Assembly (NCBI GenBank): GCA_905479945.1
Contig: CAJQOP010000037.1
Coordinates: 1 to 64,000 of the forward strand
Reading direction: 5' to 3'
DNA: 64,000 nucleotides
Source: an uncultured Glaciecola sp.
GTDB taxonomy: Bacteria; Pseudomonadota; Gammaproteobacteria; Enterobacterales; Alteromonadaceae
The notes below the pieces were generated by a model. That model saw only the letters and a program-made list of their open reading frames with translations. It had not been told where the DNA came from and did not search any database. Both the position numbers and the translations under genes were made by a program. Positions 1 to 64,000 of the stretch are shown here, one piece after another; within the stretch, counting starts at the first letter, position 1; each line of letters opens with the position of its first letter.

Positions 1-22
1 TTACTGCTTAAGGAGCACTAAT

Positions 23-463
23 ATGCCAATGCAACCACTAGAAACACAACAGGCCTGCGCAATCTTAAATGAGATCATGGAATATGAATTAGCGGGTGTC
101 GTTAGATATACTCACTCAGCGATGATGGTCACTGGCCCTTACAGAATTCCAATCGTTGCATTCTTAAAAGAGCAGGCAACAGAATCACTACTTCATGCTC
201 AAGGAGCTGGAGAATTAATTGCAGGACTTGATGGCCACCCTAGTCAAAAAATTGCAAAGATTGAGGAAACAGGAAGACACGCAATCAAAGATATTTTAGA
301 AGAGAGTTTAGGTCATGAGCTGCATGCAGTTAGTCTTTATAAAAAGCTCTTAGAAGAGGTTGAAGATAAATCTATATATCTTGAAGAATATGCTCGAGGA
401 ATGATTGGAGAAGAAGAACAACATTCACTTGAATTAAAAAGAATGTTAAAAGATTACGGGTAA
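23..463 (+). CDS. Ferritin-like (bacterioferritin-type) protein
   Basis: A 146-residue, mostly helical protein that fits a four-helix-bundle ferritin-like fold, probably an iron-binding or iron-storage protein of the cytoplasm. Candidate metal ligands are Glu22 in the first helix, Glu54 with His58 in the second, and the E-x2-H pair Glu131/His134 near the C-terminus. Family members are usually about 150-160 residues, so it looks full length. An AAGGAG ribosome site at 10-15 precedes the ATG. It faces the DUF1289 gene tail to tail. Its arginine codons are mainly AGA, unlike the bulk of the window, and it lies in the left-hand segment that may come from another genome. The ferritin-like fold is fairly sure; the exact subfamily (bacterioferritin or another ferritin-like group) is not. 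Confidence 0.75.
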   Translation: MPMQPLETQQACAILNEIMEYELAGVVRYTHSAMMVTGPYRIPIVAFLKEQATESLLHAQGAGELIAGLDGHPSQKIAKIEETGRHAIKDILEESLGHELHAVSLYKKLLEEVEDKSIYLEEYARGMIGEEEQHSLELKRMLKDYG

Positions 464-470
464 AAAATAA

Positions 471-908
471 TTACAGTTTTTTAAAGTATCTTTCATGATG
501 AGCTTCAGATAATTCTAAAAGCTCTTTATTAATAACATCTTTAATAGTTGTTGGATCGTAAGACTTCAAACTTGCAATACCAAACTGCTGTAAATCTAAA
601 GCTTGAGATCCAGCGGCCCTTAGTAAATCAAAAATCCATGTAAGCGGATCCATAGAATTATTATAGTTAATTGCATTTTCTTTGAGTTTAAGTTGGAGTA
701 ACTCTTGATCTAGGATATTAAATCTATCCTTTAAAATAAGGACCTTAAATTTCTCTAATCGATCATTAACAAGTGCCCTTTCGTCTTGAGAGAATTTTGG
801 CCATCCAATGATTTCATGCACAAACCTTTTGCAGCCTTTGCAGACATCATCGCCATATGTTGTTGAACAAATGCCAAGACATGGAGTGGTTGATCTATTT
901 TTTTGCAT
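471..908 (-). CDS. DUF1289 family protein with cysteine cluster
   Basis: A 145-residue protein of the DUF1289 family (YdhL-like). The N-terminus carries the family signature: four cysteines at about residues 10, 14, 23 and 26, in the pattern PC-x3-C-S-T-T-Y-G-D-x2-C-x2-C-K-R-F. These probably bind a metal or an iron-sulfur cluster. The remaining 110 residues have no motif I recognise and are longer than in many DUF1289 proteins, which can be only 60-90 residues. It is divergent from acnB, with about 95 bases between the two starts. No function is established for the family. Its codon use (AGR arginines, AT-rich) matches the suspect left segment. Confidence 0.75.
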   Translation of the reverse strand: MQKNRSTTPCLGICSTTYGDDVCKGCKRFVHEIIGWPKFSQDERALVNDRLEKFKVLILKDRFNILDQELLQLKLKENAINYNNSMDPLTWIFDLLRAAGSQALDLQQFGIASLKSYDPTTIKDVINKELLELSEAHHERYFKKL

Positions 909-1002
909 ATTTAGCCAAATAATAACTCATTTTCAAATAAAATCTTTGATTTAGTAGAAGCCTTTTGGCTATAGGAGTAAAATGAGCCACGGAGAAAATC
1001 AT

Positions 1003-3588
1003 ATGTTAAACGAATACAAAGCACACGTAGACGAAAGAGCAAATCAAAATATTCCACCTCTTCCATTAGATGCTGATCAAACAGCACATCTAGTTGATCT
1101 TTTAAAAGCAGATCATGAAGAATCGGAATTACTATTACATCTACTAAAAGAAAGGGTTCCAGCTGGTGTAGATCAAGCTGCTTATGTAAAAGCCGCCTTC
1201 CTTTCAGATATAACAACTGGAAAAGCTGATAGCCCTCATATATCAAAAGTTGATGCCGTTCAGATTCTTGGGACTATGCTGGGTGGCTATAACATCCAAC
1301 CTTTAATTGAGTGTTTAAAGATTGATGGCTTGGGAAGTGAGGCTGCTAATGCACTAAGCAAGACTCTATTAATATTTGATGCTTTTAACGAGATCTTTGA
1401 ATTATCTAATACCAACGAGCATGCTAAAAGAGTTATTGATTCTTGGGCTGAAGGAACATGGTTTACAGAAAAGTCTGAAATTCCAGATCAAATCAAATTA
1501 ACGGTTTATAAAGTTCCAGGAGAAATAAATACTGATGATTTATCTCCTGCAACAGATGCATGGTCAAGACCAGATATCCCGCTTCATGCCTTAGCTATGT
1601 TTAAAATGCCAAGAGAAGGTATAGAAAGGCCTCTTGAAACTATTGAAGAATTAAAAGAAAAGGGAAACCCTTTAGTGTTCGTTGGTGATGTGGTTGGTAC
1701 AGGTTCTTCTAGAAAATCAGCAACAAACTCAGTTCTATGGCACATGGGTGATGAAATACCTTGTATACCAAACAAAAAAGAAGGTGGATTCTGTTTTGGT
1801 GGAAAAATTGCTCCTATCTTTTTTAATACTTTAGAAGATTCTGGTGCCTTCCCTATTGAGTTAGATGTTTCTAATATGGAAATGGGTCAAGAAATTATCC
1901 TTGAGCCACATAATGGCAGAGTATTGGATGCAAATACCAATGAAGTAATTACAACGTTTGAATTAAAAACTAATGTCATTCTAGATGAAGTAAGAGCTAA
2001 TGGAAGAATTCCATTAATCATTGGAAGACAGCTTACAGATAAGACCCGTGAAGCTTTGGATCTTGAACCTACAGATGTTTTTAAAAGACCTGATGATGCA
2101 GATGGCTCTGATAAAGGTTACACGTTAGCTCAAAAAATGGTAGGAAAAGCTTGTGGAGTTGAAGGAATTAGACCTGGAACATACTGTGAGCCAAGAATGA
2201 CCACAGTAGGCTCTCAAGATACAACAGGCCCAATGACTAGAGACGAATTGAAAGATTTGGCTTGTTTAGGTTTCACTGCGGATCTGACTATGCAGTCATT
2301 CTGTCATACTGCGGCTTATCCTAAGCCTGTCGATATCGATACTCAGCACACACTACCTGATTTCATTATGAATCGCGGCGGTGTTTCACTGCGACCAGGT
2401 GACGGTATCATTCACTCTTGGTTGAACCGTATGTTGTTGCCAGATACAGTTGGTACGGGTGGCGATTCACATACACGCTTCCCAATGGGTATTTCATTCC
2501 CTGCAGGTTCTGGCTTAGTTGCATTTGCAGCTGCTACGGGTGTTATGCCATTAGATATGCCTGAATCAGTATTGGTTCGTTTTAAAGGCAAAATGAAGCC
2601 AGGGATTACGCTTCGTGACTTGGTTCATGCCATTCCACTATATGCTATCAAGCAAGGTTTGCTAACAGTCGCCAAGAAAGGCAAAGTCAACGCGTTCTCT
2701 GGCCGTATTTTAGAAATTGAAGGTCTTGAAAATCTAACAATAGAACAAGCCTTTGAATTGTCAGATGCTTCTGCGGAACGCTCTGCAGCGGGTTGTACGA
2801 TAAAGCTGTCTGAAGATTCAATTTCTGAATATCTAAATTCAAACATCACTATGCTACGTTGGATGATTAACGAAGGTTACGGTGATCCTAGAACATTAGA
2901 ACGTCGCGCTCGTAAGATGGAAGATTGGCTAGCTGAACCTTCCTTAATGAAAGCAGATGCTGACGCTGAATATGTCGAAACGATCGAAATTGACTTGGCA
3001 GAAATTAATGAGCCGATTTTATGTTGCCCGAACGATCCTGATGATGCTAAGACACTATCTGAAGTTGCTGGTGATAAAATAGATGAAGTCTTTATCGGGT
3101 CTTGTATGACCAATATTGGCCACTTCAGAGCAGCTGGTAAGTTGCTTGAGCAATTCAAAGGTACTTTACCAACTCGTTTATGGATGTCTCCACCAACTAA
3201 GATGGATGAAGCTCAGTTGATGGAAGAGGGCTACTTTAGTATTTACGGTAAAGCTGGCGTTAGAATGGAAATGTCAGGCTGTTCATTGTGTATGGGTAAC
3301 CAGGCACGTGTCCTTGCAGGTGCGACGGTATTGTCTACCTCAACCCGTAACTTCCCCAACCGTTTAGGTGATGGCGCTAACGTTTACCTATGTTCAGCTG
3401 AAATGGCTGCTGTGGGAGCGATAGTTGGTCGTATTCCAACGGCTGCGGAATATATGGAATATGCTAGCAAAATAGAGTCAATGAGCGGTGAAGTATTCCG
3501 CTATTTAAACTTTGATCGTATGCCTAAATTCATGAAAGCAGCAAAAGCGGCGAAAGATAATATTATCCCAACCTTAAATATTGCTTAG
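1003..3588 (+). CDS. acnB: Aconitate hydratase B (mosaic 5'/3' halves)
   Basis: AcnB interconverts citrate and isocitrate through cis-aconitate in the TCA cycle, using a [4Fe-4S] cluster. The 861-residue product matches the usual AcnB length of about 865. The order is an N-terminal HEAT-like domain, the swivel domain (about 165-380), then the catalytic aconitase domains. Cluster cysteines are Cys701 (GSCMTN) and Cys760/Cys763 (GCSLC). I prefer the ATG at 1003 because it gives the typical MLNEYKAHV N-terminus with GGAG eight bases upstream. An in-frame ATG at 982 with AGGAG four bases upstream is the alternative. Oddity: up to about 2,240 the gene uses AGA/AGG for 15 of 16 arginines, and after about 2,370 it uses CGN for 19 of 22. 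The protein stays intact across the switch. Confidence 0.95.
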   Translation: MLNEYKAHVDERANQNIPPLPLDADQTAHLVDLLKADHEESELLLHLLKERVPAGVDQAAYVKAAFLSDITTGKADSPHISKVDAVQILGTMLGGYNIQPLIECLKIDGLGSEAANALSKTLLIFDAFNEIFELSNTNEHAKRVIDSWAEGTWFTEKSEIPDQIKLTVYKVPGEINTDDLSPATDAWSRPDIPLHALAMFKMPREGIERPLETIEELKEKGNPLVFVGDVVGTGSSRKSATNSVLWHMGDEIPCIPNKKEGGFCFGGKIAPIFFNTLEDSGAFPIELDVSNMEMGQEIILEPHNGRVLDANTNEVITTFELKTNVILDEVRANGRIPLIIGRQLTDKTREALDLEPTDVFKRPDDADGSDKGYTLAQKMVGKACGVEGIRPGTYCEPRMTTVGSQDTTGPMTRDELKDLACLGFTADLTMQSFCHTAAYPKPVDIDTQHTLPDFIMNRGGVSLRPGDGIIHSWLNRMLLPDTVGTGGDSHTRFPMGISFPAGSGLVAFAAATGVMPLDMPESVLVRFKGKMKPGITLRDLVHAIPLYAIKQGLLTVAKKGKVNAFSGRILEIEGLENLTIEQAFELSDASAERSAAGCTIKLSEDSISEYLNSNITMLRWMINEGYGDPRTLERRARKMEDWLAEPSLMKADADAEYVETIEIDLAEINEPILCCPNDPDDAKTLSEVAGDKIDEVFIGSCMTNIGHFRAAGKLLEQFKGTLPTRLWMSPPTKMDEAQLMEEGYFSIYGKAGVRMEMSGCSLCMGNQARVLAGATVLSTSTRNFPNRLGDGANVYLCSAEMAAVGAIVGRIPTAAEYMEYASKIESMSGEVFRYLNFDRMPKFMKAAKAAKDNIIPTLNIA

Positions 3589-3675
3589 TTGCTAACTGGT
3601 CGGTGAAAACCAGGCCAGCAAGAGCAGCGAATATTAATACATTCGGTGCTCGATGCTTCATTTTAGGAACAAATT

Positions 3676-3713
3676 AAACCAGGATACTTGATATTGAGTG
3701 CCTGGTTTTTTTT
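3676..3713 (+). terminator. Rho-independent terminator after acnB
   Basis: An 8-bp stem (AAACCAGG at 3676-3683, CCTGGTTT at 3701-3708) encloses a 17-base loop and runs into eight T residues. It lies about 90 bases after the acnB stop. Confidence 0.8.
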
Positions 3714-3821
3714 AGAAAAGCTCAACGAACTCAAATAACAAAAAAATCATTAACATGGAACGTTATTCGTTTCATAATGACAAAGTAGCAATGGTTATGA
3801 ATACCGACTAAAGGTTTAACA

Positions 3822-4346
3822 ATGAATATAAGTACAAAAATGATTTTTCGAACTGCGCTGGCTTTTTTGCTAGTCTCGCTGCTTTCTATGCAGGTATTCG
3901 CAAAGAGTCAGCTAGATGACGACCTAACTGCGGAAGAGTTAGCTTTGCTAGCAGATGATAGTCGTATAAAGGTTTCCTTTGATTCAAAAGCACTAGAAGT
4001 AGAGTTTGCAGATTCATTTGATGAAAGAGCACTTGGCTTGATGCATCGCAAAACCCTTTGTGAAGATTGCGGCATGCTGTTTCAATTTGATAGTGAACGT
4101 TTCGCGAGTATTTGGATGAAAAACACCTTTGTCCCCCTTGATTTAGCCTATATAACCGTTGATGGAAGTATAGTGGATATTCAGGCTTTAAAGCCGCATG
4201 ACCTTACTGCGGTGAAATCGCCAAAACTTGTGCTTTATGCCTTGGAGATGAACCAAGGTTGGTTTGCAAAAAACGGCATTAAAGTGGGAGATCGCGTTTC
4301 CATTGAAGGAAGAGTTAAACAGCCTAAAAGAAAAACAGCTAAGTAA
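3822..4346 (+). CDS. DUF192 family exported protein
   Basis: A 174-residue exported protein. Residues 1-27 form a clear signal peptide: a basic start, a hydrophobic core, and an A-x-A-like end at Phe-Ala. The DUF192 domain spans about 50-165. Visible family features are the E-R-x2-G-L-M-H-R-K segment near 67-77 and I-W-M-K-N-T near 99-104. Members are small periplasmic or secreted beta-rich proteins of unknown function. The C-terminus is lysine-rich. AAAGG upstream supports the start. The next gene, lysC, begins 125 bases downstream without an obvious terminator, so read-through is possible. I cannot assign a role. Confidence 0.8.
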   Translation: MNISTKMIFRTALAFLLVSLLSMQVFAKSQLDDDLTAEELALLADDSRIKVSFDSKALEVEFADSFDERALGLMHRKTLCEDCGMLFQFDSERFASIWMKNTFVPLDLAYITVDGSIVDIQALKPHDLTAVKSPKLVLYALEMNQGWFAKNGIKVGDRVSIEGRVKQPKRKTAK

Positions 4347-4471
4347 GGCAGTACTTTTCGTGAACAAGGTGATTTTGCTTAGATACTCAAAATATTTCAA
4401 GCAGAAGCTTGAGCATATCAGTGACGAGCTTATCAATATTAATAAAACAAAAACAGTAAGAGATAATTCAA

Positions 4472-5821
4472 ATGAATTCAGCGTTGAATGTCGCCAAATT
4501 TGGCGGAACAAGCGTAGCAACTTATCAAACGATGCTCAGCTGCGCGAAAATAGTTGCTGATAACCCACAAACAAAAATCGTAGTAGTAAGTGCCTCCGCA
4601 GGTGTTACCAATCATTTAGTCGCTCTTGCCAATAGTGCACTAACAAGTGGTCAAATAGAAGAACTTGTCGGCCAAATCAATGATGTCGAGCTTGCTATCG
4701 TGCAACAGCTAAAGCAAGCTGATGAAGTAAACGAAAAACTCAATGTTTTACTAGAAGAGCTAACTGAGCTGGCTAAACATGAAGAGATAAACTTTAGAGA
4801 TGACTTAAAAGACGCATTGCTTTCTATGGGAGAGCGCATGTCATCTCTGCTTTTTGCCGCTGTTTTAAGAGAGTTTGATGTTCCTGCTAGTAACTTCGAT
4901 GTAAGGAAAGTTCTGCGCACTGATTCATTGTTCACTCAAGCAGTGCCTGAACTGTCTACCATTAAACAGCTTGCAAAAAACCTACTAATACCTGAACTAG
5001 CGCATTCAGTCATCGTTACCCAAGGTTTTGTTGGTGCTGATGAGCAAGGTCGGACAACAACACTTGGGCGCGGTGGCTCAGATTTCACTGCTGCCTTATT
5101 GGCAGAAGCCGTAGATGCGCAAACTTGTGAAATATGGACTGACGTTATCGGTGTTTATACGACCGACCCGCGCATCACAGATAAGGCTCGCCCATTGTCA
5201 GAACTCAGTTTTGAAGAGGCTGCTGAAATGGCTACTTTTGGCGCAAAAGTACTGCATCCAGCAACAATGGAACCCGCGTTGAGGCAAAATATTAGAGTAT
5301 TTGTTGGTTCAAGTCGTGAACCTGAAAAAGGCGGTACTTGGATTATAAAAAACTGCGAGCATGAGCCCTCTTACAGAGCAATAACGCGACGTAAAGACCA
5401 AGTTATGGTCACGGTTAAAACACCAAAAATGATGTACGCACAGGGTTTTTTGCAGCGCGTTTTCACTATCATTGCCAAGCATAAACTGTCTGTTGATTTA
5501 GTGACTACGTCAGAAATATCAGTGTCATTCACGCTCGACAACCCACCAAACTCGGTTTCAGAGAAAATGAATAAAGAAACACTTGCTGAATTGACCACTA
5601 TCTGTGATGTGACGGTAGAGCAAGGTTATGATGTTGTGACTGTTGTTGGTAACAATATGCACAGTGCGGCGGGGGTCTCTAGTCGCATATTTGAAGCAGT
5701 AGCGGGCTTTAACCTAAGAATGATTTGTTTTGGTGCAAACCCTCATAATCTTTCTTTTGTAGTGAGCAATGCAGACAGTGACGATGCTGTGAAAGTTTTG
5801 CATCGGAACTTGTTCGAATAG
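4472..5821 (+). CDS. lysC: Aspartate kinase III
   Basis: This enzyme phosphorylates L-aspartate, the first step towards lysine, threonine, methionine and diaminopimelate. At 449 residues it has the same length as E. coli LysC. The kinase domain (about 1-290) holds the KFGGTS nucleotide-binding motif at 9-14, TTTLGRGGSD, and the TDV.G.YTTDPR segment. Two ACT domains (about 300-449) carry the ISVDL..TSE-type effector site, consistent with lysine feedback. It is a monofunctional kinase with no homoserine dehydrogenase domain. The 125-base leader is too short for a lysine riboswitch, and I see none. A strong terminator follows at 5842-5876. Confidence 0.93.
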   Translation: MNSALNVAKFGGTSVATYQTMLSCAKIVADNPQTKIVVVSASAGVTNHLVALANSALTSGQIEELVGQINDVELAIVQQLKQADEVNEKLNVLLEELTELAKHEEINFRDDLKDALLSMGERMSSLLFAAVLREFDVPASNFDVRKVLRTDSLFTQAVPELSTIKQLAKNLLIPELAHSVIVTQGFVGADEQGRTTTLGRGGSDFTAALLAEAVDAQTCEIWTDVIGVYTTDPRITDKARPLSELSFEEAAEMATFGAKVLHPATMEPALRQNIRVFVGSSREPEKGGTWIIKNCEHEPSYRAITRRKDQVMVTVKTPKMMYAQGFLQRVFTIIAKHKLSVDLVTTSEISVSFTLDNPPNSVSEKMNKETLAELTTICDVTVEQGYDVVTVVGNNMHSAAGVSSRIFEAVAGFNLRMICFGANPHNLSFVVSNADSDDAVKVLHRNLFE

Positions 5822-5841
5822 ATCTGCTTTCCCTTCTGTAG

Positions 5842-5876
5842 AAAAAAAGCGATTTCCTTAAGAAATCGCTTTTTTT
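5842..5876. terminator. Bidirectional terminator between lysC and the chemoreceptor
   Basis: A perfect 8-bp core stem (GCGATTTC at 5849-5856, GAAATCGC at 5862-5869) with a 5-base loop, flanked by seven A on the left and seven T on the right. It gives a U-tract on either strand and separates convergent genes. Confidence 0.9.
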
Positions 5877-5946
5877 GTTTAGTGTATTTATTTAAATGTC
5901 ACTAGGGCTGCATACCTAACTTTGGCCGCTTAAAATTGCGTTCAAG

Positions 5947-7974
5947 CTACCTAACTTTAAACTCACCAATAGATTCTTGCAGTTCGTCAGCGAGTTTTGC
6001 CACTTCAGCACTAGAGGCAGTAGTTTGCTGTGCGCCTAATGTTGTTTCTTCTGCAATGCCCACAATGCTCTCCAGCTTTTCACTAATTTCAGACGACACT
6101 TGATTTTGCTCTCTAGCTGCTTGTGCAATTCGAGTGCTTACTTCATGCGCTTTATGCACGGCATCAGTAATTAGGTCAAGTGCTTTTGTGGCTTTCTCTG
6201 TTTGTGCAACACAAACCTCGGTTTGTTGTTTGCCTTGAGTCATAACTGCCACTGCCTTCTCTGCCCCAGCTTGCAGGACTTCAATCATAGAATTGATTTC
6301 TTGTGTCGACTTCTGTGTACGACTAGCCAATGTTCTCACTTCATCAGCAACAACGGCGAAGCCTCGACCTTGTTCGCCTGCACGTGCAGCTTCAATTGCG
6401 GCATTTAGTGCGAGTAAGTTAGTTTGATCAGCAACTCCTCGGATAACATCAAGAATACCGCCAATACTGGCACTGTCTTCATGAAGCTTATTGATAACGT
6501 CGGCAGCTTCTTGAACGTCTCGAGCAAGTACTTCAATAGTGTGCTTGTTATCAAGTGAAATCTGCTTCACTTTTTCAGCTTCGTCATCAGCGTGGCCAAT
6601 TTCCTTAAGCGTGTCGTCTGCGCTCTGCACAACCAACTGCGATGTACTGTGCATTTCAGTCGTTGCAGCTGCGACTTGCGAGATTTGTGCTTTTTGTTCC
6701 TGAATTGAGTTTGTGGTTTGTTCAGTTACCGAAGATGTTTCGCCCGACGCCGCAGCCAATTGCTCTGCGCGGCGATGAATGCCATCAATCAGGCTTTTCA
6801 GGTTCTCAATTAATAAGTTACAGTTTTTAGAAAGGACCCCGAACTCATCGGTTGAAGAGTCATCTAGTCGGTGAGTTAAGTCACCCGATGAAGCAATTTT
6901 TAATAGCTCATTCACTTTAGCTAGTGGCTTAGTTATTGCCATTACGCTTTTATATGCGGTGAATGCAGCGATAGCAAGTGAAACAAGCACCATTATGATG
7001 ACCAATTGCATACTTGAACTGACTTGATCTCTGACTTCTGATTTAACCAACGTGGCTTTATCGTTTGCTAGTTTAAGTAAGGTTTCCAAAGACGCTAGTC
7101 CACGCTTAATATCTTCGTCGGATAGATCTAAGAATTTCTTTGCATCATTGCTGCGCTCAATCATTGATACTTTAAGTGCAATTATGCCGTCAGAGCCAAC
7201 ACTGGATTCTTTAAGAATAGAAATGAGTTCACCGACTTCTTCTAAGGTGCCACTATCATCTTGGCCATTCGCTATTGTTAGCATTTCAGAAAAGTTTTTT
7301 TCTGCTTGCGCTAACATAACAACCACTTCTTGGCCTCGAATCTCAGCTCTTTGCAATGTTTTAGTCGATGCATACTCAGAAATTGCGGTCAAAATTGACA
7401 ACAAATAAGATTCAAGCTCGACTGCTTCTTCAGCAACTTTAGAAAGGGTAGGGGAGCTGCTAACTTCGTCCAAATCGGCAAAGTCTAACAATAGCGATGT
7501 AGCATCATCCGCGCTTTCTTCAATGAGAGAATACTTCTCGTTTATGCTGTCTTGTAATTCTTGTTCTAGTAGATGGTTATTATATACTTGTACTGCATTT
7601 TTTGAATAATCATCATACACATTTTCAACCGCACCAAGGGCGCTTTTCAGTGTGCCTTCTGAGCTCACTGTCTTACGCAATACGGCGAGCTCTGCGTCAA
7701 ATTTAGCCTTGGTTGTTTCAAACGCATCGCGTTTGTCGTGTACTTCAGCTTGTTCATCGCTTATATAAGCTTCGAATGTGAGACGGCCCATATTTAGGAA
7801 TGTTGCTTTTAGGCTATTGCTGCCGCCAACTGTTGGCATCGCGAGTTCACTTACTTCGCTTGTAGCTTTCTCTAGCTCACTTAAACTGTAAAGTGAAGAT
7901 ATACTCAATGCTACTAGTAATAAGCTAATGATAGCGAAGCCGCCAATTACTCGCATTGCTACAGTGAAATTCAT
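5947..7974 (-). CDS. Methyl-accepting chemotaxis protein
   Basis: A 675-residue transmembrane chemoreceptor. The layout is a first membrane helix at about 8-30, a long helical periplasmic sensor region (about 31-320), a second membrane helix at about 322-345, a HAMP linker, then the cytoplasmic signalling domain. The hairpin tip that contacts CheA/CheW is unmistakable: [20 protein letters not shown] followed by [12 protein letters not shown]. The periplasmic region is predicted to be all-helical; its ligand cannot be read from sequence. No C-terminal CheR-tethering pentapeptide of the NWETF type is present. Transcription is probably by the flagellar sigma factor, from the site at 8096-8122. 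The gene ends against lysC at a shared terminator. Confidence 0.93.
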
Positions 7975-8095
7975 CTTAAATCCTCTAATTACCCGACAAT
8001 TGGTAATATTTATTTCGTTATTGCAGTTGGTTTATAGAGTAAATTACTTTGATACTTACTCGCGTACGCAGTTTTATAACTATGTCTAAAAGATG

Positions 8096-8122
8096 TTATC
8101 GGTAATTTGTGTTTTTTCTTTA
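8096..8122 (-). promoter_or_regulatory. Sigma-28 (FliA) promoter for the chemoreceptor
   Basis: Read on the minus strand there is TAAA (8122-8119), 15 bases, then ACCGATAA (8103-8096). The FliA consensus is TAAA-N15-GCCGATAA, so only one base of the two core elements differs. The site overlaps the apaH stop codon and leaves an untranslated leader of roughly 115 bases before the chemoreceptor ATG. Confidence 0.75.
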
Positions 8123-8926
8123 AGCCTGCTGAGAAAAATATTTAGAAGTTTCGATACAGTAGAGTGTCATTGTTTTATCCCACACATATCCTGTATCTAA
8201 GGCAATGATGCTCTGGGTTTTGGTTTCACCCATTAGTGAAGCCCAGTGGCCGAAAATAAGTACTTTATTTTTTTTCAGGTTGGAATTGGGGCAAGCGAAC
8301 CAAGGTTTAAGGTTTTTGGGGGCTGATTCAGGATGGCATTTAGTTTTGAATTCAAGTTCCTTACCTTGCAAAAAACGCATTCTAGTAAAGGCGTTTACGA
8401 CAAATCTAAGTCTTTCCTCGCCTTCTAATTTATCATCCCAAATCGTTGGGTTGTTGCCGTACATATTTTTTAGAAATTTTGCTCTCTTTGGACCTGACAA
8501 AGCTGTGCTGACTTCTTCTGAAAGTGCCAATGCTTTTTTAGTAGACCACGCAGGGTAGAGGCCTGCATGAGAAATGAAGTGATTTTTTGTTGGGTTAAGA
8601 GCTAGTTTTTTTGTACAGAGCCAATCAATTAGTTGATTAAAGGAGCTGTGGTTAATTAGAGGTGCTAATTTATCGAGAGGTTTTGGCGTGCTAATTCCGT
8701 ATGCCATGGCGATAAGGTGTAAATCATGATTACCTAAAACTGTATCAAAGTGAGAAGGGCCTAAGTCATTCAGATACTGCAATGTTTCTAGCGACTGAGC
8801 GCCTCTTGCAACCAGATCACCTACCGCCCAAAGCTTGTCTTGTTTTGGGTTAAAGTTTGCTGACTTGAGAAGCTTTCGCATTCCTTTGTAGCAGCCTTGA
8901 ATATCCCCAATGACAAAGTTTTTCAT
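8120..8926 (-). CDS. apaH: Symmetrical bis(5'-nucleosyl)-tetraphosphatase
   Basis: This enzyme hydrolyses diadenosine tetraphosphate (Ap4A) to two ADP. At 268 residues it is near the E. coli ApaH length of about 280. The metallophosphoesterase motifs appear in order: GDIQGC (about 7-12), GDLVARG (about 36-42), GNHDLH (about 65-70), and FGHWASL near the C-terminus. The first motif has Gln where many phosphoesterases have His; this GDIQG variant is common in the ApaH family. It is the last gene of the lptD-surA-pdxA-rsmA-apaG-apaH series on this strand. A 49-base gap separates it from apaG. Confidence 0.95.
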   Translation of the reverse strand: MKNFVIGDIQGCYKGMRKLLKSANFNPKQDKLWAVGDLVARGAQSLETLQYLNDLGPSHFDTVLGNHDLHLIAMAYGISTPKPLDKLAPLINHSSFNQLIDWLCTKKLALNPTKNHFISHAGLYPAWSTKKALALSEEVSTALSGPKRAKFLKNMYGNNPTIWDDKLEGEERLRFVVNAFTRMRFLQGKELEFKTKCHPESAPKNLKPWFACPNSNLKKNKVLIFGHWASLMGETKTQSIIALDTGYVWDKTMTLYCIETSKYFSQQA

Positions 8927-8975
8927 AAATAGCCTTTCATAAACAGCCTTTGATAAAGAGTATTAATGCAAACTG

Positions 8976-9350
8976 TTAATGCAGACTATTAGGCTTAGAT
9001 AAGTTGAATACAGGAATCGGTTCACGATGCATATTGCCGTCGGCTAACTCGAATTCATAGTACCCCTCCATGGTGCCTACTTCTGTCTTGAGCATCGAAG
9101 CGCTGGTATATTCATAACTGCCATTGGGCTGAATAACCGGCTGTTCGCCAACGACACCTTCGCCTTGTACTTCCACTTTCTCACCATCACCATTGGTGAT
9201 TAGCCAATAGCGGCTTTTTAATTTTGCAGACTGTTCAAGGTTATTGTTAATAGTCACAGTATAGCTAAATACATAAACGGGCATTTGGTCGCCGCTGTCT
9301 TTTAAGCCAATGAACTTTGTTTGGGTACTAATTCTTAATGGTGTATGCAT
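8976..9350 (-). CDS. apaG: ApaG domain protein (Co2+/Mg2+ efflux-associated)
   Basis: A 124-residue single-domain beta-sandwich protein, the normal ApaG length. Typical features are YVFSYTVTINN near 27-37, the SRYWLITN(G) strand near 45-53, GEGVVGEQP.I.PG-like text near 61-75, and MEGYYEF near the C-terminus. ApaG was linked genetically to cobalt resistance and magnesium efflux in Salmonella; its biochemical role is unsettled. It sits between rsmA and apaH in the conserved order and starts 11 bases after the rsmA stop. Confidence 0.93.
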   Translation of the reverse strand: MHTPLRISTQTKFIGLKDSGDQMPVYVFSYTVTINNNLEQSAKLKSRYWLITNGDGEKVEVQGEGVVGEQPVIQPNGSYEYTSASMLKTEVGTMEGYYEFELADGNMHREPIPVFNLSKPNSLH

Positions 9351-9361
9351 ATTTAAACTAA

Positions 9362-10258
9362 TTAGTCCTCAGTTAAGTGCTTGTCTTTTTTCTTCAATTT
9401 TTTTGTTTTAATCTTACTTGTTTCCGCATCATTGGTTTCTAATTTGTTCGCTTCTACATAGTTTGCTAGAAGAGCAAATTGTTGCAGTGATAACGCTTCG
9501 GCTCGAAGTTCAGGTTTTATCCCTAATGCTTCAATTTCATCATGAGAAACTAAGTCTTTTAAGCTATTACGTATTGTTTTTCTACGTTGGTTAAATGCGG
9601 TTGTCACCACTTGTTGTAAGCTATCAATATTGTCAACTTGCACAGGTGGTGTTTTATGAGGCGTCAACCTAACAACTGCAGAATCTACTTTAGGTGCAGG
9701 TTTGAATGCACTGGGCGGAACTGCGACAACAGGAATTGCTTGGCAATAAAACTGTGCCATAACCGACAAGCGACCATACAGTTTGTCGCCATGAGTAGCA
9801 CATAACCTTTTTACCACCTCATTCTGAAGCATAAAATGCATGTCTTTCACTTTGTTGGTAAAAGTGAAAAGGTGAAACATTAAGGGTGTCGATATATTGT
9901 ACGGCAAGTTACCAAATATGCGTAATTCGCCTTCGCCTTTTGTGACGCTGTTAGAGTCGACTAGCGTAGCAAAGTCAAATTTCAAGGCGTCGTCTTCAAT
10001 TATGCTTAGCTTTTTGCTGAGGAAAGGATGCTCTCTTAAGCGTTTGGCCAAATCTCTATCTAGTTCAACCACAGTTAGTTGATCTACTTCTTCAGCAACA
10101 GGCTCGGTTAGGGCGCCTAAACCTGGTCCAATTTCAACTAAGTTTTCACCATTTTGAGGGTTAATAGCAGACACAATCTTGTCGATTATATATTGATCAT
10201 GCAAAAAATTCTGACCAAAACGCTTTCTCGCCGTGTGGCCTAAATGCTTTTGGCTCAT
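9362..10258 (-). CDS. rsmA: 16S rRNA dimethyladenosine transferase
   Basis: RsmA (KsgA) uses S-adenosylmethionine to dimethylate two adjacent adenines in the 3'-terminal hairpin of 16S rRNA, a late 30S assembly checkpoint. Family motifs are the GQNFLHD start (about 15-21), the SAM-binding [11 protein letters not shown] (about 42-52) and the catalytic NLPYNIS (about 117-123). At 298 residues it exceeds the E. coli protein (273) by a lysine-rich C-terminal tail (about 275-298). Its ATG overlaps the pdxA stop by four bases, implying translational coupling. Confidence 0.96.
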
Positions 10259-11241
10259 GTCTTTTTCCTAGCAAGTTTGATTGCTTTACTAATTGCCTTA
10301 CTAAAACTACCACAATCAATATTTCCAGACCCAGCTAAATCAACTGCAGTTCCATGATCAACAGAAGTCCTGATAAAGGGCAATCCTAATGTAATATTCA
10401 CAGAAGCCCCAAAGCCTTTATATTTCAATACTGGCAACCCTTGATCGTGATACATAGCGAGCACAGCATCTGCTTGTTCTAAATATTTAGGTTGGAAAAT
10501 AGTGTCTGCTGGCAGTGGTCCTATCAAATCGATTCCTTGCTCGCGCAATTCGTTAAGCTTAGGCGTAATAACGAGGATTTCTTCTTTGCCTAAATGACCA
10601 TCTTCTCCTGCATGAGGGTTTAAACCACATACATAGATTTTAGGCGATTCAATACCAAACTTAAGCTTCATGTCGGTATGAATGATACGAATGACTTTGT
10701 CTAAGCGCTCTGGTGTAATAGCACGAGCAACGTATTGCAGAGGTATATGAGTGGTTACTAAGCAAACACGCAGGCCTTCAGTTGCTAGCATCATGACTAC
10801 GTCACTGCAGTTTGACTGATTGGCAAAAAATTCAGTGTGACCGCTAAAAGAAACACCTGCCTTGTTAATAATGCCTTTATGAACTGGACCAGTAACTACG
10901 GCGTCAAAAGTGCCATCAATATTTTCGTCGCAAGCTTGGCGAAGCGTTTCTATAACATAGTGACCGTTTTCACTATTAAGTTGGCCAGCAATGCATGGCA
11001 CACTTAATGGAATGTGCTTTACCAGTAATTGACCAGGCTGCTGGATATAAGTGCTGCCTGTTTCGTAAGGAATGATATCTATATTGATGTTGAGTTGTTT
11101 TGCGCGCTCTTGCAGCATTTCTACATCCGCAAAAACAACTAACTGCGCATCCCATGGCTGTTGTGAAAGCTTGATAATTAGGTCGGGTCCGATACCTGCC
11201 GGTTCACCTGGCGTAACCGCAATCTTGAGTGCTTTTGGCAT
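10255..11241 (-). CDS. pdxA: 4-hydroxythreonine-4-phosphate dehydrogenase
   Basis: PdxA oxidises 4-phosphohydroxy-L-threonine with NAD in the DXP-dependent route to pyridoxal 5'-phosphate; PdxJ, encoded at 36.7 kb in this window, acts next. At 328 residues it is typical. Visible motifs are [12 protein letters not shown] at 9-20, TGPVHKG and FSGHTEF (metal-binding His) near 115-140, GLNPHAGE near 200, and YHDQGL near 265. It overlaps rsmA by four bases and the surA stop by one (TAATG), so it is embedded in a tight operon. Confidence 0.95.
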
Positions 11242-12542
11242 TACAGATCTTTCTTATCAAGTAATTCAATGTAGGCACTTTCTCGCATTTCTCGCAACCA
11301 AGTGTCTGTTTCTTCGTTAAATTTACGGTTAAATAAAAGCTGATAAGCACGGTCTTGTTTGCGTTTCTCTGTCGCATCATCGATGCGTCTTTCAATTAGT
11401 TGGATCAAATGCCAGCCATGGACTGTTCTTATTGGTTGGCTGAATTCATCTTTACTTAACTTGCTTAATGCTTCTTTAAATTCTGGGACATAAACACTAG
11501 GATCGTTCCAACCTAATACTCCACCTTTTAGCGCAGAACCTGGATCTTCAGAATGCACTTTTGCTAAGTCTGCAAATTCTTCCTCGCCTTCTATTATTTT
11601 GGTACGGAAATCGACTAACATCTTCTCCGCTTTTTGATCGCTCAATATAATTGATGGTTTAACTAAGATGTGGCGTGCATTAACTTCCTCTACTTCAACA
11701 ATTTCCACGCCCCGTGTATCTAATATTTTCAAAACATGAAAACCTGCACCGCTGCGCAAAGGACCAATCAGTATTTCTTTTTTCTTACCTTGTACTGCTT
11801 CAGAGAACAGAGTAGGCATCGAGTTGACATTCATCCAACCCATATCGCCACCTTCCAATGCTTTTGGGCCTGATGATGATGCAATCGCAATTTTGGTAAA
11901 GTCAGAACCTGTATTCAGCAGTTCAACTACCTTTTCAGCTGTGCCTCTTGATTTTGAGATTTGTTCTTCGTCAGCACCAGATGGCACTGCAATCAGAATA
12001 TGACCTAGTCGATATTCTTCTTGTTCGGCACCTTGTTGATTGATCATTGCAACTAAGGTTTCTATTTCTTGAGGCGTAATATAAATACGGCGTCTTACAT
12101 TTGCTCTGGTAACTTCGCCGGTAATTAATTCTTCGCGTACCTTTTCACGATAAACCTCATATGTAAGGCCCTCAGATTCGATTCGTTGACGCATCTGGTC
12201 TATCGTAATGTTGTCTCTTTCGGCAATGTTATTGATGGTCTGCTCAAGTTGCGGGTCACTAATTTGAATACCCATTCGTTCAGCCATTTGCAATTGTAGG
12301 CTTTTCAAAATCAATCTTTCGATTGCTTGCGTACGCAGCGCTCGGTCTGAAGGTAGGGCCTGGCCCTGAGTTACTGCACCTTGCTTTACACCGTCAACAA
12401 GCTCAACTATCTCGCTCTCAAGCAGTACACCTTGATCGACAATGACAGAGACCTTATCAAGGCTCTGCATGGCTGCGTTTGCTAGCATGCTAAATACCAC
12501 GGAAGTGCTTAGAATGCCTGCTTTTAATAATCTGTATTTCAT
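11241..12542 (-). CDS. surA: Periplasmic chaperone / peptidyl-prolyl isomerase SurA
   Basis: SurA escorts unfolded outer-membrane proteins, LptD included, across the periplasm to the BAM complex. The 433-residue precursor has a signal peptide ending about residue 23-24 (LANAA), an N-terminal chaperone domain, two parvulin-type rotamase domains (about 175-275 and 285-385), and a short C-terminal chaperone strand region. The length matches E. coli SurA (428). It is directly downstream of lptD with a 32-base gap, so client and chaperone are made together. Confidence 0.95.
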
Positions 12543-12574
12543 ATTTTCTCTAATTTTAATACGTCAAAATCTAG

Positions 12575-14830
12575 TTAATTTAAAACATAGGGCTGGCGAT
12601 AGCCAAACATACCTTGCTCTAAAATATCGGAATTACTTTTGCGGCTACCAATGCCTTTTATAATAAACTGCAAGGCGAAGCCTGAATCAAATTCGTCAAT
12701 CGAACGCATTCCAGTTGCGTCAAATCGATTGCTTAAGTTACGCTGGTACGTCATTCGTAAAGCCCAACAACAGCTTTCGTATTGAATGCCGGTAAAGGTT
12801 TCGGTAGTTCTCGACGCCTTAGTATCTCGATACCAACGGCCTACCCAATGCCAGTTTTTGTTAATTGGCCAGCTTGCTGAAACGCCAAATTGATTAATTT
12901 CTTCGCCTGATAAGTCTCGAATGTAACGATGGTTCATCTGTATTAGCTTATTTTCATCAACTCGATACTCTGTTGCAACGCTGCTGCGCTCTACTTGCTG
13001 CGTTTGTGTAGCTACTTGAATATCAGAGTGCAAAAACCAGCGTTGGTTCACTTGCCAGTCAAATTCAGCTGCGAGGGCAGAGCGATTATCTTCTCTAACA
13101 CTATTAATCAATTTACTGTCTTGCAGATAAAAAATCTGGCCGATACTAACAACCAACTTTTCTCTATTTTGCTGATCGATAAGTCTTGCTGTGGCACCAA
13201 ACGTAAATTGATTGTTGTCGTTTATTCTATCTAGTCCAGTAAATTCTTGGCCTCTAAATAAGTTATTGAATGTAGTTAGTAACGGCGTCGTATCATACAG
13301 ACCTATATTGGCCTGTTCTTCATAACTTGTATATAAATACTGCGCCTTAGGTTCAACAGTCAGCAAATACTTATTATTTAACACCAAGTTTTCTTTTTCA
13401 AATATTAATGAACCATATAAGCGAGCCTGCCCAATAGTTCGGCTGACTGACTCGTCAAGTTGGTTAAGGGAGCCATCAAGCGGGTTAAGAGACCCATCAA
13501 GCGGGTTAAGAGACCCATCAGGCAAATCTTGTTCATAATAAGTTTGCAGCACGCTTACTTCAGCTAGAAGCTCTCCCCATGCACGCTGATAAGGCACGGA
13601 CAAACTAGGCTCAATATGGACTCTAAATGCATCTGGTCTAGAATTCAGTGAATTCTCGAAATACGCAGCCTCACTGGCTAACTCAAAATCAAGGTAGTCG
13701 CCTAAATCTGAGCGATAATTTAATTTCATTTCGGGCAGTGCACGATAAACATCGGGATGGTCGCCAACAACATCGAAATCACGAAACTGCATCGAAAAAT
13801 CCAAATTTTCGGAGTAATAACTTAAACCTAACTGACGATAAAGATGTGTGTCAGCACGGTTGTAATAGTCTGAGCCTAGGTCGACAATATAGTTATCATC
13901 ACTTAAACCATTGAAATCGATATTTAAATTCCAGTTTTCGCTAATTTTACCTTTATGTAAGTAGCGATAAAAATACCGTTCATCGTCATTGTCTGTATCT
14001 AAGTCACTGGGTAAATATTCTAGCTGCAGTTCGCCCTGACTTTGACTGAATAAATACCGAAATTCGGTTTTTAATTGCAAGCCTCGATTCGTCATAAAGC
14101 GGGGCGAAATAGTTGCATCGTAGTTAGGCGCAATATTCCAGTAAAAAGGCTGTTCATACTCAACGCCAGTTCTGGTAGAGCTGCCGATGTTTGGGAATAG
14201 TAATCCACTTTGTCGTTCAGCAGTCACTGGGAAGGCAAAATAGGGCAACCAAAACACTGGAACGCCACCAAGGAAAAATTTAGTATTGTAAGCTTCTCCA
14301 AAAGGACTGTCTTTACCAATAACTATTTCGCTAGCAGACATTAGCCAATCTTCGCCGCCTTTTGGGCAGGTTGTAAACGTTACGTTTTCTAATCTAAGGC
14401 CTTGCTCACCAGAGAGTGAAAGCAAATCCGCAGATCCTCTGCCCGCGATATCTTTAAACTGGTAATCAGTGTCTTGCATTTGTAGTAGCTTAAGTTCGCT
14501 ATTTAGCTCGACACCTTGACTCTCAACTTGCAACGATGCATCTCGATAAAGCACGTCGCCACTCGCAATAACTTGCTTACCGTTGTCATCAATTTGAGCA
14601 ACGTCAGCATTAATAATTGAACTAGGACTGATAATAGCAACATTGCCATTGAATAAGGCTGAGCGGTCTTGAATCATTTGAGCTGCATCGGCACTTACAT
14701 TGATTTGCTTATTACTTGTCAGCTCGGATGGATCGAATTCGTTGGTCTGCGGCACACACAACTCGACCGTTTGCGCATTTACAATAAACGCACTTGCACT
14801 CAATGTTATGGTTGAAATCAGCTTGACCAT
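12575..14830 (-). CDS. lptD: LPS-assembly outer-membrane protein LptD
   Basis: LptD forms, with LptE, the outer-membrane translocon that inserts lipopolysaccharide into the outer leaflet. The precursor of about 751 residues has a signal peptide ending near residue 19 (VNA), an OstA-type periplasmic domain (about 40-150), then a large beta-barrel rich in alternating aromatic strands. The four cysteines that form the maturation disulfides are present: one near residue 25, one near 155 (TTCPKG), and a CC pair near 687 (ESCCWA). The ATG at 14830 is preferred to the TTG one codon earlier. Oddity: a 7-residue unit (DGSLNPL-like) is repeated three times near residues 438-458, probably in an extracellular loop. 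Confidence 0.95.
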   Translation of the reverse strand: MVKLISTITLSASAFIVNAQTVELCVPQTNEFDPSELTSNKQINVSADAAQMIQDRSALFNGNVAIISPSSIINADVAQIDDNGKQVIASGDVLYRDASLQVESQGVELNSELKLLQMQDTDYQFKDIAGRGSADLLSLSGEQGLRLENVTFTTCPKGGEDWLMSASEIVIGKDSPFGEAYNTKFFLGGVPVFWLPYFAFPVTAERQSGLLFPNIGSSTRTGVEYEQPFYWNIAPNYDATISPRFMTNRGLQLKTEFRYLFSQSQGELQLEYLPSDLDTDNDDERYFYRYLHKGKISENWNLNIDFNGLSDDNYIVDLGSDYYNRADTHLYRQLGLSYYSENLDFSMQFRDFDVVGDHPDVYRALPEMKLNYRSDLGDYLDFELASEAAYFENSLNSRPDAFRVHIEPSLSVPYQRAWGELLAEVSVLQTYYEQDLPDGSLNPLDGSLNPLDGSLNQLDESVSRTIGQARLYGSLIFEKENLVLNNKYLLTVEPKAQYLYTSYEEQANIGLYDTTPLLTTFNNLFRGQEFTGLDRINDNNQFTFGATARLIDQQNREKLVVSIGQIFYLQDSKLINSVREDNRSALAAEFDWQVNQRWFLHSDIQVATQTQQVERSSVATEYRVDENKLIQMNHRYIRDLSGEEINQFGVSASWPINKNWHWVGRWYRDTKASRTTETFTGIQYESCCWALRMTYQRNLSNRFDATGMRSIDEFDSGFALQFIIKGIGSRKSNSDILEQGMFGYRQPYVLN
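13457..13519 (-). repeat. In-frame 21-bp tandem repeat within lptD
   Basis: Three adjacent 21-bp units (13457-13477, 13478-13498, 13499-13519). The last two are identical and the first differs at a few bases. They encode DGSLNPL, DGSLNPL and DGSLNQL, so copy-number change would keep the frame. Confidence 0.9.
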
Positions 14831-15188
14831 CAAATGAATTTTTAAATTACCTTATTGAGGTCCGTTGACCTTTGTTGTAGGTTTTTACAGCAGCATGATA
14901 GTAATTCATCAAAGTTTTAAAGCTGTAATATGACAATTTGAGTAGCCCAATACCCTAACTTTGGAACATTTTTTTGTGAAAACGTTCAAATGGCCTTAAA
15001 TTTTAATGCTTTGACGCAGAATAACCAACTATATTGTTGGATAATTAGTAATAAATACGTAATTATTCACTAATTGCTGAAAAATACGGCGAATAAAGCT
15101 TAAATTAAAGCAAACTGGCTCTATATAACCTTCGCTATCTGTTAAATAAAGTAATTGTGGGCGTCAAAAGTAAAGGGATATTGAATAC
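14831..15188. other. Divergent lptD / djlA intergenic region
   Basis: A 358-base AT-rich gap between divergent starts with no convincing ORF. It must hold promoters for both directions. Besides the weak sigma-E-like site there is a small inverted repeat (CCAAC at 15026-15030, GTTGG at 15037-15041). Confidence 0.6.
14961..14987 (-). promoter_or_regulatory. Possible sigma-E-like promoter for lptD
   Basis: On the minus strand GAACGT (14987-14982) is followed by 16 bases and TCCAA (14965-14961). This resembles the sigma-E pattern GAACTT-N16-TCTGA only loosely. E. coli lptD is under sigma-E control, which is why the site is listed. Confidence 0.3.
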
Positions 15189-16058
15189 ATGCAAATTTGG
15201 GGGAAGGTGGTTGGCTTTCTTTTTGGCTTTATGTTTGGCCGAATCGCGGGTGCCGTTTTAGGGCTTATTGTAGGCCATATTTTCGACAAAACCTACAGTA
15301 AAGATTTTTCGCAAAAAGGCGGATTTACGCGCTTCTTTACGACACCTGACGAACTTCAGCAGCAAGCCGTATTTTTTCATAGTTTATTTTCTGCCCTAGG
15401 GCACATTGCTAAATCGGATGGCAAAGTAACTCAGGAAGATATTCAAATTGCATCGGCGCTTATGGAGCAGATGGCACTGACGGGCGAAGTGAGGCTAGAG
15501 GCTCAGCAAGCATTTCGTGACGGGAAACAGCGTGATTTTGCAATCACAGAAATGTTAATCCAGTTCAAAGAGCAATGCCACGCTCGCCGCGACGTGCTGC
15601 AAATCTATTTGGAAATATTGATTCAAGCGTCATGCGCTTATAAAAAACTCAGCTCAGCTGAATATTCGGTATTGGAGAAAGTAGCTAAAACTTTGGGTTT
15701 TAGGCGTGTCGAACTCGACTTTTTAGTGAACACGTTTGAGGCTGAACAGCGCTTTAGAAGTGGCCGCTCACAAAGCAGCAACAAAGGACGCCAGCGAGAT
15801 TATGCAGGGCATCACCAAAATGCAGGGGCAAGTTACTCTGCTAAAGCTGAGCTAGACGATGCATTTAAAATACTTGGCAGTAAGCAAAGTGATGATGCAA
15901 AGGCAATCAAAAAGGCCTACCGTAAGCAAATGTCGTTGCATCACCCCGATAAAATGATGTCAAAAGGCCTGCCAGCGCAGGCACTTGAGTTGTCTAAAAA
16001 GAAGGCACAAGATATTCAATCGGCCTATGAACTTGTTCGTCAATATAAGAAGTTTTAG
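15189..16058 (+). CDS. djlA: Co-chaperone DjlA
   Basis: A membrane-anchored J-domain protein that stimulates DnaK. The 289-residue product has one N-terminal glycine-rich membrane helix (about 6-30), a TerB-like helical domain (about 55-180), a linker rich in Ser/Arg/Gln, and a C-terminal J domain (about 220-289) with the essential HPD tripeptide (LHHPDK). This is the family architecture and length. The divergent arrangement with lptD is conserved in gammaproteobacteria. An AAGGGA site lies 11 bases upstream. The stop codon directly abuts the next start codon, so xerD is probably co-transcribed. Confidence 0.94.
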   Translation: MQIWGKVVGFLFGFMFGRIAGAVLGLIVGHIFDKTYSKDFSQKGGFTRFFTTPDELQQQAVFFHSLFSALGHIAKSDGKVTQEDIQIASALMEQMALTGEVRLEAQQAFRDGKQRDFAITEMLIQFKEQCHARRDVLQIYLEILIQASCAYKKLSSAEYSVLEKVAKTLGFRRVELDFLVNTFEAEQRFRSGRSQSSNKGRQRDYAGHHQNAGASYSAKAELDDAFKILGSKQSDDAKAIKKAYRKQMSLHHPDKMMSKGLPAQALELSKKKAQDIQSAYELVRQYKKF

Positions 16059-17012
16059 ATGAACGGCAAGACAACGAGAGCAATGAATAAAAAAGCTGAA
16101 AAAGCTTACTTGAACTCAGAGAATGAAATTTCAATCAACGATTTCATTAGCATGCTTTGGATTGAAAAAGGGCTAAGTGATAACACTGCATGCGCATACC
16201 GAACAGACTTGACTAAGTTTTCTTTATTTTTACAAAAAAATGACTTACTCAACTCAGAGTTGGTTACTGTTGAGAAAAGCGATATACAAGCTTACTTAAA
16301 CGCAAGATTTGAGCAAAAGCTTTCCCAACGTTCAACATCCCGATTTCTAAGCTCTAGCCGTTCTTTTTTCAAGTATGCAATTGCCAAAAAATGGCGCAAT
16401 GATAATCCAAGCCAGGGCCTGAGTAATCCTAAATTACCCAGTTATCTACCTAGCACCTTGACTGAAAAACAAGTGGATGCTTTATTAGGAGCACCAAATG
16501 TTGATGATCCTATTAACATGCGCGACAAGGCCATGCTGGAGGTGCTTTATGCTACTGGAGTGCGAGTGTCAGAGCTGGTTAATTTACAAATAAATGAAGT
16601 CAGTTTATTGCAGGGGGTTATTCGAGTTAACGGTAAAGGAAACAAAGAGCGTTTAGTACCTTTAGGTGAAGTGGCCATTGACTGTTTGGCCAACTATCTG
16701 AAAGAGTGGCGACCACAGTTGCTTAACAAACCCAGCAATACTGTTTTTCCAAGCAAGAGGGGAACAACTATGACTAGGCAAACGTTTTGGCATCGTATTA
16801 AATTTCACGCTAAACAAGCGGGTATACAAGTGCATTTATCCCCTCACACATTAAGGCATGCTTTCGCCACACACCTATTAAACCATGGAGCTGATTTGCG
16901 AGTGGTACAAATGTTACTAGGACACAGTGATTTGTCGTCTACGCAAATCTATACCCATGTTGCAACAGAGAGACTTCAATCTTTGGTCAAAAACCATCAC
17001 CCTAGGGGTTAG
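16059..17012 (+). CDS. xerD: Site-specific tyrosine recombinase XerD
   Basis: With XerC, XerD resolves chromosome dimers at dif under FtsK control. The 317-residue product has an N-terminal SAM-like core-binding domain (about 22-110) and a C-terminal catalytic domain with the tyrosine-recombinase residues: Arg in TGVRVSE, Lys in GKGNKER, the H-x2-R of HTLRHAF, His in LLGHSD, and the nucleophile Tyr in QIYTHV. An in-frame ATG at 16083 would give a 309-residue protein, closer to E. coli's 298, and is a plausible alternative start. Assignment to XerD rather than XerC rests on the following dsbC gene, a conserved xerD-dsbC pair. Confidence 0.92.
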   Translation: MNGKTTRAMNKKAEKAYLNSENEISINDFISMLWIEKGLSDNTACAYRTDLTKFSLFLQKNDLLNSELVTVEKSDIQAYLNARFEQKLSQRSTSRFLSSSRSFFKYAIAKKWRNDNPSQGLSNPKLPSYLPSTLTEKQVDALLGAPNVDDPINMRDKAMLEVLYATGVRVSELVNLQINEVSLLQGVIRVNGKGNKERLVPLGEVAIDCLANYLKEWRPQLLNKPSNTVFPSKRGTTMTRQTFWHRIKFHAKQAGIQVHLSPHTLRHAFATHLLNHGADLRVVQMLLGHSDLSSTQIYTHVATERLQSLVKNHHPRG

Positions 17013-17165
17013 CCGTCGGATACGAATCTGACGTTCATGTTACAATTCGATATCAAACTTGCCTGCTTTGAGCATGACCTTGAACTTTTTTAGCAATAAC
17101 CGCGGTCTACTGGAACACTGATCCCATGTTAACACGGTTTTAATGATTACTTATTTGGAAATTTT

Positions 17166-17915
17166 ATGAAGAAAATTGAAAACTTGACTGCATTTTATAA
17201 ACTTGCTGTTGCATTGCTGGTTTTTTCGGTCTTAATATTTTCGTCAATCGCGCATGCAGCGGACGAGCATGCAGAGTTAATTCAGCGTTTTGAGCAACGC
17301 CTCAAGATTAAAATATTGACGATAGCAGATTCGAATGTGCCAGGTTTATTGCAACTCAGCACTAGCACGGGCATTTTTTATGCAAGTGAGAATGGCGAAT
17401 ATTTCCTTAGTGCTCGTATCTACCGCGTTGGCGATGAAATTGTAGATGAAACCGGTGCCGCACTTCAAAAGTTTCGATTGGACGGTATTGAGCGTTTTAA
17501 AGATTCGGCAATAGAGTTTAAGGCAGATAAAGAAAAATACGTTGTTAATGTGTTTACTGATGCAACCTGTGGTTACTGTCGTAAATTACATAATGAAATG
17601 GATATCCTAAACAGCCTAGGTATTACTGTGCGCTATTTGGCGTTTCCAAGGCAAGGTATCAACAGTCCAGTCTATCGCGATGCTGTTTCTATTTGGTGTG
17701 CTGAAGATCCCCAAGAAGCCATGACAAAGGCCAAAGCTGGCAGCAAGGTCGCAAGTGCATCTTGTGCTAATGAAGTGGCCGATCAATATAGTTTTGGACA
17801 AGCGATTGGTGTGAATGGTACACCAAATATCATTTTGCCTAACGGTACCTCTATACCCGGCTATCAGCCTGCTCAGTCTTTATTATTAGCGCTTCAAGCA
17901 GCTGAGAAAGGCTAA
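17166..17915 (+). CDS. dsbC: Thiol:disulfide interchange protein DsbC
   Basis: A periplasmic disulfide isomerase that reshuffles wrong disulfides, for example during LptD maturation. The 249-residue precursor has a signal peptide ending at about 31 (AHA), an N-terminal dimerisation domain, and a thioredoxin-like domain with the redox motif CGYC (about 137-140) and a cis-proline in GVNGTPN. A second cysteine pair (near 179 and 199) matches the structural disulfide of the family. It follows xerD as in many gammaproteobacteria, but the usual next gene, recJ, is about 15.7 kb away here. Confidence 0.94.
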   Translation: MKKIENLTAFYKLAVALLVFSVLIFSSIAHAADEHAELIQRFEQRLKIKILTIADSNVPGLLQLSTSTGIFYASENGEYFLSARIYRVGDEIVDETGAALQKFRLDGIERFKDSAIEFKADKEKYVVNVFTDATCGYCRKLHNEMDILNSLGITVRYLAFPRQGINSPVYRDAVSIWCAEDPQEAMTKAKAGSKVASASCANEVADQYSFGQAIGVNGTPNIILPNGTSIPGYQPAQSLLLALQAAEKG

Positions 17916-17946
17916 CTGTAAACTCAAAATTCAGGTTAATTAGTTT

Positions 17947-17969
17947 AGGTAGCTTCGGCTACCTTTTTT
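17947..17969 (+). terminator. Terminator after dsbC
   Basis: A 7-bp stem (AGGTAGC/GCTACCT, 17947-17953 and 17958-17964) closed by a stable TTCG tetraloop and followed by a run of six T. Confidence 0.9.
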
Positions 17970-18027
17970 GTAGCTTAATCTATTAGAAACTACTTCGTAA
18001 AATATGACATTCTGTTTTCAATTTTTA

Positions 18028-18765
18028 TTATATTTTCTTCGCCTTTACCACGTACCTCAAAGATGGCTTCGGTGAAATGCTGTCAAATGGATAGCAGGTA
18101 ATTAGCGTAATACTGGTGTCATTTCGGTTAGATTTCAGAACATTTAGGTTATATTCACTTACTATTTCAATGCTAGATATCCGATATGCCTGCTTTAAAT
18201 ATGGATTTGCCACGGATATTGTTTTTGATGCGTCCCGATCGCTTAAGCCTGGCTGGTACGGGGGTGAAGAAATATATGGTGTGTTAGAAGTAATGACTTC
18301 TTTAGAATAAACTGGATTGCGGCTGGTTACATAGATAAGGTCGCCTTCTTTAGCATGTTTTAAAACTTCAAAATGTGTGTCGCGATGGCCAACTACAACA
18401 GCATTACCCTGACTGCCTAGAGCTGCAGTTTGCAACATATGAGTAGGACCAAAAGCTAGATTTCTTCCGCTGGCGCCCGCCAGAACATACTGTGTATTGT
18501 GGTACATTTCTAACTTAGCAACTGGGTAAGTATCAGCCCAAGGCCATGGTTTCTTTTGTTCACCCGTTTGCATGTAGTGTCTCCAAGAGTCGGCAATAAG
18601 ATATTGAGCATATTTCGCTTTGGCGTTGATGTAAAAACCGTCAATTAGAAAAAGTAATGCAGCAACAAATAAAACAATACTGAGTAAGCTTTTAAGCTCA
18701 AATTTTTTCGACGAAAGAGCGAGTTGGAACTTCTCTCCATGCCTATTTTTTCTTGTGTTATTCAT
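18028..18765 (-). CDS. Class GN sortase (proteobacterial dedicated sortase)
   Basis: A cysteine transpeptidase anchored in the inner membrane that cleaves a C-terminal sorting signal and transfers the protein to an acceptor. The 245-residue product has one membrane helix (about 27-47), then a sortase domain with the catalytic His in VVGHRDTHF (near 122), the catalytic Cys in the TLITC motif (near 216), and the supporting Arg in SLRYVV near the C-terminus. Class GN sortases occur in marine Gram-negatives, usually with a single adjacent substrate. That is the case here: the VIT/vWA gene lies 57 bases upstream on the same strand. Confidence 0.92.
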   Translation of the reverse strand: MNNTRKNRHGEKFQLALSSKKFELKSLLSIVLFVAALLFLIDGFYINAKAKYAQYLIADSWRHYMQTGEQKKPWPWADTYPVAKLEMYHNTQYVLAGASGRNLAFGPTHMLQTAALGSQGNAVVVGHRDTHFEVLKHAKEGDLIYVTSRNPVYSKEVITSNTPYISSPPYQPGLSDRDASKTISVANPYLKQAYRISSIEIVSEYNLNVLKSNRNDTSITLITCYPFDSISPKPSLRYVVKAKKI

Positions 18766-18822
18766 TCTGCTTTACCTTAGTCCAATTCAGTCAATTTGAT
18801 GTTTTTATTACGGAATTCCAGG

Positions 18823-21087
18823 CTAGGTTCTTTTAATATATTGTATAAAAGAGCTTTTATTTAAAAATAAACCTAATGAAAATAGTAGCAAGCCAACAAA
18901 TATATTGAGCTGCGCATTAGTCGCTGTTTGCGGTAATTTAGAGGCATATTTATTTTGCTCTAAGGCGGCTGTTTCAGGTGCACTAGGAAGTAAATCAACA
19001 GCTATCAAGCTGGTATATTCACTTACCATATGATGCTCCAGCGCGGTAGCGGTAATTTCTTGTATAATCTCATGCTCATCGTTATTTTTGTTGCGTTTAT
19101 CGCGAGTCAACTGCGCGATCTTTTCACGAGCCCATAAAACATTAATGCCTTTCGCTCTGCCTTGTTGTTCAAAAGTAGGCATTGCTGAAGACACTTGTTG
19201 AACTGACAGATTGTCGGATATATCTGCTGATGTGATGTGCATTACTGTAGGGGTGAAAGTCCACGGATTATTGTTATACGTGCCCATAAGTAAAGTGTCG
19301 TTTGCTTGAGTTTCAGTTAAATTGGAAGCGCCGATCATTGGCTGCTTATAAGTGATTACTAGTGGTTCGCTTGCATATAAATCGCCAATTACGTTTGGAT
19401 ACATCTCAAACTGCTGATACTGTTGAATGCCTTTAAAATTAAGTTGTATATCAGTCAGTGCAGGTGCATTTATTTTATTGAGTAATGCCGCCATTTTCTG
19501 TTTTACATGCTGAGTATCACCAATAAATGTAAAGCTGCCTTTGCCACTTTTTGCCGCTTCTGTCATAAAGTAACTATTAGGCGCTGCACCTATTCCTATG
19601 GTGAACAATCTCGCTCCATTAAGATTATTTTCAATCAAGGACATTAAGCGTGACTCATTGCTTACACTGCCGTCAGTTATAAATAAAATCTGTTTAAAAA
19701 GTTTGGGATCGCTTTTACTCTGCAAAGCCAAAGAAAGCGCTTGATGCATCTCTGTACCGCCATTTGCAGTTAATCCCGAGACAAAATCAAAAGCGTCTGT
19801 TTTGTTTTCGGCATCCGCATATCTTGAATTGCGCCACAGAAGTTCGGCCCTGCTATTAAATTCGATAATATTGAATTTATCTCGTGTACTTAAATCATCA
19901 ATGGCATAAGCAAGCGCCTGCTTCGCTTGCAAAATGGCAGCACCTGACATTGATCCCGATGTATCCAATACATAGATGACTTCTCGATCCAATATCGTTT
20001 GTTCGTCTGGCAGCGGTGGGTAGATAATAATCATTCCATATTCGCTGTCATTGACCAGTTGCATAAAGTGAGCGGAGCTTGGTTTACTGCCCAATTCTGG
20101 TTGCCAGCTAAGCACGAAATCGCGCATTTGCACCTCTGTATCGCTCAACGTTATTACATATTCGTTGTTGGCATTTGCCTGGGTGTTAATTCCATGGTGC
20201 TCACTTTCAAGTTGTGTAAGTTGTGTGCCTGCGTTCAAAGTGACACTAATGCTGATGTTTTCAGAAGAACCAAGTGCTCCGCTACTTTGGTTTTCATCCG
20301 AAGGCGTGCTTGAATTTGAGGGCGCATATCGCGGTGTTATTCCTAGAGGAAATCGCAATGAATATCCATCGTTAATGTATTGCAGCGTTTGTTGATATTC
20401 AATGTTGATGCGGACAGTTTCACCCGGGCCTATATTTGCTAGGCTATTAGTAAATAAGTTGGGTCTTCGTTGCTCAACCAAACTTGCTTTTTTACCATTG
20501 CGTTTAGCTTGTTCAAATAATTTTTTAGCGACTTTCTTTTCCTTTATTTGACCTTCAATTTTTCTATCGCCCACTTCAATCATAAGGTGATCAACTGCCG
20601 CGTTTTCAGGCAAAGGGAATACGTATAATCCGTTTACCCAATCATTACTTTGGTTGGTAAATGTTTGTGTTACTTTGGCTCTTGCTATCATCCCAGTTAC
20701 GGCAATTTCCACCTCGGTTTGAATGCTTTCACCTAATACAAAGTCAGGGCTTGATTGGTCTAGGTCGTCTGAATTTACTTCTACCTCTACTCCTTCAATA
20801 CTATGAAAGTATAACTGTCCGCTATGCGTGCCTGAATATGGGTCCATGTCAATTATTTTTGCATGCTGAATATTAATTTGTGTCTGTATGTTAGCGGTAT
20901 TTTGAGTACCAATTACATTCAGCCCTATGTTGTTAGTACCTTCCTGCTTGGCACTAGTTAGGGACGCACTCACAAAGGGCGAACTAACTGAACGCAGCGT
21001 GGCAGGGAATTCAGGAACAAGGGCCTGTATCACGCCTATTACAGTGAAGGCAGATACGACAATAACAAAGCGATACAAAGAAGACAT
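18823..21087 (-). CDS. Marine proteobacterial sortase target protein (VIT + vWA)
   Basis: The predicted sortase substrate, about 754 residues. It has an N-terminal signal/membrane segment, a VIT domain (about 105-230), a von Willebrand factor A domain with the metal-ion-dependent adhesion motif DTSGSMS (about 370), and a C-terminal sorting signal: LPQTA, a hydrophobic helix, then a Lys/Arg-ending tail. The start at 21087 has AAGGAA upstream and is better than the ATG ten codons earlier. VIT/vWA proteins resemble inter-alpha-trypsin-inhibitor heavy chains and commonly mediate protein binding at surfaces. Where the sortase attaches it in a Gram-negative envelope is not known from sequence. Confidence 0.92.
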   Translation of the reverse strand: MSSLYRFVIVVSAFTVIGVIQALVPEFPATLRSVSSPFVSASLTSAKQEGTNNIGLNVIGTQNTANIQTQINIQHAKIIDMDPYSGTHSGQLYFHSIEGVEVEVNSDDLDQSSPDFVLGESIQTEVEIAVTGMIARAKVTQTFTNQSNDWVNGLYVFPLPENAAVDHLMIEVGDRKIEGQIKEKKVAKKLFEQAKRNGKKASLVEQRRPNLFTNSLANIGPGETVRINIEYQQTLQYINDGYSLRFPLGITPRYAPSNSSTPSDENQSSGALGSSENISISVTLNAGTQLTQLESEHHGINTQANANNEYVITLSDTEVQMRDFVLSWQPELGSKPSSAHFMQLVNDSEYGMIIIYPPLPDEQTILDREVIYVLDTSGSMSGAAILQAKQALAYAIDDLSTRDKFNIIEFNSRAELLWRNSRYADAENKTDAFDFVSGLTANGGTEMHQALSLALQSKSDPKLFKQILFITDGSVSNESRLMSLIENNLNGARLFTIGIGAAPNSYFMTEAAKSGKGSFTFIGDTQHVKQKMAALLNKINAPALTDIQLNFKGIQQYQQFEMYPNVIGDLYASEPLVITYKQPMIGASNLTETQANDTLLMGTYNNNPWTFTPTVMHITSADISDNLSVQQVSSAMPTFEQQGRAKGINVLWAREKIAQLTRDKRNKNNDEHEIIQEITATALEHHMVSEYTSLIAVDLLPSAPETAALEQNKYASKLPQTATNAQLNIFVGLLLFSLGLFLNKSSFIQYIKRT

Positions 21088-21186
21088 GAAGGTTCCTTTC
21101 AAATAAAAAATAGTCATTTGCGACTATGGGTAATGGTTAATAGATAGTAAGTACGGAATAATAAATAATGGCCTAGCAGCTGGTGG

Positions 21187-21221
21187 TTTTGCGTTCAACA
21201 ATATTGATTGAGAACGCAAAA
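21187..21221. repeat. 10-bp perfect inverted repeat upstream of the sortase target gene
   Basis: TTTTGCGTTC (21187-21196) pairs with GAACGCAAAA (21212-21221) across a 15-base loop, in the gap between the PdsO gene and the sortase-target gene. The stem begins with T and ends with A on both strands, so it is not a standard terminator. It could be an mRNA stem or an operator. Confidence 0.6.
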
Positions 21222-21276
21222 CTTACAGTCGGCTAATTGAGTGGTAATGCCCTCTAGAAATAACTGAGGTGACGCG

Positions 21277-22128
21277 CTAGTTATTAGCGGCAGTTATTTC
21301 TGCAGGTTTGTTACTTATTTTTAGCGTTACGCGACGGTCAAAAAAGTTGTCTTCAAAGTTATCACTTCCACTGACTAACTCTGATTCGCCAAATGACTGA
21401 GCAATCACCTGCTGCTCATTTACAAATTGGCTGACTAGGTAGTCTTTAACAGCTTTTGCACGTTGCTCAGAAAGCACCTGATTATAGGTCGACTCGCCAC
21501 GCTGATCGGAGAAACCCGACAACTCAATTTTTAAACTTGGGTTTTTACGCAATTGGCTGGCTAAACCATCAAGCTGTGACTTGTAGTGGTCCTCAATTAA
21601 AAATGAGGCTGTTTTAAATTGAATGTTTGCTTCTAAGGAAGGAGTCACCTGCTGAATTGCTTTAGTCATAGCGCTGTCCATTTCGGCTATTTGTTGACTT
21701 GTGTTGGCAACCGAATTTTGATAATCCTGTTGCAAGACGGTAAGTTCTTCAGTAGTGCGATTTAACTCATTTTGGGTAAGCTCTAAGCGATTTTCATCAT
21801 TTATATCGTCGGCTATAAATAAACCAAATAAACCTGCTACTGCCGCGCCAACAGGACCAGCAACCGCTGCACCAAATACAATGCCGGTGCCCAAACCCAC
21901 CGCCTGGTTTATGCTCTCCTTTTCTACTAGCTGAAGCTCTTTATGCTGAAGCTCTTCTCTCTGAGGTTGTATTTGATCATCCTGTTGGCCGGCGACGGAA
22001 AACGCCGAAGCGCTAATTAAGCCAGTAAAGGCGATAGCTAAGGTCGTTTTAGTAAAGAGTTTTTTACTGAAAGCTGCGTTTTTTGTATTTGAATTGCTTG
22101 TGCTTAACTTGTTTATGCTTGTTTTCAT
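21277..22128 (-). CDS. pdsO: Sortase-associated OmpA-like protein PdsO
   Basis: An exported protein of about 283 residues: an N-terminal signal peptide (about 25-45), a glycine-zipper-like membrane stretch (GIVFGAAVAGPVGAAVAGLF, near 85-104), a helical coiled-coil segment, and a C-terminal OmpA-type peptidoglycan-binding domain with LSGFSDQRG near 195-203 and the QRAKAVKDYL helix. I place the start at the ATG at 22128, preceded by GGAGAGAATC; upstream in-frame starts lack this site. PdsO is a recognised component of the dedicated sortase cluster. Its peptidoglycan-binding domain makes it a candidate acceptor or scaffold for the sorted protein, which is inference. Confidence 0.88.
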   Translation of the reverse strand: MKTSINKLSTSNSNTKNAAFSKKLFTKTTLAIAFTGLISASAFSVAGQQDDQIQPQREELQHKELQLVEKESINQAVGLGTGIVFGAAVAGPVGAAVAGLFGLFIADDINDENRLELTQNELNRTTEELTVLQQDYQNSVANTSQQIAEMDSAMTKAIQQVTPSLEANIQFKTASFLIEDHYKSQLDGLASQLRKNPSLKIELSGFSDQRGESTYNQVLSEQRAKAVKDYLVSQFVNEQQVIAQSFGESELVSGSDNFEDNFFDRRVTLKISNKPAEITAANN

Positions 22129-22422
22129 GATTCTCTCCAAAGAAATATGTAATGTTGTTTTGTAAGGCCATGTCATTAAACAAAGAATTGATGGCGGTTT
22201 CGGGGAGAAAAAGTGGCAATGTTGAGGTCAATTGTGGCGAAAAAATGGAAATTGGAGTCAAAGCCTTTAACCCATGACGATTTTCTATATAGTGTTAATT
22301 GAATAAAGTATTTGAATCAGGCTTGCCTAATCAGCGGCTTTGTCATTAGCCTGCATTTACATAAGTCTATTACAGAACAAGTTTATAAAAGCAGCTTCAA
22401 ACAAATTTAGTTAAGGTGAGTT

Positions 22423-23121
22423 ATGTCAAAGCAAATTGCGCTAGTGGAAGATGATCAGGCACTGCGAGACAACTATGTGTCGGCATTGACTAAGCAAGGC
22501 TACGAAGTAAAAGCATACTCAAATCGACAAAAAGCTGAAGCAGCATTTGCACAACAATTGCCTGATCTTGCAATAGTGGATGTAGGCCTCGAAGATGAGA
22601 TAGACGGTGGTTTTGCTGTTTGCCAAACATTGCGCAGTATGTCAAAACACTTACCCATCATCTTTTTTACCGCGCGTGACAACGACTATGACACCATTTG
22701 CGGCTTGCGAATGGGCGCCGATGACTATCTGACAAAAGACATCAGTTTACCTCACTTACTTGCTCGAATCGCTGCGCTATTTAGGCGCACTGAATTATTG
22801 AACGAGCCATTGCTAGCCTCAGATCTTGTGCAATCTGGTGATTTAGTCATGGATAGCAAGCGCATGACTGTTAAGTGGAGAGGCCAAATTGTCGAGCTTA
22901 CGGTGACTGAATTCTGGATGCTGCATGCCATTGCTAAATTTGCAGGTCATGTTAAAAGTCGTCAGCAACTAATGGACGAATCGAAAATGGTGGTCGACGA
23001 CACGACAATCACATCTCACATAAAGCGCGTTCGCAAAAAATTCATTCAAGTGGATTCAAGTTTCGACAGAGTTGAGACTGTATATGGCATGGGCTATCGA
23101 TGGAAAGCAGATATTTCATGA
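22423..23121 (+). CDS. pdsR: Sortase-system response regulator PdsR
   Basis: An OmpR/PhoB-type response regulator of 232 residues. The receiver domain (about 1-120) contains the acidic pair near 9-10 (EDDQ), the phospho-acceptor Asp in LAIVDVGL (about 52), and the Lys of YLTKD. A winged-helix DNA-binding domain (about 130-230) follows, with the VYGMGYRW end typical of the family. AAGGTGAG lies upstream. It is divergent from pdsO and overlaps pdsS by four bases. The pair presumably controls the neighbouring sortase genes. Confidence 0.92.
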   Translation: MSKQIALVEDDQALRDNYVSALTKQGYEVKAYSNRQKAEAAFAQQLPDLAIVDVGLEDEIDGGFAVCQTLRSMSKHLPIIFFTARDNDYDTICGLRMGADDYLTKDISLPHLLARIAALFRRTELLNEPLLASDLVQSGDLVMDSKRMTVKWRGQIVELTVTEFWMLHAIAKFAGHVKSRQQLMDESKMVVDDTTITSHIKRVRKKFIQVDSSFDRVETVYGMGYRWKADIS

Positions 23122-25274
23122 AAAACTGGCGCATTGGCTTACGCATTAAGCTGCTCTTTTTCTCTCTATTCTTATTTGCGATTCCATACTTGGGGTATCA
23201 ATACGTTTGGGAGCTTGAGACATATTTAAGGATAGGCCAAGAAGAGACCATGGTTGGCACTGCAAGAGCCGTAGCTACCGCGTTACACGAGCGGCCTAAG
23301 CTGTTTGATGTACAGTCGTCGTTTTTAGCTAATGTTCGACCAGGTACTGATTTATATGCGCATCAAATCGATTCTGCTATTCAACTTGATGGGAACTTAG
23401 CAGATTGGCAGATTTATAAAACTTTCCAACTGAAATATGCTGAACAGAACCTTATTGAAATTCAGCAGGCATATCGGCCTCAGAGTTTGTCCTTTAAAAA
23501 CATGATAGGTCAGTATGAAAACTTCCTATATGCCATGTTTGAAGTATCAGATGATCAGGTGGTTTTTCGCGACCGAAACAGCTTGCGAATTGATCGCAAT
23601 GACTTCTTACAAATTGCATTAATTGACGTGAAAGGAGAATTTCAACGCTATGCAATTGCGCCAATGCAGGCTGGATGGGTTAACGCTTATTTGCTTAAGG
23701 CGGGCGTTGATTCTATTCAACCGGAGCGTTTAGAGACCAAAATTCAAGGCTATTGGGCACTCACTGAAAAAGGCTACTCAATAGAATTACGATTACCGGT
23801 TGGCATGATGTCTAGCAAAATTGCTTTTGCTATTACTGATGTTGACGACGCGCGCTCTCGGTTTGCAAAATATACTTTAGGAACGGCAGATCCTTCTCAG
23901 CCTGACTCACTGGGCACAATATTAATACCTTCTCCGGAGATTGAAAAAATATTGCAAGGCTTAAAGTACTCGAATGCGAGAGTATGGGTCATTGATAAAC
24001 ATATGCGGGTATTGGCAAAGTCGGGTGAAATTCAGCGCGCTAGTGGCATTAATCCAAGCGATTATAACAATCTAAATTCCAGTTGGTGGCAGCACATCGA
24101 AAATGAGTGGCTGTTGCCGCTGTATTATCAAATACTGACGAAACCGTCGTTTGATTTTATTGACGACTTAGAAAACGCATTTGTGTTAGATGGAGCAGAT
24201 ATAAATGAGGCATTGGACGGCACACCAAGTTCTTTATGGCGTTTGAGTTCAGATGAGAAAGCCGTTATTTTATCCGCTGCTCACCCTATTTATATTGATG
24301 AACAAGTGATGGGAGCTGTGGTTGTTGAACAAACCACAAACGGCATTCGTACACTGAGAAATCAAGCACTGGAAAAACAATTCCATTTTATACTAGCAGT
24401 AATTGTACTGGGTACCTTGGCCCTGTTTTTATTGGCGTCACGAATTTCTTGGCGTATTCGAAAGTTAAGGAACGAAACGGAAAGGGCAATCGATAGCTCG
24501 GGTAAAATAGTCAGTGAAATACAGGCTTCAACAAGCAATGATGAAATTGGTGATCTAAGCCGTACATTTAGCAATGTGCTATCTAAATTGAATCAATATA
24601 ACAGTTATCTGGAGAATATGGCGTCGCGTTTGTCGCACGAGTTACGCACCCCTGTGGCGATTGTGAATTCGTCGCTTGATAATCTATCATTGGATCAACA
24701 TTCAGCAGACAATCAGGCCTACATTGACCGTGCGAAAAATGGTATTACTCGCTTAAGTAAGATACTCACCAATATGAGTGAGGCAACTCGTTTGGAGCAA
24801 GCAATTCAAACCAGTGACATAGAAAATTTCATGCTTGATGAAGTATTAATTGGATGCTCTGAAGGCTATCGAATGGCTTATCCAAAAAGAGATTTTGCGC
24901 TTCAACTAGAGCTAGAGCAGCTACCTATTTCTGGCTCGCCTGAATTATTTGCGCAAATGCTCGATAAAATAGTGGCAAATGCAGTTGAATTTAGCGCTGA
25001 CGGTTCCTCGATAAGGATCGCGTTGACGGGTAACTCAAGAGCATTTCGCATTTATATTAGCAACCAAGGCCCTTTACTGCCTGAAAACATGCAAAAAGAG
25101 TTACTCGACTCCATGATCTCAGTGCGCAAGGAACAAAACTCGGAACAAGCACATTTAGGCTTGGGTTTGTATATAGCTAAAATGATTGCACTTTTCCATC
25201 ATGCAGATATTAATATTGATAATCAAACTGATGAATCGGGTGTTGTTGTCACAATAAGTTTTAAAAGTAGCTAG
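23118..25274 (+). CDS. pdsS: Sortase-system histidine kinase PdsS
   Basis: A membrane sensor kinase of 718 residues, starting at the ATGA overlap with pdsR. A first membrane helix (about 11-29) is followed by a very large periplasmic region (about 30-415), a second membrane helix (about 423-443), HAMP, the dimerisation/phospho-acceptor motif with His in LSHELRTP (near 505), and an ATPase domain with N-box and GLGLYI. The periplasmic part contains IQLDGNLADW, the sort of strand seen at the start of CBM9/DOMON-like carbohydrate-binding domains. A sugar or envelope ligand is therefore possible but unproven. Confidence 0.9.
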   Translation: MKNWRIGLRIKLLFFSLFLFAIPYLGYQYVWELETYLRIGQEETMVGTARAVATALHERPKLFDVQSSFLANVRPGTDLYAHQIDSAIQLDGNLADWQIYKTFQLKYAEQNLIEIQQAYRPQSLSFKNMIGQYENFLYAMFEVSDDQVVFRDRNSLRIDRNDFLQIALIDVKGEFQRYAIAPMQAGWVNAYLLKAGVDSIQPERLETKIQGYWALTEKGYSIELRLPVGMMSSKIAFAITDVDDARSRFAKYTLGTADPSQPDSLGTILIPSPEIEKILQGLKYSNARVWVIDKHMRVLAKSGEIQRASGINPSDYNNLNSSWWQHIENEWLLPLYYQILTKPSFDFIDDLENAFVLDGADINEALDGTPSSLWRLSSDEKAVILSAAHPIYIDEQVMGAVVVEQTTNGIRTLRNQALEKQFHFILAVIVLGTLALFLLASRISWRIRKLRNETERAIDSSGKIVSEIQASTSNDEIGDLSRTFSNVLSKLNQYNSYLENMASRLSHELRTPVAIVNSSLDNLSLDQHSADNQAYIDRAKNGITRLSKILTNMSEATRLEQAIQTSDIENFMLDEVLIGCSEGYRMAYPKRDFALQLELEQLPISGSPELFAQMLDKIVANAVEFSADGSSIRIALTGNSRAFRIYISNQGPLLPENMQKELLDSMISVRKEQNSEQAHLGLGLYIAKMIALFHHADINIDNQTDESGVVVTISFKSS

Positions 25275-25461
25275 TCCTGCCGATACATAGTCATGATGCT
25301 AGAGTTAACAAACCCAAGCGCTATCGCGACGACCCTTGTGACAAATTAAAACGTTAGTTATTTAAAATCATACACTATATGTGTATCGACTATTTTTAAG
25401 TTGACTCTCACAAGGTAAATTGTCTCATAGGATATAAACTTTTTCTTTGGATACATTTACA

Positions 25462-28400
25462 ATGCCAAGACACCCACTATTTTCAATTTTTTCTTGTACA
25501 AAGCGTTTTCTTCTTCTCGCTTTGCTGGCTATTAGTCCTGCCTGCTTTGCTCTGGGTGATAAATTGGCGCGTCAAGATGAGTCGACACTGAGTTTAGTTG
25601 CATACTCGGGTATCGGGTTAATTGTTCTTTTCCTTGGTATTGCTATTTACGCATTGATTACCATGAAATCCAAAGACAAAATAATTGAAATACATGATGA
25701 AATTGTTAGCCATAGAGACGAAATGCTAAACCGGATTAGCAGCGGCGTCATTATGGTTGGCTTGCGTGGCAACGTGATCGAGTTAAATACACCAGCAGCT
25801 AAATTATTGGGGCGAGAGAAAAGCAGAGTAGTGAATCAACCATTAGTTAATTTTTTTGGTGAAGAATCAAAAGATGCCATTAATAAGGCAATGAATACTA
25901 CCGAAACAAGCAAAATGGTCGTGAATGCGCCGGCCAGTAACATCGAGTTGCGCCTGAGTATTGCGAAAAATACGTCTATGTACGATGGCGTTGCCTTCGT
26001 TATTTGTATTGAAGACGTGAATAGTTATGAAAAAGAAATTAAGGCAACCAAGCTTAGCTTGGTAGAATTAAATGAGCTAACCGAACACTTGTATTTAGGT
26101 CAGATGTCGATTGATTTTGAATCTGAAAGCTTTGAAGCGAATCAAATATTATCAACTATTTTGGGCCATGGTGATGAAGTATTTGGCGATTTTGAGGCCC
26201 TAAACAAACTTATCTGTCCAAACAATGCGGCGTTCTGGAAGCAATCTTTTGAATTAGCGAAAGAACAACATGAGGTTGATTTTAGAACCGTTTTTCAGTC
26301 GATAGAATTTAAAGTTCCTGTGAGAGTTGTTGCAATTAGCACTGCGAAGAACAGCAAAGGTAAATCAACAGCGTTTAAACTTCTAGTGATTGACGAAACT
26401 GAAATACGCTCAAATCAAATAAAGCAATATTCCAGTGAACAAAAAGTAAAGGCAATGATGAACGTGTCCTTACACCCTTTGTATGTGCTCGACGATGAAT
26501 GTCGAATTGTTTCTTGTAATAGTCCGTTCGAACGCATGTTTGGTGTTCGCTTGGCGGAAATCAAAAATAAACGCTTTGACTTATTAAATCTGGTGCCAGA
26601 AGATATTAATATTCTGCACAACCCGGATGAGACGCCCGTAACTATTGGTCGAGCTTTGAACCGAGAATTTAATGCCAAGGTAGGCAAGAAAAACGATCGC
26701 GATTTACTTCCTGCTGACGCGCCGCGTAGCTTCAATGATGAAAACGACGGCAGTACAACATTGCATTTACGGGTAACTTTACAAGCTTTTGGCGATGACA
26801 AAAATCAACGCTCTGGTTTTGCTGGTATGTTCCAAGATTTGACTTTACTAACAGAAACTCAGCTTCAACTTGAAGCAGAGCGTGCTCACTTCTCAAATTT
26901 GTTAGATATAGCGCCTATCGCTGTTGCCACCATAGATTCTGAAGATAAAATTGTGCACGCCAATACCGCAATGACTGAGCGTCTGGGCCTGAACGAGAAA
27001 GAGCTCAAAAAAGGCACTTTTTATCAGTTGTTCAATGACGCCGATTCTGCTGGACGTGCAGCTAAGCAACTTCATCAAACAGGCAGGTTACGAGGCTTCC
27101 ATACCAGTTTGCGCGGTAAAAATGAGGTGATGCACCCCAGTGAATTACACATTGATTCATTCGGTAAAGAAAAAGAACAATATGTCTGTTGGGTGTCAGA
27201 CCGCTCTGGAGAGCAGTTCCAAGAAGATAAGTTCCATGGATTGCTCGAACATAGCAGCATGCCAATGGCGATTCTAGATGAAAAAGGCTTTTCTAAAGTT
27301 AACCCTGCAGCTTGCGAATTCTTTGGCGTTGAGAATGAGGACGACCTATGGGGCTTTGCTCCGTATTCGATGGACCTAAATATCGATGAAGGTGAGGCCT
27401 ACGAACTAGAACGCATAGTTAACAAAGTAAAGTATGACGGTAGAGCAAAAACTATTAATTGGGAACACCAGGTCGGAACAACATCGAGGCCTTGCCAGGC
27501 AACCTACATTCCGGTTTATAAAGGCAAAGAGTTCGATTCGATTTTGTGTATGTGGACTAACTTAACAGAAATCATTCAAGCTGATCAGGCAAGGTTAGAG
27601 GCCATTACTGCGCACAAGGAAGCTGAACGAGAAGTAGCTGAAAACCAATCGTTATTGCGTTCAAGCCATGAACAACTTGCCACTAAATTAAAAGACCTAC
27701 GTAACACTGAAACCAAACTGCAATCTGTGCAGGACGATTTGTCAGAAGCTAAAATTGATTACATTACTCTGCAAGAGCAACACCAAAGTGTGACTGATAA
27801 CTTACAGAAAGTTCAGAATGACTATTCACAAAGTCGAGAAATGCTAAGTGAAGCTCAAGAAGTAAATAACTCGCTAACTGAACAACTAGAGCTTTCGACC
27901 AAGAAGGTTAATAATCTGCAGGCTCAACGCAATCAAATTTCCAACGAACTGCAACTCAGCGAGAAAAACTATAAAGAAGCGCAAACGCAGCTTGAAGCTA
28001 GTGAGGCCAATACCAAACAGCTGCAGTTAGAGCAGCAGCAGCAGCAAGAAAAAATGCAGGCCTATGTGGCACAAATTGATTCCCTCAAGCAATCAATTAC
28101 GGATAAAGATGCAGAGATTAATGAAGTTGGTTCTCAAATAACTGGATTGCAGGAACAGTTGCACAACAGCGATAGCAATAGTGCAAAACTCAAGCAAGCA
28201 CTAATTAATCAGCGTAAAGCTAGCGAAGAAGCTGAAACGCAGCGCAGAGAATTAGAGCAAACGTATAAAATAGCCCAGTCTGAATTAACTAATAAAGTGC
28301 GTCATGTTGAGCATCTACAAAATGAAATGCAACAGTTTGAAGAAATGTCGAAGCAAGAAAAAGGCGACATGGCTATACAACAGAGTAAGTTAGAGCAAGA

Positions 28401-30717
28401 ACTTGCAGACAGACAGCAAATACTCCAGGAAACCCAAGAGGCTCTTGATCAAGCTAAGCGAATAGCTGAGCAAGAGAAGATAGAGAAGCAAAAGCAACAA
28501 GAAGAGATGCAGCGCGTTGAGGCCGAATTGGTTGAGGCTGAAAAGCATGCGGCTCAGAAGCTGCAAGAAATGAAAGAAGCGGATGAAGTACGCCTCGCTG
28601 AGCAGCAGCGCTTGCAAGACGAACTCAAAGCGAAACAGCAGAAATTGCTTGAAACAGAGCAAGTTCTAAGCGACGCAAATAAACAAACTGAAGCAGAAAA
28701 AGCCGAAAAACTCAAACAGCAGGAGCTGTTCGATAAATTGCAAACTGAACTGCAAGAGATAGAGCGACATAGTGCTGAGCAGACACTCATGATTGAGCAA
28801 TCCGGTAGACAGTGGGAAGAGCATCAGTCTCAACTGACTTCAGAAGTTGAAGCGAAGCGTCAACAGCTGCAAGACTCACAGCAGAAGCTGGATGAAATTC
28901 AACAGCAAGCCGAATCTGAAAAGCTTGCTCGCCTTGAAAAAGAACAAAAGCTTGAACAATTATCTGCTGAGCTTGTCGATGTGGAAAGTCGCGCGAATCA
29001 GCAGCGTGAAACCTTAGAAGGTAACGAGGAACAGTGGATTGCGCATCGCAAGCAGTTAGAGCAAGAACTTGCAGACAGACAGCAAGTACTTCAAGAAACT
29101 CAGCAGGCACTTGATGAAGCCAAGCAAATAGCTGAGCAAGAGAAATTAGAAAAACAGAAGCAGCAAGAAGAAATGCAGCGCGTTGAGGCCGAGTTGGCGG
29201 AGGCTGAGCAACATGCGGAACGTAACCTTCAAGAAATGAAGCAAGCAGATGAAGCGCGTCTGGCTGAGCAGCAACGTTTGCAAGACGAGCTTAAAGCAAA
29301 GCAACAGAAACTGCTTGAAACAGAGCAAGTGCTAAGCGACGCCAATCAGCAAACTGAAGCTGAGAAAGCCGAAAAGCTTATGCAACAAGAGTTGTTTGAT
29401 AAATTGCAAGCAGAGCTGCAAGAAATAGAACAGCACAGCGCTGACCAGAAAATTATAATTGAACAATCGGGTAAACAATGGGAAGAGCATCAGTCTCAAC
29501 TGACTTCAGAAGTTGAAGCGAAGCGTCAACAATTACAAGACTCACAGCAAAAGCTGGATGAAATTCAGCAACAAGCCGAAGCTGAAAAGCTTGCTCGACT
29601 TGAAAAAGAGCAAAAGCTTGAGCAACTATCTGTAGAGCTTGTAGACGTGGAGAGTCGTGCGAATAAGCAACGTGAAATGCTAGAAGGAAGTGAAGAGCAG
29701 TGGACGGCGCATCACAAGCAGATTGAAGAACAGAAGAAGCAGCTGCAACAAGCCCTTATCGCCGCTGAGCAACAAAATACGAGTCTACAGAAAAAGCTAG
29801 AAGGTAATCTAACCGAGCTGCAGCAGGCTGAATCACAGGTATCTGTAACCCAATCAGCAGAGCATAAATTACAAGACGAATTGAATAGTGCCAAAGCACA
29901 GCAAGAGGAGTTAGAAGCACATATCAAGCAGCAAGAAGAGCAAGAACTAGCGCTCAAGAAGCAAGTTGAAGAACAACAAGCTACATTAGTCGGGCGTGAA
30001 CAAAGTATTCAATCAATGCAGCAAAAGCAAGAACAGTTGCAAGCTGAACTACTCGCGGTTCAGCAAGAATATAGTGAAAGTAAGCAAAGCTTGAACAAGC
30101 AGCAAGATAACCAGTCTGGACTTTCTGAGCAACTCGCGGCATTAGAGCAAGAGCTGCACACTAGTAAAGCCCAGTTAGATGACAAAGAACAGGCATTGCA
30201 AAAAGCTCAGCATCAGTTACAAAGTAATGAAGTAATACTCGCCGAGCAGGAAGACGCTTTGGTAGCGGCTCATAAAGAAGAGTTACAGCAAGTGCAAGTC
30301 CAGAAGAAAACACAGATACAAGAAAGTGCTGATCCTGTTGAGGAGTCGGCCATTGCAAAAATGCCAATGCCTGAAAATCCTTCAATGTGGTTTGATTTAT
30401 TGCCTTACTTGCAGCAACAAGGGCAGGTTGATTCACTTTCAACCGCGCTGAATGGACTGATTTCCGAGCTTGAAACAGTTATACAATCAACCGATGATGC
30501 CGTGATGCAGGATAACAATGGTGAGATTTTACGTGGCGCAAGAAAGCTTGTACAAACAGGTAAGAAGGTCAACGCGGATGCACTCTATGATGTAGTTAGC
30601 AGATTAGATGTGGATTGTGGCTCTGGTATGGTCGATAACATATCAATCTCTTGGCCTAACACTAGGAGAGCGTTTTCCAATACATTGCGGGTTATTTATG
30701 AAAACTTACATGGGTAA
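25462..30717 (+). CDS. Giant PAS-domain / coiled-coil membrane protein
   Basis: A protein of about 1,751 residues I cannot name. A signal-like segment (1-31) and a membrane helix (about 45-70) are followed by up to five PAS-like sensor domains (about 85-190, 200-300, 330-460, 475-585, 590-690). Next is a coiled coil of some 930 residues, very rich in Gln, Glu, Lys and Leu, then a compact C-terminal region of about 115 residues rich in helices. There is no histidine-kinase, GGDEF, EAL or MCP module, so if it signals it must do so through the coiled coil or the C-terminal region, which could resemble an HPt domain. Residues about 977-1420 are two near-identical 222-residue repeats. A TTG at 25447 is an alternative start. 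It follows pdsS on the same strand after about 190 bases. Confidence 0.85.
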   Translation: MPRHPLFSIFSCTKRFLLLALLAISPACFALGDKLARQDESTLSLVAYSGIGLIVLFLGIAIYALITMKSKDKIIEIHDEIVSHRDEMLNRISSGVIMVGLRGNVIELNTPAAKLLGREKSRVVNQPLVNFFGEESKDAINKAMNTTETSKMVVNAPASNIELRLSIAKNTSMYDGVAFVICIEDVNSYEKEIKATKLSLVELNELTEHLYLGQMSIDFESESFEANQILSTILGHGDEVFGDFEALNKLICPNNAAFWKQSFELAKEQHEVDFRTVFQSIEFKVPVRVVAISTAKNSKGKSTAFKLLVIDETEIRSNQIKQYSSEQKVKAMMNVSLHPLYVLDDECRIVSCNSPFERMFGVRLAEIKNKRFDLLNLVPEDINILHNPDETPVTIGRALNREFNAKVGKKNDRDLLPADAPRSFNDENDGSTTLHLRVTLQAFGDDKNQRSGFAGMFQDLTLLTETQLQLEAERAHFSNLLDIAPIAVATIDSEDKIVHANTAMTERLGLNEKELKKGTFYQLFNDADSAGRAAKQLHQTGRLRGFHTSLRGKNEVMHPSELHIDSFGKEKEQYVCWVSDRSGEQFQEDKFHGLLEHSSMPMAILDEKGFSKVNPAACEFFGVENEDDLWGFAPYSMDLNIDEGEAYELERIVNKVKYDGRAKTINWEHQVGTTSRPCQATYIPVYKGKEFDSILCMWTNLTEIIQADQARLEAITAHKEAEREVAENQSLLRSSHEQLATKLKDLRNTETKLQSVQDDLSEAKIDYITLQEQHQSVTDNLQKVQNDYSQSREMLSEAQEVNNSLTEQLELSTKKVNNLQAQRNQISNELQLSEKNYKEAQTQLEASEANTKQLQLEQQQQQEKMQAYVAQIDSLKQSITDKDAEINEVGSQITGLQEQLHNSDSNSAKLKQALINQRKASEEAETQRRELEQTYKIAQSELTNKVRHVEHLQNEMQQFEEMSKQEKGDMAIQQSKLEQELADRQQILQETQEALDQAKRIAEQEKIEKQKQQEEMQRVEAELVEAEKHAAQKLQEMKEADEVRLAEQQRLQDELKAKQQKLLETEQVLSDANKQTEAEKAEKLKQQELFDKLQTELQEIERHSAEQTLMIEQSGRQWEEHQSQLTSEVEAKRQQLQDSQQKLDEIQQQAESEKLARLEKEQKLEQLSAELVDVESRANQQRETLEGNEEQWIAHRKQLEQELADRQQVLQETQQALDEAKQIAEQEKLEKQKQQEEMQRVEAELAEAEQHAERNLQEMKQADEARLAEQQRLQDELKAKQQKLLETEQVLSDANQQTEAEKAEKLMQQELFDKLQAELQEIEQHSADQKIIIEQSGKQWEEHQSQLTSEVEAKRQQLQDSQQKLDEIQQQAEAEKLARLEKEQKLEQLSVELVDVESRANKQREMLEGSEEQWTAHHKQIEEQKKQLQQALIAAEQQNTSLQKKLEGNLTELQQAESQVSVTQSAEHKLQDELNSAKAQQEELEAHIKQQEEQELALKKQVEEQQATLVGREQSIQSMQQKQEQLQAELLAVQQEYSESKQSLNKQQDNQSGLSEQLAALEQELHTSKAQLDDKEQALQKAQHQLQSNEVILAEQEDALVAAHKEELQQVQVQKKTQIQESADPVEESAIAKMPMPENPSMWFDLLPYLQQQGQVDSLSTALNGLISELETVIQSTDDAVMQDNNGEILRGARKLVQTGKKVNADALYDVVSRLDVDCGSGMVDNISISWPNTRRAFSNTLRVIYENLHG
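28390..29721 (+). repeat. 666-bp tandem duplication in the coiled-coil gene
   Basis: Copy 1 is 28390-29055 and copy 2 is 29056-29721. Each begins TTAGAGCAAGAACTTGCAGA and they abut exactly, with a period of 666 bp (222 codons) and no gaps. The encoded repeats differ at roughly a tenth of residues, and many changes are synonymous, so the duplication is not brand new. Confidence 0.95.
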
Positions 30718-30754
30718 TATGGGGCCTTTTGCGGAATCGCATTAAGGCAGATGT

Positions 30755-30785
30755 GAAAACAGGAGACTAAAAGCCTCCTGTTTTC
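30755..30785. terminator. Terminator-like hairpin between the giant gene and the cold-shock gene
   Basis: An 11-bp perfect stem (GAAAACAGGAG at 30755-30765, CTCCTGTTTTC at 30775-30785) with a 9-base loop, between convergent genes. There is no long T-run beyond the stem, so efficiency is uncertain. Confidence 0.65.
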
Positions 30786-30802
30786 AAAATATGCACGATT
30801 GT

Positions 30803-31009
30803 TTAAACAGCAACAACTTTATTTGCACATGGACCTTTCTGGCCTTGGCCTACTTCAAACTCAACTGCTTGGCCGTCATTCAATGTAGCGTAATCACCGC
30901 CAGATTGAATCTCTGAATGATGAACAAACAAATCTTTGCTGCCATCTTCTGGAGTAATAAAACCGAAACCTTTATCTGCATTGAACCACTTAACTGTACC
31001 TTTACTCAT
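30803..31009 (-). CDS. Cold-shock domain protein (CspA family)
   Basis: A 68-residue single cold-shock domain, an OB-fold RNA/DNA-binding chaperone. The nucleic-acid-binding motifs are both present: KGFGFI (RNP1, about 13-18) and DLFVHH (RNP2, about 27-32). It starts [12 protein letters not shown] as the family does. It is transcribed alone, convergent with the giant gene. Its 5' leader upstream of 31009 is AT-rich, but I could not fix a promoter or a cold-box element. Whether it is cold-induced or constitutive cannot be told. Confidence 0.95.
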
Positions 31010-31128
31010 AACATTCTCTTTATACTAAGGTGAAAAAATATAATTCTGACCCGTTATCACCATCACAAAGTCAAAACATTAATACTATAAAGTCATTGTA
31101 CACGACTATTTCTATATTATATTACTAA

Positions 31129-31452
31129 TTAGCGATGCTTGCTGCTTTTCTTTTTCATATTTACCACTTTTTTTGCTATTGAGAGCAAATTAGGGGCAAT
31201 ATCATCAGCGCCATCTTTAATTATCTTGCTCACATCACCGGATGAAAATAGTGAACCACGTTCAGATTTTACGTCCAATGATCTCACGAAATCTTTTGTT
31301 TTGCCTGTACTACGAGTATCGATATATTTTAGTACAACTTGCTCATTAAAGCTCTGGGGCTCACGTTTTAAGGTAGTTATCTCTTCTGAGAGTGAGCTTA
31401 TTTCTGCCTCTAACATTTCTATTAGTTCAGCAATATTCGAATAGGGTTTCAT
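31129..31452 (-). CDS. Hypothetical protein, 107 residues
   Basis: I do not recognise this protein. The first 35 residues are a likely short coiled coil (IAELIEMLEAEISSLSEEI), the middle is mixed, and the C-terminus is strongly basic (NMKKKSSKHR), which could contact nucleic acid. Codon use is like its neighbours and an opposing frame is also open, so the strand choice rests on better amino-acid composition. It lies between the cold-shock gene and a 300-base gap. Confidence 0.5.
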   Translation of the reverse strand: MKPYSNIAELIEMLEAEISSLSEEITTLKREPQSFNEQVVLKYIDTRSTGKTKDFVRSLDVKSERGSLFSSGDVSKIIKDGADDIAPNLLSIAKKVVNMKKKSSKHR

Positions 31453-31756
31453 TGATTCACTTAGCTCTTATAAGTCTACTTGACGTAGCCAAAATAATTC
31501 ATTTTATTGAACGGACATGTCTAAGCTAACTAAAATGCATAAAAGAATTATTATACAGCTAATATACCAAACTAAATAGTATCACATCGACAAAACCGTA
31601 TTTTTTGCAGTATTAAAGGTCAATATTAAACTTTATTCCCCCACGATTTATAAAAATAATTTAATTCGATGTCAGGATAAGAGTAAAGTTAGGATCAAGC
31701 CAAACTGCAGTTTTTCTCAAAATTGCCTTGATTCTAACTATTAATGCCATTTGGTG
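31453..31756. other. AT-rich intergenic gap
   Basis: About 300 bases between the small hypothetical gene and the VOC gene with no convincing ORF, RNA gene or repeat. The only open stretch starting with ATG is about 20 codons and has no ribosome site. Confidence 0.5.
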
Positions 31757-32131
31757 TTATCGATGCAATACAGACATCTTATTGCCTGCAGGATCTCGCA
31801 GATAAGCAAGATACAACTTCATAGTTGCACCTTCACGCCAACCAGGAGGATCTTCACAGTCAGTTCCACCATTTGCTAAACCAGCAGCATGCCATGCATT
31901 GGCTAGATCAGAACTTGCTGCAGCAAAGCCAATTGTAGTGCCGTTACCATGACTAGCGGGCTCACCGTCAATTGGTATACTGATTGAAAAAATACCCGTA
32001 TCGGTAAAATAAAAAAGTCTTCCTTTCTCATCTATAACACCAGGCTCATAGCCTAGCGCACCTAAAGTGGCATCATAAAATTTCTTTGATTCTTGGATAT
32101 CGTTACCGCCCAACATGATATGGCTAAACAT
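31757..32131 (-). CDS. VOC family (glyoxalase-fold) protein
   Basis: A 124-residue vicinal-oxygen-chelate protein, similar to glyoxalase/bleomycin-resistance/dioxygenase families. It begins MFSHIMLGGNDIQESKKFYD, with a candidate metal-ligand His at position 4, and ends LRDPAGNKMSVLH with another His. The paired beta-alpha-beta-beta-beta halves fit the length. Substrate cannot be deduced. It lies about 100 bases after the helicase stop on the same strand. Confidence 0.85.
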   Translation of the reverse strand: MFSHIMLGGNDIQESKKFYDATLGALGYEPGVIDEKGRLFYFTDTGIFSISIPIDGEPASHGNGTTIGFAAASSDLANAWHAAGLANGGTDCEDPPGWREGATMKLYLAYLRDPAGNKMSVLHR

Positions 32132-32228
32132 TTACACTTCCTTATAAATTTTGTAAGCCTTAATGTACATCAGGTTTCTCGTAAGAGGTTAATAATAAAT
32201 CTTACCTTAAAAACGAGTTTAGGTTTGA

Positions 32229-33512
32229 TTACTTGCCGCTACGCCGCCCACGTCCTTGTGATCTGCCTCGACGTCGTGGCTTAGGATCAGCCTCAAAATT
32301 ACCATATTCATCGTCATCCGATGAAACCGCTGGCGCTTTACCCGTTGAAACGATTGGGGCCTTCTTAGTTGGTTCAAAACCGGCGATGATCTCGCGCTCA
32401 AACTTTCGGCCAATAACACGTTCAATAGACTGCAATTGCTTTGATCCATCATCACTGAACAATGAAACCGCTAAACCAGAGGTTCCAGCACGACCGGTGC
32501 GGCCAATTCGATGCACATAATCCTCAGGTACATAAGGGAGATCAACGTTAATCACGCACGGCAGTTGATTGACATCGATGCCCCGAGAGGCAATATCAGT
32601 GGCAACTAATATCTCAATAGTTCCGCTTTTAAAACCAGCTAAAGCAAGTGTCCGTGCACGTTGGGTTCTGTTCGCGTGAATCGAATCGGCGCTAATACTG
32701 GCGTTTTCAAGCTGGGAGACCAAAATGTCAGCACCTCGCTTGGTCCGACAAAAGACCAAGACTTGATGCCAATTGTTTCTTTTGATCAGGTGAATCAACA
32801 ATTCACCCTTACGCTCTTTATCTACGGGATGTAGTTTCTGCACAATAGACTCTACATTGCTGTTGGCCGAAGCCACTTCGATCACAAGTGGATTATTTAA
32901 CATACCTTTCGCTAGCGATTTTATTTCTTTTGAAAATGTCGCTGAAAACATCAGAGTTTGGCGTTTTGCTGGCAGCAGCATTTGGATGCGACGGATATCA
33001 TCTATAAACCCTAGATCTAGCATGCGATCAGCCTCATCCAATACTAATATCTCAAGTTGATCAAAGTTAATCGCCTGTTGATTATGTAGATCAATTAAAC
33101 GACCAGGTGTAGCAACTAAAACATCCAAACCACCTTGCAGCTGGAATATCTGCGGCTCAATCCTTACACCACCAAACATCGCCGCGGTGCGAATATTCAT
33201 ATGGCGGCTATAGTTTTCAACACTTTGCGCAACCTGTGCAGCAAGCTCACGGGTTGGCGTTATCACCAGTGCTCGCACAAATTTAGCCTGCGAGATCGGG
33301 GCTCGCGAAATTGAATCGCCAGACAGAAGTTGCACCATAGGTAGCGTAAAGCCAGCCGTTTTGCCAGTGCCAGTGTTTGCCACTGCCATAACGTCGCGCT
33401 GACTAAGCACCGCCGGAATAGCTTCAATTTGCACTAGAGATGGCTCGGTATAACCCTGCTGCGCAACTGTATTCAAAAGCTCATCACACAAGCCTAAAGC
33501 GCCAAATGACAT
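32229..33512 (-). CDS. DEAD-box RNA helicase, RhlE-like
   Basis: An ATP-dependent RNA helicase, probably in ribosome assembly or RNA decay. The 427-residue product has the motifs in order: the Q motif near 15-27, NTGTGKT (Walker A, about 46-52), PTRELA, TPGRLID, VLDEADRML (about 158), FSATF, ATDIASRGID, and HRIGRTGRAG (about 336). The C-terminus is a short Arg/Gly-rich basic tail (RRRGRSQGRGRR). The size and tail suit the RhlE group. It is divergent from recJ. Confidence 0.92.
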   Translation of the reverse strand: MSFGALGLCDELLNTVAQQGYTEPSLVQIEAIPAVLSQRDVMAVANTGTGKTAGFTLPMVQLLSGDSISRAPISQAKFVRALVITPTRELAAQVAQSVENYSRHMNIRTAAMFGGVRIEPQIFQLQGGLDVLVATPGRLIDLHNQQAINFDQLEILVLDEADRMLDLGFIDDIRRIQMLLPAKRQTLMFSATFSKEIKSLAKGMLNNPLVIEVASANSNVESIVQKLHPVDKERKGELLIHLIKRNNWHQVLVFCRTKRGADILVSQLENASISADSIHANRTQRARTLALAGFKSGTIEILVATDIASRGIDVNQLPCVINVDLPYVPEDYVHRIGRTGRAGTSGLAVSLFSDDGSKQLQSIERVIGRKFEREIIAGFEPTKKAPIVSTGKAPAVSSDDDEYGNFEADPKPRRRGRSQGRGRRSGK

Positions 33513-33694
33513 AGATAAACATTCCTTGGGTTGATTAATAGTTCTATATGAAGCCTGTTGGGCGTCGAGTAAGATTTAATATTACTCAAAGCCCAATTGT
33601 GATTAACGATTTTATCATCTTTTGCCGTATCAGCTAATCATACTAGCCTGTCTAAACATATTACTGTGAGTTCTATGTTGCTTTTATTACCCTG

Positions 33695-33703
33695 TGATAT
33701 AAT
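33695..33703 (+). promoter_or_regulatory. Extended -10 promoter for recJ
   Basis: TGATATAAT: a perfect TATAAT (33698-33703) preceded by the TG-n extension (33695-33697). Transcription would start near 33710, inside the longest possible recJ frame but upstream of the TTG at 33738. Confidence 0.6.
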
Positions 33704-33737
33704 TTCCTTAAGCGATTTATCTAAGAGTAAATGTGTT

Positions 33738-35468
33738 TTGCAAATACAGCGACGCCAACCTGTTATATTACATCCTATCGATCCTCAACTTCCAGTAATG
33801 CTGGATAAACTCTATCGAAATAGAGGTGTTACAGATGTAGCGCAAATACAAACACAAATTAAAAAGTTACGCCATTACAATGAATTGAAGGGTATTGAGC
33901 GTGCCTCTTCACTAATTTGCGACGCAATTGTCGCTAATTTATCTATTTGTATAATTGGCGATTTTGATGCCGATGGTGCTACCAGTACCGCGATAATGAT
34001 GCTGTCGCTAAAGGCGTTTGGCCATTCCAATATCGACTATTTGGTGCCTAATAGGTTTGATTTTGGTTACGGCCTGAGCCCTGAAATCGTTGATGTAGCA
34101 AAGCAAAACCAGGCGCAGTTTATTATCACTGTCGACAACGGAATATCCTGCGTTGCGGGTGTGAAACACGCCAAAGAATTAGATATGCAAGTGGTAGTGA
34201 CTGATCATCACTTACCTGGCTCGGTATTGCCTGAAGCCGACGCTATTGTGAATCCAAATCAGCCTGGTTGTGAGTTCTTGTCTAAAAATCTTGCAGGTGT
34301 AGGCGTTGCTTTTTATGTAATGTTGGCCGTCAAAGCGGAGCTTCAATCTAGAGGCTGGTTTGCTCAAAAAAATATACAAATACCAAACTTAGCAAACTAT
34401 TTGGATATTGTTGCTTTGGGCACTGTTGCTGATGTGGTTCCGTTAGATGAAAACAATCGGGTTTTGGTTCACCAAGGTTTGCAACGAATTCGCAGTGGGC
34501 GCGCTCGCCCCGGTATTATGGCGATACTAGATGTCGCTTCCAGGCCTTGCCACAAATTATCTTCAACTGACCTTGGATTCGTATTAGGGCCAAGACTTAA
34601 CGCAGCTGGCCGCTTGGACGATATGTCGTTGGGTATAGAATGTCTGATGGCCGAAGATGTGCAGCAAGCAAGGTATATGGCAGCGCAATTAGATGCCTTG
34701 AACTTAGAGCGCAGAGAAATTGAATCTTCGATGCAAGAAGAAGCCGAAAAAGCGCTAAAAACATTTGCACTCGAAGGCAATGAAATTCCTGCCGGAGTGG
34801 TGCTTTATCAAGCGGATTTTCATCAAGGAGTTATTGGCATACTTGCGGGCCGCATCAAAGAAAAGCATTACCGGCCAACCATTGTTTTTGCAAAACAAGA
34901 TGACATCACCCTTAAGGGCTCGGCGCGATCAGTTCCCGGCGTTCACATTCGAGATGTCTTAGAAAACATCAATGCTCAGTATCCTGGTTTAATTGAAAAG
35001 TTTGGAGGTCATGCGATGGCTGCTGGTTTATCGCTAAAAGCCAGCCAACTTGGCATATTCAAAAATGCATTTGAGGAGGCTGTTTTCGCTGCAACCAAAG
35101 GGCTTCCTAGTCATAACGTGCTGCTTTCTGACGGTGCACTTAAAAGCCAAGATATTACTATTGAAAATGCGAGTTTAATAAAACTAGCCGTTCCATGGGG
35201 GCAAACGTTTGAAGAGCCTTTATTTGACGGTGTTTTTCAAATGCGCAGCCAGAGAATAGTGGGTAAAAACCATTTGAAAATGGTGGTCAGTCTTGATGGT
35301 CAAGAGTTTGATGCGATTGCTTTTAATATTGACCTGCAAGCTTGGCCAAACACCCAAGTACAGGAAGTAAAACTCGCTTATAAATTGGATATTAATGAAT
35401 TTAGAGGGCAAATCAGTGTACAATTGTTGGTTCAAGCAATACAGCCAGCTGATCGATTCGGATTGTAA
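33738..35468 (+). CDS. recJ: Single-stranded-DNA-specific exonuclease RecJ
   Basis: RecJ degrades single-stranded DNA 5' to 3' in recombinational repair (RecFOR pathway) and mismatch repair. The DHH phosphoesterase motifs are clear: GDFDADGATSTA, a DNGIS motif, TDHHLPG, then the DHHA1 domain with GRLDDMSLG and the later GGHAMAAG. From the TTG at 33738 the protein is 576 residues, matching E. coli (577), with AAGAG about ten bases upstream. The frame also runs back to a GTG at 33666, but a strong extended -10 element lies within that extension, arguing against it. In many gammaproteobacteria recJ follows dsbC directly; here they are about 15.7 kb apart. Confidence 0.92.
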   Translation: MQIQRRQPVILHPIDPQLPVMLDKLYRNRGVTDVAQIQTQIKKLRHYNELKGIERASSLICDAIVANLSICIIGDFDADGATSTAIMMLSLKAFGHSNIDYLVPNRFDFGYGLSPEIVDVAKQNQAQFIITVDNGISCVAGVKHAKELDMQVVVTDHHLPGSVLPEADAIVNPNQPGCEFLSKNLAGVGVAFYVMLAVKAELQSRGWFAQKNIQIPNLANYLDIVALGTVADVVPLDENNRVLVHQGLQRIRSGRARPGIMAILDVASRPCHKLSSTDLGFVLGPRLNAAGRLDDMSLGIECLMAEDVQQARYMAAQLDALNLERREIESSMQEEAEKALKTFALEGNEIPAGVVLYQADFHQGVIGILAGRIKEKHYRPTIVFAKQDDITLKGSARSVPGVHIRDVLENINAQYPGLIEKFGGHAMAAGLSLKASQLGIFKNAFEEAVFAATKGLPSHNVLLSDGALKSQDITIENASLIKLAVPWGQTFEEPLFDGVFQMRSQRIVGKNHLKMVVSLDGQEFDAIAFNIDLQAWPNTQVQEVKLAYKLDINEFRGQISVQLLVQAIQPADRFGL

Positions 35469-35593
35469 ATAACCTGAACTCTGAGTAACTAAGATATAAG
35501 GTTTGCTGTTATCACCCTGTATAAAATTCAGCACGGGACCGCTATACTCCATGCAGTTCAACGCAACAAACGAAAAAGAGGTTACATTAAGCT

Positions 35594-35875
35594 ATGGCAA
35601 GAAAATCAGCTTTGCAACTATTACTCGAAACCCACCCTAACTTGGTGCATTCAGAATTATGCAAAGTGACTTCACATGTGCAACGCGACGAAGATGGTTG
35701 GTATGTTAATACCTTACTGATTGCGAAAAACGATGTCCCTTTCATTTTTAAACGCAAAAAGAAATATAAAAATTTAGAAAGTTGCGTAGTTAATTTGACT
35801 TATTATCCTGAGACAAAAGAAGTGGCTGGTATGGAATTCGAAACAATGAAAGTTGTTAGGATCAAAGTGAGTTAG
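35594..35875 (+). CDS. Small conserved-looking protein upstream of recO
   Basis: A 93-residue protein I do not recognise. It starts MARKSALQLLLETHPNL, has a basic centre (FKRKKKYKNL) and a C-terminal beta-like segment (VVNLTYYPETKEVAGMEF). No signal peptide or membrane helix is present. AAAGAGG lies about ten bases before the ATG. Its stop is one base before the recO start codon, so the two are probably translated together. The basic patch suggests nucleic-acid contact, which is only inference. Confidence 0.75.
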   Translation: MARKSALQLLLETHPNLVHSELCKVTSHVQRDEDGWYVNTLLIAKNDVPFIFKRKKKYKNLESCVVNLTYYPETKEVAGMEFETMKVVRIKVS

Positions 35876-35876
35876 A

Positions 35877-36602
35877 TTGAACAAAGACACTTACGATGGC
35901 TATGTATTGCACCGTCGTCCATATCGAGAAACGAGCTTAATAGTCGATTTCTTTACCCTGCAAAATGGCAGAGTAAGCGCAGTAGCAAAAGGGGCTAGGG
36001 GCGGTAAGTCAGATCGAAAAAGTTTATTGCAACCCTTGCAAGCATTAAATTTCGAATTGAGTGGTCGTAGTTCGCTCCGAAATTTAGGTAGGGCTGAATC
36101 AACTGCGAAGTCGTTCAAGCTGTCCCAACAAAGTTTATTTTGCGTTTTCTATTTAAATGAATTACTCAACAGGGCATTGCCTGAATCTGAAATTTTTACG
36201 CGTCTGTTTAGACAATACGAATTGTCGCTTCAAAATTTGCAAGATATGTCTACGCCGAGTATAAAACTCAGTGAATTAGAACCGGTTCTGAGAAATTTTG
36301 AGTTCGTCCTGTTAGAAGAACTTGGCTATCTTCCAGATTTTTCTTATGACTCTCAAAACGAGGCTGAAATATCTCCCGATAAAAGTTATACATTGATAAA
36401 CGAGCTTGGATTTGTAGCTTGTGATAGAACGCAGGTAATGGCAATTAGGGGGCAAGATATTCTGGCAATAGACAACGACGAGTGGCACGTAGACTCGCTG
36501 AAGGCTGCAAAAAAAATAAGTCGTATCGCAATGCGCCCAATCGTAGGCGACAAACCTATAAATAGCCGTGAACTATTTAAGAGCAATACAACTAAGAATT
36601 AA
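35877..36602 (+). CDS. recO: DNA repair protein RecO
   Basis: RecO, with RecF and RecR, loads RecA on SSB-coated DNA and anneals strands. The 241-residue product (TTG start one base after the upstream stop) has the N-terminal OB-fold with YVLHRRPYRETS (about 8-19) and VAKGARGGKSDRK (about 35-47), then the helical RecO domain. The zinc-finger cysteines present in some RecO proteins are not seen, as is usual in gammaproteobacteria. Followed by pdxJ and acpS, the standard order. Confidence 0.92.
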   Translation: MNKDTYDGYVLHRRPYRETSLIVDFFTLQNGRVSAVAKGARGGKSDRKSLLQPLQALNFELSGRSSLRNLGRAESTAKSFKLSQQSLFCVFYLNELLNRALPESEIFTRLFRQYELSLQNLQDMSTPSIKLSELEPVLRNFEFVLLEELGYLPDFSYDSQNEAEISPDKSYTLINELGFVACDRTQVMAIRGQDILAIDNDEWHVDSLKAAKKISRIAMRPIVGDKPINSRELFKSNTTKN

Positions 36603-36661
36603 ACAACTTACTTTTATGGTCGATTTTTCTTAGGCCTAGTGACAATTTGAAGGAGCGTTAA

Positions 36662-37399
36662 GTGCAAGATATTTTATTAGGTGTCAATATTGACCACATT
36701 GCAACACTGCGCAATGCACGAGGAACAAAATACCCTAATCCAGTTCACGCTGCGGATGTTGCCGAGCGTGCAGGGGCCGACGGTATTACTATACATTTAC
36801 GTGAAGATCGCCGTCATATAAAAGACTACGATGTTTATTTACTCAAAGAAACCATCAACACTCGCATGAATTTGGAAATGGCCGTAACCAATGAAATGCT
36901 AGCGATATCAGCCAAAGTCTTACCTGAGTTTTGTTGCCTGGTGCCAGAAAAAAGAGAAGAGTTAACTACGGAAGGCGGTTTAGATGTTGCTGGCAATCTT
37001 TCAAAAATGAAAGCTGCATGTACCCAGTTATCAGAACAAAATACATTGGCATCATTATTTATTGATGCTGACAAAGTGCAAATCGAAGCGGCGTTTGAAA
37101 CCGGCGCGCCCTACATCGAAATTCATACAGGGCAATATGCTGAAGCCAAAAATGAAGGTGAAGCGGAAATTGAGCTAGCCAAACTCATAAGTGGTATCGA
37201 GTATGCTCATAAATTGGGTTTGAAGGTGAATGCTGGCCATGGTTTGCACTATCATAATGTAAAACCTATAGCGGCAATTCCACAGTTAATTGAGCTGAAT
37301 ATTGGTCATAGTATTATTGCGAGAGCTGCTTTTGATGGTTTGGACAAAGCTGTTCGTGATATGCGCTTGCTAATGCAAGAAGCTCGGATCAATCTTTAA
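36662..37399 (+). CDS. pdxJ: Pyridoxine 5'-phosphate synthase
   Basis: PdxJ condenses 1-deoxy-D-xylulose 5-phosphate with 3-amino-2-oxopropyl phosphate to give pyridoxine 5'-phosphate. At 245 residues it is normal length. TIM-barrel active-site motifs include [15 protein letters not shown] (about 7-21), the HLREDRRHI segment (about 45-53), a Glu in LEMA, and [10 protein letters not shown] (about 210). It uses a GTG start with a good AAGGAGCG site. The gene order recO-pdxJ-acpS is widespread. Confidence 0.95.
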
Positions 37400-37432
37400 G
37401 TAAAAGCTTTATTTGAAATATAGGGGTAGGAA

Positions 37433-37876
37433 ATGTCAATTGTAGGGATCGGGACAGATATAGTTGAAATTGCAAGGTTGCAAGCAAGTGTTAGTCGCTC
37501 AGACTCAATGGCGAAGCGAATACTCACACCTACCGAATACAACGACTATGTTGCGTTAACTGATTTACCTCGCTTAAGACCGCGTCAGCAAATGGAAGTT
37601 AATGAAAAAGATGTCACCACAATAAGCCCGCAAGCTCGCTTCTTAGCAAAGCGCTTTGCAGCAAAAGAGGCGGCAGTAAAAGCAATTGGAAACGGCATTG
37701 GAAATGGCGTGAGTTGGCAACAAATCGACGTTGCGCATTTTGAAACAGGGCAACCTTATTTGAAAGTGAATGGTCACCTAGAGGCCTTATTCAAAGAAAA
37801 AGGCGTGACTCAATCACATCTTTCGATTTCAGATGAAAAGCACTATGCCATGGCAACAGTGATATTAGAGAGTTAG
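37433..37876 (+). CDS. acpS: Holo-[acyl-carrier-protein] synthase
   Basis: AcpS transfers 4'-phosphopantetheine from CoA to apo-ACP for fatty-acid synthesis. The N-terminal IVGIGTDIVEI holds the metal-binding Asp, and FLAKRFAAKEAAVKAIG holds the catalytic Glu/Lys region. The C-terminal half ends with SISDEKHYAMATVI. At 147 residues it is about 20 longer than E. coli AcpS, due to an insertion at about 40-65 (LPRLRPRQQMEVNEKD) between the first helix and the catalytic motif. Confidence 0.93.
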   Translation: MSIVGIGTDIVEIARLQASVSRSDSMAKRILTPTEYNDYVALTDLPRLRPRQQMEVNEKDVTTISPQARFLAKRFAAKEAAVKAIGNGIGNGVSWQQIDVAHFETGQPYLKVNGHLEALFKEKGVTQSHLSISDEKHYAMATVILES

Positions 37877-37881
37877 AAAAA

Positions 37882-39396
37882 TTGGCTCAATTTTTTAAAG
37901 CGAAAAGAAACGTAAAAACTCAGACGGCTGTCTTCACTGACATTGCCGTGGATGTTATTGATCATCAAGGTAATGGTATTTGTTTATCACACAAGCCGAT
38001 CATCGTTGTTCCGGGTGCCATTGCAGGTGAGCAGTATAGGGTCGAAATTCACACCAAGAAAAAACGAGCTTGGTACGGAACAATAACTAAGGTTCTCAAA
38101 GCTAATGAAGCAGCGCGTGTGCCTACTTTTTGTCCTTACGTTAGCCAATGTGGTGGTTGCTCACATCAGTCTTTTGATGCCGACTTTTTAATTAATGCGA
38201 AGCTAGCTAGCTTGCAAACATATCTCAAAAAACAAATCGAACCGGCAAAATTAGCCATTGCCGAATGGGGAGATGTGATTAAGTCTAATGTTATTGATTC
38301 GCGGCGCATTCTTACAACTACCTCCACTGGCCAAGATGTTCATAGTAAGGTTTCTCCCAATGAGCTAGAACCCTCTGAACAAAATCAGTTTGGCTATCGT
38401 CGTCGCGCACGTATCGCTATTGACGCACGCAATCCTGAAGCGATCAAAGTGGGTTTTCGCCAAGAAAAATCTAACAAAATTGTTGATATTAAGCAGTGCG
38501 CGATCCTAAGTTCTAATTTGCAAACGATTTATGCAAGTTCTGCATTGGTGTTTAAGCGCTTACCGAGCGCAAGCTCAATTGGACATATTACCCTTACTGA
38601 AGGCACTAATGCAGTGCAAGTTTGTTTGCATTTAACGCATAGCTTATGTGAGGCTTCTATCAATATGCTGCGTGCGGATGCATCAGCTAACAAACAGCAA
38701 AGTCTAAATGTAAAATACTCAATTGAAACCAAAGCCGGCAAGCTGATAAGTCTTGAGTATCTTCAATCAATGTCAGCTGCTGGCACTTCAAATAACAACT
38801 CCGCAGCTAGTTCAATTGTAAATCAAGATGAAAAATTGATTATCTGCGATATCGATGATCTTCAGCTAGCGGTTACTCCAAATAATTTTATACAGGTTAA
38901 CCAAAGTGTTAATCAGCTTATGCTGCAGTGTGCAATCGAATGGTTAGCGCCCACTAAGCAAGATGTTGTTATTGACCTATTTTCAGGCGTGGGTAACTTT
39001 GGGCTCGCGCTTGCACATTACTGTGCTGAAGTCATTGGTGTTGAAGGTGTGCCTGAAATGGTGCAAGTAGCAAATGAAAATGCACAATTAAATGGCATCA
39101 AAAACTGTCGATTTGAACATTTCGACTTAAATGACTTATCTCTTTTGGCAAAGCTCAAGATCCCGAAGAACGCCATTTTTATTGTCGATCCTTCAAGGTC
39201 TGGGGCATTAGAAATAATGAAAACCTTACCTCAATTTAGCCCACAAAAAATATTGTATGTTTCTTGCAGCCCAACTAGTTTTGCAAGAGACATTGACGCG
39301 TTGCCATGCAACTATCAGATTACTAAAATTCGAGCACTCGATATGTTTCCCTTTACCAAGCATATTGAGTTAATTGCGTTGATAAGCTCAAACTAG
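37882..39396 (+). CDS. rlmD: 23S rRNA m5U1939 methyltransferase
   Basis: RlmD (RumA) methylates U1939 of 23S rRNA with SAM. The order is an N-terminal TRAM domain, a [4Fe-4S] cysteine cluster (CPYVSQCGGCSHQ, about 84-96, plus a later Cys near 204), a central domain, then the SAM-binding methyltransferase domain with DLFSGVGNFGL, the IVDPSRSG motif, and the catalytic Cys in YVSCSPTSFARD. At 504 residues it is some 70 longer than E. coli RlmD (433), because of insertions after the iron-sulfur region (about 135-172) and near 285-315. TTG start five bases after acpS. The order rlmD-relA-mazG is conserved. Confidence 0.92.
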   Translation: MAQFFKAKRNVKTQTAVFTDIAVDVIDHQGNGICLSHKPIIVVPGAIAGEQYRVEIHTKKKRAWYGTITKVLKANEAARVPTFCPYVSQCGGCSHQSFDADFLINAKLASLQTYLKKQIEPAKLAIAEWGDVIKSNVIDSRRILTTTSTGQDVHSKVSPNELEPSEQNQFGYRRRARIAIDARNPEAIKVGFRQEKSNKIVDIKQCAILSSNLQTIYASSALVFKRLPSASSIGHITLTEGTNAVQVCLHLTHSLCEASINMLRADASANKQQSLNVKYSIETKAGKLISLEYLQSMSAAGTSNNNSAASSIVNQDEKLIICDIDDLQLAVTPNNFIQVNQSVNQLMLQCAIEWLAPTKQDVVIDLFSGVGNFGLALAHYCAEVIGVEGVPEMVQVANENAQLNGIKNCRFEHFDLNDLSLLAKLKIPKNAIFIVDPSRSGALEIMKTLPQFSPQKILYVSCSPTSFARDIDALPCNYQITKIRALDMFPFTKHIELIALISSN

Positions 39397-39408
39397 AGTA
39401 AATGAACT

Positions 39409-41553
39409 ATGGTATCAATTAGAAGTGCACATCAGCCCAGCCGGCCTCGTTTTGACGAGTGGCTGGCTAATTTAGATGTAGCAGAAAAAACCAAAGCAAA
39501 GCTGAGCCAAATTTCAGATAAGCCCGATGAGCTTCTTATCGGCCAAGAAATGGTCGAAATATTACATGAATTGAATATGGATGACGAAACCTTACAAGCA
39601 GCCTTGGTATATCCTTTCTGTCAAATTCATCATCTATCTGAAGAGCAAATAGAAACTCAATTTGGTTTAGGAATCAAAGAGCTGATTCTTGGGGTTAGGC
39701 GCATGGACGCGATAAAGTCTCTGCAGTCTCGAAATAGGCAAGATGAGGTTCACACTGATAATTTGCGCCGAATGCTGCTGAGCATGGTTGAAGATGTCCG
39801 AGCCGTTGTGATTAAAATGGCAGAACGTATTTGTGCTCTGCATTCGGTTAAAGAAGCTGATGAAGAAACTCGGGTTATTGTTGCGCATGAGTGCGCCAGT
39901 ATTTACGCACCTTTGGCTAACCGTTTAGGCATAGGCCAGCTAAAGTGGGAGTTAGAAGATCTGGCTTTTCGCTATTTGCATCCAACAACGTATAAGCGCA
40001 TTGCTAAAATGCTAGACGAAAAACGTATCGACAGGGAACAATACATCATCGATATTGTTGAGAACCTGCAAGGATTGCTCAGCGCTGAGAACATCAAGGC
40101 TGAGGTTATTGGACGTCCAAAGCATATTTACAGCATTTGGAAAAAAATGCAGGAGAAACAACTTTCGTTCGATGAGCTTTTTGATATCCGCGCGCTTAGG
40201 ATCGTGGCTGATCGTTTGCAAGATTGTTATGCAGCGTTGGGAACAGTCCACACTTCTTGGAAACATATACCAAAAGAATTTGATGATTACATTGCAACGC
40301 CAAAACAGAATGGCTACCAGAGTATACATACTGTAATCGTTGGACCTGAAGGTAAGTCAATTGAAATTCAAATCAGAACCCCTCAAATGCATCAAGATGC
40401 TGAGCTGGGTGTGGCAGCGCACTGGAAGTATAAAGAAGGTACAACAGGAAAAGCTGCAGGTTCAGAAGAGCGACTTAATTGGCTTAGAAAAATTCTGCAG
40501 TGGCAAGAAGAAATGGCAGAATCAGGTGACTTGGTTGAAGAGCTACGCAGCCAAGTATTCGACGATAGAGTATATGTGTTCACGCCAAAGGGTGATGTTA
40601 TTGATTTACCTGTGGGTTCTACGCCGCTCGACTTTGCTTATTATGTGCATAGTAACGTAGGTAACCGGTGCATTGGTGCAAAAGTAAATAAACGCATCGT
40701 TCAATTTACTTATAAGCTGCAAAGCGGTGATCAGGTAGAAGTGCTAACGGGCAAAAACCCTTCGCCTAGCAGGGACTGGATGCATCCTGGTTTGGGTTTT
40801 GTGCATTCAGCTCGGGCTCGAGCAACCATTCATTCATATTTTAAGAAACAAGATAAAAACAAAAACGTAGACGCAGGACGAGAGTTACTTGAGCGGGAGT
40901 TATCAAAAGTTGAGTTGCCAATTAAACTGGCAGTAAAGGCCATTGTTAAGTTTAACGTCAACACTCAAGATGATTTGTTTTCAGCAATAGGTGCAGGTGA
41001 TGTGCGAGTGATGACGGTCGTTCATTATTTGCTGCAAAAGTATGGTCCACCGCCTGAGCCTGCAGAAATACCCATCAAACCGCGCAAGGCCAAAACTCGC
41101 AAAGGCAGTGAGCCGATTATTGCCGAGGGAGTTGGTAATTTGTTAAGTCAAATTGCGAAGTGCTGTCAACCAGTGGCGGGCGAAGCAATACTTGGCTACA
41201 TTACTCAAGGGAAAGGCGTTAGTGTGCATAAAGATAGCTGTGCACAATTATCGCACTTGCTTGATCTGCATCCTGAAAGACAAATTGACGTATCATGGGC
41301 AATTCAACATCAAACCAGCTTCCAAACTGAACTCAACATCTATTGTTCAGATAGAAGTGGTATTTTACGAGATATAACTACAGTGCTATCTAACGAAAAA
41401 GTAGGGTTGTTAGGGGTGAATAGTTTGAGTAATAAATCGCTAAACTCGGCTCATATAAAGCTGACTATTGAAGTAACTGATGCTGACAATTTGGCGCGGG
41501 TTGCCGACAAGTTGAAACAATTGTCGGATATCTCTGATGTCACAAGGGGATAA
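39409..41553 (+). CDS. relA: (p)ppGpp synthetase RelA
   Basis: RelA makes (p)ppGpp on stalled ribosomes during amino-acid starvation. The 714-residue product has an N-terminal pseudo-hydrolase domain, a synthetase domain (YHSIHT-like motif in QNGYQSIHTV, about 300), a TGS domain (VFTPKGDVIDLP, about 385-396), a zinc-finger/helical region with CCQPV, and a C-terminal ACT domain (about 640-714). The HD-type hydrolase residues found in SpoT are missing: the expected His-Asp position reads YPFCQIHHL. It is therefore a synthetase-only RelA. Its end overlaps the mazG start by 17 bases. Confidence 0.95.
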   Translation: MVSIRSAHQPSRPRFDEWLANLDVAEKTKAKLSQISDKPDELLIGQEMVEILHELNMDDETLQAALVYPFCQIHHLSEEQIETQFGLGIKELILGVRRMDAIKSLQSRNRQDEVHTDNLRRMLLSMVEDVRAVVIKMAERICALHSVKEADEETRVIVAHECASIYAPLANRLGIGQLKWELEDLAFRYLHPTTYKRIAKMLDEKRIDREQYIIDIVENLQGLLSAENIKAEVIGRPKHIYSIWKKMQEKQLSFDELFDIRALRIVADRLQDCYAALGTVHTSWKHIPKEFDDYIATPKQNGYQSIHTVIVGPEGKSIEIQIRTPQMHQDAELGVAAHWKYKEGTTGKAAGSEERLNWLRKILQWQEEMAESGDLVEELRSQVFDDRVYVFTPKGDVIDLPVGSTPLDFAYYVHSNVGNRCIGAKVNKRIVQFTYKLQSGDQVEVLTGKNPSPSRDWMHPGLGFVHSARARATIHSYFKKQDKNKNVDAGRELLERELSKVELPIKLAVKAIVKFNVNTQDDLFSAIGAGDVRVMTVVHYLLQKYGPPPEPAEIPIKPRKAKTRKGSEPIIAEGVGNLLSQIAKCCQPVAGEAILGYITQGKGVSVHKDSCAQLSHLLDLHPERQIDVSWAIQHQTSFQTELNIYCSDRSGILRDITTVLSNEKVGLLGVNSLSNKSLNSAHIKLTIEVTDADNLARVADKLKQLSDISDVTRG

Positions 41554-41995
41554 GTTGAAGTTAATGAAGCAGGGCGAAATGCCGCCGATTGGTAGCCATG
41601 ATGGGCGTTCATTAGAAAGCGAGAATGCCTTGCAGCGTTCCCTTGATATCCAATTAGCTTGTGCAAAAGTAGGTTTTGATTGGCCAGAAGTACACCCTGT
41701 TTTTGAAAAGGTGTTAGAGGAAGTTGACGAAATAAAGGAGGAGGTTTACAACGACCAGCCAGAGCCGGCTAAAATAGAAGACGAATTAGGTGACCTGCTA
41801 TTTGCTGTTGTGAATTTGTGTCGGCATTTAGATGTGCACCCTGAAACTGCGTTGAATAATGCCACTGATAAATTTGTACATCGTTTCGAACTGGTAAAAT
41901 CATTTGCTCTAAATGAAAACTTAGTTTTAGAGAAACTAAATATAGATGAGTTAGAGCTACTTTGGCAAAAAGCTAAAACACACATCATAGAATGA
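41537..41995 (+). CDS. mazG: MazG-type NTP pyrophosphohydrolase, C-terminal half only
   Basis: MazG hydrolyses nucleoside triphosphates and in E. coli tempers ppGpp-dependent responses. Full-length proteins (about 263 residues) have two MazG domains. This one has only 152 residues, and they match the C-terminal, catalytic domain: VGFDWPE near 49-55, EEVDEIKEE (metal-binding EExxE), and EDELGDLLFAVVNL near 81-94. The N-terminal domain (CPWD, TIEEAYE motifs) is absent, and there is no room for it because the start lies within relA. A second ATG at 41564 is possible. It may still be active, since the metal-binding residues are intact. Confidence 0.85.
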   Translation: MSQGDKLKLMKQGEMPPIGSHDGRSLESENALQRSLDIQLACAKVGFDWPEVHPVFEKVLEEVDEIKEEVYNDQPEPAKIEDELGDLLFAVVNLCRHLDVHPETALNNATDKFVHRFELVKSFALNENLVLEKLNIDELELLWQKAKTHIIE

Positions 41996-42132
41996 CATAG
42001 AAAGAAAATTCGTACATCTTGAGTTTGTCGAAAAGGTGGATGAGTTGATATACAAGTCAATGGATGCCTAGCGCAGTAACGACCATATTTAGAAAATATC
42101 ACAATAACACTTCGCTTTTCCTCTAAAGTCTG

Positions 42133-42260
42133 TATAATTCGCGACCTGCCCATATGTACCCACCTTTGGGAAGGTGGAAGATTAACCGGCTCGAAGGGGC
42201 TAACAGGTTGATATAACTACACTTTGAGCAGGTTTATACTGTTCGCAGTGAACTTAACTG
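42133..42260 (+). promoter_or_regulatory. Promoter and structured leader of rplM-rpsI
   Basis: A perfect TATAAT at 42133-42138 starts a leader of about 135 bases. Within it is a 7-bp hairpin (CCACCTT 42160-42166, AAGGTGG 42171-42177, TGGG loop), then a second weaker stem (AACC at 42184 with GGTT at 42206). Position and structure suit an L13-type ribosomal-protein leader that represses its own translation. The -35 region is weak. Confidence 0.55.
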
Positions 42261-42281
42261 ATAATTTTGGGTGACGAATAC

Positions 42282-42710
42282 ATGAAAACTTTTGTTGCAA
42301 AGCCAGAAAGCGTAGAACGCGACTGGTATGTGGTTGACGCCGCAGACAAAACTTTAGGTCGCTTAGCGACTGAAATTGCGCTTAGATTGCGCGGAAAGCA
42401 TAAGCCAGAGTACACACCTCACGTGGATACTGGTGATTACATTGTTGTAGTTAATGCAGAGAAAATTACGGTAACAGGAAATAAAGCGAAGGGTAAAATA
42501 TACTACGCTCACTCCGGTTACCCAGGTGGCTTGAAGCAAGCTACTTTTGAAGAGCTTATCGCTAAGAAGCCAGAAATGGTTATCGAGAAAGCTGTTAAAG
42601 GTATGCTGCCAAAAGGTCCTCTTGGCCGTGCAATGTTCCGCAAAATGAAAGTTTTTGCTGGTCCTGAGCACACTCATGCTGCACAACAACCACAATCACT
42701 GGACATTTAA
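42282..42710 (+). CDS. rplM: 50S ribosomal protein L13
   Basis: An early-assembly 50S subunit protein. From the ATG at 42282 it has 142 residues, the same as E. coli L13, beginning MKTFVAKPE. Signatures include [30 protein letters not shown] and [12 protein letters not shown]. The frame can be read back to a TTG at 42267, but the family start and the GGTGA site favour 42282. Followed after 12 bases by rpsI. Confidence 0.98.
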
Positions 42711-42722
42711 GGAGCGCGCAAA

Positions 42723-43115
42723 ATGGCAGATACACAATATTACGGCACTGGCCGTCGCAAAAGCTCAACAGCTCGCGTATTTCTTCGTCCGGGGACTGGT
42801 AACATTATTGTAAACCAACGTCCACTAGACGTATTCTTTGGTCGCGAAACGGCACGTATGATCGTTATGCAACCATTAGAGCTAGTTGAATTAACTACTA
42901 AGTTTGACCTTTACGTCACCGTTTCTGGTGGTGGTATCAGCGGACAAGCTGGCGCAATACGTCACGGGATTACTCGTGCGCTTATGGAGTATGACGAAAC
43001 ATTACGTCCTGCACTTCGTAAGGCTGGTTTTGTTACACGTGATGCTCGTAAAGTTGAGCGTAAGAAAGTGGGTCTACACAAAGCGCGTAAGCGTCCACAA
43101 TTCTCAAAACGTTAA
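42723..43115 (+). CDS. rpsI: 30S ribosomal protein S9
   Basis: A small-subunit protein whose basic C-terminal tail reaches the P-site tRNA. 130 residues, as in E. coli. [15 protein letters not shown] near the start, [15 protein letters not shown] in the middle, and the C-terminal [18 protein letters not shown] tail with the conserved terminal KR. AAGGAG upstream. Forms the usual rplM-rpsI operon, ended by the terminator at 43135. Confidence 0.98.
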
Positions 43116-43134
43116 TCCGTTTCGAAATTCTTAC

Positions 43135-43161
43135 AAAAACCCAGCTTCGGCTGGGTTTTTT
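43135..43161 (+). terminator. Terminator after rpsI
   Basis: An 11-bp stem (AAAAACCCAGC/GCTGGGTTTTT) with a TTCG tetraloop (43146-43149) and a T-run to 43161. Confidence 0.92.
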
Positions 43162-43435
43162 ATTTATCCAAAAATAAATTATTAAAGTATAAAGTCTTGC
43201 CGATAAATTAATAAATAAACGTGATGTGGACAATTCTTTACCTATAAGAGCAAAAACACGTAATTTTTCGCAGTAAATCCTTGTGTTTGTTAAGGGTTTT
43301 CTTTTACCATACGCTGTTAATAATAAACGAACATTTCAAATTAGAAATGCCAGTTCAATGCGATGTGCCTAAATGGCGTTATTGAACTTGAATTTATGAT
43401 TTGAAATCTGTCTTTCCAACCCCGGAGAAAAGTTG
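43162..43435 (+). other. petA upstream region
   Basis: With the terminator this gap exceeds 300 bases. No ORF is convincing. A weak promoter candidate is TTGTTA, a 17-base spacer, then TACGCT. GGAG precedes the petA start. No further structure stands out. Confidence 0.4.
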
Positions 43436-44068
43436 ATGAGCGATGTATCAGTAGATACCAATGAATCAGCAACAAATAGCGAGCAGCCCCAAAGCAGCGG
43501 TCGCAGAAAATTTTTGACTGTCGGTACGTGTGTTGTTGGTGCCGTTGGTGCTGCAGGTGCTGCCGTACCTTTTGTTGCCTCTTGGCTGCCTAGTGCAAAA
43601 GCCAAGGCCGCTGGCGCTGATGTAGAAGTAGATATTAGTAGTATCCAACCTGGTCAGATGATTGGTGTTAAATGGCGAGGCAAGCCTGTCTGGATCGTGC
43701 GCAGAACACCTGAGTTGCTGAAATCCTTGAGTGCTCATGAAGAGCAACTGAGTGATCCAAACTCTGAGGTCGCACAGCAACCAGAGTTTGCTCAAAATCA
43801 ATATCGTTCATTGAAAGAAGAGTATCTTGTGCTCGTTGGTATTTGTACGCACTTGGGCTGTTCTCCAAAGCATCTAGCTAAAGGCGCTTTCGAAGAATAC
43901 GCTGAAGGAATTGCTGAAGGTTTCTTTTGCCCTTGTCATGGTTCAAAGTTTGATATGGCTGGTCGCGTATTTTCAGGCGTGCCTGCTCCATCAAATCTAG
44001 TCGTACCTCTTTATCAATATGTTGGTGATGATACGATTATTATCGGCTCAGAAGCGGAGGCATCGTAA
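43436..44068 (+). CDS. petA: Ubiquinol-cytochrome c reductase iron-sulfur (Rieske) subunit
   Basis: The [2Fe-2S] subunit of the cytochrome bc1 complex, taking an electron from ubiquinol to cytochrome c1. About 210 residues. A twin-arginine-type start (GRRKFLTVG, near 23-31) leads into the single membrane anchor. Cluster ligands lie in CTHLGC and CPCHGS, with the disulfide partners included. GGAG is placed before the ATG at 43436. Overlaps petB by one base (TAATG). Confidence 0.96.
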   Translation: MSDVSVDTNESATNSEQPQSSGRRKFLTVGTCVVGAVGAAGAAVPFVASWLPSAKAKAAGADVEVDISSIQPGQMIGVKWRGKPVWIVRRTPELLKSLSAHEEQLSDPNSEVAQQPEFAQNQYRSLKEEYLVLVGICTHLGCSPKHLAKGAFEEYAEGIAEGFFCPCHGSKFDMAGRVFSGVPAPSNLVVPLYQYVGDDTIIIGSEAEAS

Positions 44069-45333
44069 TGAATGCATTTTTGAATTGGATTGAAGAACGT
44101 ATTCCAATGATGCGTGTTGCTAATATGCACGCAATTCAATATCCAGCAGCAAAGAACATGAACTTTTGGTACGTGTTTGGTTTCTTAGCAACCATTGTTC
44201 TTGTTAACCAAATTATTACTGGTATTTGGCTTACCATGAACTTCGAACCATCAGCTGAACGAGCGTTTGCCTCGGTTGAGTATATTATGCGTGAAGTCGA
44301 CTACGGCTGGCTTATTCGCTACATGCACAGCACTGGTGCGTCAGCATTTTTTGTTGTTGTTTACCTGCATATGTTTAGAGGCATGATGTACGGTTCATAT
44401 CAAAAGCCACGCGAGCTCCTATGGGTGTTTGGCATGCTTATTTACCTAGCGCTTATGGCTGAGGCATTCATGGGATACGTATTACCATGGGGGCAAATGT
44501 CATATTGGGGTGCGCAAGTTATCGTATCTTTGTTTAGCGCAATACCAGTTATTGGTCCTGATCTTGTTGAATGGATCCAAGGTGACTATGTTATTTCTGG
44601 TGCTACATTAAACCGATTCTTCGCATTACACGTGATTGCTTTACCGCTTGTTATCGTTATTTTGGTGTTCTTGCACATTATTGCGCTTCATGAAGTAGGC
44701 TCTAACAACCCAGATGGTGTTAATATTAAGCACAAGAAAGGGTCATTGGCTGAAGAAGATAAAACAGTTTATAAAATCCATGAATACTTTACTGACAAGT
44801 ACGACATAGTAGACGATGTTGTGCCGTTCTTCCCACATATTGTATTGAAGGATTTAGTCGCATTTAGCGTATTCTTGTTCGTTTTTTGTTATATCATGTT
44901 CTTCATGCCTGAAATGGGCGGCTACTTCCTAGAACATCCTAACTTTGAGGTTGCAAATCCGTACAAGACGCCAGAACATATTTTCCCTGTTTGGTATTTC
45001 ACGCCATATTATGCAATTTTGAAGGCTGTTCCGGATAAGTTGATGGGTGTACTTACAATGTTCGGTGCAATTGCCGTATTGTTCGCCTTACCTTGGGTAG
45101 ACCGCGGTAAAGTAAGATCTTGGCGCTACAGATGTGGCTTGCACAAAGTAAACCTACTTGTGTTCGCCGCTGTGTTTGTATTCTTGGGTTACCTTGGTGG
45201 TACACCTCAGGAAGATTGGAAAATTGATGCATCTCGCGTTGCCACAATCATGTATTTTGGTTTCTTCGTTTTACTTTGGATTTATTCTGGTAAAGAAAAA
45301 ACTAAGCCTGTGCCTGAGAGGATCGTACTATGA
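44068..45333 (+). CDS. petB: Cytochrome b subunit of bc1 complex
   Basis: The eight-helix membrane subunit that holds both b haems and the two quinone sites. 421 residues. Haem-ligand histidines are spaced as expected in helix 2 (YMHSTGA; HMFRGM) and helix 4 (FALHVIA; HIIALHE). The Qo-site loop motif, PEWY in mitochondria, reads PVWY here (in the FPVWYFTPYYAIL segment); I recall this variant from beta- and gammaproteobacteria. The gene overlaps petA by one base and petC by four. Confidence 0.96.
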   Translation: MNAFLNWIEERIPMMRVANMHAIQYPAAKNMNFWYVFGFLATIVLVNQIITGIWLTMNFEPSAERAFASVEYIMREVDYGWLIRYMHSTGASAFFVVVYLHMFRGMMYGSYQKPRELLWVFGMLIYLALMAEAFMGYVLPWGQMSYWGAQVIVSLFSAIPVIGPDLVEWIQGDYVISGATLNRFFALHVIALPLVIVILVFLHIIALHEVGSNNPDGVNIKHKKGSLAEEDKTVYKIHEYFTDKYDIVDDVVPFFPHIVLKDLVAFSVFLFVFCYIMFFMPEMGGYFLEHPNFEVANPYKTPEHIFPVWYFTPYYAILKAVPDKLMGVLTMFGAIAVLFALPWVDRGKVRSWRYRCGLHKVNLLVFAAVFVFLGYLGGTPQEDWKIDASRVATIMYFGFFVLLWIYSGKEKTKPVPERIVL

Positions 45334-46064
45334 AAAAGTGGTTAGCAATTTTACTTTTAGTTCCTAGCTTCGCTTTTGCAGCCGGCTCTAACTACCCAAA
45401 TGATCATGCAGATATCGATTTGAACGACCAAGAGTCGTTGCAACGAGGTGCACAAACCTTTATGAACTATTGTTTGGGTTGTCATCAAATGCAGTATCAA
45501 CGTTATCAACGTACTTTCCAAGATATAGGTGTATCGGATGAATTGGGTGATAAATACTTGCGCTTTACTGGTGAAAAGGTCAGTGACTATATTACTTCTA
45601 CTATGCCAGCAGAAGCATCAGCTACATGGTTCGGTGCTCCGCCACCAGATTTAACCTTAGTCGCTCGTGTACGCGGTGCCGACTGGATATATACGTATAT
45701 GCGTACGTTTTATGTAGATGAAAGCAAGCCATTTGGTGTAAATAACTTAACCTTCCCTGACGTCGGCATGCCTCACGTATTGGAAGGCTTGCAAGGCACA
45801 CCGCGTCTCACTTATGAAACGCGAATGGTAGATGGTGAGATGACTGAACGTTACGTTGGTTTGCGCAACGACGGTAATGGTAAGTTAACCACTGATGAAT
45901 ATGATCAAACTATTTTAGATTTGGTAAACTTCCTAGAGTATTCTGGCGAGCCATCAAGATTGCAATCAGAAAAAATAGGTAAAGGTGTGTTGATCTTTAT
46001 TTGTATCTTCTTTGTTTTTGCATACTTACTGAAGAAAGATTATTGGAAAGACGTTAAAAAATAA
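45330..46064 (+). CDS. petC: Cytochrome c1 subunit of bc1 complex
   Basis: A membrane-anchored c-type cytochrome that passes electrons to soluble cytochrome c. The 244-residue precursor has a signal peptide ending at about 18 (AFA), the covalent haem motif CLGCH (near 49-53), the axial Met region (DVGMPHVLEG), and a C-terminal membrane helix (about 217-235) followed by a lysine-rich tail. It completes the petABC operon; the terminator at 46088 follows. Confidence 0.95.
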   Translation: MKKWLAILLLVPSFAFAAGSNYPNDHADIDLNDQESLQRGAQTFMNYCLGCHQMQYQRYQRTFQDIGVSDELGDKYLRFTGEKVSDYITSTMPAEASATWFGAPPPDLTLVARVRGADWIYTYMRTFYVDESKPFGVNNLTFPDVGMPHVLEGLQGTPRLTYETRMVDGEMTERYVGLRNDGNGKLTTDEYDQTILDLVNFLEYSGEPSRLQSEKIGKGVLIFICIFFVFAYLLKKDYWKDVKK

Positions 46065-46087
46065 CGCCTTACCTTTAGTAGTTTAAT

Positions 46088-46110
46088 AAAAGGGGCAGTG
46101 TGCCCCTTTT
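46088..46110 (+). terminator. Terminator after petC
   Basis: A perfect 10-bp stem, AAAAGGGGCA (46088-46097) with TGCCCCTTTT (46101-46110), and a 3-base loop. The T-run is part of the stem. Confidence 0.85.
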
Positions 46111-46136
46111 AGTGTTTTTAATTGTTTATTTTTTGC

Positions 46137-46165
46137 AATTCTCTTTTCGAAAGAGAATTCGGAGG
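46137..46165 (+). promoter_or_regulatory. Hairpin abutting the sspA ribosome binding site
   Basis: A perfect 10-bp inverted repeat (AATTCTCTTT 46137-46146, AAAGAGAATT 46150-46159) with a 3-base loop ends one base before the GGAGG Shine-Dalgarno (46161-46165) of sspA. It has no T-run, so it is probably an mRNA structure rather than a terminator. Confidence 0.55.
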
Positions 46166-46170
46166 TTTTA

Positions 46171-46803
46171 ATGGCTGTAGCCGCGAACAAACGTTCAATA
46201 ATGACGTTGTTTTCTGACAATATTGATATTTATAGTCACCAAGTACGCATAGTACTTGCAGAAAAAGGTGTGGGCGTCGAAATTAGCTATATCGATCCAA
46301 CCGAACTCAGCGAAGACTTATTAGAGCTTAACCCCTACGGCACGGTGCCTACGCTTGTTGATCGCGAATTAGTGTTATATAAATCGCATATTATTATGGA
46401 ATACTTGGATGAGCGTTTTCCTCACCCTCCACTAATGCCTGTTTATCCAGTATCGCGCGGCGAAAGTCGTCTTATGATGCATAGAATAGAACACGACTGG
46501 TACGCACTTGCAGCGAAAATCTTCCGCAATGAACCTGGTGCTGATGAAGCCCGCACTGAATTGCGTGAATCATTGCTTGCACTAGGTCCTATCTTTGCTG
46601 AGAAGCCGTATTTCATGAGTGATGAGTTTAGTCTTGTAGATTGTTACCTGGCACCATTGTTATGGCGCTTACCTGCCTTAAATATCACGCTTAATGGAGC
46701 AGGCAGCAAAGATGTTGTTACATACATGAACCGTATTTTTGAACGTGGTTCATTTAAAGCTTCTTTGACCGACCAAGAACGCGAAATCCATAACCCTCTA
46801 TAA
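46171..46803 (+). CDS. sspA: Stringent starvation protein A
   Basis: SspA binds RNA polymerase and modulates transcription during starvation and acid stress. 210 residues with a glutathione-S-transferase fold: an N-terminal thioredoxin-like domain (about 10-85) and a C-terminal helical domain. Family features are MTLFSD near 11-16, NPYGTVPTLVDRELVLY near 55-71, and the PHPPLMP surface motif needed in E. coli for polymerase contact (about 90-96). A very strong ribosome site (GGAGG) precedes it. Paired with sspB and downstream of petABC, a conserved order. Confidence 0.95.
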   Translation: MAVAANKRSIMTLFSDNIDIYSHQVRIVLAEKGVGVEISYIDPTELSEDLLELNPYGTVPTLVDRELVLYKSHIIMEYLDERFPHPPLMPVYPVSRGESRLMMHRIEHDWYALAAKIFRNEPGADEARTELRESLLALGPIFAEKPYFMSDEFSLVDCYLAPLLWRLPALNITLNGAGSKDVVTYMNRIFERGSFKASLTDQEREIHNPL

Positions 46804-46946
46804 GATACCTGATATACGGCGATTGTTGCTTTGACCGTTTTTTACGGTCAAAGCCTTAATGACATAGCAGTATTAGATGTTTATTATTAACTGACATATA
46901 TCAATTATTTTTTTATTCAAAAAATACTATTGAACAGAGAAAACTA

Positions 46947-47519
46947 ATGGACAACATGACTAGTAACCAACCTTATCTGCTGAAAGCATTTTGCGATTGG
47001 ATAGTCGACAACGGATTAACTCCTTACATAGTGGTCGATGCGGACTTGCCGGGCGTCGAAGTACCAACGCAATTCGTCAAAGATGGCCAAATAGTTCTCA
47101 ATGTATCACCCAGTGCGTGTGTTAACCTAAATGTTGATCTTGAAGGCGTTTCCTTTCAGGCTCGCTTTTCTGGACAACCGATGCAAGTATTCGTCCCATG
47201 TATTGCAGTGAGTGCAATATATGCGCGGGAGAACGGCGCTAGTACTGTTTTTACACATACACCAGAAGAGTTAACTGCTTATGAGCAATCAATGGGTGCA
47301 AGCAAGCCTACAGAGCTATTATCTGTAAGTAATGTGATTGTAGAAAAATCAGGAAAGACAAGTATCAAAGCTGTTTCAGAATCTGGCGATAAGCCTGAAG
47401 TTGGGTCGATTAAAAGTGTTGCGAAGTCACAAAAGCATGAGAATCTGGGCGACAATAATACAAAACTAAGCAAAGCCGCAAGCAGCAATAAAAGACCTAG
47501 TCTAAAAGTAGTTAAATAA
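46947..47519 (+). CDS. sspB: ClpXP adaptor SspB
   Basis: SspB delivers ssrA-tagged polypeptides to ClpXP. The N-terminal domain (about 1-115) binds the tag and contains YLLKAFCDWIVDNGLTPYI near the start, VLNVSPSA, and the FSG core. A flexible linker of about 65 residues, rich in Ser, Lys and Asn, leads to the short C-terminal ClpX-binding tail (RPSLKVVK). The tail matches the family's LxVVK end. The linker is longer than in E. coli (165 residues total against 190 here). Confidence 0.94.
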   Translation: MDNMTSNQPYLLKAFCDWIVDNGLTPYIVVDADLPGVEVPTQFVKDGQIVLNVSPSACVNLNVDLEGVSFQARFSGQPMQVFVPCIAVSAIYARENGASTVFTHTPEELTAYEQSMGASKPTELLSVSNVIVEKSGKTSIKAVSESGDKPEVGSIKSVAKSQKHENLGDNNTKLSKAASSNKRPSLKVVK

Positions 47520-47535
47520 CTTCAGTTATCAATAC

Positions 47536-47558
47536 CGAGCAGTATTCACTGCTCGTTT
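47536..47558. terminator. Hairpin between convergent sspB and dolP
   Basis: An 8-bp perfect stem (CGAGCAGT 47536-47543, ACTGCTCG 47548-47555) with a 4-base loop and only three T after it. Placed between convergent genes, so probably a weak terminator. Confidence 0.5.
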
Positions 47559-47588
47559 AAATGCATACTAAAACACTTTATTTGATTA

Positions 47589-48179
47589 CTAATTAAGAGG
47601 AATAAGTTCCATAACTCTTATAACTTTCGTCACACCATCTACATTTCTGGCGGCTTCGACCGCCGCTGAAGCCTCTTTTTTTGTAAGTAATCCCATAATA
47701 AATACTTCACTGTCTTCAACCACCAATTCAAGCTTGAAAAGTGGAATATCTTCGTTCGCTAACATAATTGTTTTGATCTTCGAAGCTAGCCAAACATCAT
47801 TCATTGTTGATGTTGCTGCAATAGGCTGGCCTAAGCGAACCTGGTTATGAACTTTAAGCACGTTTGTTGTTTTATTCGCCTTACTTTCAACATCCGTTAT
47901 CATGGTTTGCAAAGGTGCTTGTCCCGTTAACAGGACCTGACCATTGTAAACGTCAACACTGACCGCAGCGGTGTCCTTAATCAGTGGAATATCATTAATA
48001 GCGCTTCTAACTCTGCTCTGTGTGGTTTTATCGTCTATTTGTGTGCCAACCGTACGCCTGTCGTTAGCCGACACCGTGGCTGCAGCTCCTGCTGTGCCTA
48101 CTGCCAGTAAAGTACATCCGGTTTGCATAAACGCAACGAAAATAATCAAAACCGTAGCGAGTTTTCCCTTGCTTAACAT
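47589..48179 (-). CDS. dolP: BON-domain outer-membrane lipoprotein DolP
   Basis: DolP (YraP) is an outer-membrane lipoprotein that supports envelope integrity and BAM function. From the ATG at 48179 it has 196 residues: a lipoprotein signal with lipobox ending MQTGC (Cys near 22), then two BON domains (about 50-115 and 125-192). Upstream in-frame codons to 48209 would put extra residues before the signal peptide and are less likely. It closes the lpoA-yraN-diaA-dolP cluster, whose order is conserved. Confidence 0.92.
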   Translation of the reverse strand: MLSKGKLATVLIIFVAFMQTGCTLLAVGTAGAAATVSANDRRTVGTQIDDKTTQSRVRSAINDIPLIKDTAAVSVDVYNGQVLLTGQAPLQTMITDVESKANKTTNVLKVHNQVRLGQPIAATSTMNDVWLASKIKTIMLANEDIPLFKLELVVEDSEVFIMGLLTKKEASAAVEAARNVDGVTKVIRVMELIPLN

Positions 48180-48195
48180 AATCCTTTCTCTTTTT

Positions 48196-49168
<973 letters not shown>

Positions 49169-49190
49169 GAACTGATGGGAGAGCAATGTC

Positions 49191-51305
49191 TTAAAAATCC
49201 TCAAACTGTGTGATGCTATCTTCTTGGATAACTGCATTAGGAAGGCTTCGAGTGACTTGCCTTTGACTATTTACTGACAACTTTCCAGATAAGCCCTTTA
49301 ACTCTGTATGACTAAAATAAGCGAGTTGTTGCATTTGCTCCGAAAATTGAAATGCATCATACCCAAATGCAAATAAACGTAGAAATGAACTAGGTGGCTT
49401 ATTCCAGATAGCATCAACTTCGGCCGCAAGTTCACTCTGTCGTTGATCAGGCATCAAAAACGGCATGTCAACAAAAACGAGATTTCTGAGATCACGAATA
49501 CTGTTCTTATTAAGTTGATGTTGGTAACTATAAGATGTTGCAAAAACAGGAATAGTGCGTCCGGTAAACAAACTAATGCTTGCTTCAATAATTGGGTTTA
49601 GCAGCTCAACCTGTTGTGGCAACGCAAACACAACAAAAGCATCAACGTCTCGTCTGTTGCGAGTTACGCTGTGCACTGTTTCAGTTGTTAAACTCGACAT
49701 TTGGCTGATGCGTTTTTGACTTTGTAAAACACCTAAAGCATCGGTAATTCCAATACGTAGGCTTTTATTATCTGTAAAGCTAACCGTTTTAGGCTGTTTT
49801 ATTTCATCTATTCCGTTTAGTGCTATCCACTGCTGATTAAAAGAGCTGATCATACGCTTGCTAACCGAAGACTCATTACTAATAATTATCGGGGTTTTCA
49901 CTCCTCGTTTTTTCATCAAATTGGCTAGCTGAATAGCCTCATCTTCGGGTGCCAATGCGAAGTAAACTTTGGCATTTTCATTGGCTGTAGCTCTATTATT
50001 GGCTGTAGCACTATTATTGGCTGTAGCACTACTATTGGCTGTTGCACCTATAGACTCTGTTTCTTTAGCGGCAGTTGAGGTTGATTCTGATGAAGCGCCG
50101 AATTCGTCCTCCATTATATCTTCATCGTCGTTGTTAATATTCATAGCGCTTGTAGTTTTCAACTCACTTGAAACACGATTTAAATATACAAACATTGATT
50201 CAGGTAAATTAAAAGCTCTAAGCAAATTAACATGTTCACGCAGCAAGGGGCCAATGACAATGTCATATTGCATGAGCCCATCAGGTGTAATTTCGGTGCT
50301 CTCGAATTTACTGCTATCGGAACCAGTATCTAAAAAAGTAATGCTGGGGATAGCTTGACCGGGATTAGCTGAATTAATACTATTTAAGCGCTTGAAGTAG
50401 GCAGACATTATGCCTTGCCTTATCGCATCGCCCTGAACTTGAACTCTGCCAGTTAAGGGCAGTAACACAGCAATATTGCGAACTTCTTTTATGGTTTGAC
50501 CTACGTAACCCCTAACGCCAGCCGGCAGATTAATGGACAGCGGATGTGTCGGATATTGTTTTTGCCAGAATAAAATTGCTTGCTGTCGACTGATATCAGT
50601 TAAGCCTTCATCTTCCAATATGCTGGCCAGCGCAGCGTATGGACGCATAAAAGCCTCGCTATCGCCCAGTGCCATCTGAGTTGATTTAGATGCCTTTAAA
50701 AACCATTGCCACAATATCTGCTCTTGCGTTTGATTGAGCGGGCTATCGGCATTTAGTTGTTGGCTTAAAACAGTCGACGCTAGGTCCCAGCGCTTATGCA
50801 ATGCCGCTAAATGAGCAATCACCACTTCTTTTCGGTCAATAAACTTGTTGTCAGTGATCGGTGTTAACCACGAAATCATAGTATCGATAGGTGTGTTAAT
50901 TAGTTCTGATGGGAGGCCTGAAGCGTAGTACTGAATAAGTGCGCACTCAGCCTTTAGCAATGAGGCATATTGTTGTTGCAAAGTATCTTCCAGAAATGGC
51001 TCAATGTTTGCAATAATAATATCTGCACGACCGCATTCACCCCCTGTTTGAAAATCCTGTATTGCAGCTAGCAGTAAATTGTTACGTTGGTTAATATCAC
51101 GGCTTTTAAGCCATTCAGATTCAGCTCGTTGCAAAGCAGTTTCAGCTTTCTCTAAAACAATTTCTTTAGTTTGTTTTACGGCCTCTTTAGCAGGCTCGTC
51201 AGCTATTATTTTTGTTTGATTAGCACAACTAGTAATAAACAATAAAACGAAAGCAAGACTAAAGCAGGTACGGAAATTTACGAATGCGTTCACAAGTACT
51301 CTCAT
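49191..51305 (-). CDS. lpoA: Penicillin-binding protein activator LpoA
   Basis: An outer-membrane lipoprotein that reaches through the periplasm to activate PBP1A for peptidoglycan synthesis. The 704-residue precursor has a lipoprotein signal ending ITSC (near residue 27), a TPR-like N-terminal domain (about 50-260), and a C-terminal domain like periplasmic ligand-binding proteins (about 275-690). Oddity: a low-complexity insertion near residues 405-445 with six-residue ATANNS-type repeats. It heads the lpoA-yraN-diaA-dolP cluster and is divergent from rsmI. Confidence 0.93.
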   Translation of the reverse strand: MRVLVNAFVNFRTCFSLAFVLLFITSCANQTKIIADEPAKEAVKQTKEIVLEKAETALQRAESEWLKSRDINQRNNLLLAAIQDFQTGGECGRADIIIANIEPFLEDTLQQQYASLLKAECALIQYYASGLPSELINTPIDTMISWLTPITDNKFIDRKEVVIAHLAALHKRWDLASTVLSQQLNADSPLNQTQEQILWQWFLKASKSTQMALGDSEAFMRPYAALASILEDEGLTDISRQQAILFWQKQYPTHPLSINLPAGVRGYVGQTIKEVRNIAVLLPLTGRVQVQGDAIRQGIMSAYFKRLNSINSANPGQAIPSITFLDTGSDSSKFESTEITPDGLMQYDIVIGPLLREHVNLLRAFNLPESMFVYLNRVSSELKTTSAMNINNDDEDIMEDEFGASSESTSTAAKETESIGATANSSATANNSATANNRATANENAKVYFALAPEDEAIQLANLMKKRGVKTPIIISNESSVSKRMISSFNQQWIALNGIDEIKQPKTVSFTDNKSLRIGITDALGVLQSQKRISQMSSLTTETVHSVTRNRRDVDAFVVFALPQQVELLNPIIEASISLFTGRTIPVFATSYSYQHQLNKNSIRDLRNLVFVDMPFLMPDQRQSELAAEVDAIWNKPPSSFLRLFAFGYDAFQFSEQMQQLAYFSHTELKGLSGKLSVNSQRQVTRSLPNAVIQEDSITQFEDF
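49981..50048 (-). repeat. In-frame 18-bp repeats in lpoA
   Basis: Nearly four 18-bp units, starting at 49981, 49999, 50017 and 50035. They encode ATAN-x-x hexapeptides in a linker of the lipoprotein. Frame-preserving, so copy number could vary. Confidence 0.85.
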
Positions 51306-51590
51306 ATAAACAATATAATGACAGTTTACTAAAGCACAGATAAATATCTATCTTCTTTCTCATATTCTGCTCTAAAGTAGGTGTACAATGATACGAAATA
51401 TGAGAAACGCAGTTAAAAAGGGCAATCTCTTAGCATATTCTTAAAATTGATATGAGTTGGTGCTAATAGGTCCATCAAAATACATGCGATTTAAACAACA
51501 AAGTGCCTAGAGCTAATAAAGTGCCCAGAGCGCAAAACAAGCTAAAACGCAAAAATACTCAAAAATGTAAAAATAAGAAGAAATTAGATA

Positions 51591-52436
51591 ATGACTAACT
51601 CAGGGACTCTTTACATAGTGCCGACACCCATCGGTAATTTGTCTGATATCAGTGCGCGAGCTTTAGATATTTTAAACCACGTGGATATGATCGCGGCCGA
51701 AGATACGAGGCATACATCACGTTTGCTTTCGCATTATTCAATCACTACATCGACAATATCGATGCATGACCATAATGAGGCCGCACGCTCAACTCAGCTA
51801 AGCGCTAAACTTCTTTCCGGGCAAAATATTGCTTTAGTTTCTGATGCTGGTACACCCCTTATTAGCGATCCTGGTTTCATCTTCGTGCGTGATTGTCGCG
51901 AGAAAAACATACCGGTTATTGCATTGCCAGGCCCTTGCGCTTTAACAACAGCTTTGAGTGCATCAGGTTTGCCCACAGATAAATTTACATTTCACGGTTT
52001 TTTGCCAGTTAAGCAACAAGCGAAAGCTGAAGCCTTAAGTTCACTTAAAAATTCAGGTTGTACAACTGTGTTCTACGAGGCTCCGCGGCGTGTAAGAGAC
52101 ACTATCATGGCTTGTCATGAGAACTTGCAAGTTGATCATGAAATAGTACTAGCAAAGGAAATAAGCAAAACCTTTGAAACCTACAAGCAGGGTAGTGCTC
52201 AAAGTATACTTGAATGGCTGGAAGCTGACCCTGTGCATCAAAAAGGCGAATTTGTCTTAATGGTTTATTGCCCAAATAATTTGACCAAAGATGGTGCGCC
52301 ACAGGAAGCTATCGCACTGTTAGAGTTATTGTCTAAAGAATTACCATTGAAGAAAGCGGCAGGCATCACAGCAGCTCATTATGGCTTAAAAAAGAACGCG
52401 CTATATGAGCTGGGATTGAGTCTAAAGCAGGAATAA
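51591..52436 (+). CDS. rsmI: 16S rRNA 2'-O-ribose C1402 methyltransferase
   Basis: RsmI methylates the ribose of C1402 in the decoding centre of 16S rRNA. 281 residues. The tetrapyrrole-methylase fold shows LYIVPTPIGNLSDIS (about 6-20), AAEDTRHTSRLL, LVSDAGTPLISDPG (about 83-96), ALPGPCALTTALSASGLP and FYEAPRRVRDT. Divergent from lpoA, as in other gammaproteobacteria. Convergent with argR. Confidence 0.95.
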   Translation: MTNSGTLYIVPTPIGNLSDISARALDILNHVDMIAAEDTRHTSRLLSHYSITTSTISMHDHNEAARSTQLSAKLLSGQNIALVSDAGTPLISDPGFIFVRDCREKNIPVIALPGPCALTTALSASGLPTDKFTFHGFLPVKQQAKAEALSSLKNSGCTTVFYEAPRRVRDTIMACHENLQVDHEIVLAKEISKTFETYKQGSAQSILEWLEADPVHQKGEFVLMVYCPNNLTKDGAPQEAIALLELLSKELPLKKAAGITAAHYGLKKNALYELGLSLKQE

Positions 52437-52485
52437 CTGGCCTATTAGTTCAAGCTTTTGCCAAGTAATCAAGATTGAATGTAAT

Positions 52486-52530
52486 GCTAATTATAGATGT
52501 GCTAATTATAGATGTGCTAATTATGGCTGA
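52486..52530. repeat. 15-bp tandem repeat, three copies
   Basis: GCTAATTATAGATGT at 52486-52500 and 52501-52515, with a degenerate third copy at 52516-52530, in the gap between convergent rsmI and argR. Non-coding. Confidence 0.9.
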
Positions 52531-52602
52531 GCTAAATAAGTGTTTGGCTAGACTAGATATCGCGTAGTGTAAAAATGCTTAGCAAAAGTAAAAGGGCACT
52601 AT

Positions 52603-53067
52603 TTAAACACTCTCAAATAAATCTTCTACACGCTGGCGCAAATCTTCAATTTGAGTAATGTCTGCAGGTGCGATAAATATCGTATCGTCACCAGCAATAG
52701 TCCCAAGCACACCATCAGTATGGCTTAATGAGTCGAGTAAACGGGCTATTAATTGAGCTGCCCCTGGACTTGTGCGGATAATAACCATCACATTATTGTG
52801 CACAATATCTAATACAAGCTGTTTGAGTGGACTCTTTGCCGTTGGCATACCTAATTCTGGTGGCAAGCAATAGACCATATCGCCACGGGCGTTGCGCGTT
52901 CTAACAGCTCCAAACTTACTTAACATGCGCGATACTTTCGATTGACTGATGTTATCAAAGCCAGCTTCTTTTAACGCGTTAACAATTTCACCTTGCGAAC
53001 CGTAGCTTTCTGTTTTTAATAGTTCTTTGAATGATTTGACGAGTGCGTCTTGTTTGCTTGATGACAT
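52603..53067 (-). CDS. argR: Arginine repressor
   Basis: ArgR represses arginine biosynthesis genes in response to arginine and also assists XerCD recombination in E. coli. From the ATG at 53067 it has 154 residues (E. coli 156), beginning [11 protein letters not shown]. The N-terminal winged helix includes [11 protein letters not shown] and [10 protein letters not shown]; the C-terminal oligomerisation/arginine-binding domain includes [14 protein letters not shown] and [13 protein letters not shown]. Upstream in-frame codons to 53118 extend beyond the family start. Divergent from mdh, a conserved gammaproteobacterial pair. Confidence 0.95.
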
Positions 53068-53290
53068 AATAATGAAAGTCTCATTTTTAAATGTAGGCGT
53101 ATTTTGCATTAGTAGCATTTTTTTCGCAAACGAATGTCAGTTATAAATGTATAGTAATTGTAAGTATTGTAAATTTGTTGTGAAAGTTAAGGTAAAATAC
53201 AGTGATAAGACCAAGGGGTTATTGAGATCTTGGCGCATATAGATTAAGGTGACGCCCGAAAATAAATTCGTTTATCAACAGGAGAATTTT

Positions 53291-54229
53291 ATGAAGGTAG
53301 CTGTATTAGGCGCCGCTGGCGGCATTGGTCAAGCATTATCATTATTATTGAAAACACAATTACCTGCTGGCTCTGAGTTAGCTTTGTATGATGTTTCACC
53401 TGTTGTTCCGGGTGTTGCTGTTGATTTAAGCCATATTCCTACAGACGTTGCAGTATCTGGTCACGGTAAAGATGACCTTGCTGAAGCGTTAAGCGGCAGT
53501 GACATTGTTTTGATACCTGCTGGGGTGCCGAGAAAGCCGGGTATGGACCGTTCTGACTTGTTTAATATCAATGCTGGAATTGTGAAAAACCTGATTGATG
53601 CTGTCGCCGACAACTGCCCGAAGGCATGTATTGGTGTTATTACTAACCCAGTAAATACTACAGTTGCTATTGCGGCTGAAACGTTAAAAGCAAAAGGTGT
53701 TTACGACAAGAATAAATTGTTCGGCGTAACTACTTTGGATGTCATTCGTTCTGAAACCTTCATAGCGACGCTCAAAGGATTGAGTACTAGCGATGTGCAC
53801 GTGCCTGTTATTGGTGGACACTCTGGCACAACAATTCTTCCGCTTTTGTCGCAAGTTGATGGCGTAAGCTTTACAGATGAAGAAGTAGCAAGTCTAACCA
53901 CTCGCATACAAAACGCAGGCACAGAAGTTGTAGAAGCTAAAGCTGGTGGCGGTTCTGCTACATTGTCTATGGGCCAAGCAGCTGCGCGTTTCTGTTTGTC
54001 ACTTGTTGCAGCAATGCAGGGTGAAGCAGTTGTTGAATATGCTTATGTTCAAGTAGATGGTTCTGAAGACGCTGCCTTCTTTGCCCATCCCGTTCGTTTA
54101 GGTGTTAATGGTGTTGAAGAAATTTTACCATACGGCGATTTAAGCGATTTCGAAGAAGATGCTAAAAACGCAATGTTAGATGGCTTACGTGGCGACATCA
54201 AACTAGGTGTTGAATTCGTTAACGGTTAA
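53291..54229 (+). CDS. mdh: Malate dehydrogenase
   Basis: Mdh oxidises malate to oxaloacetate with NAD in the TCA cycle. 312 residues from the ATG at 53291, the same length as E. coli, with AGGAGAA eight bases upstream; the frame also extends to a GTG at 53249. NAD-binding GAAGGIGQ at 7-14, substrate-binding arginines in [11 protein letters not shown] (about 80-90), ITNPVNTT, and the catalytic His in VIGGHSG (about 177). Ends at the terminator at 54251. Confidence 0.97.
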
Positions 54230-54250
54230 TATTCGTTAAGCTAGATTTAG

Positions 54251-54284
54251 AAGCCGGCACTCACTTGAGATCGCCGGCTTTTTT
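54251..54284 (+). terminator. Terminator after mdh
   Basis: An 8-bp GC-rich stem (AAGCCGGC 54251-54258, GCCGGCTT 54273-54280) with a 14-base loop and a T-run to 54284. Confidence 0.9.
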
Positions 54285-54493
54285 ATTTCTATAAAATTCC
54301 GATAATGTATTTTATATATGTTCGTCCGTTATCCACCTATTATGAACTGTCCAATTCAAAAAGGTCAGCTGGATAGACCGAAAACGGAGGTTAATCTTTA
54401 AAATAACTTGCTCCTTTCACGCTCAAAGACAGTAAAAATAGTTTATCCCTTGAAACTACGCGCATCCAATCTCAAAAATATAGGATATGAAAC

Positions 54494-54952
54494 ATGCTCA
54501 ACAAACTAAAAGACTTTTTTAACAACGAACTTATGTTGAATAGCTCTGCGAAAAACAAGGAACAGAATACTTATAGTTTGCAACAAGCTTGTGCACTTTT
54601 ATTGATGGAAGTATCCCGAGCCGATTTTGAGCAGTCCGTCACGGAGAACGATGAAATTAAGCAACAACTTCAATCACTCTTTGACCTGTCAGATGACAAA
54701 CTTCAAGAACTTTTTGTCTTCAGTCAGGAGGCGAGTAGAGACACCACGTCGGTGTATCCATTTACTTCTATGATAAATGACAACTACAATTATGATGAAA
54801 AGGTTAATTTACTAAAGCTTATGTGGAAAGTGGCGTATATCGATAATGAACTAGACAAGCATGAAGAATCTACCATAAGAGCAGTGGCTGATTTATTGTA
54901 TGTTTCCCACGGTGACTTTATAAAAGTTAAACATGAAGCTTCTGGCGAGTAG
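54494..54952 (+). CDS. TerB-family protein
   Basis: A 152-residue all-helical protein of the TerB (tellurite-resistance B-like, DUF533-related) superfamily. The second half has the signature LLKLMWKVAYIDNELDKHEE (about 108-127), which forms the acidic metal-binding helix pair, then RAVADLLYVSH. TerB-like proteins bind divalent metal in some cases. There is no other ter gene nearby, so a role in tellurite resistance should not be assumed. Transcribed alone between mdh and ppc. Confidence 0.82.
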   Translation: MLNKLKDFFNNELMLNSSAKNKEQNTYSLQQACALLLMEVSRADFEQSVTENDEIKQQLQSLFDLSDDKLQELFVFSQEASRDTTSVYPFTSMINDNYNYDEKVNLLKLMWKVAYIDNELDKHEESTIRAVADLLYVSHGDFIKVKHEASGE

Positions 54953-55020
54953 CGTTTCGCACCAACAAATAGAAGCCCTAGTTAATTAGCAAAACTTTTA
55001 TGAATATAAGTGTCGATTGC

Positions 55021-55047
55021 AAAAAAGGCCGCACTAAGTGCGGCCTT
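55021..55047 (-). terminator. Terminator of ppc
   Basis: AAGGCCGCAC (55025-55034) pairs with GTGCGGCCTT (55038-55047). Read on the minus strand the hairpin is followed by a T-run (A residues at 55021-55026 on the plus strand), so it serves ppc. Confidence 0.88.
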
Positions 55048-55075
55048 CATGATCAAATTAGCTATTTAATAATAT

Positions 55076-57685
55076 CTAACCCGTGTTACGTAAGCCAATA
55101 GCAATACCCGTGATAGTAACCATCATGGCCATTTCCAACGTAGCGATATCATTATCGCTGTAGCTAGATGAGCCTTCTTTTCTGATGCGGTCAAGCAATT
55201 CAATTTGTAAATAATGCAGCGGTTCTAAATAGCCGCCACGAATTTCCATTGAAAGTTTACCATGTGGGTCGTCTTCCATCATGTCTGTATGGTCAAGTAT
55301 GCGCAGAATTGAAGCTATACTTTCTTTCAATTCAGCACGTAAGCCTTCACCAAAGTGCTTAAGCTTGTCAGGCACTAAACGGGCATCATAGGCCTCGCTT
55401 ATATGTGGTTCGGCCTTTTTAAATACCATATCGAGCATTGATAAGCGTGAATTGAAAAATGGCCAATTATCGATCATGTCTTTCACGGTAGCTTCGTTGC
55501 CTTCACTAATAACACTTTCAACTGCTTTCATTACACCTAACCAAGACGGCAATACCATACGTGTTTGTGCCCAAGCGAATATCCATGGAATTGCTCTCAA
55601 GCTTTCAATACCGCCTTTTGGATTTCGTTTAGCTGGACGGCTACCTAAGGGTAATTTACCTAACTCCTGCTCTGGCGTTGCAACTCTAAAATATGGCACA
55701 AACTCAGGATCATCTCTAACTACCCCACGGTAATTATCACGACCTCGCGCTGCCATATTTATCATAGTCTCGCGCCATTCTGGCTTAGGCGCGGGTGGTG
55801 GCGACAACATAGCTTCAACTACCGCTGCGGCATAAATCGATAAACTGCGTTTGGCTAGCTGCGGCATACCAAACTTATAGCGTATGGTTTCGCCTTGTTC
55901 AGTAACTCTGAAACCGCCGATTAATGAGCCAGGAGGCTGCGAATGAATAGCTGCTTTAGCTGGCAAACCTCCGCGACCAATAGTGCCGCCGCGTCCGTGA
56001 AATAAGGTCAAGGTCACTGACTTTTCTTCAGCTAAAGCGACTAATGCTTCTTGCGATTCATATTGAGCCCAACCTGCGGCTAAGGACCCCGCGTCTTTAG
56101 CTGAATCTGAATAACCAATCATGACAAATTGACGTCCTTTGATGTAGCCTCGATACCAGTCGATATCGAGCAGGTTACGCATCACTTTTGGTGAATTATT
56201 TAAATCGTCGAGAGTTTCAAATAAGGGAGCGACCGGCATAGGCCAGCTTACACCGCACTCTTTCAGTAGCAACTGCACTGCCATAACGTCTGAGGCTTCT
56301 CTGGCCATTGAGATAATGTAAATCCCAAAGCCTTCCTGACTGTGACGAGAAATAGTTCTGCAGGTGTCTAATACTTCTTGGACATCCTCGGTGGGTTTCC
56401 AGTTCAACGGAATTAGAGGACGTTTAGAGCTCAGCTCGCGCAGCAAAAACGCTTGTTTGTCATCCTCGCTCCACTGTGCGTAATCTCCTAGGCCAAGATA
56501 GCGAGTAAGTTCGCTAAATACATCTGCATGGCGATCTGAGTCTTGACGAATGTCTAGTTTAAGCAAATTTACGCCAAAGCTGTGTACTCGGCGGATAGTG
56601 TCTTTTAACGCACCTTCAGCAATCACAGCCATGCCGCATTCATTGAGTGATTGGTAGCAAGCTAACAGCGGTATAAGCAATTCTTCATTACTATTAACCC
56701 ACTCTTCAATAGGAATGAGATTATCACGAGTCTTCTCTAACTTATTACGAATACTCTTGAGAGCAGCTCGATAGGGTTCTTTTGCATCGCCAACGATATT
56801 GCGTAACTTGTCATTACAGTCGTTCATCGACAGTTCAATATATAAATCGTCCATGTCGAGTGCAAAAAGCTTTGCTGCTCGTCGTCGGGCTAGCATTAGT
56901 ACTTCTTCCGTTACCTTTGAAGTAACAAATGGATTACCATCGCGATCACCTCCCATCCATGAACTGAACTGAACTGCTTTAGCATCAAGAGGCAAGGTAA
57001 TGTCGAATTCAGCCTTCAAATACTCTTCAAGTTCTCTCAAGAATTCAGGTACGGCTTCCCATAACGAGTTTTCAATAACTGAAAACCCCCAGCGAGCCTC
57101 ATCAACAGGAGTAGGGCGTATCGAGCGAATCTCTTCTGTGTGCCATGCTTGACTGATAAGTGCAGCAACTCTTTTCTTAATTCGACTCCGTTCCCTTTCG
57201 TTTAGATTGCTGCCGTGAAGAGCTTGTAGCTGAGCGGCAAGCTCGCGATGCTTATGAATTAAGGTTCTGCGAGTAACTTCAGTTGGGTGTGCTGTTAAAA
57301 CCAAATCGATATTTAGATTTTGTATGGCTTGCAGGACTTTTTCTCTATTGCCGCCGAGGATTTTTATTTTTTCCAATGAGGATGCTAACGACTCATCACG
57401 CTGATTTGCGCTGTTATATTCTTGCTCGGCAATATTCGCTAAATTCAAAAACTGCGCGAATGCGCGCCCAATAGTGAGCAATGACTGATTATCTAAACTC
57501 GAGAATAGTGTAGTCATACGATCGGTACTTTTAGTTACGTCAGCATATGAGTCACGTCCGTCTTGTCTGATTTGCTCTATCTTTTGCAACCAATCACTAC
57601 CGAGCTCTGCTTCAATAGTTTCACCAAGTGTTGCACCTAAATAACGTACAGTATCCTTCAATTGTGCGTCGAGCGTATCATTCAT
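55076..57685 (-). CDS. ppc: Phosphoenolpyruvate carboxylase
   Basis: Ppc adds bicarbonate to phosphoenolpyruvate to make oxaloacetate, refilling the TCA cycle. 869 residues (E. coli 883). Catalytic motifs: VLTAHPTEVTRR (active-site His, near 131), GGDRDGNPFVT (near 247), FHGRGGTIGRGG (near 565), and the C-terminal NTG end. Transcribed alone, divergent from the FKBP gene. Confidence 0.97.
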   Translation of the reverse strand: MNDTLDAQLKDTVRYLGATLGETIEAELGSDWLQKIEQIRQDGRDSYADVTKSTDRMTTLFSSLDNQSLLTIGRAFAQFLNLANIAEQEYNSANQRDESLASSLEKIKILGGNREKVLQAIQNLNIDLVLTAHPTEVTRRTLIHKHRELAAQLQALHGSNLNERERSRIKKRVAALISQAWHTEEIRSIRPTPVDEARWGFSVIENSLWEAVPEFLRELEEYLKAEFDITLPLDAKAVQFSSWMGGDRDGNPFVTSKVTEEVLMLARRRAAKLFALDMDDLYIELSMNDCNDKLRNIVGDAKEPYRAALKSIRNKLEKTRDNLIPIEEWVNSNEELLIPLLACYQSLNECGMAVIAEGALKDTIRRVHSFGVNLLKLDIRQDSDRHADVFSELTRYLGLGDYAQWSEDDKQAFLLRELSSKRPLIPLNWKPTEDVQEVLDTCRTISRHSQEGFGIYIISMAREASDVMAVQLLLKECGVSWPMPVAPLFETLDDLNNSPKVMRNLLDIDWYRGYIKGRQFVMIGYSDSAKDAGSLAAGWAQYESQEALVALAEEKSVTLTLFHGRGGTIGRGGLPAKAAIHSQPPGSLIGGFRVTEQGETIRYKFGMPQLAKRSLSIYAAAVVEAMLSPPPAPKPEWRETMINMAARGRDNYRGVVRDDPEFVPYFRVATPEQELGKLPLGSRPAKRNPKGGIESLRAIPWIFAWAQTRMVLPSWLGVMKAVESVISEGNEATVKDMIDNWPFFNSRLSMLDMVFKKAEPHISEAYDARLVPDKLKHFGEGLRAELKESIASILRILDHTDMMEDDPHGKLSMEIRGGYLEPLHYLQIELLDRIRKEGSSSYSDNDIATLEMAMMVTITGIAIGLRNTG

Positions 57686-57896
57686 GTTTAGTGTTTTCCT
57701 TGTATAAAAGCAATACTCACAAGATATACATCATTAAGTCTAAAGTCTAATGCTTAGCTTTATAAGTTAATGTTTTTGGGCATAAGCGGCCAATTTTAAA
57801 GCTTTTTAGAATGTGTTAAGATGTGCGCGAAAAATTATGCGCAAATCATTTATGCGCGAAAAACTCATTTAATAAAATTATTATTTTGGAGACACT

Positions 57897-58517
57897 GTGT
57901 CAGATAAGTATTCAACAGTAGAGTTACAAGCAAGTTACGGTATTGGTTATCAGATGGGTGAGCAATTAGCCGGAAATCCATTCGACGGACTTGATTTAGA
58001 TACAGTTATGGCTGGTTTAGCTGACGGTTTTAATCGCGTTCAACCGCAAGTCGACAACAATGATTTACGCGCCGCTTTCACTGAAATTCATGAACGTATG
58101 CAAGCTGCTAAGCAAGAGCAATTTGCCGGTGCGGTTGAAGAAGGAGAAACGTACCTAGCAGAAAATGCAAAGCGTGAAGATATCGTGACTACGGAGTCAG
58201 GCTTACAGTACGAAATTATAACTGCTGGAACAGGCGAAAAGCCAAGCGCAGCGTCAACAGTGCGTGTTCATTATCACGGTACGCTAACAAATGGTGAGGT
58301 TTTTGATAGTTCGTACGATCGTGGCGAACCTGCAGAGTTTCCAGTGGGTGGCGTAATCAAAGGTTGGACCGAAGCATTACAAATAATGCCAGTTGGTTCG
58401 AAGTGGCGTTTACACGTGCCACACGACCTAGCTTATGGCGAACAAGGTGCCGGTGGTGCAATTGGTCCATTCAGCACATTAGTATTTGATGTTGAGTTGC
58501 TAGACATTATTGGCTAG
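57897..58517 (+). CDS. fklB: FKBP-type peptidyl-prolyl isomerase (FklB-like)
   Basis: Catalyses cis-trans isomerisation of Xaa-Pro bonds. 206 residues, the same as E. coli FklB. An N-terminal helical dimerisation domain (about 1-105; ASYGIGYQMGEQL near 10-22) is followed by the FKBP domain: VRVHYHGTLTNGEVFDSS, VIKGWTEALQIMPVGSKW and the AYGEQGAGGAIGP loop. No signal peptide, so cytoplasmic. GTG start with GGAGA nine bases upstream. Three copies of a TGCGC(G)AAA motif lie 30-75 bases upstream. Confidence 0.92.
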   Translation: MSDKYSTVELQASYGIGYQMGEQLAGNPFDGLDLDTVMAGLADGFNRVQPQVDNNDLRAAFTEIHERMQAAKQEQFAGAVEEGETYLAENAKREDIVTTESGLQYEIITAGTGEKPSAASTVRVHYHGTLTNGEVFDSSYDRGEPAEFPVGGVIKGWTEALQIMPVGSKWRLHVPHDLAYGEQGAGGAIGPFSTLVFDVELLDIIG

Positions 58518-58582
58518 TAGTTAGCTGGATAGAAAGGTTTGTTTGTTCTTTGAGTGAACAAGTGACTGCCAGGTATTCTTTG

Positions 58583-58606
58583 AAAGGAGCATTTTGCTCC
58601 TTTTTT
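58583..58606 (+). terminator. Terminator after the FKBP gene
   Basis: An 8-bp stem (AAAGGAGC/GCTCCTTT) with an ATTTT loop and a T-run. Convergent with the marR-family gene. Confidence 0.88.
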
Positions 58607-58689
58607 GTATGCTTTTTTTTCAAGGACTTGCTTTATTTTCGTATTTTTGAGTAAGCCCCAAGCTATTTGATTTACTTAGCGGAGAAAAG

Positions 58690-59172
58690 TTATGCTTTTG
58701 GCTGAGTTTGAATTGCGCCAACCTCCAGCATGGGTGCCGCATCTAAATCTTCCGCATCCATCATAGTGGCTATGCGCTGCATTGTTGCAACTAATTGCGT
58801 TTGCTCCCATTCTTCTAGTTTTTCGAATCGATCGATAAAGTGTTCTTGTAGGGGCTTAGGAGCGGTCTCTAATGTTTTGATGCCAGCTTCGGTTAGATGC
58901 AATCCAACTTTGCGTTTGTCGACTGTAGAGCGTTCCCTAACAACCAAATTTTTGACTTCAAGCCTGTCTAGGATGCTCGTGACGGTGGCGGAGCTTAAAT
59001 TTATACTATTGGCAATTTCTTTGACCATCACACCATCGTGCGCCTCTATTTCCTGCAATACAAAAAGTTGAGGGCTAGTTAGACCTGAATCTTTATTTAG
59101 CTTTTTTGAGTACAAACCGATAGCTCGAATGACTTTGCGCAGGGACATTAATAATTCTTCGTACTTTTTCAT
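58690..59172 (-). CDS. MarR-family transcriptional regulator
   Basis: A 160-residue regulator with a winged helix-turn-helix core. LTSPQLFVLQEIEAHDGVMVKEIANSINLSSATV forms the recognition region (about 33-66) and ILDRLEVKNLVVRERSTVDKRKV the wing, with the typical DxR (DKRK). I use the ATG at 59172 (MKKYEELL). MarR proteins usually respond to small phenolic or oxidant ligands; the target here cannot be inferred. A small ORF ends 14 bases upstream. Confidence 0.9.
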   Translation of the reverse strand: MKKYEELLMSLRKVIRAIGLYSKKLNKDSGLTSPQLFVLQEIEAHDGVMVKEIANSINLSSATVTSILDRLEVKNLVVRERSTVDKRKVGLHLTEAGIKTLETAPKPLQEHFIDRFEKLEEWEQTQLVATMQRIATMMDAEDLDAAPMLEVGAIQTQPKA

Positions 59173-59186
59173 GGTGCTTTCGCAGT

Positions 59187-59339
59187 TCACTGAGGCAATA
59201 TTTCGAACTCTATCAAAAAAAGAGACATTTCGCCTCTTAAATAGGCGTTTTCGTCAAATTTACTTGATTCGCAAAACGCATCAGATAAGTTAAGGACGTT
59301 CTTATTGGCAAACAGGTTACTGATTTCATCCGCAGTCAC
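59187..59339 (-). CDS. Possible 50-residue ORF upstream of the marR gene
   Basis: A GTG start at 59339 with AAGG five bases upstream opens a 50-codon frame on the minus strand that ends just before the MarR start. The product is acidic (MTADEISNLFANKNV... to EFEILPQ) with no recognised domain. Codon use looks coding. It could be a short leader gene for the regulator or a decayed remnant. Confidence 0.28.
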   Translation of the reverse strand: MTADEISNLFANKNVLNLSDAFCESSKFDENAYLRGEMSLFLIEFEILPQ

Positions 59340-59438
59340 CAAACCCTTCGTGGCTGACAATAATTTGTTTACAATACACGTAAAGAGAGTCTAGATATGT
59401 TCGACTAAATGATGTGTTTCTTAGAAAAGAAGTTCATT

Positions 59439-60209
59439 TTAGTCGGGGCGACGAAATTCAAACAATTTAATGTCTTCAGCATACCGAAGTGCAATTTTCT
59501 CTATTACAGCTGGCGTGAAATTGTAAGTTTGTTTTGTTCTTCCAGATTTGTTGCGTTGAGTTAATTTAGCCTCTGACATATTTCGCTCTGCGATAATCTT
59601 TTCTATTTGCCTGTTCATATTTGAAATATCATCTACTAGATCTAGATTGTTTCTATCGGCATCAATATCCAATAATTTATGCTGTGACATCCAATGTCTA
59701 TCTGCATATTGGTCGCTTCCTGCCTCACTGCATAGCCAATCTACAAATTCATCAAATGGCATGTCAGGATAAAGCCCTTTGAATCGCGTGATAATAAACA
59801 TGTCAGAAAATCTTTGGTTATTAGATATTTTATCTTGCCAACATGAGTAAATTCGCTCCCAGCTATTTCTGACGAATGCCGTCTTCAAATAATTATGTTT
59901 ATCAGGATTGCTTCGCAAAAACGAAGCGTAGGAGATGTTTAGATAAAATGCGCTTGAAGGCAACTCTTCCTGAAAAAAGGCCTTCAAACTACTTGAACCC
60001 ACCTTTGGATTTCCAACACATAGGAGCTTATAAGTATCATTAACCATTATTCCGCCAATATTATCAGCAGGTGGCTTTTTTCCTAACCTTACTAAAAAGC
60101 GTAAATGAAAAACTATTTTAGTAATAACTTTTAAAACCCGATGGTTTCCTCTTAATTTTGAGAGCGCTTCATTTACAAGTCTCTTAACCTTCCAGTTTTT
60201 TTTCTGCAT
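59439..60209 (-). CDS. Sulfotransferase family 2 protein
   Basis: A 256-residue protein resembling carbohydrate sulfotransferases (Sulfotransfer_2, HNK-1/chondroitin type), which transfer sulfate from PAPS to sugar hydroxyls. The 5'-phosphosulfate-binding loop is visible as CVGNPKVGSSSLK (about 65-77) and the 3'-phosphate-binding motif as FVRNSWERIYSCWQDK (about 112-127). The first 40 residues are basic, without a clear membrane helix. It is the last gene of the glycosyltransferase-flippase run on this strand, with 45 bases to the flippase stop. Confidence 0.85.
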   Translation of the reverse strand: MQKKNWKVKRLVNEALSKLRGNHRVLKVITKIVFHLRFLVRLGKKPPADNIGGIMVNDTYKLLCVGNPKVGSSSLKAFFQEELPSSAFYLNISYASFLRSNPDKHNYLKTAFVRNSWERIYSCWQDKISNNQRFSDMFIITRFKGLYPDMPFDEFVDWLCSEAGSDQYADRHWMSQHKLLDIDADRNNLDLVDDISNMNRQIEKIIAERNMSEAKLTQRNKSGRTKQTYNFTPAVIEKIALRYAEDIKLFEFRRPD

Positions 60210-60254
60210 ACGTTTTCCTTGTGATGCTCTAAAACAAAAATCAATCGTCCGTGC

Positions 60255-61562
60255 TTATCGTTTTCTAACCCCTCCTAATTTGATTATTAAGCGCGGAAAC
60301 AAAAATAATGATTGGGTAATTTGGATAGCCAGTGGTCGTGCTTTTTTACTGAGGAACAAGCTAAAGTACGCGGCTATTGAATATGAGATTACGGTCGCTA
60401 TGGCTGCGCCAATTGGTCCGTATAGCGGTATTAAGTATAAGTTTAGTGCCACATTGGTCAATGCACCAATGGCATGTGTGATTAAAGAGAACTTGTAAAG
60501 TTCTTCAGCTAGCATCCATTTGCTTACAATGGCTCTTAAAAATATAAATATACCGGCCCATATATGAATCGATAAGATAGCCCCGCTATCAAAAAACTCT
60601 TTGCCAAATAAAACTGAAACAATTGGCTCGGCAAAAAATGTAAAAAATATTGCGAGTGAAAACGATATCAAGACCATTGCATCCATGATTTTTGACAGGC
60701 GCTTCTTATATGCTTCCAGATTGTTTTTCTTAAGTTCAAGTAGCCGTGGAAAGGCCGCTGCCGCAACAATTGGGGGAAGGAAGTACCAAATTTCAGATAA
60801 GCGCGCAGCAACTGCGTAAACACCAACTTGCTCGAGAGTTGTCATATATGACAGCATCAATATATCGACTTTTAGATAAATAACAGCAGTCAACGATGAC
60901 AACACTAATGGGAAAGCTTTTTTAGCTAGCAGTATTGCTTCATCCGCTTTAAATTCAAGCACCAATTTATGTTTATTGTTGCGATAAAAGTATGTTGCCA
61001 ATATTAAACCTAATACCATCGGTTCTATTGCTAAGACGATCAAAAATTGTGTAAATGACGCGTTAACAGATACTAGCGCAACTTTTGCAACTCCCGATGC
61101 CAGGAGTACGGCGGAACTTAAGAGTGTAAACGCTTTCATCTTGGAAAATGCGAGCGAATAATATTCGTATACTTTTGAGATTAAGAATAACTGTCCGCAT
61201 ATGACTAAAATCAGGTAGTTAGCTAATGTGTCTTTAACCAAAAAACCAACTAATGCAAATGAGAGTAAAAACATGAAGAGCGATGCCGAAAACCGAATCA
61301 CCATAGCATTCCCTAAAATCATGCCACTTTGCTCCGGCCTTTGCTTTATCTCTTTGGTAATCAGATGAGTCAAACCGAATGCACTAAAGTTCATAGCAAT
61401 TGCAGCTAGCGCAATAAATTGACTATACAGACCATAATTAGCAGCACCAAGGTAGCGTGCTACAAGAATTCCCACTACAAAGGAAGTCCCAAGTTGCATT
61501 ATTTTAGCAGCAAACATCCAAGAAAAATTTTTCATGAATGAACTTTTGAAGAATCTATTCAC
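60255..61562 (-). CDS. Polysaccharide flippase (Wzx/MATE-like)
   Basis: A 435-residue integral membrane protein with about 12-14 hydrophobic helices, of the polysaccharide_synt family that flips lipid-linked repeat units across the inner membrane. It starts with FSWMFAAKIMQLGTSFVVGILVARYLG, the usual amphipathic first helix, and ends with a short basic tail. Sits between the glycosyltransferase and the sulfotransferase. Substrate unknown. Confidence 0.9.
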   Translation of the reverse strand: MNRFFKSSFMKNFSWMFAAKIMQLGTSFVVGILVARYLGAANYGLYSQFIALAAIAMNFSAFGLTHLITKEIKQRPEQSGMILGNAMVIRFSASLFMFLLSFALVGFLVKDTLANYLILVICGQLFLISKVYEYYSLAFSKMKAFTLLSSAVLLASGVAKVALVSVNASFTQFLIVLAIEPMVLGLILATYFYRNNKHKLVLEFKADEAILLAKKAFPLVLSSLTAVIYLKVDILMLSYMTTLEQVGVYAVAARLSEIWYFLPPIVAAAAFPRLLELKKNNLEAYKKRLSKIMDAMVLISFSLAIFFTFFAEPIVSVLFGKEFFDSGAILSIHIWAGIFIFLRAIVSKWMLAEELYKFSLITHAIGALTNVALNLYLIPLYGPIGAAIATVISYSIAAYFSLFLSKKARPLAIQITQSLFLFPRLIIKLGGVRKR

Positions 61563-61640
61563 CTAACGTTCTCTTTATTAAAATCAATTTGATTTAATTC
61601 ACTCATGCCTAAATTCTTTAACTTGATTGCAAACAATCAT

Positions 61641-62495
61641 TCACGTTTTTCTAAATAGTAAAAACTGGAGGGTTGCAAATAAACCCGCATGTTTCACCGC
61701 TAATTTAACCCAGCCACCTTTATATTGTCGGGTTTTTAGACCTCTGAGGAGCTGGATAATTACCCTAGTTCTATACGCTCGTTCGCCCAACCATGCTCTG
61801 TGTTTAGCAGCAGACAACAATCTGTTCTCAGCTGCTTCTGGTCGCATTTTTTTTAATCGCTGCGTAATTCCACCATCTGTTCCGATGCGATAATCATAAA
61901 GTGCTATTGGTATGTTCTTTAAAGATAGTCCTGCCTGAACAACTCTTACAAAAAAATCCCAGTCTTGCCCGTTTGGTAAATCATTATCGAAAGGTATTGT
62001 CAACGCCACGTCTTTTAATACCGTGACGCCACTCATACCGCAATACGTGTTCCCTTTCTTTAATTCCTCTTCAACAACAAAAGGCTTCGAATTGATCACT
62101 AGCCTACCATCGGAATCCATGATTTCTTTACCGCATGTGGTTCCTACGATTTTGTTGTTGGTTTTGTACTGCTCTATCGCTGTATGTAAGTAATTTATCT
62201 TCCATGCATCATCATCATCTAAAAAGGCGACTATTTTGGACTTGGCGGCCGAAACACCATGGTTCCGACAATAATTAGCGCCTTTAACCTCATCAAATCT
62301 TTTAATTACCAAATTGTGAAATCTTACCTTGTAGGCTTCCCAATCATATTCAAGGGCAGAGGCATCGTCGATGATAATAATTTGCTCGGGTAAGATAGTT
62401 TGATTAAGCACGCTATTAAATGATTGCTTAAGATAATCAGGACGGTCTTTCGTCAATATAATTGCGGTGACTGATAAGTTGTTTATGAAACTCAA
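61641..62495 (-). CDS. Family 2 glycosyltransferase
   Basis: A 284-residue GT-A fold transferase. The N-terminal VTAIILTKDRPDYLKQSF (about 9-26) and the nucleotide-sugar/metal-binding VAFLDDDDAWK (about 89-99) are diagnostic, with GQDWDFFVRV further on. Donor and acceptor are unknown. The C-terminal 70 residues are basic and may touch the membrane. First gene of the three-gene polysaccharide run, divergent from the beta-helix lipoprotein. Confidence 0.9.
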   Translation of the reverse strand: MSFINNLSVTAIILTKDRPDYLKQSFNSVLNQTILPEQIIIIDDASALEYDWEAYKVRFHNLVIKRFDEVKGANYCRNHGVSAAKSKIVAFLDDDDAWKINYLHTAIEQYKTNNKIVGTTCGKEIMDSDGRLVINSKPFVVEEELKKGNTYCGMSGVTVLKDVALTIPFDNDLPNGQDWDFFVRVVQAGLSLKNIPIALYDYRIGTDGGITQRLKKMRPEAAENRLLSAAKHRAWLGERAYRTRVIIQLLRGLKTRQYKGGWVKLAVKHAGLFATLQFLLFRKT

Positions 62496-62785
62496 TTAAG
62501 TGTCTCCAAAAGTCAGAAAAAGAATACTGAAGCTTTATTTAGTGATTGATAAAATAAAAAAAGTTGTTGTAAAGTATCACGTTCCTAAAGCTCTAACCAG
62601 AATCACTACTGCAATTTTGCATTATTACAACAGCCAGAAGAAGAGATTGAGCACAACAATATGGCCAAAAGGTGTATAAAGTCTAAGACCACTGCGAGCA
62701 AGGCATTGCGCGAGACTTCGATTCAATTAGAAGTCATTTCCCTCTTTTGTTAAACTAGTGGAAAATCAAGGTTAGGCTGCGTGCT

Positions 62786-64000
62786 ATGCGATCTCTTATA
62801 GATCACAAGAAACTCCTTTTATATTCGATGTTGATTAGCATTCTTTATTTTGCACAAGGATGCGCTGTATTTGAATCCCCCCTTTTATCACAAGGTTATG
62901 AGTTTGGTGATGCTTTAACTCATCGCTTGAACTTCAAAGAGACTCTTGTTAAAAGTGATATAGATGAAATCATTCCTCGAGCGCGAGCCTTTGCTAGAAT
63001 TAATACTTTAGTTAAAAAGAATATATCAGCGCTAAATATTTTACTAAAAAGCTATGCAAAAGAAAAAAATTTAATCAGTACCTTAAACAAATTAGAATCA
63101 GATGATGAGAGCGCTAACACCATTAACTTGGCTCTCGTTCTAGCGCTATTTCCCATTCAACGAAATCATATCTTAGGTGACTTAAGTAGGGCTAAAAAAC
63201 CTGTTCACAATGATATTTATCCTGCCTTACTAGCAGCAAATATCAACGCAAAGAGGCTTATTCAAAGAGTATCACTCGATAAGACGGAGGACATATTAAC
63301 GCCCCTTATCAACTCTTTAAGCATTAACCTTTATAAGTTCTCTGAGCAGGCCAAAAACAAAATGTGGTTTAAACCATCGCATAGCGATACTTGGCAAGCG
63401 GCTTTTGCCCTGCATTATGTGCCAACGAGCGGAGCGTTATCAGGCAGCATTGTGCACTTACAAGCAAATATGTCTTATGACATAAAGGTCGAGGTTACTG
63501 ATAGGGGAGAGTTATACGAGCGGTTGTATTCAGCAAAGACTCGGCCAAATTCCCCACCTATTGATCCACAAAAAATTATTTATTTGAAGGATATTTATGA
63601 AGGTGGCGCTCTAGATCTAAGTGCTTTTGATATAAATGGCTCAAAAAATGGCTGGGCCAAAATTATTGGTGATGATGTGGTTATTGATGCGGGAAATGAT
63701 GCAGAAGCATCGTTGTTTTTAGGAAATGCCGAATATGTCATGCTAGAAAATATCACTACAAAAGGCGGCAAGCGATTTGGTATTCATTCAGTCAAAGCCC
63801 ATCACATTTGGATAGATGGATGTAACGTGAGTGAATTTGGTAGAAAAGCGAATGACTATCAAGGTGGTAAAGGTTATGAAATAGCCGACTCTACAAAGCC
63901 AATTAATTATGATGCAGGGATTTTTTTACGGCAAACTGGTGTGGTAGTCATTGAAAACTGTGAGGTCCACTCGCCAAATCATAGCGCGAATCATTGGGGA
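62786..64000 (+). CDS. Beta-helix lipoprotein, 3' end outside the window
   Basis: A 5' partial gene: 405 codons open from the ATG at 62786 to the window edge. The N-terminus is a lipoprotein signal with lipobox FAQGC (Cys near 26). About 200 residues of mostly helical sequence follow. From about 265 on there are short strand-turn repeats typical of right-handed parallel beta-helices (VVIDAGNDAEASLFLGNAEY, then NITTKGGKRFGIHSVKAHH, then VVIENCEVHSPNHS). That fold is found in pectate/alginate lyases and in epimerases. It may act on the polysaccharide made by the neighbouring genes. No strong ribosome site. Confidence 0.75.
   Translation, partial: MRSLIDHKKLLLYSMLISILYFAQGCAVFESPLLSQGYEFGDALTHRLNFKETLVKSDIDEIIPRARAFARINTLVKKNISALNILLKSYAKEKNLISTLNKLESDDESANTINLALVLALFPIQRNHILGDLSRAKKPVHNDIYPALLAANINAKRLIQRVSLDKTEDILTPLINSLSINLYKFSEQAKNKMWFKPSHSDTWQAAFALHYVPTSGALSGSIVHLQANMSYDIKVEVTDRGELYERLYSAKTRPNSPPIDPQKIIYLKDIYEGGALDLSAFDINGSKNGWAKIIGDDVVIDAGNDAEASLFLGNAEYVMLENITTKGGKRFGIHSVKAHHIWIDGCNVSEFGRKANDYQGGKGYEIADSTKPINYDAGIFLRQTGVVVIENCEVHSPNHSANHWG

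Follow-up and report, generated by a model that had tools for sequence, protein, structure and literature searches.

Genes at the locus

The window (the whole stretch of DNA analysed, 64,000 nucleotides long) begins at base 1 of contig C37, which has 85,856 bases and belongs to a host assembly of 4.03 Mb in 132 contigs, 90.5% complete and 0.51% contaminated. At its left end are found a ferritin-like gene (23-463, plus strand; Pfam PF00210, E 8.8e-16), a DUF1289 gene (471-908, minus strand; Pfam PF06945, E 1.8e-15) and acnB (982-3588, plus strand). The acnB gene encodes 868 amino acids, in which the Pfam domains Aconitase_B_N and Aconitase_2_N are located at residues 11-161 and 173-380, respectively. 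DUF192 and aspartate kinase (lysC-type) genes follow on the plus strand (3822-5821; Pfam PF02643 and PF00696). Comparison with relatives has revealed that this DNA comes from two sources, which meet inside acnB; each side has the gene order of the lineage it comes from, and the foreign DNA extends to the contig end.

The left block (1-2241, no strand assigned) starts with the first base of the contig and is of SAR86 type, SAR86 being a marine lineage only distantly related to the host. It aligns with L033, a locus of the SAR86 MAG AK_MB155 (CALSQM010000004.1), in which the ferritin-like gene, the DUF1289 gene and acnB stand in the same order and orientations as in the window. Proteins that by eye are near-identical to the ferritin-like and DUF1289 products are encoded at the corresponding places of L033, 7043-7483 and 7490-7927. 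The N-terminal half of AcnB (982-2241, plus strand) shares 98% protein identity with L033, the top match among the best 80 of 591 relatives. The next eight matches of these 80 reach 73-90%; seven of them are titled SAR86 and the other, L035, is titled only Gamma proteobacterium, its SAR86 label being taken from its position in the tree. The remaining rows lie at or below 67%, including another SAR86 sequence, L087, at 62%. L033 differs from the window in that its acnB stays of SAR86 type and is followed by other genes, whereas the acnB of the window turns to host type.

Nucleotide identity between the window and L033, taken per 100 bases, is 81-92% over 1-600 and 93-100% over 601-2200; past 2200 it falls to 86% and then 81%, and it is 55-78% over 2401-3600. 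The step near position 600 may reflect strain variation within SAR86 or a further join between two SAR86 sequences, and at its very start the window resembles L034 and L035 roughly as closely as L033. The SAR86 DNA of the left region matches the host assembly at the contig start alone.

From 2287 to 3588 (plus strand) acnB is of host-genus type by congener identity, arginine codons and tree placement. An acnB orthologue is present in 10 of the 12 other genomes of the genus, G001 and G006 giving distant matches only. The AcnB of the window shares with these ten congeners 56.5-59.5% protein identity in the N-terminal half and 86-96% in the C-terminal half (2374-3588). Against the congener G002, nucleotide identity per 100 bases is 52-70% over 1001-2100, 77% over 2101-2200 and 68-91% over 2201-3600. 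The two halves also take different places in protein trees, which were built from 86 of 91 rows (L044, L065, L066, L094 and L109 were left out as incomplete): with the N-terminal half the window is sister to L033 (support 100/99), and with the C-terminal half it falls inside the congener clade, where the group of the ten congeners and the window has a support of 100. DUF192 and lysC stand to the right of acnB in all ten congeners, matching the window.

Codon usage of acnB

In the left part of acnB (982-2241) 15 of the 16 arginines are encoded by AGA or AGG (AGR), the sole CGN codon being a CGT at 2047, as compared to 3 of 22 in the right part (2374-3588). The Fisher p value for this contrast is about 1e-6, a rough guide because the cut-point came from the finding itself. 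The share of GGA among the glycine codons drops from 14/33 in the left half to 1/36 in the right half, with GC3 going up from 0.21 to 0.35. Both genes on the left side of acnB use AGR for 4/5 and 6/7 of their arginines, while the listed genes of 2374-64000, pooled, use it for 229 of 845. The arginine and glycine shifts and the style of the left genes had been described earlier from the sequence alone: the arginine counts given in that preliminary description are exact, the move of glycine away from GGA and the AGA-rich style of both left-hand genes are borne out, and the acnB reading frame is indeed open throughout.

The controls were the acnB genes of the ten congeners with an orthologue and ten SAR86-type genes, making 21 genes with that of the window. 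Among the congeners AGR accounts for 0-3 of 14-17 arginines in the N-terminal half and for 0-4 of 20-24 in the C-terminal half, so that CGN is preferred in both halves of all ten. In the SAR86-type genes the corresponding counts are 10-15 of 15-17 and 14-19 of 17-20, and AGA/AGG is preferred in both halves of all ten. Codon style thus sorts the lineages correctly in 20/20 control genes, and the gene of the window is alone among the 21 in changing its style on the way. The codon break in acnB is the mark of two lineages joined.

Position of the junction

The break had been placed at 2,240-2,374 and, for the case of a metagenomic contig, had been taken as a chimera at a conserved gene, with allelic replacement offered for the case of an isolate; the former is the reading now favoured. 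That interval does contain the join, which is now narrowed to about 2,240-2,286 (no strand assigned) by a likelihood scan and by site-by-site sharing. The separate comparison of both halves with relatives, which had been advised as a check, gave best matches that do not lie in one genus, the left ones being in SAR86 and the right ones in the host genus.

The likelihood scan assumed two sources and used identity settings of the analyst's choice; with three congener references it peaks at about 2244-2250, and the supported range is 2233-2286. In the site-by-site comparison (2095-2384 against the ten SAR86-type genes and the ten congeners), the base of the window at 2239 is common to all ten SAR86-type genes and to no congener, that at 2256 to four congeners and to no SAR86-type gene, and those at 2287-2288 to all ten congeners and to no SAR86-type gene. 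A few sites point the opposite way, and the join is therefore assigned to an interval and not to a single base: 2259 and 2284 agree with L033 and with none of the congeners (with 1/10 and 5/10 of the SAR86-type genes, respectively), and on the left side of the join 2106 and 2142 agree with one and three congeners, respectively, and with no SAR86-type gene.

The join falls 40 residues past the Aconitase_2_N domain. Around it the window and G002 are 77-85% identical (2101-2400), in comparison to 52-70% over 1001-2100. When L033 and G002 are taken as proxies for the parents, no exact run that they share in acnB exceeds 18 bases, the longest being found at about 2196; some other proxy pairs have their longest run, of up to 25 bases, in a different part of the gene.

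Contig end and the native left flank

Since the contig stops at its base 1, which the foreign sequence reaches, host sequence is present on the right side only. In the congeners the left neighbours of acnB include genes whose products we take, from their sequences, to be a sugar dehydrogenase, an AEC-type transporter and an AMP ligase. The sugar-dehydrogenase-like gene stands to the left of acnB in 10/10 congeners, and its product in G002 is 47-78% identical to those of the other nine; a protein search of the host assembly with it gave only a 37% match. The matches in the host assembly were 26% for the transporter and 46% for the ligase, which is weak evidence because these two genes are kept in only 5/6 and 4/6 of the congener regions (about 15 kb), respectively.

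A second N-terminal half of acnB was not found in the host assembly with a congener protein as query, nor did the flank and N-half searches find the native N-terminal half there as a loose contig end. When the 20 kb that precede acnB in G002 were searched against the host assembly, 29 matches resulted (40 of 51 candidates scored); the long ones belong to the far part of this DNA and lie on contigs C69, C22 and C33, and within the same scope the last 3.5 kb before acnB had no match. The native left flank seems to be missing from the host assembly, as a misjoin predicts, and the 90.5% completeness could by itself be an alternative explanation for this.

A family-wide search with the first 3,588 bases of the window, in a collection of one genome per species, scored 384 of 395 genomes with one candidate each, and 327 of the 384 gave a match. 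Among the matches listed, no other genome has the left genes beside acnB, the smallest match start outside the own genome is 1,023, and the junction is found in no independent genome.

Origin of the hybrid acnB

The contig is most probably a chimera from metagenome assembly, in which a foreign end has been joined inside acnB; we put the probability of this at roughly 0.9. About 2.24 kb of DNA from the SAR86 cluster, carrying the ferritin-like gene, the DUF1289 gene and the N-terminal half of acnB, would have been fused to the contig of the binned bacterium, probably in a part of acnB where the similarity of the two lineages exceeds that in the remainder of the N-terminal half. The join would have been made by assembly software and not in a cell, which presumes that both organisms were present in the sample and that the assembly is a metagenomic bin. 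This reading is favoured because the best relatives of the two halves differ in lineage and the assembly is fragmented, and also because the foreign stretch touches contig base 1 and the listed genomes are without the left genes beside acnB. It accounts together for the foreign identity, the position at a contig end, the apparent loss of the native flank and the fact that no listed relative has a counterpart. Against it, the join keeps the frame, the hybrid protein passes the cut-off of the acnB model, the exact runs common to the parent proxies are short (18 bases close to the join), and the searches of the host assembly did not turn up the native N-terminal half as a loose contig end.

According to the passages of PMC8172020 on chimeric sequences, k-mer assembly can hold paths that match no real genome, chimeric sequences in a mock community always lay at contig ends, and composites of close strains require large identical stretches together with similar abundance. 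The chimeras between species described there resemble the present case in that one contig carries two organisms and the foreign one occupies its end. The example given in these passages joins the highly similar genomes of Salmonella enterica and Escherichia coli, whereas here the parents are Gammaproteobacteria of distant lineages, whose similarity is confined to the conserved gene, and the large identical stretches which the same source (PMC8172020) requires for close-strain composites are not seen in the window.

The second explanation is a real allelic replacement or insertion, in which SAR86 DNA recombined into acnB and a hybrid AcnB is made by the cell. The reading frame open across the join, the location of the join in a conserved stretch, a score of the hybrid above the acnB equivalog cut-off (TIGR00117, 1460.3 vs 1287.2 bits) and exact runs between the parent proxies which are short for an assembly join would all agree with it. 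However, the foreign run goes on to the contig end and never returns to host sequence, and in the family-wide search (384 of 395 genomes scored) no genome among the matches listed has the left genes beside acnB. Moreover, recombination would require a crossover between genes whose identity across most of the foreign DNA is only about 52-70% (SAR86-type vs congener DNA over 1001-2100), which is low for homologous recombination. Recombination is thus an unlikely source of the hybrid acnB, with perhaps one chance in eleven left to it. It is slightly more doubtful still that a marine gammaproteobacterium truly possesses a hybrid AcnB with SAR86-derived N-terminal domains and with the ferritin-like and DUF1289 genes acquired alongside, and the origin which this would imply, very distant parents having crossed over within a conserved stretch, is equally doubtful.

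That acnB is a native gene with no foreign DNA and merely odd codon usage, for example from expression-linked bias, is hardly credible: a few other genes of the window are also high in AGR (47589-48209, 7/9; 8120-8926, 5/7), but protein identity, nucleotide identity, tree placement and gene order all switch at one place and the codon shift is absent from acnB of all ten congeners, and natural codon variation within the gene was ruled out by this identity switch together with the ten congener and ten SAR86-type controls.

With the chimeric assembly as the preferred reading, the hybrid AcnB would be no real protein, and as a likely assembly error the hybrid acnB is unfit to be taken as biology. 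The hybrid gene is a problem of assembly quality. The genome assembly seemingly carries about 2.24 kb of another lineage along with a hybrid core enzyme, and both trees of AcnB and searches for gene transfer could be misled by this. A codon break within one conserved gene can flag a chimeric join, and relatives can then place that join within about 50 bases.

Additional observations

In a scan of arginine codons, no AGR block like that of 1-2241 was found over the final 26 kb of the contig; several reading frames at 60-68 kb use AGR for 8/16 to 10/17 of their arginines. The gene at 47589-48209, which lies inside the contig and whose AGR share is high for the window, was possibly acquired. G001 (L013), G006 (L014), G005 (L015) and G007 (L016) each encode a divergent protein of AcnB type, which shares 32-33% identity with the AcnB of the window, and it is this protein that forms the best AcnB match in G001 and G006. 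Those of L013 and L015 (905 and 908 amino acids, respectively) score above the NF006690 cut-off and below the TIGR00117 acnB cut-off.
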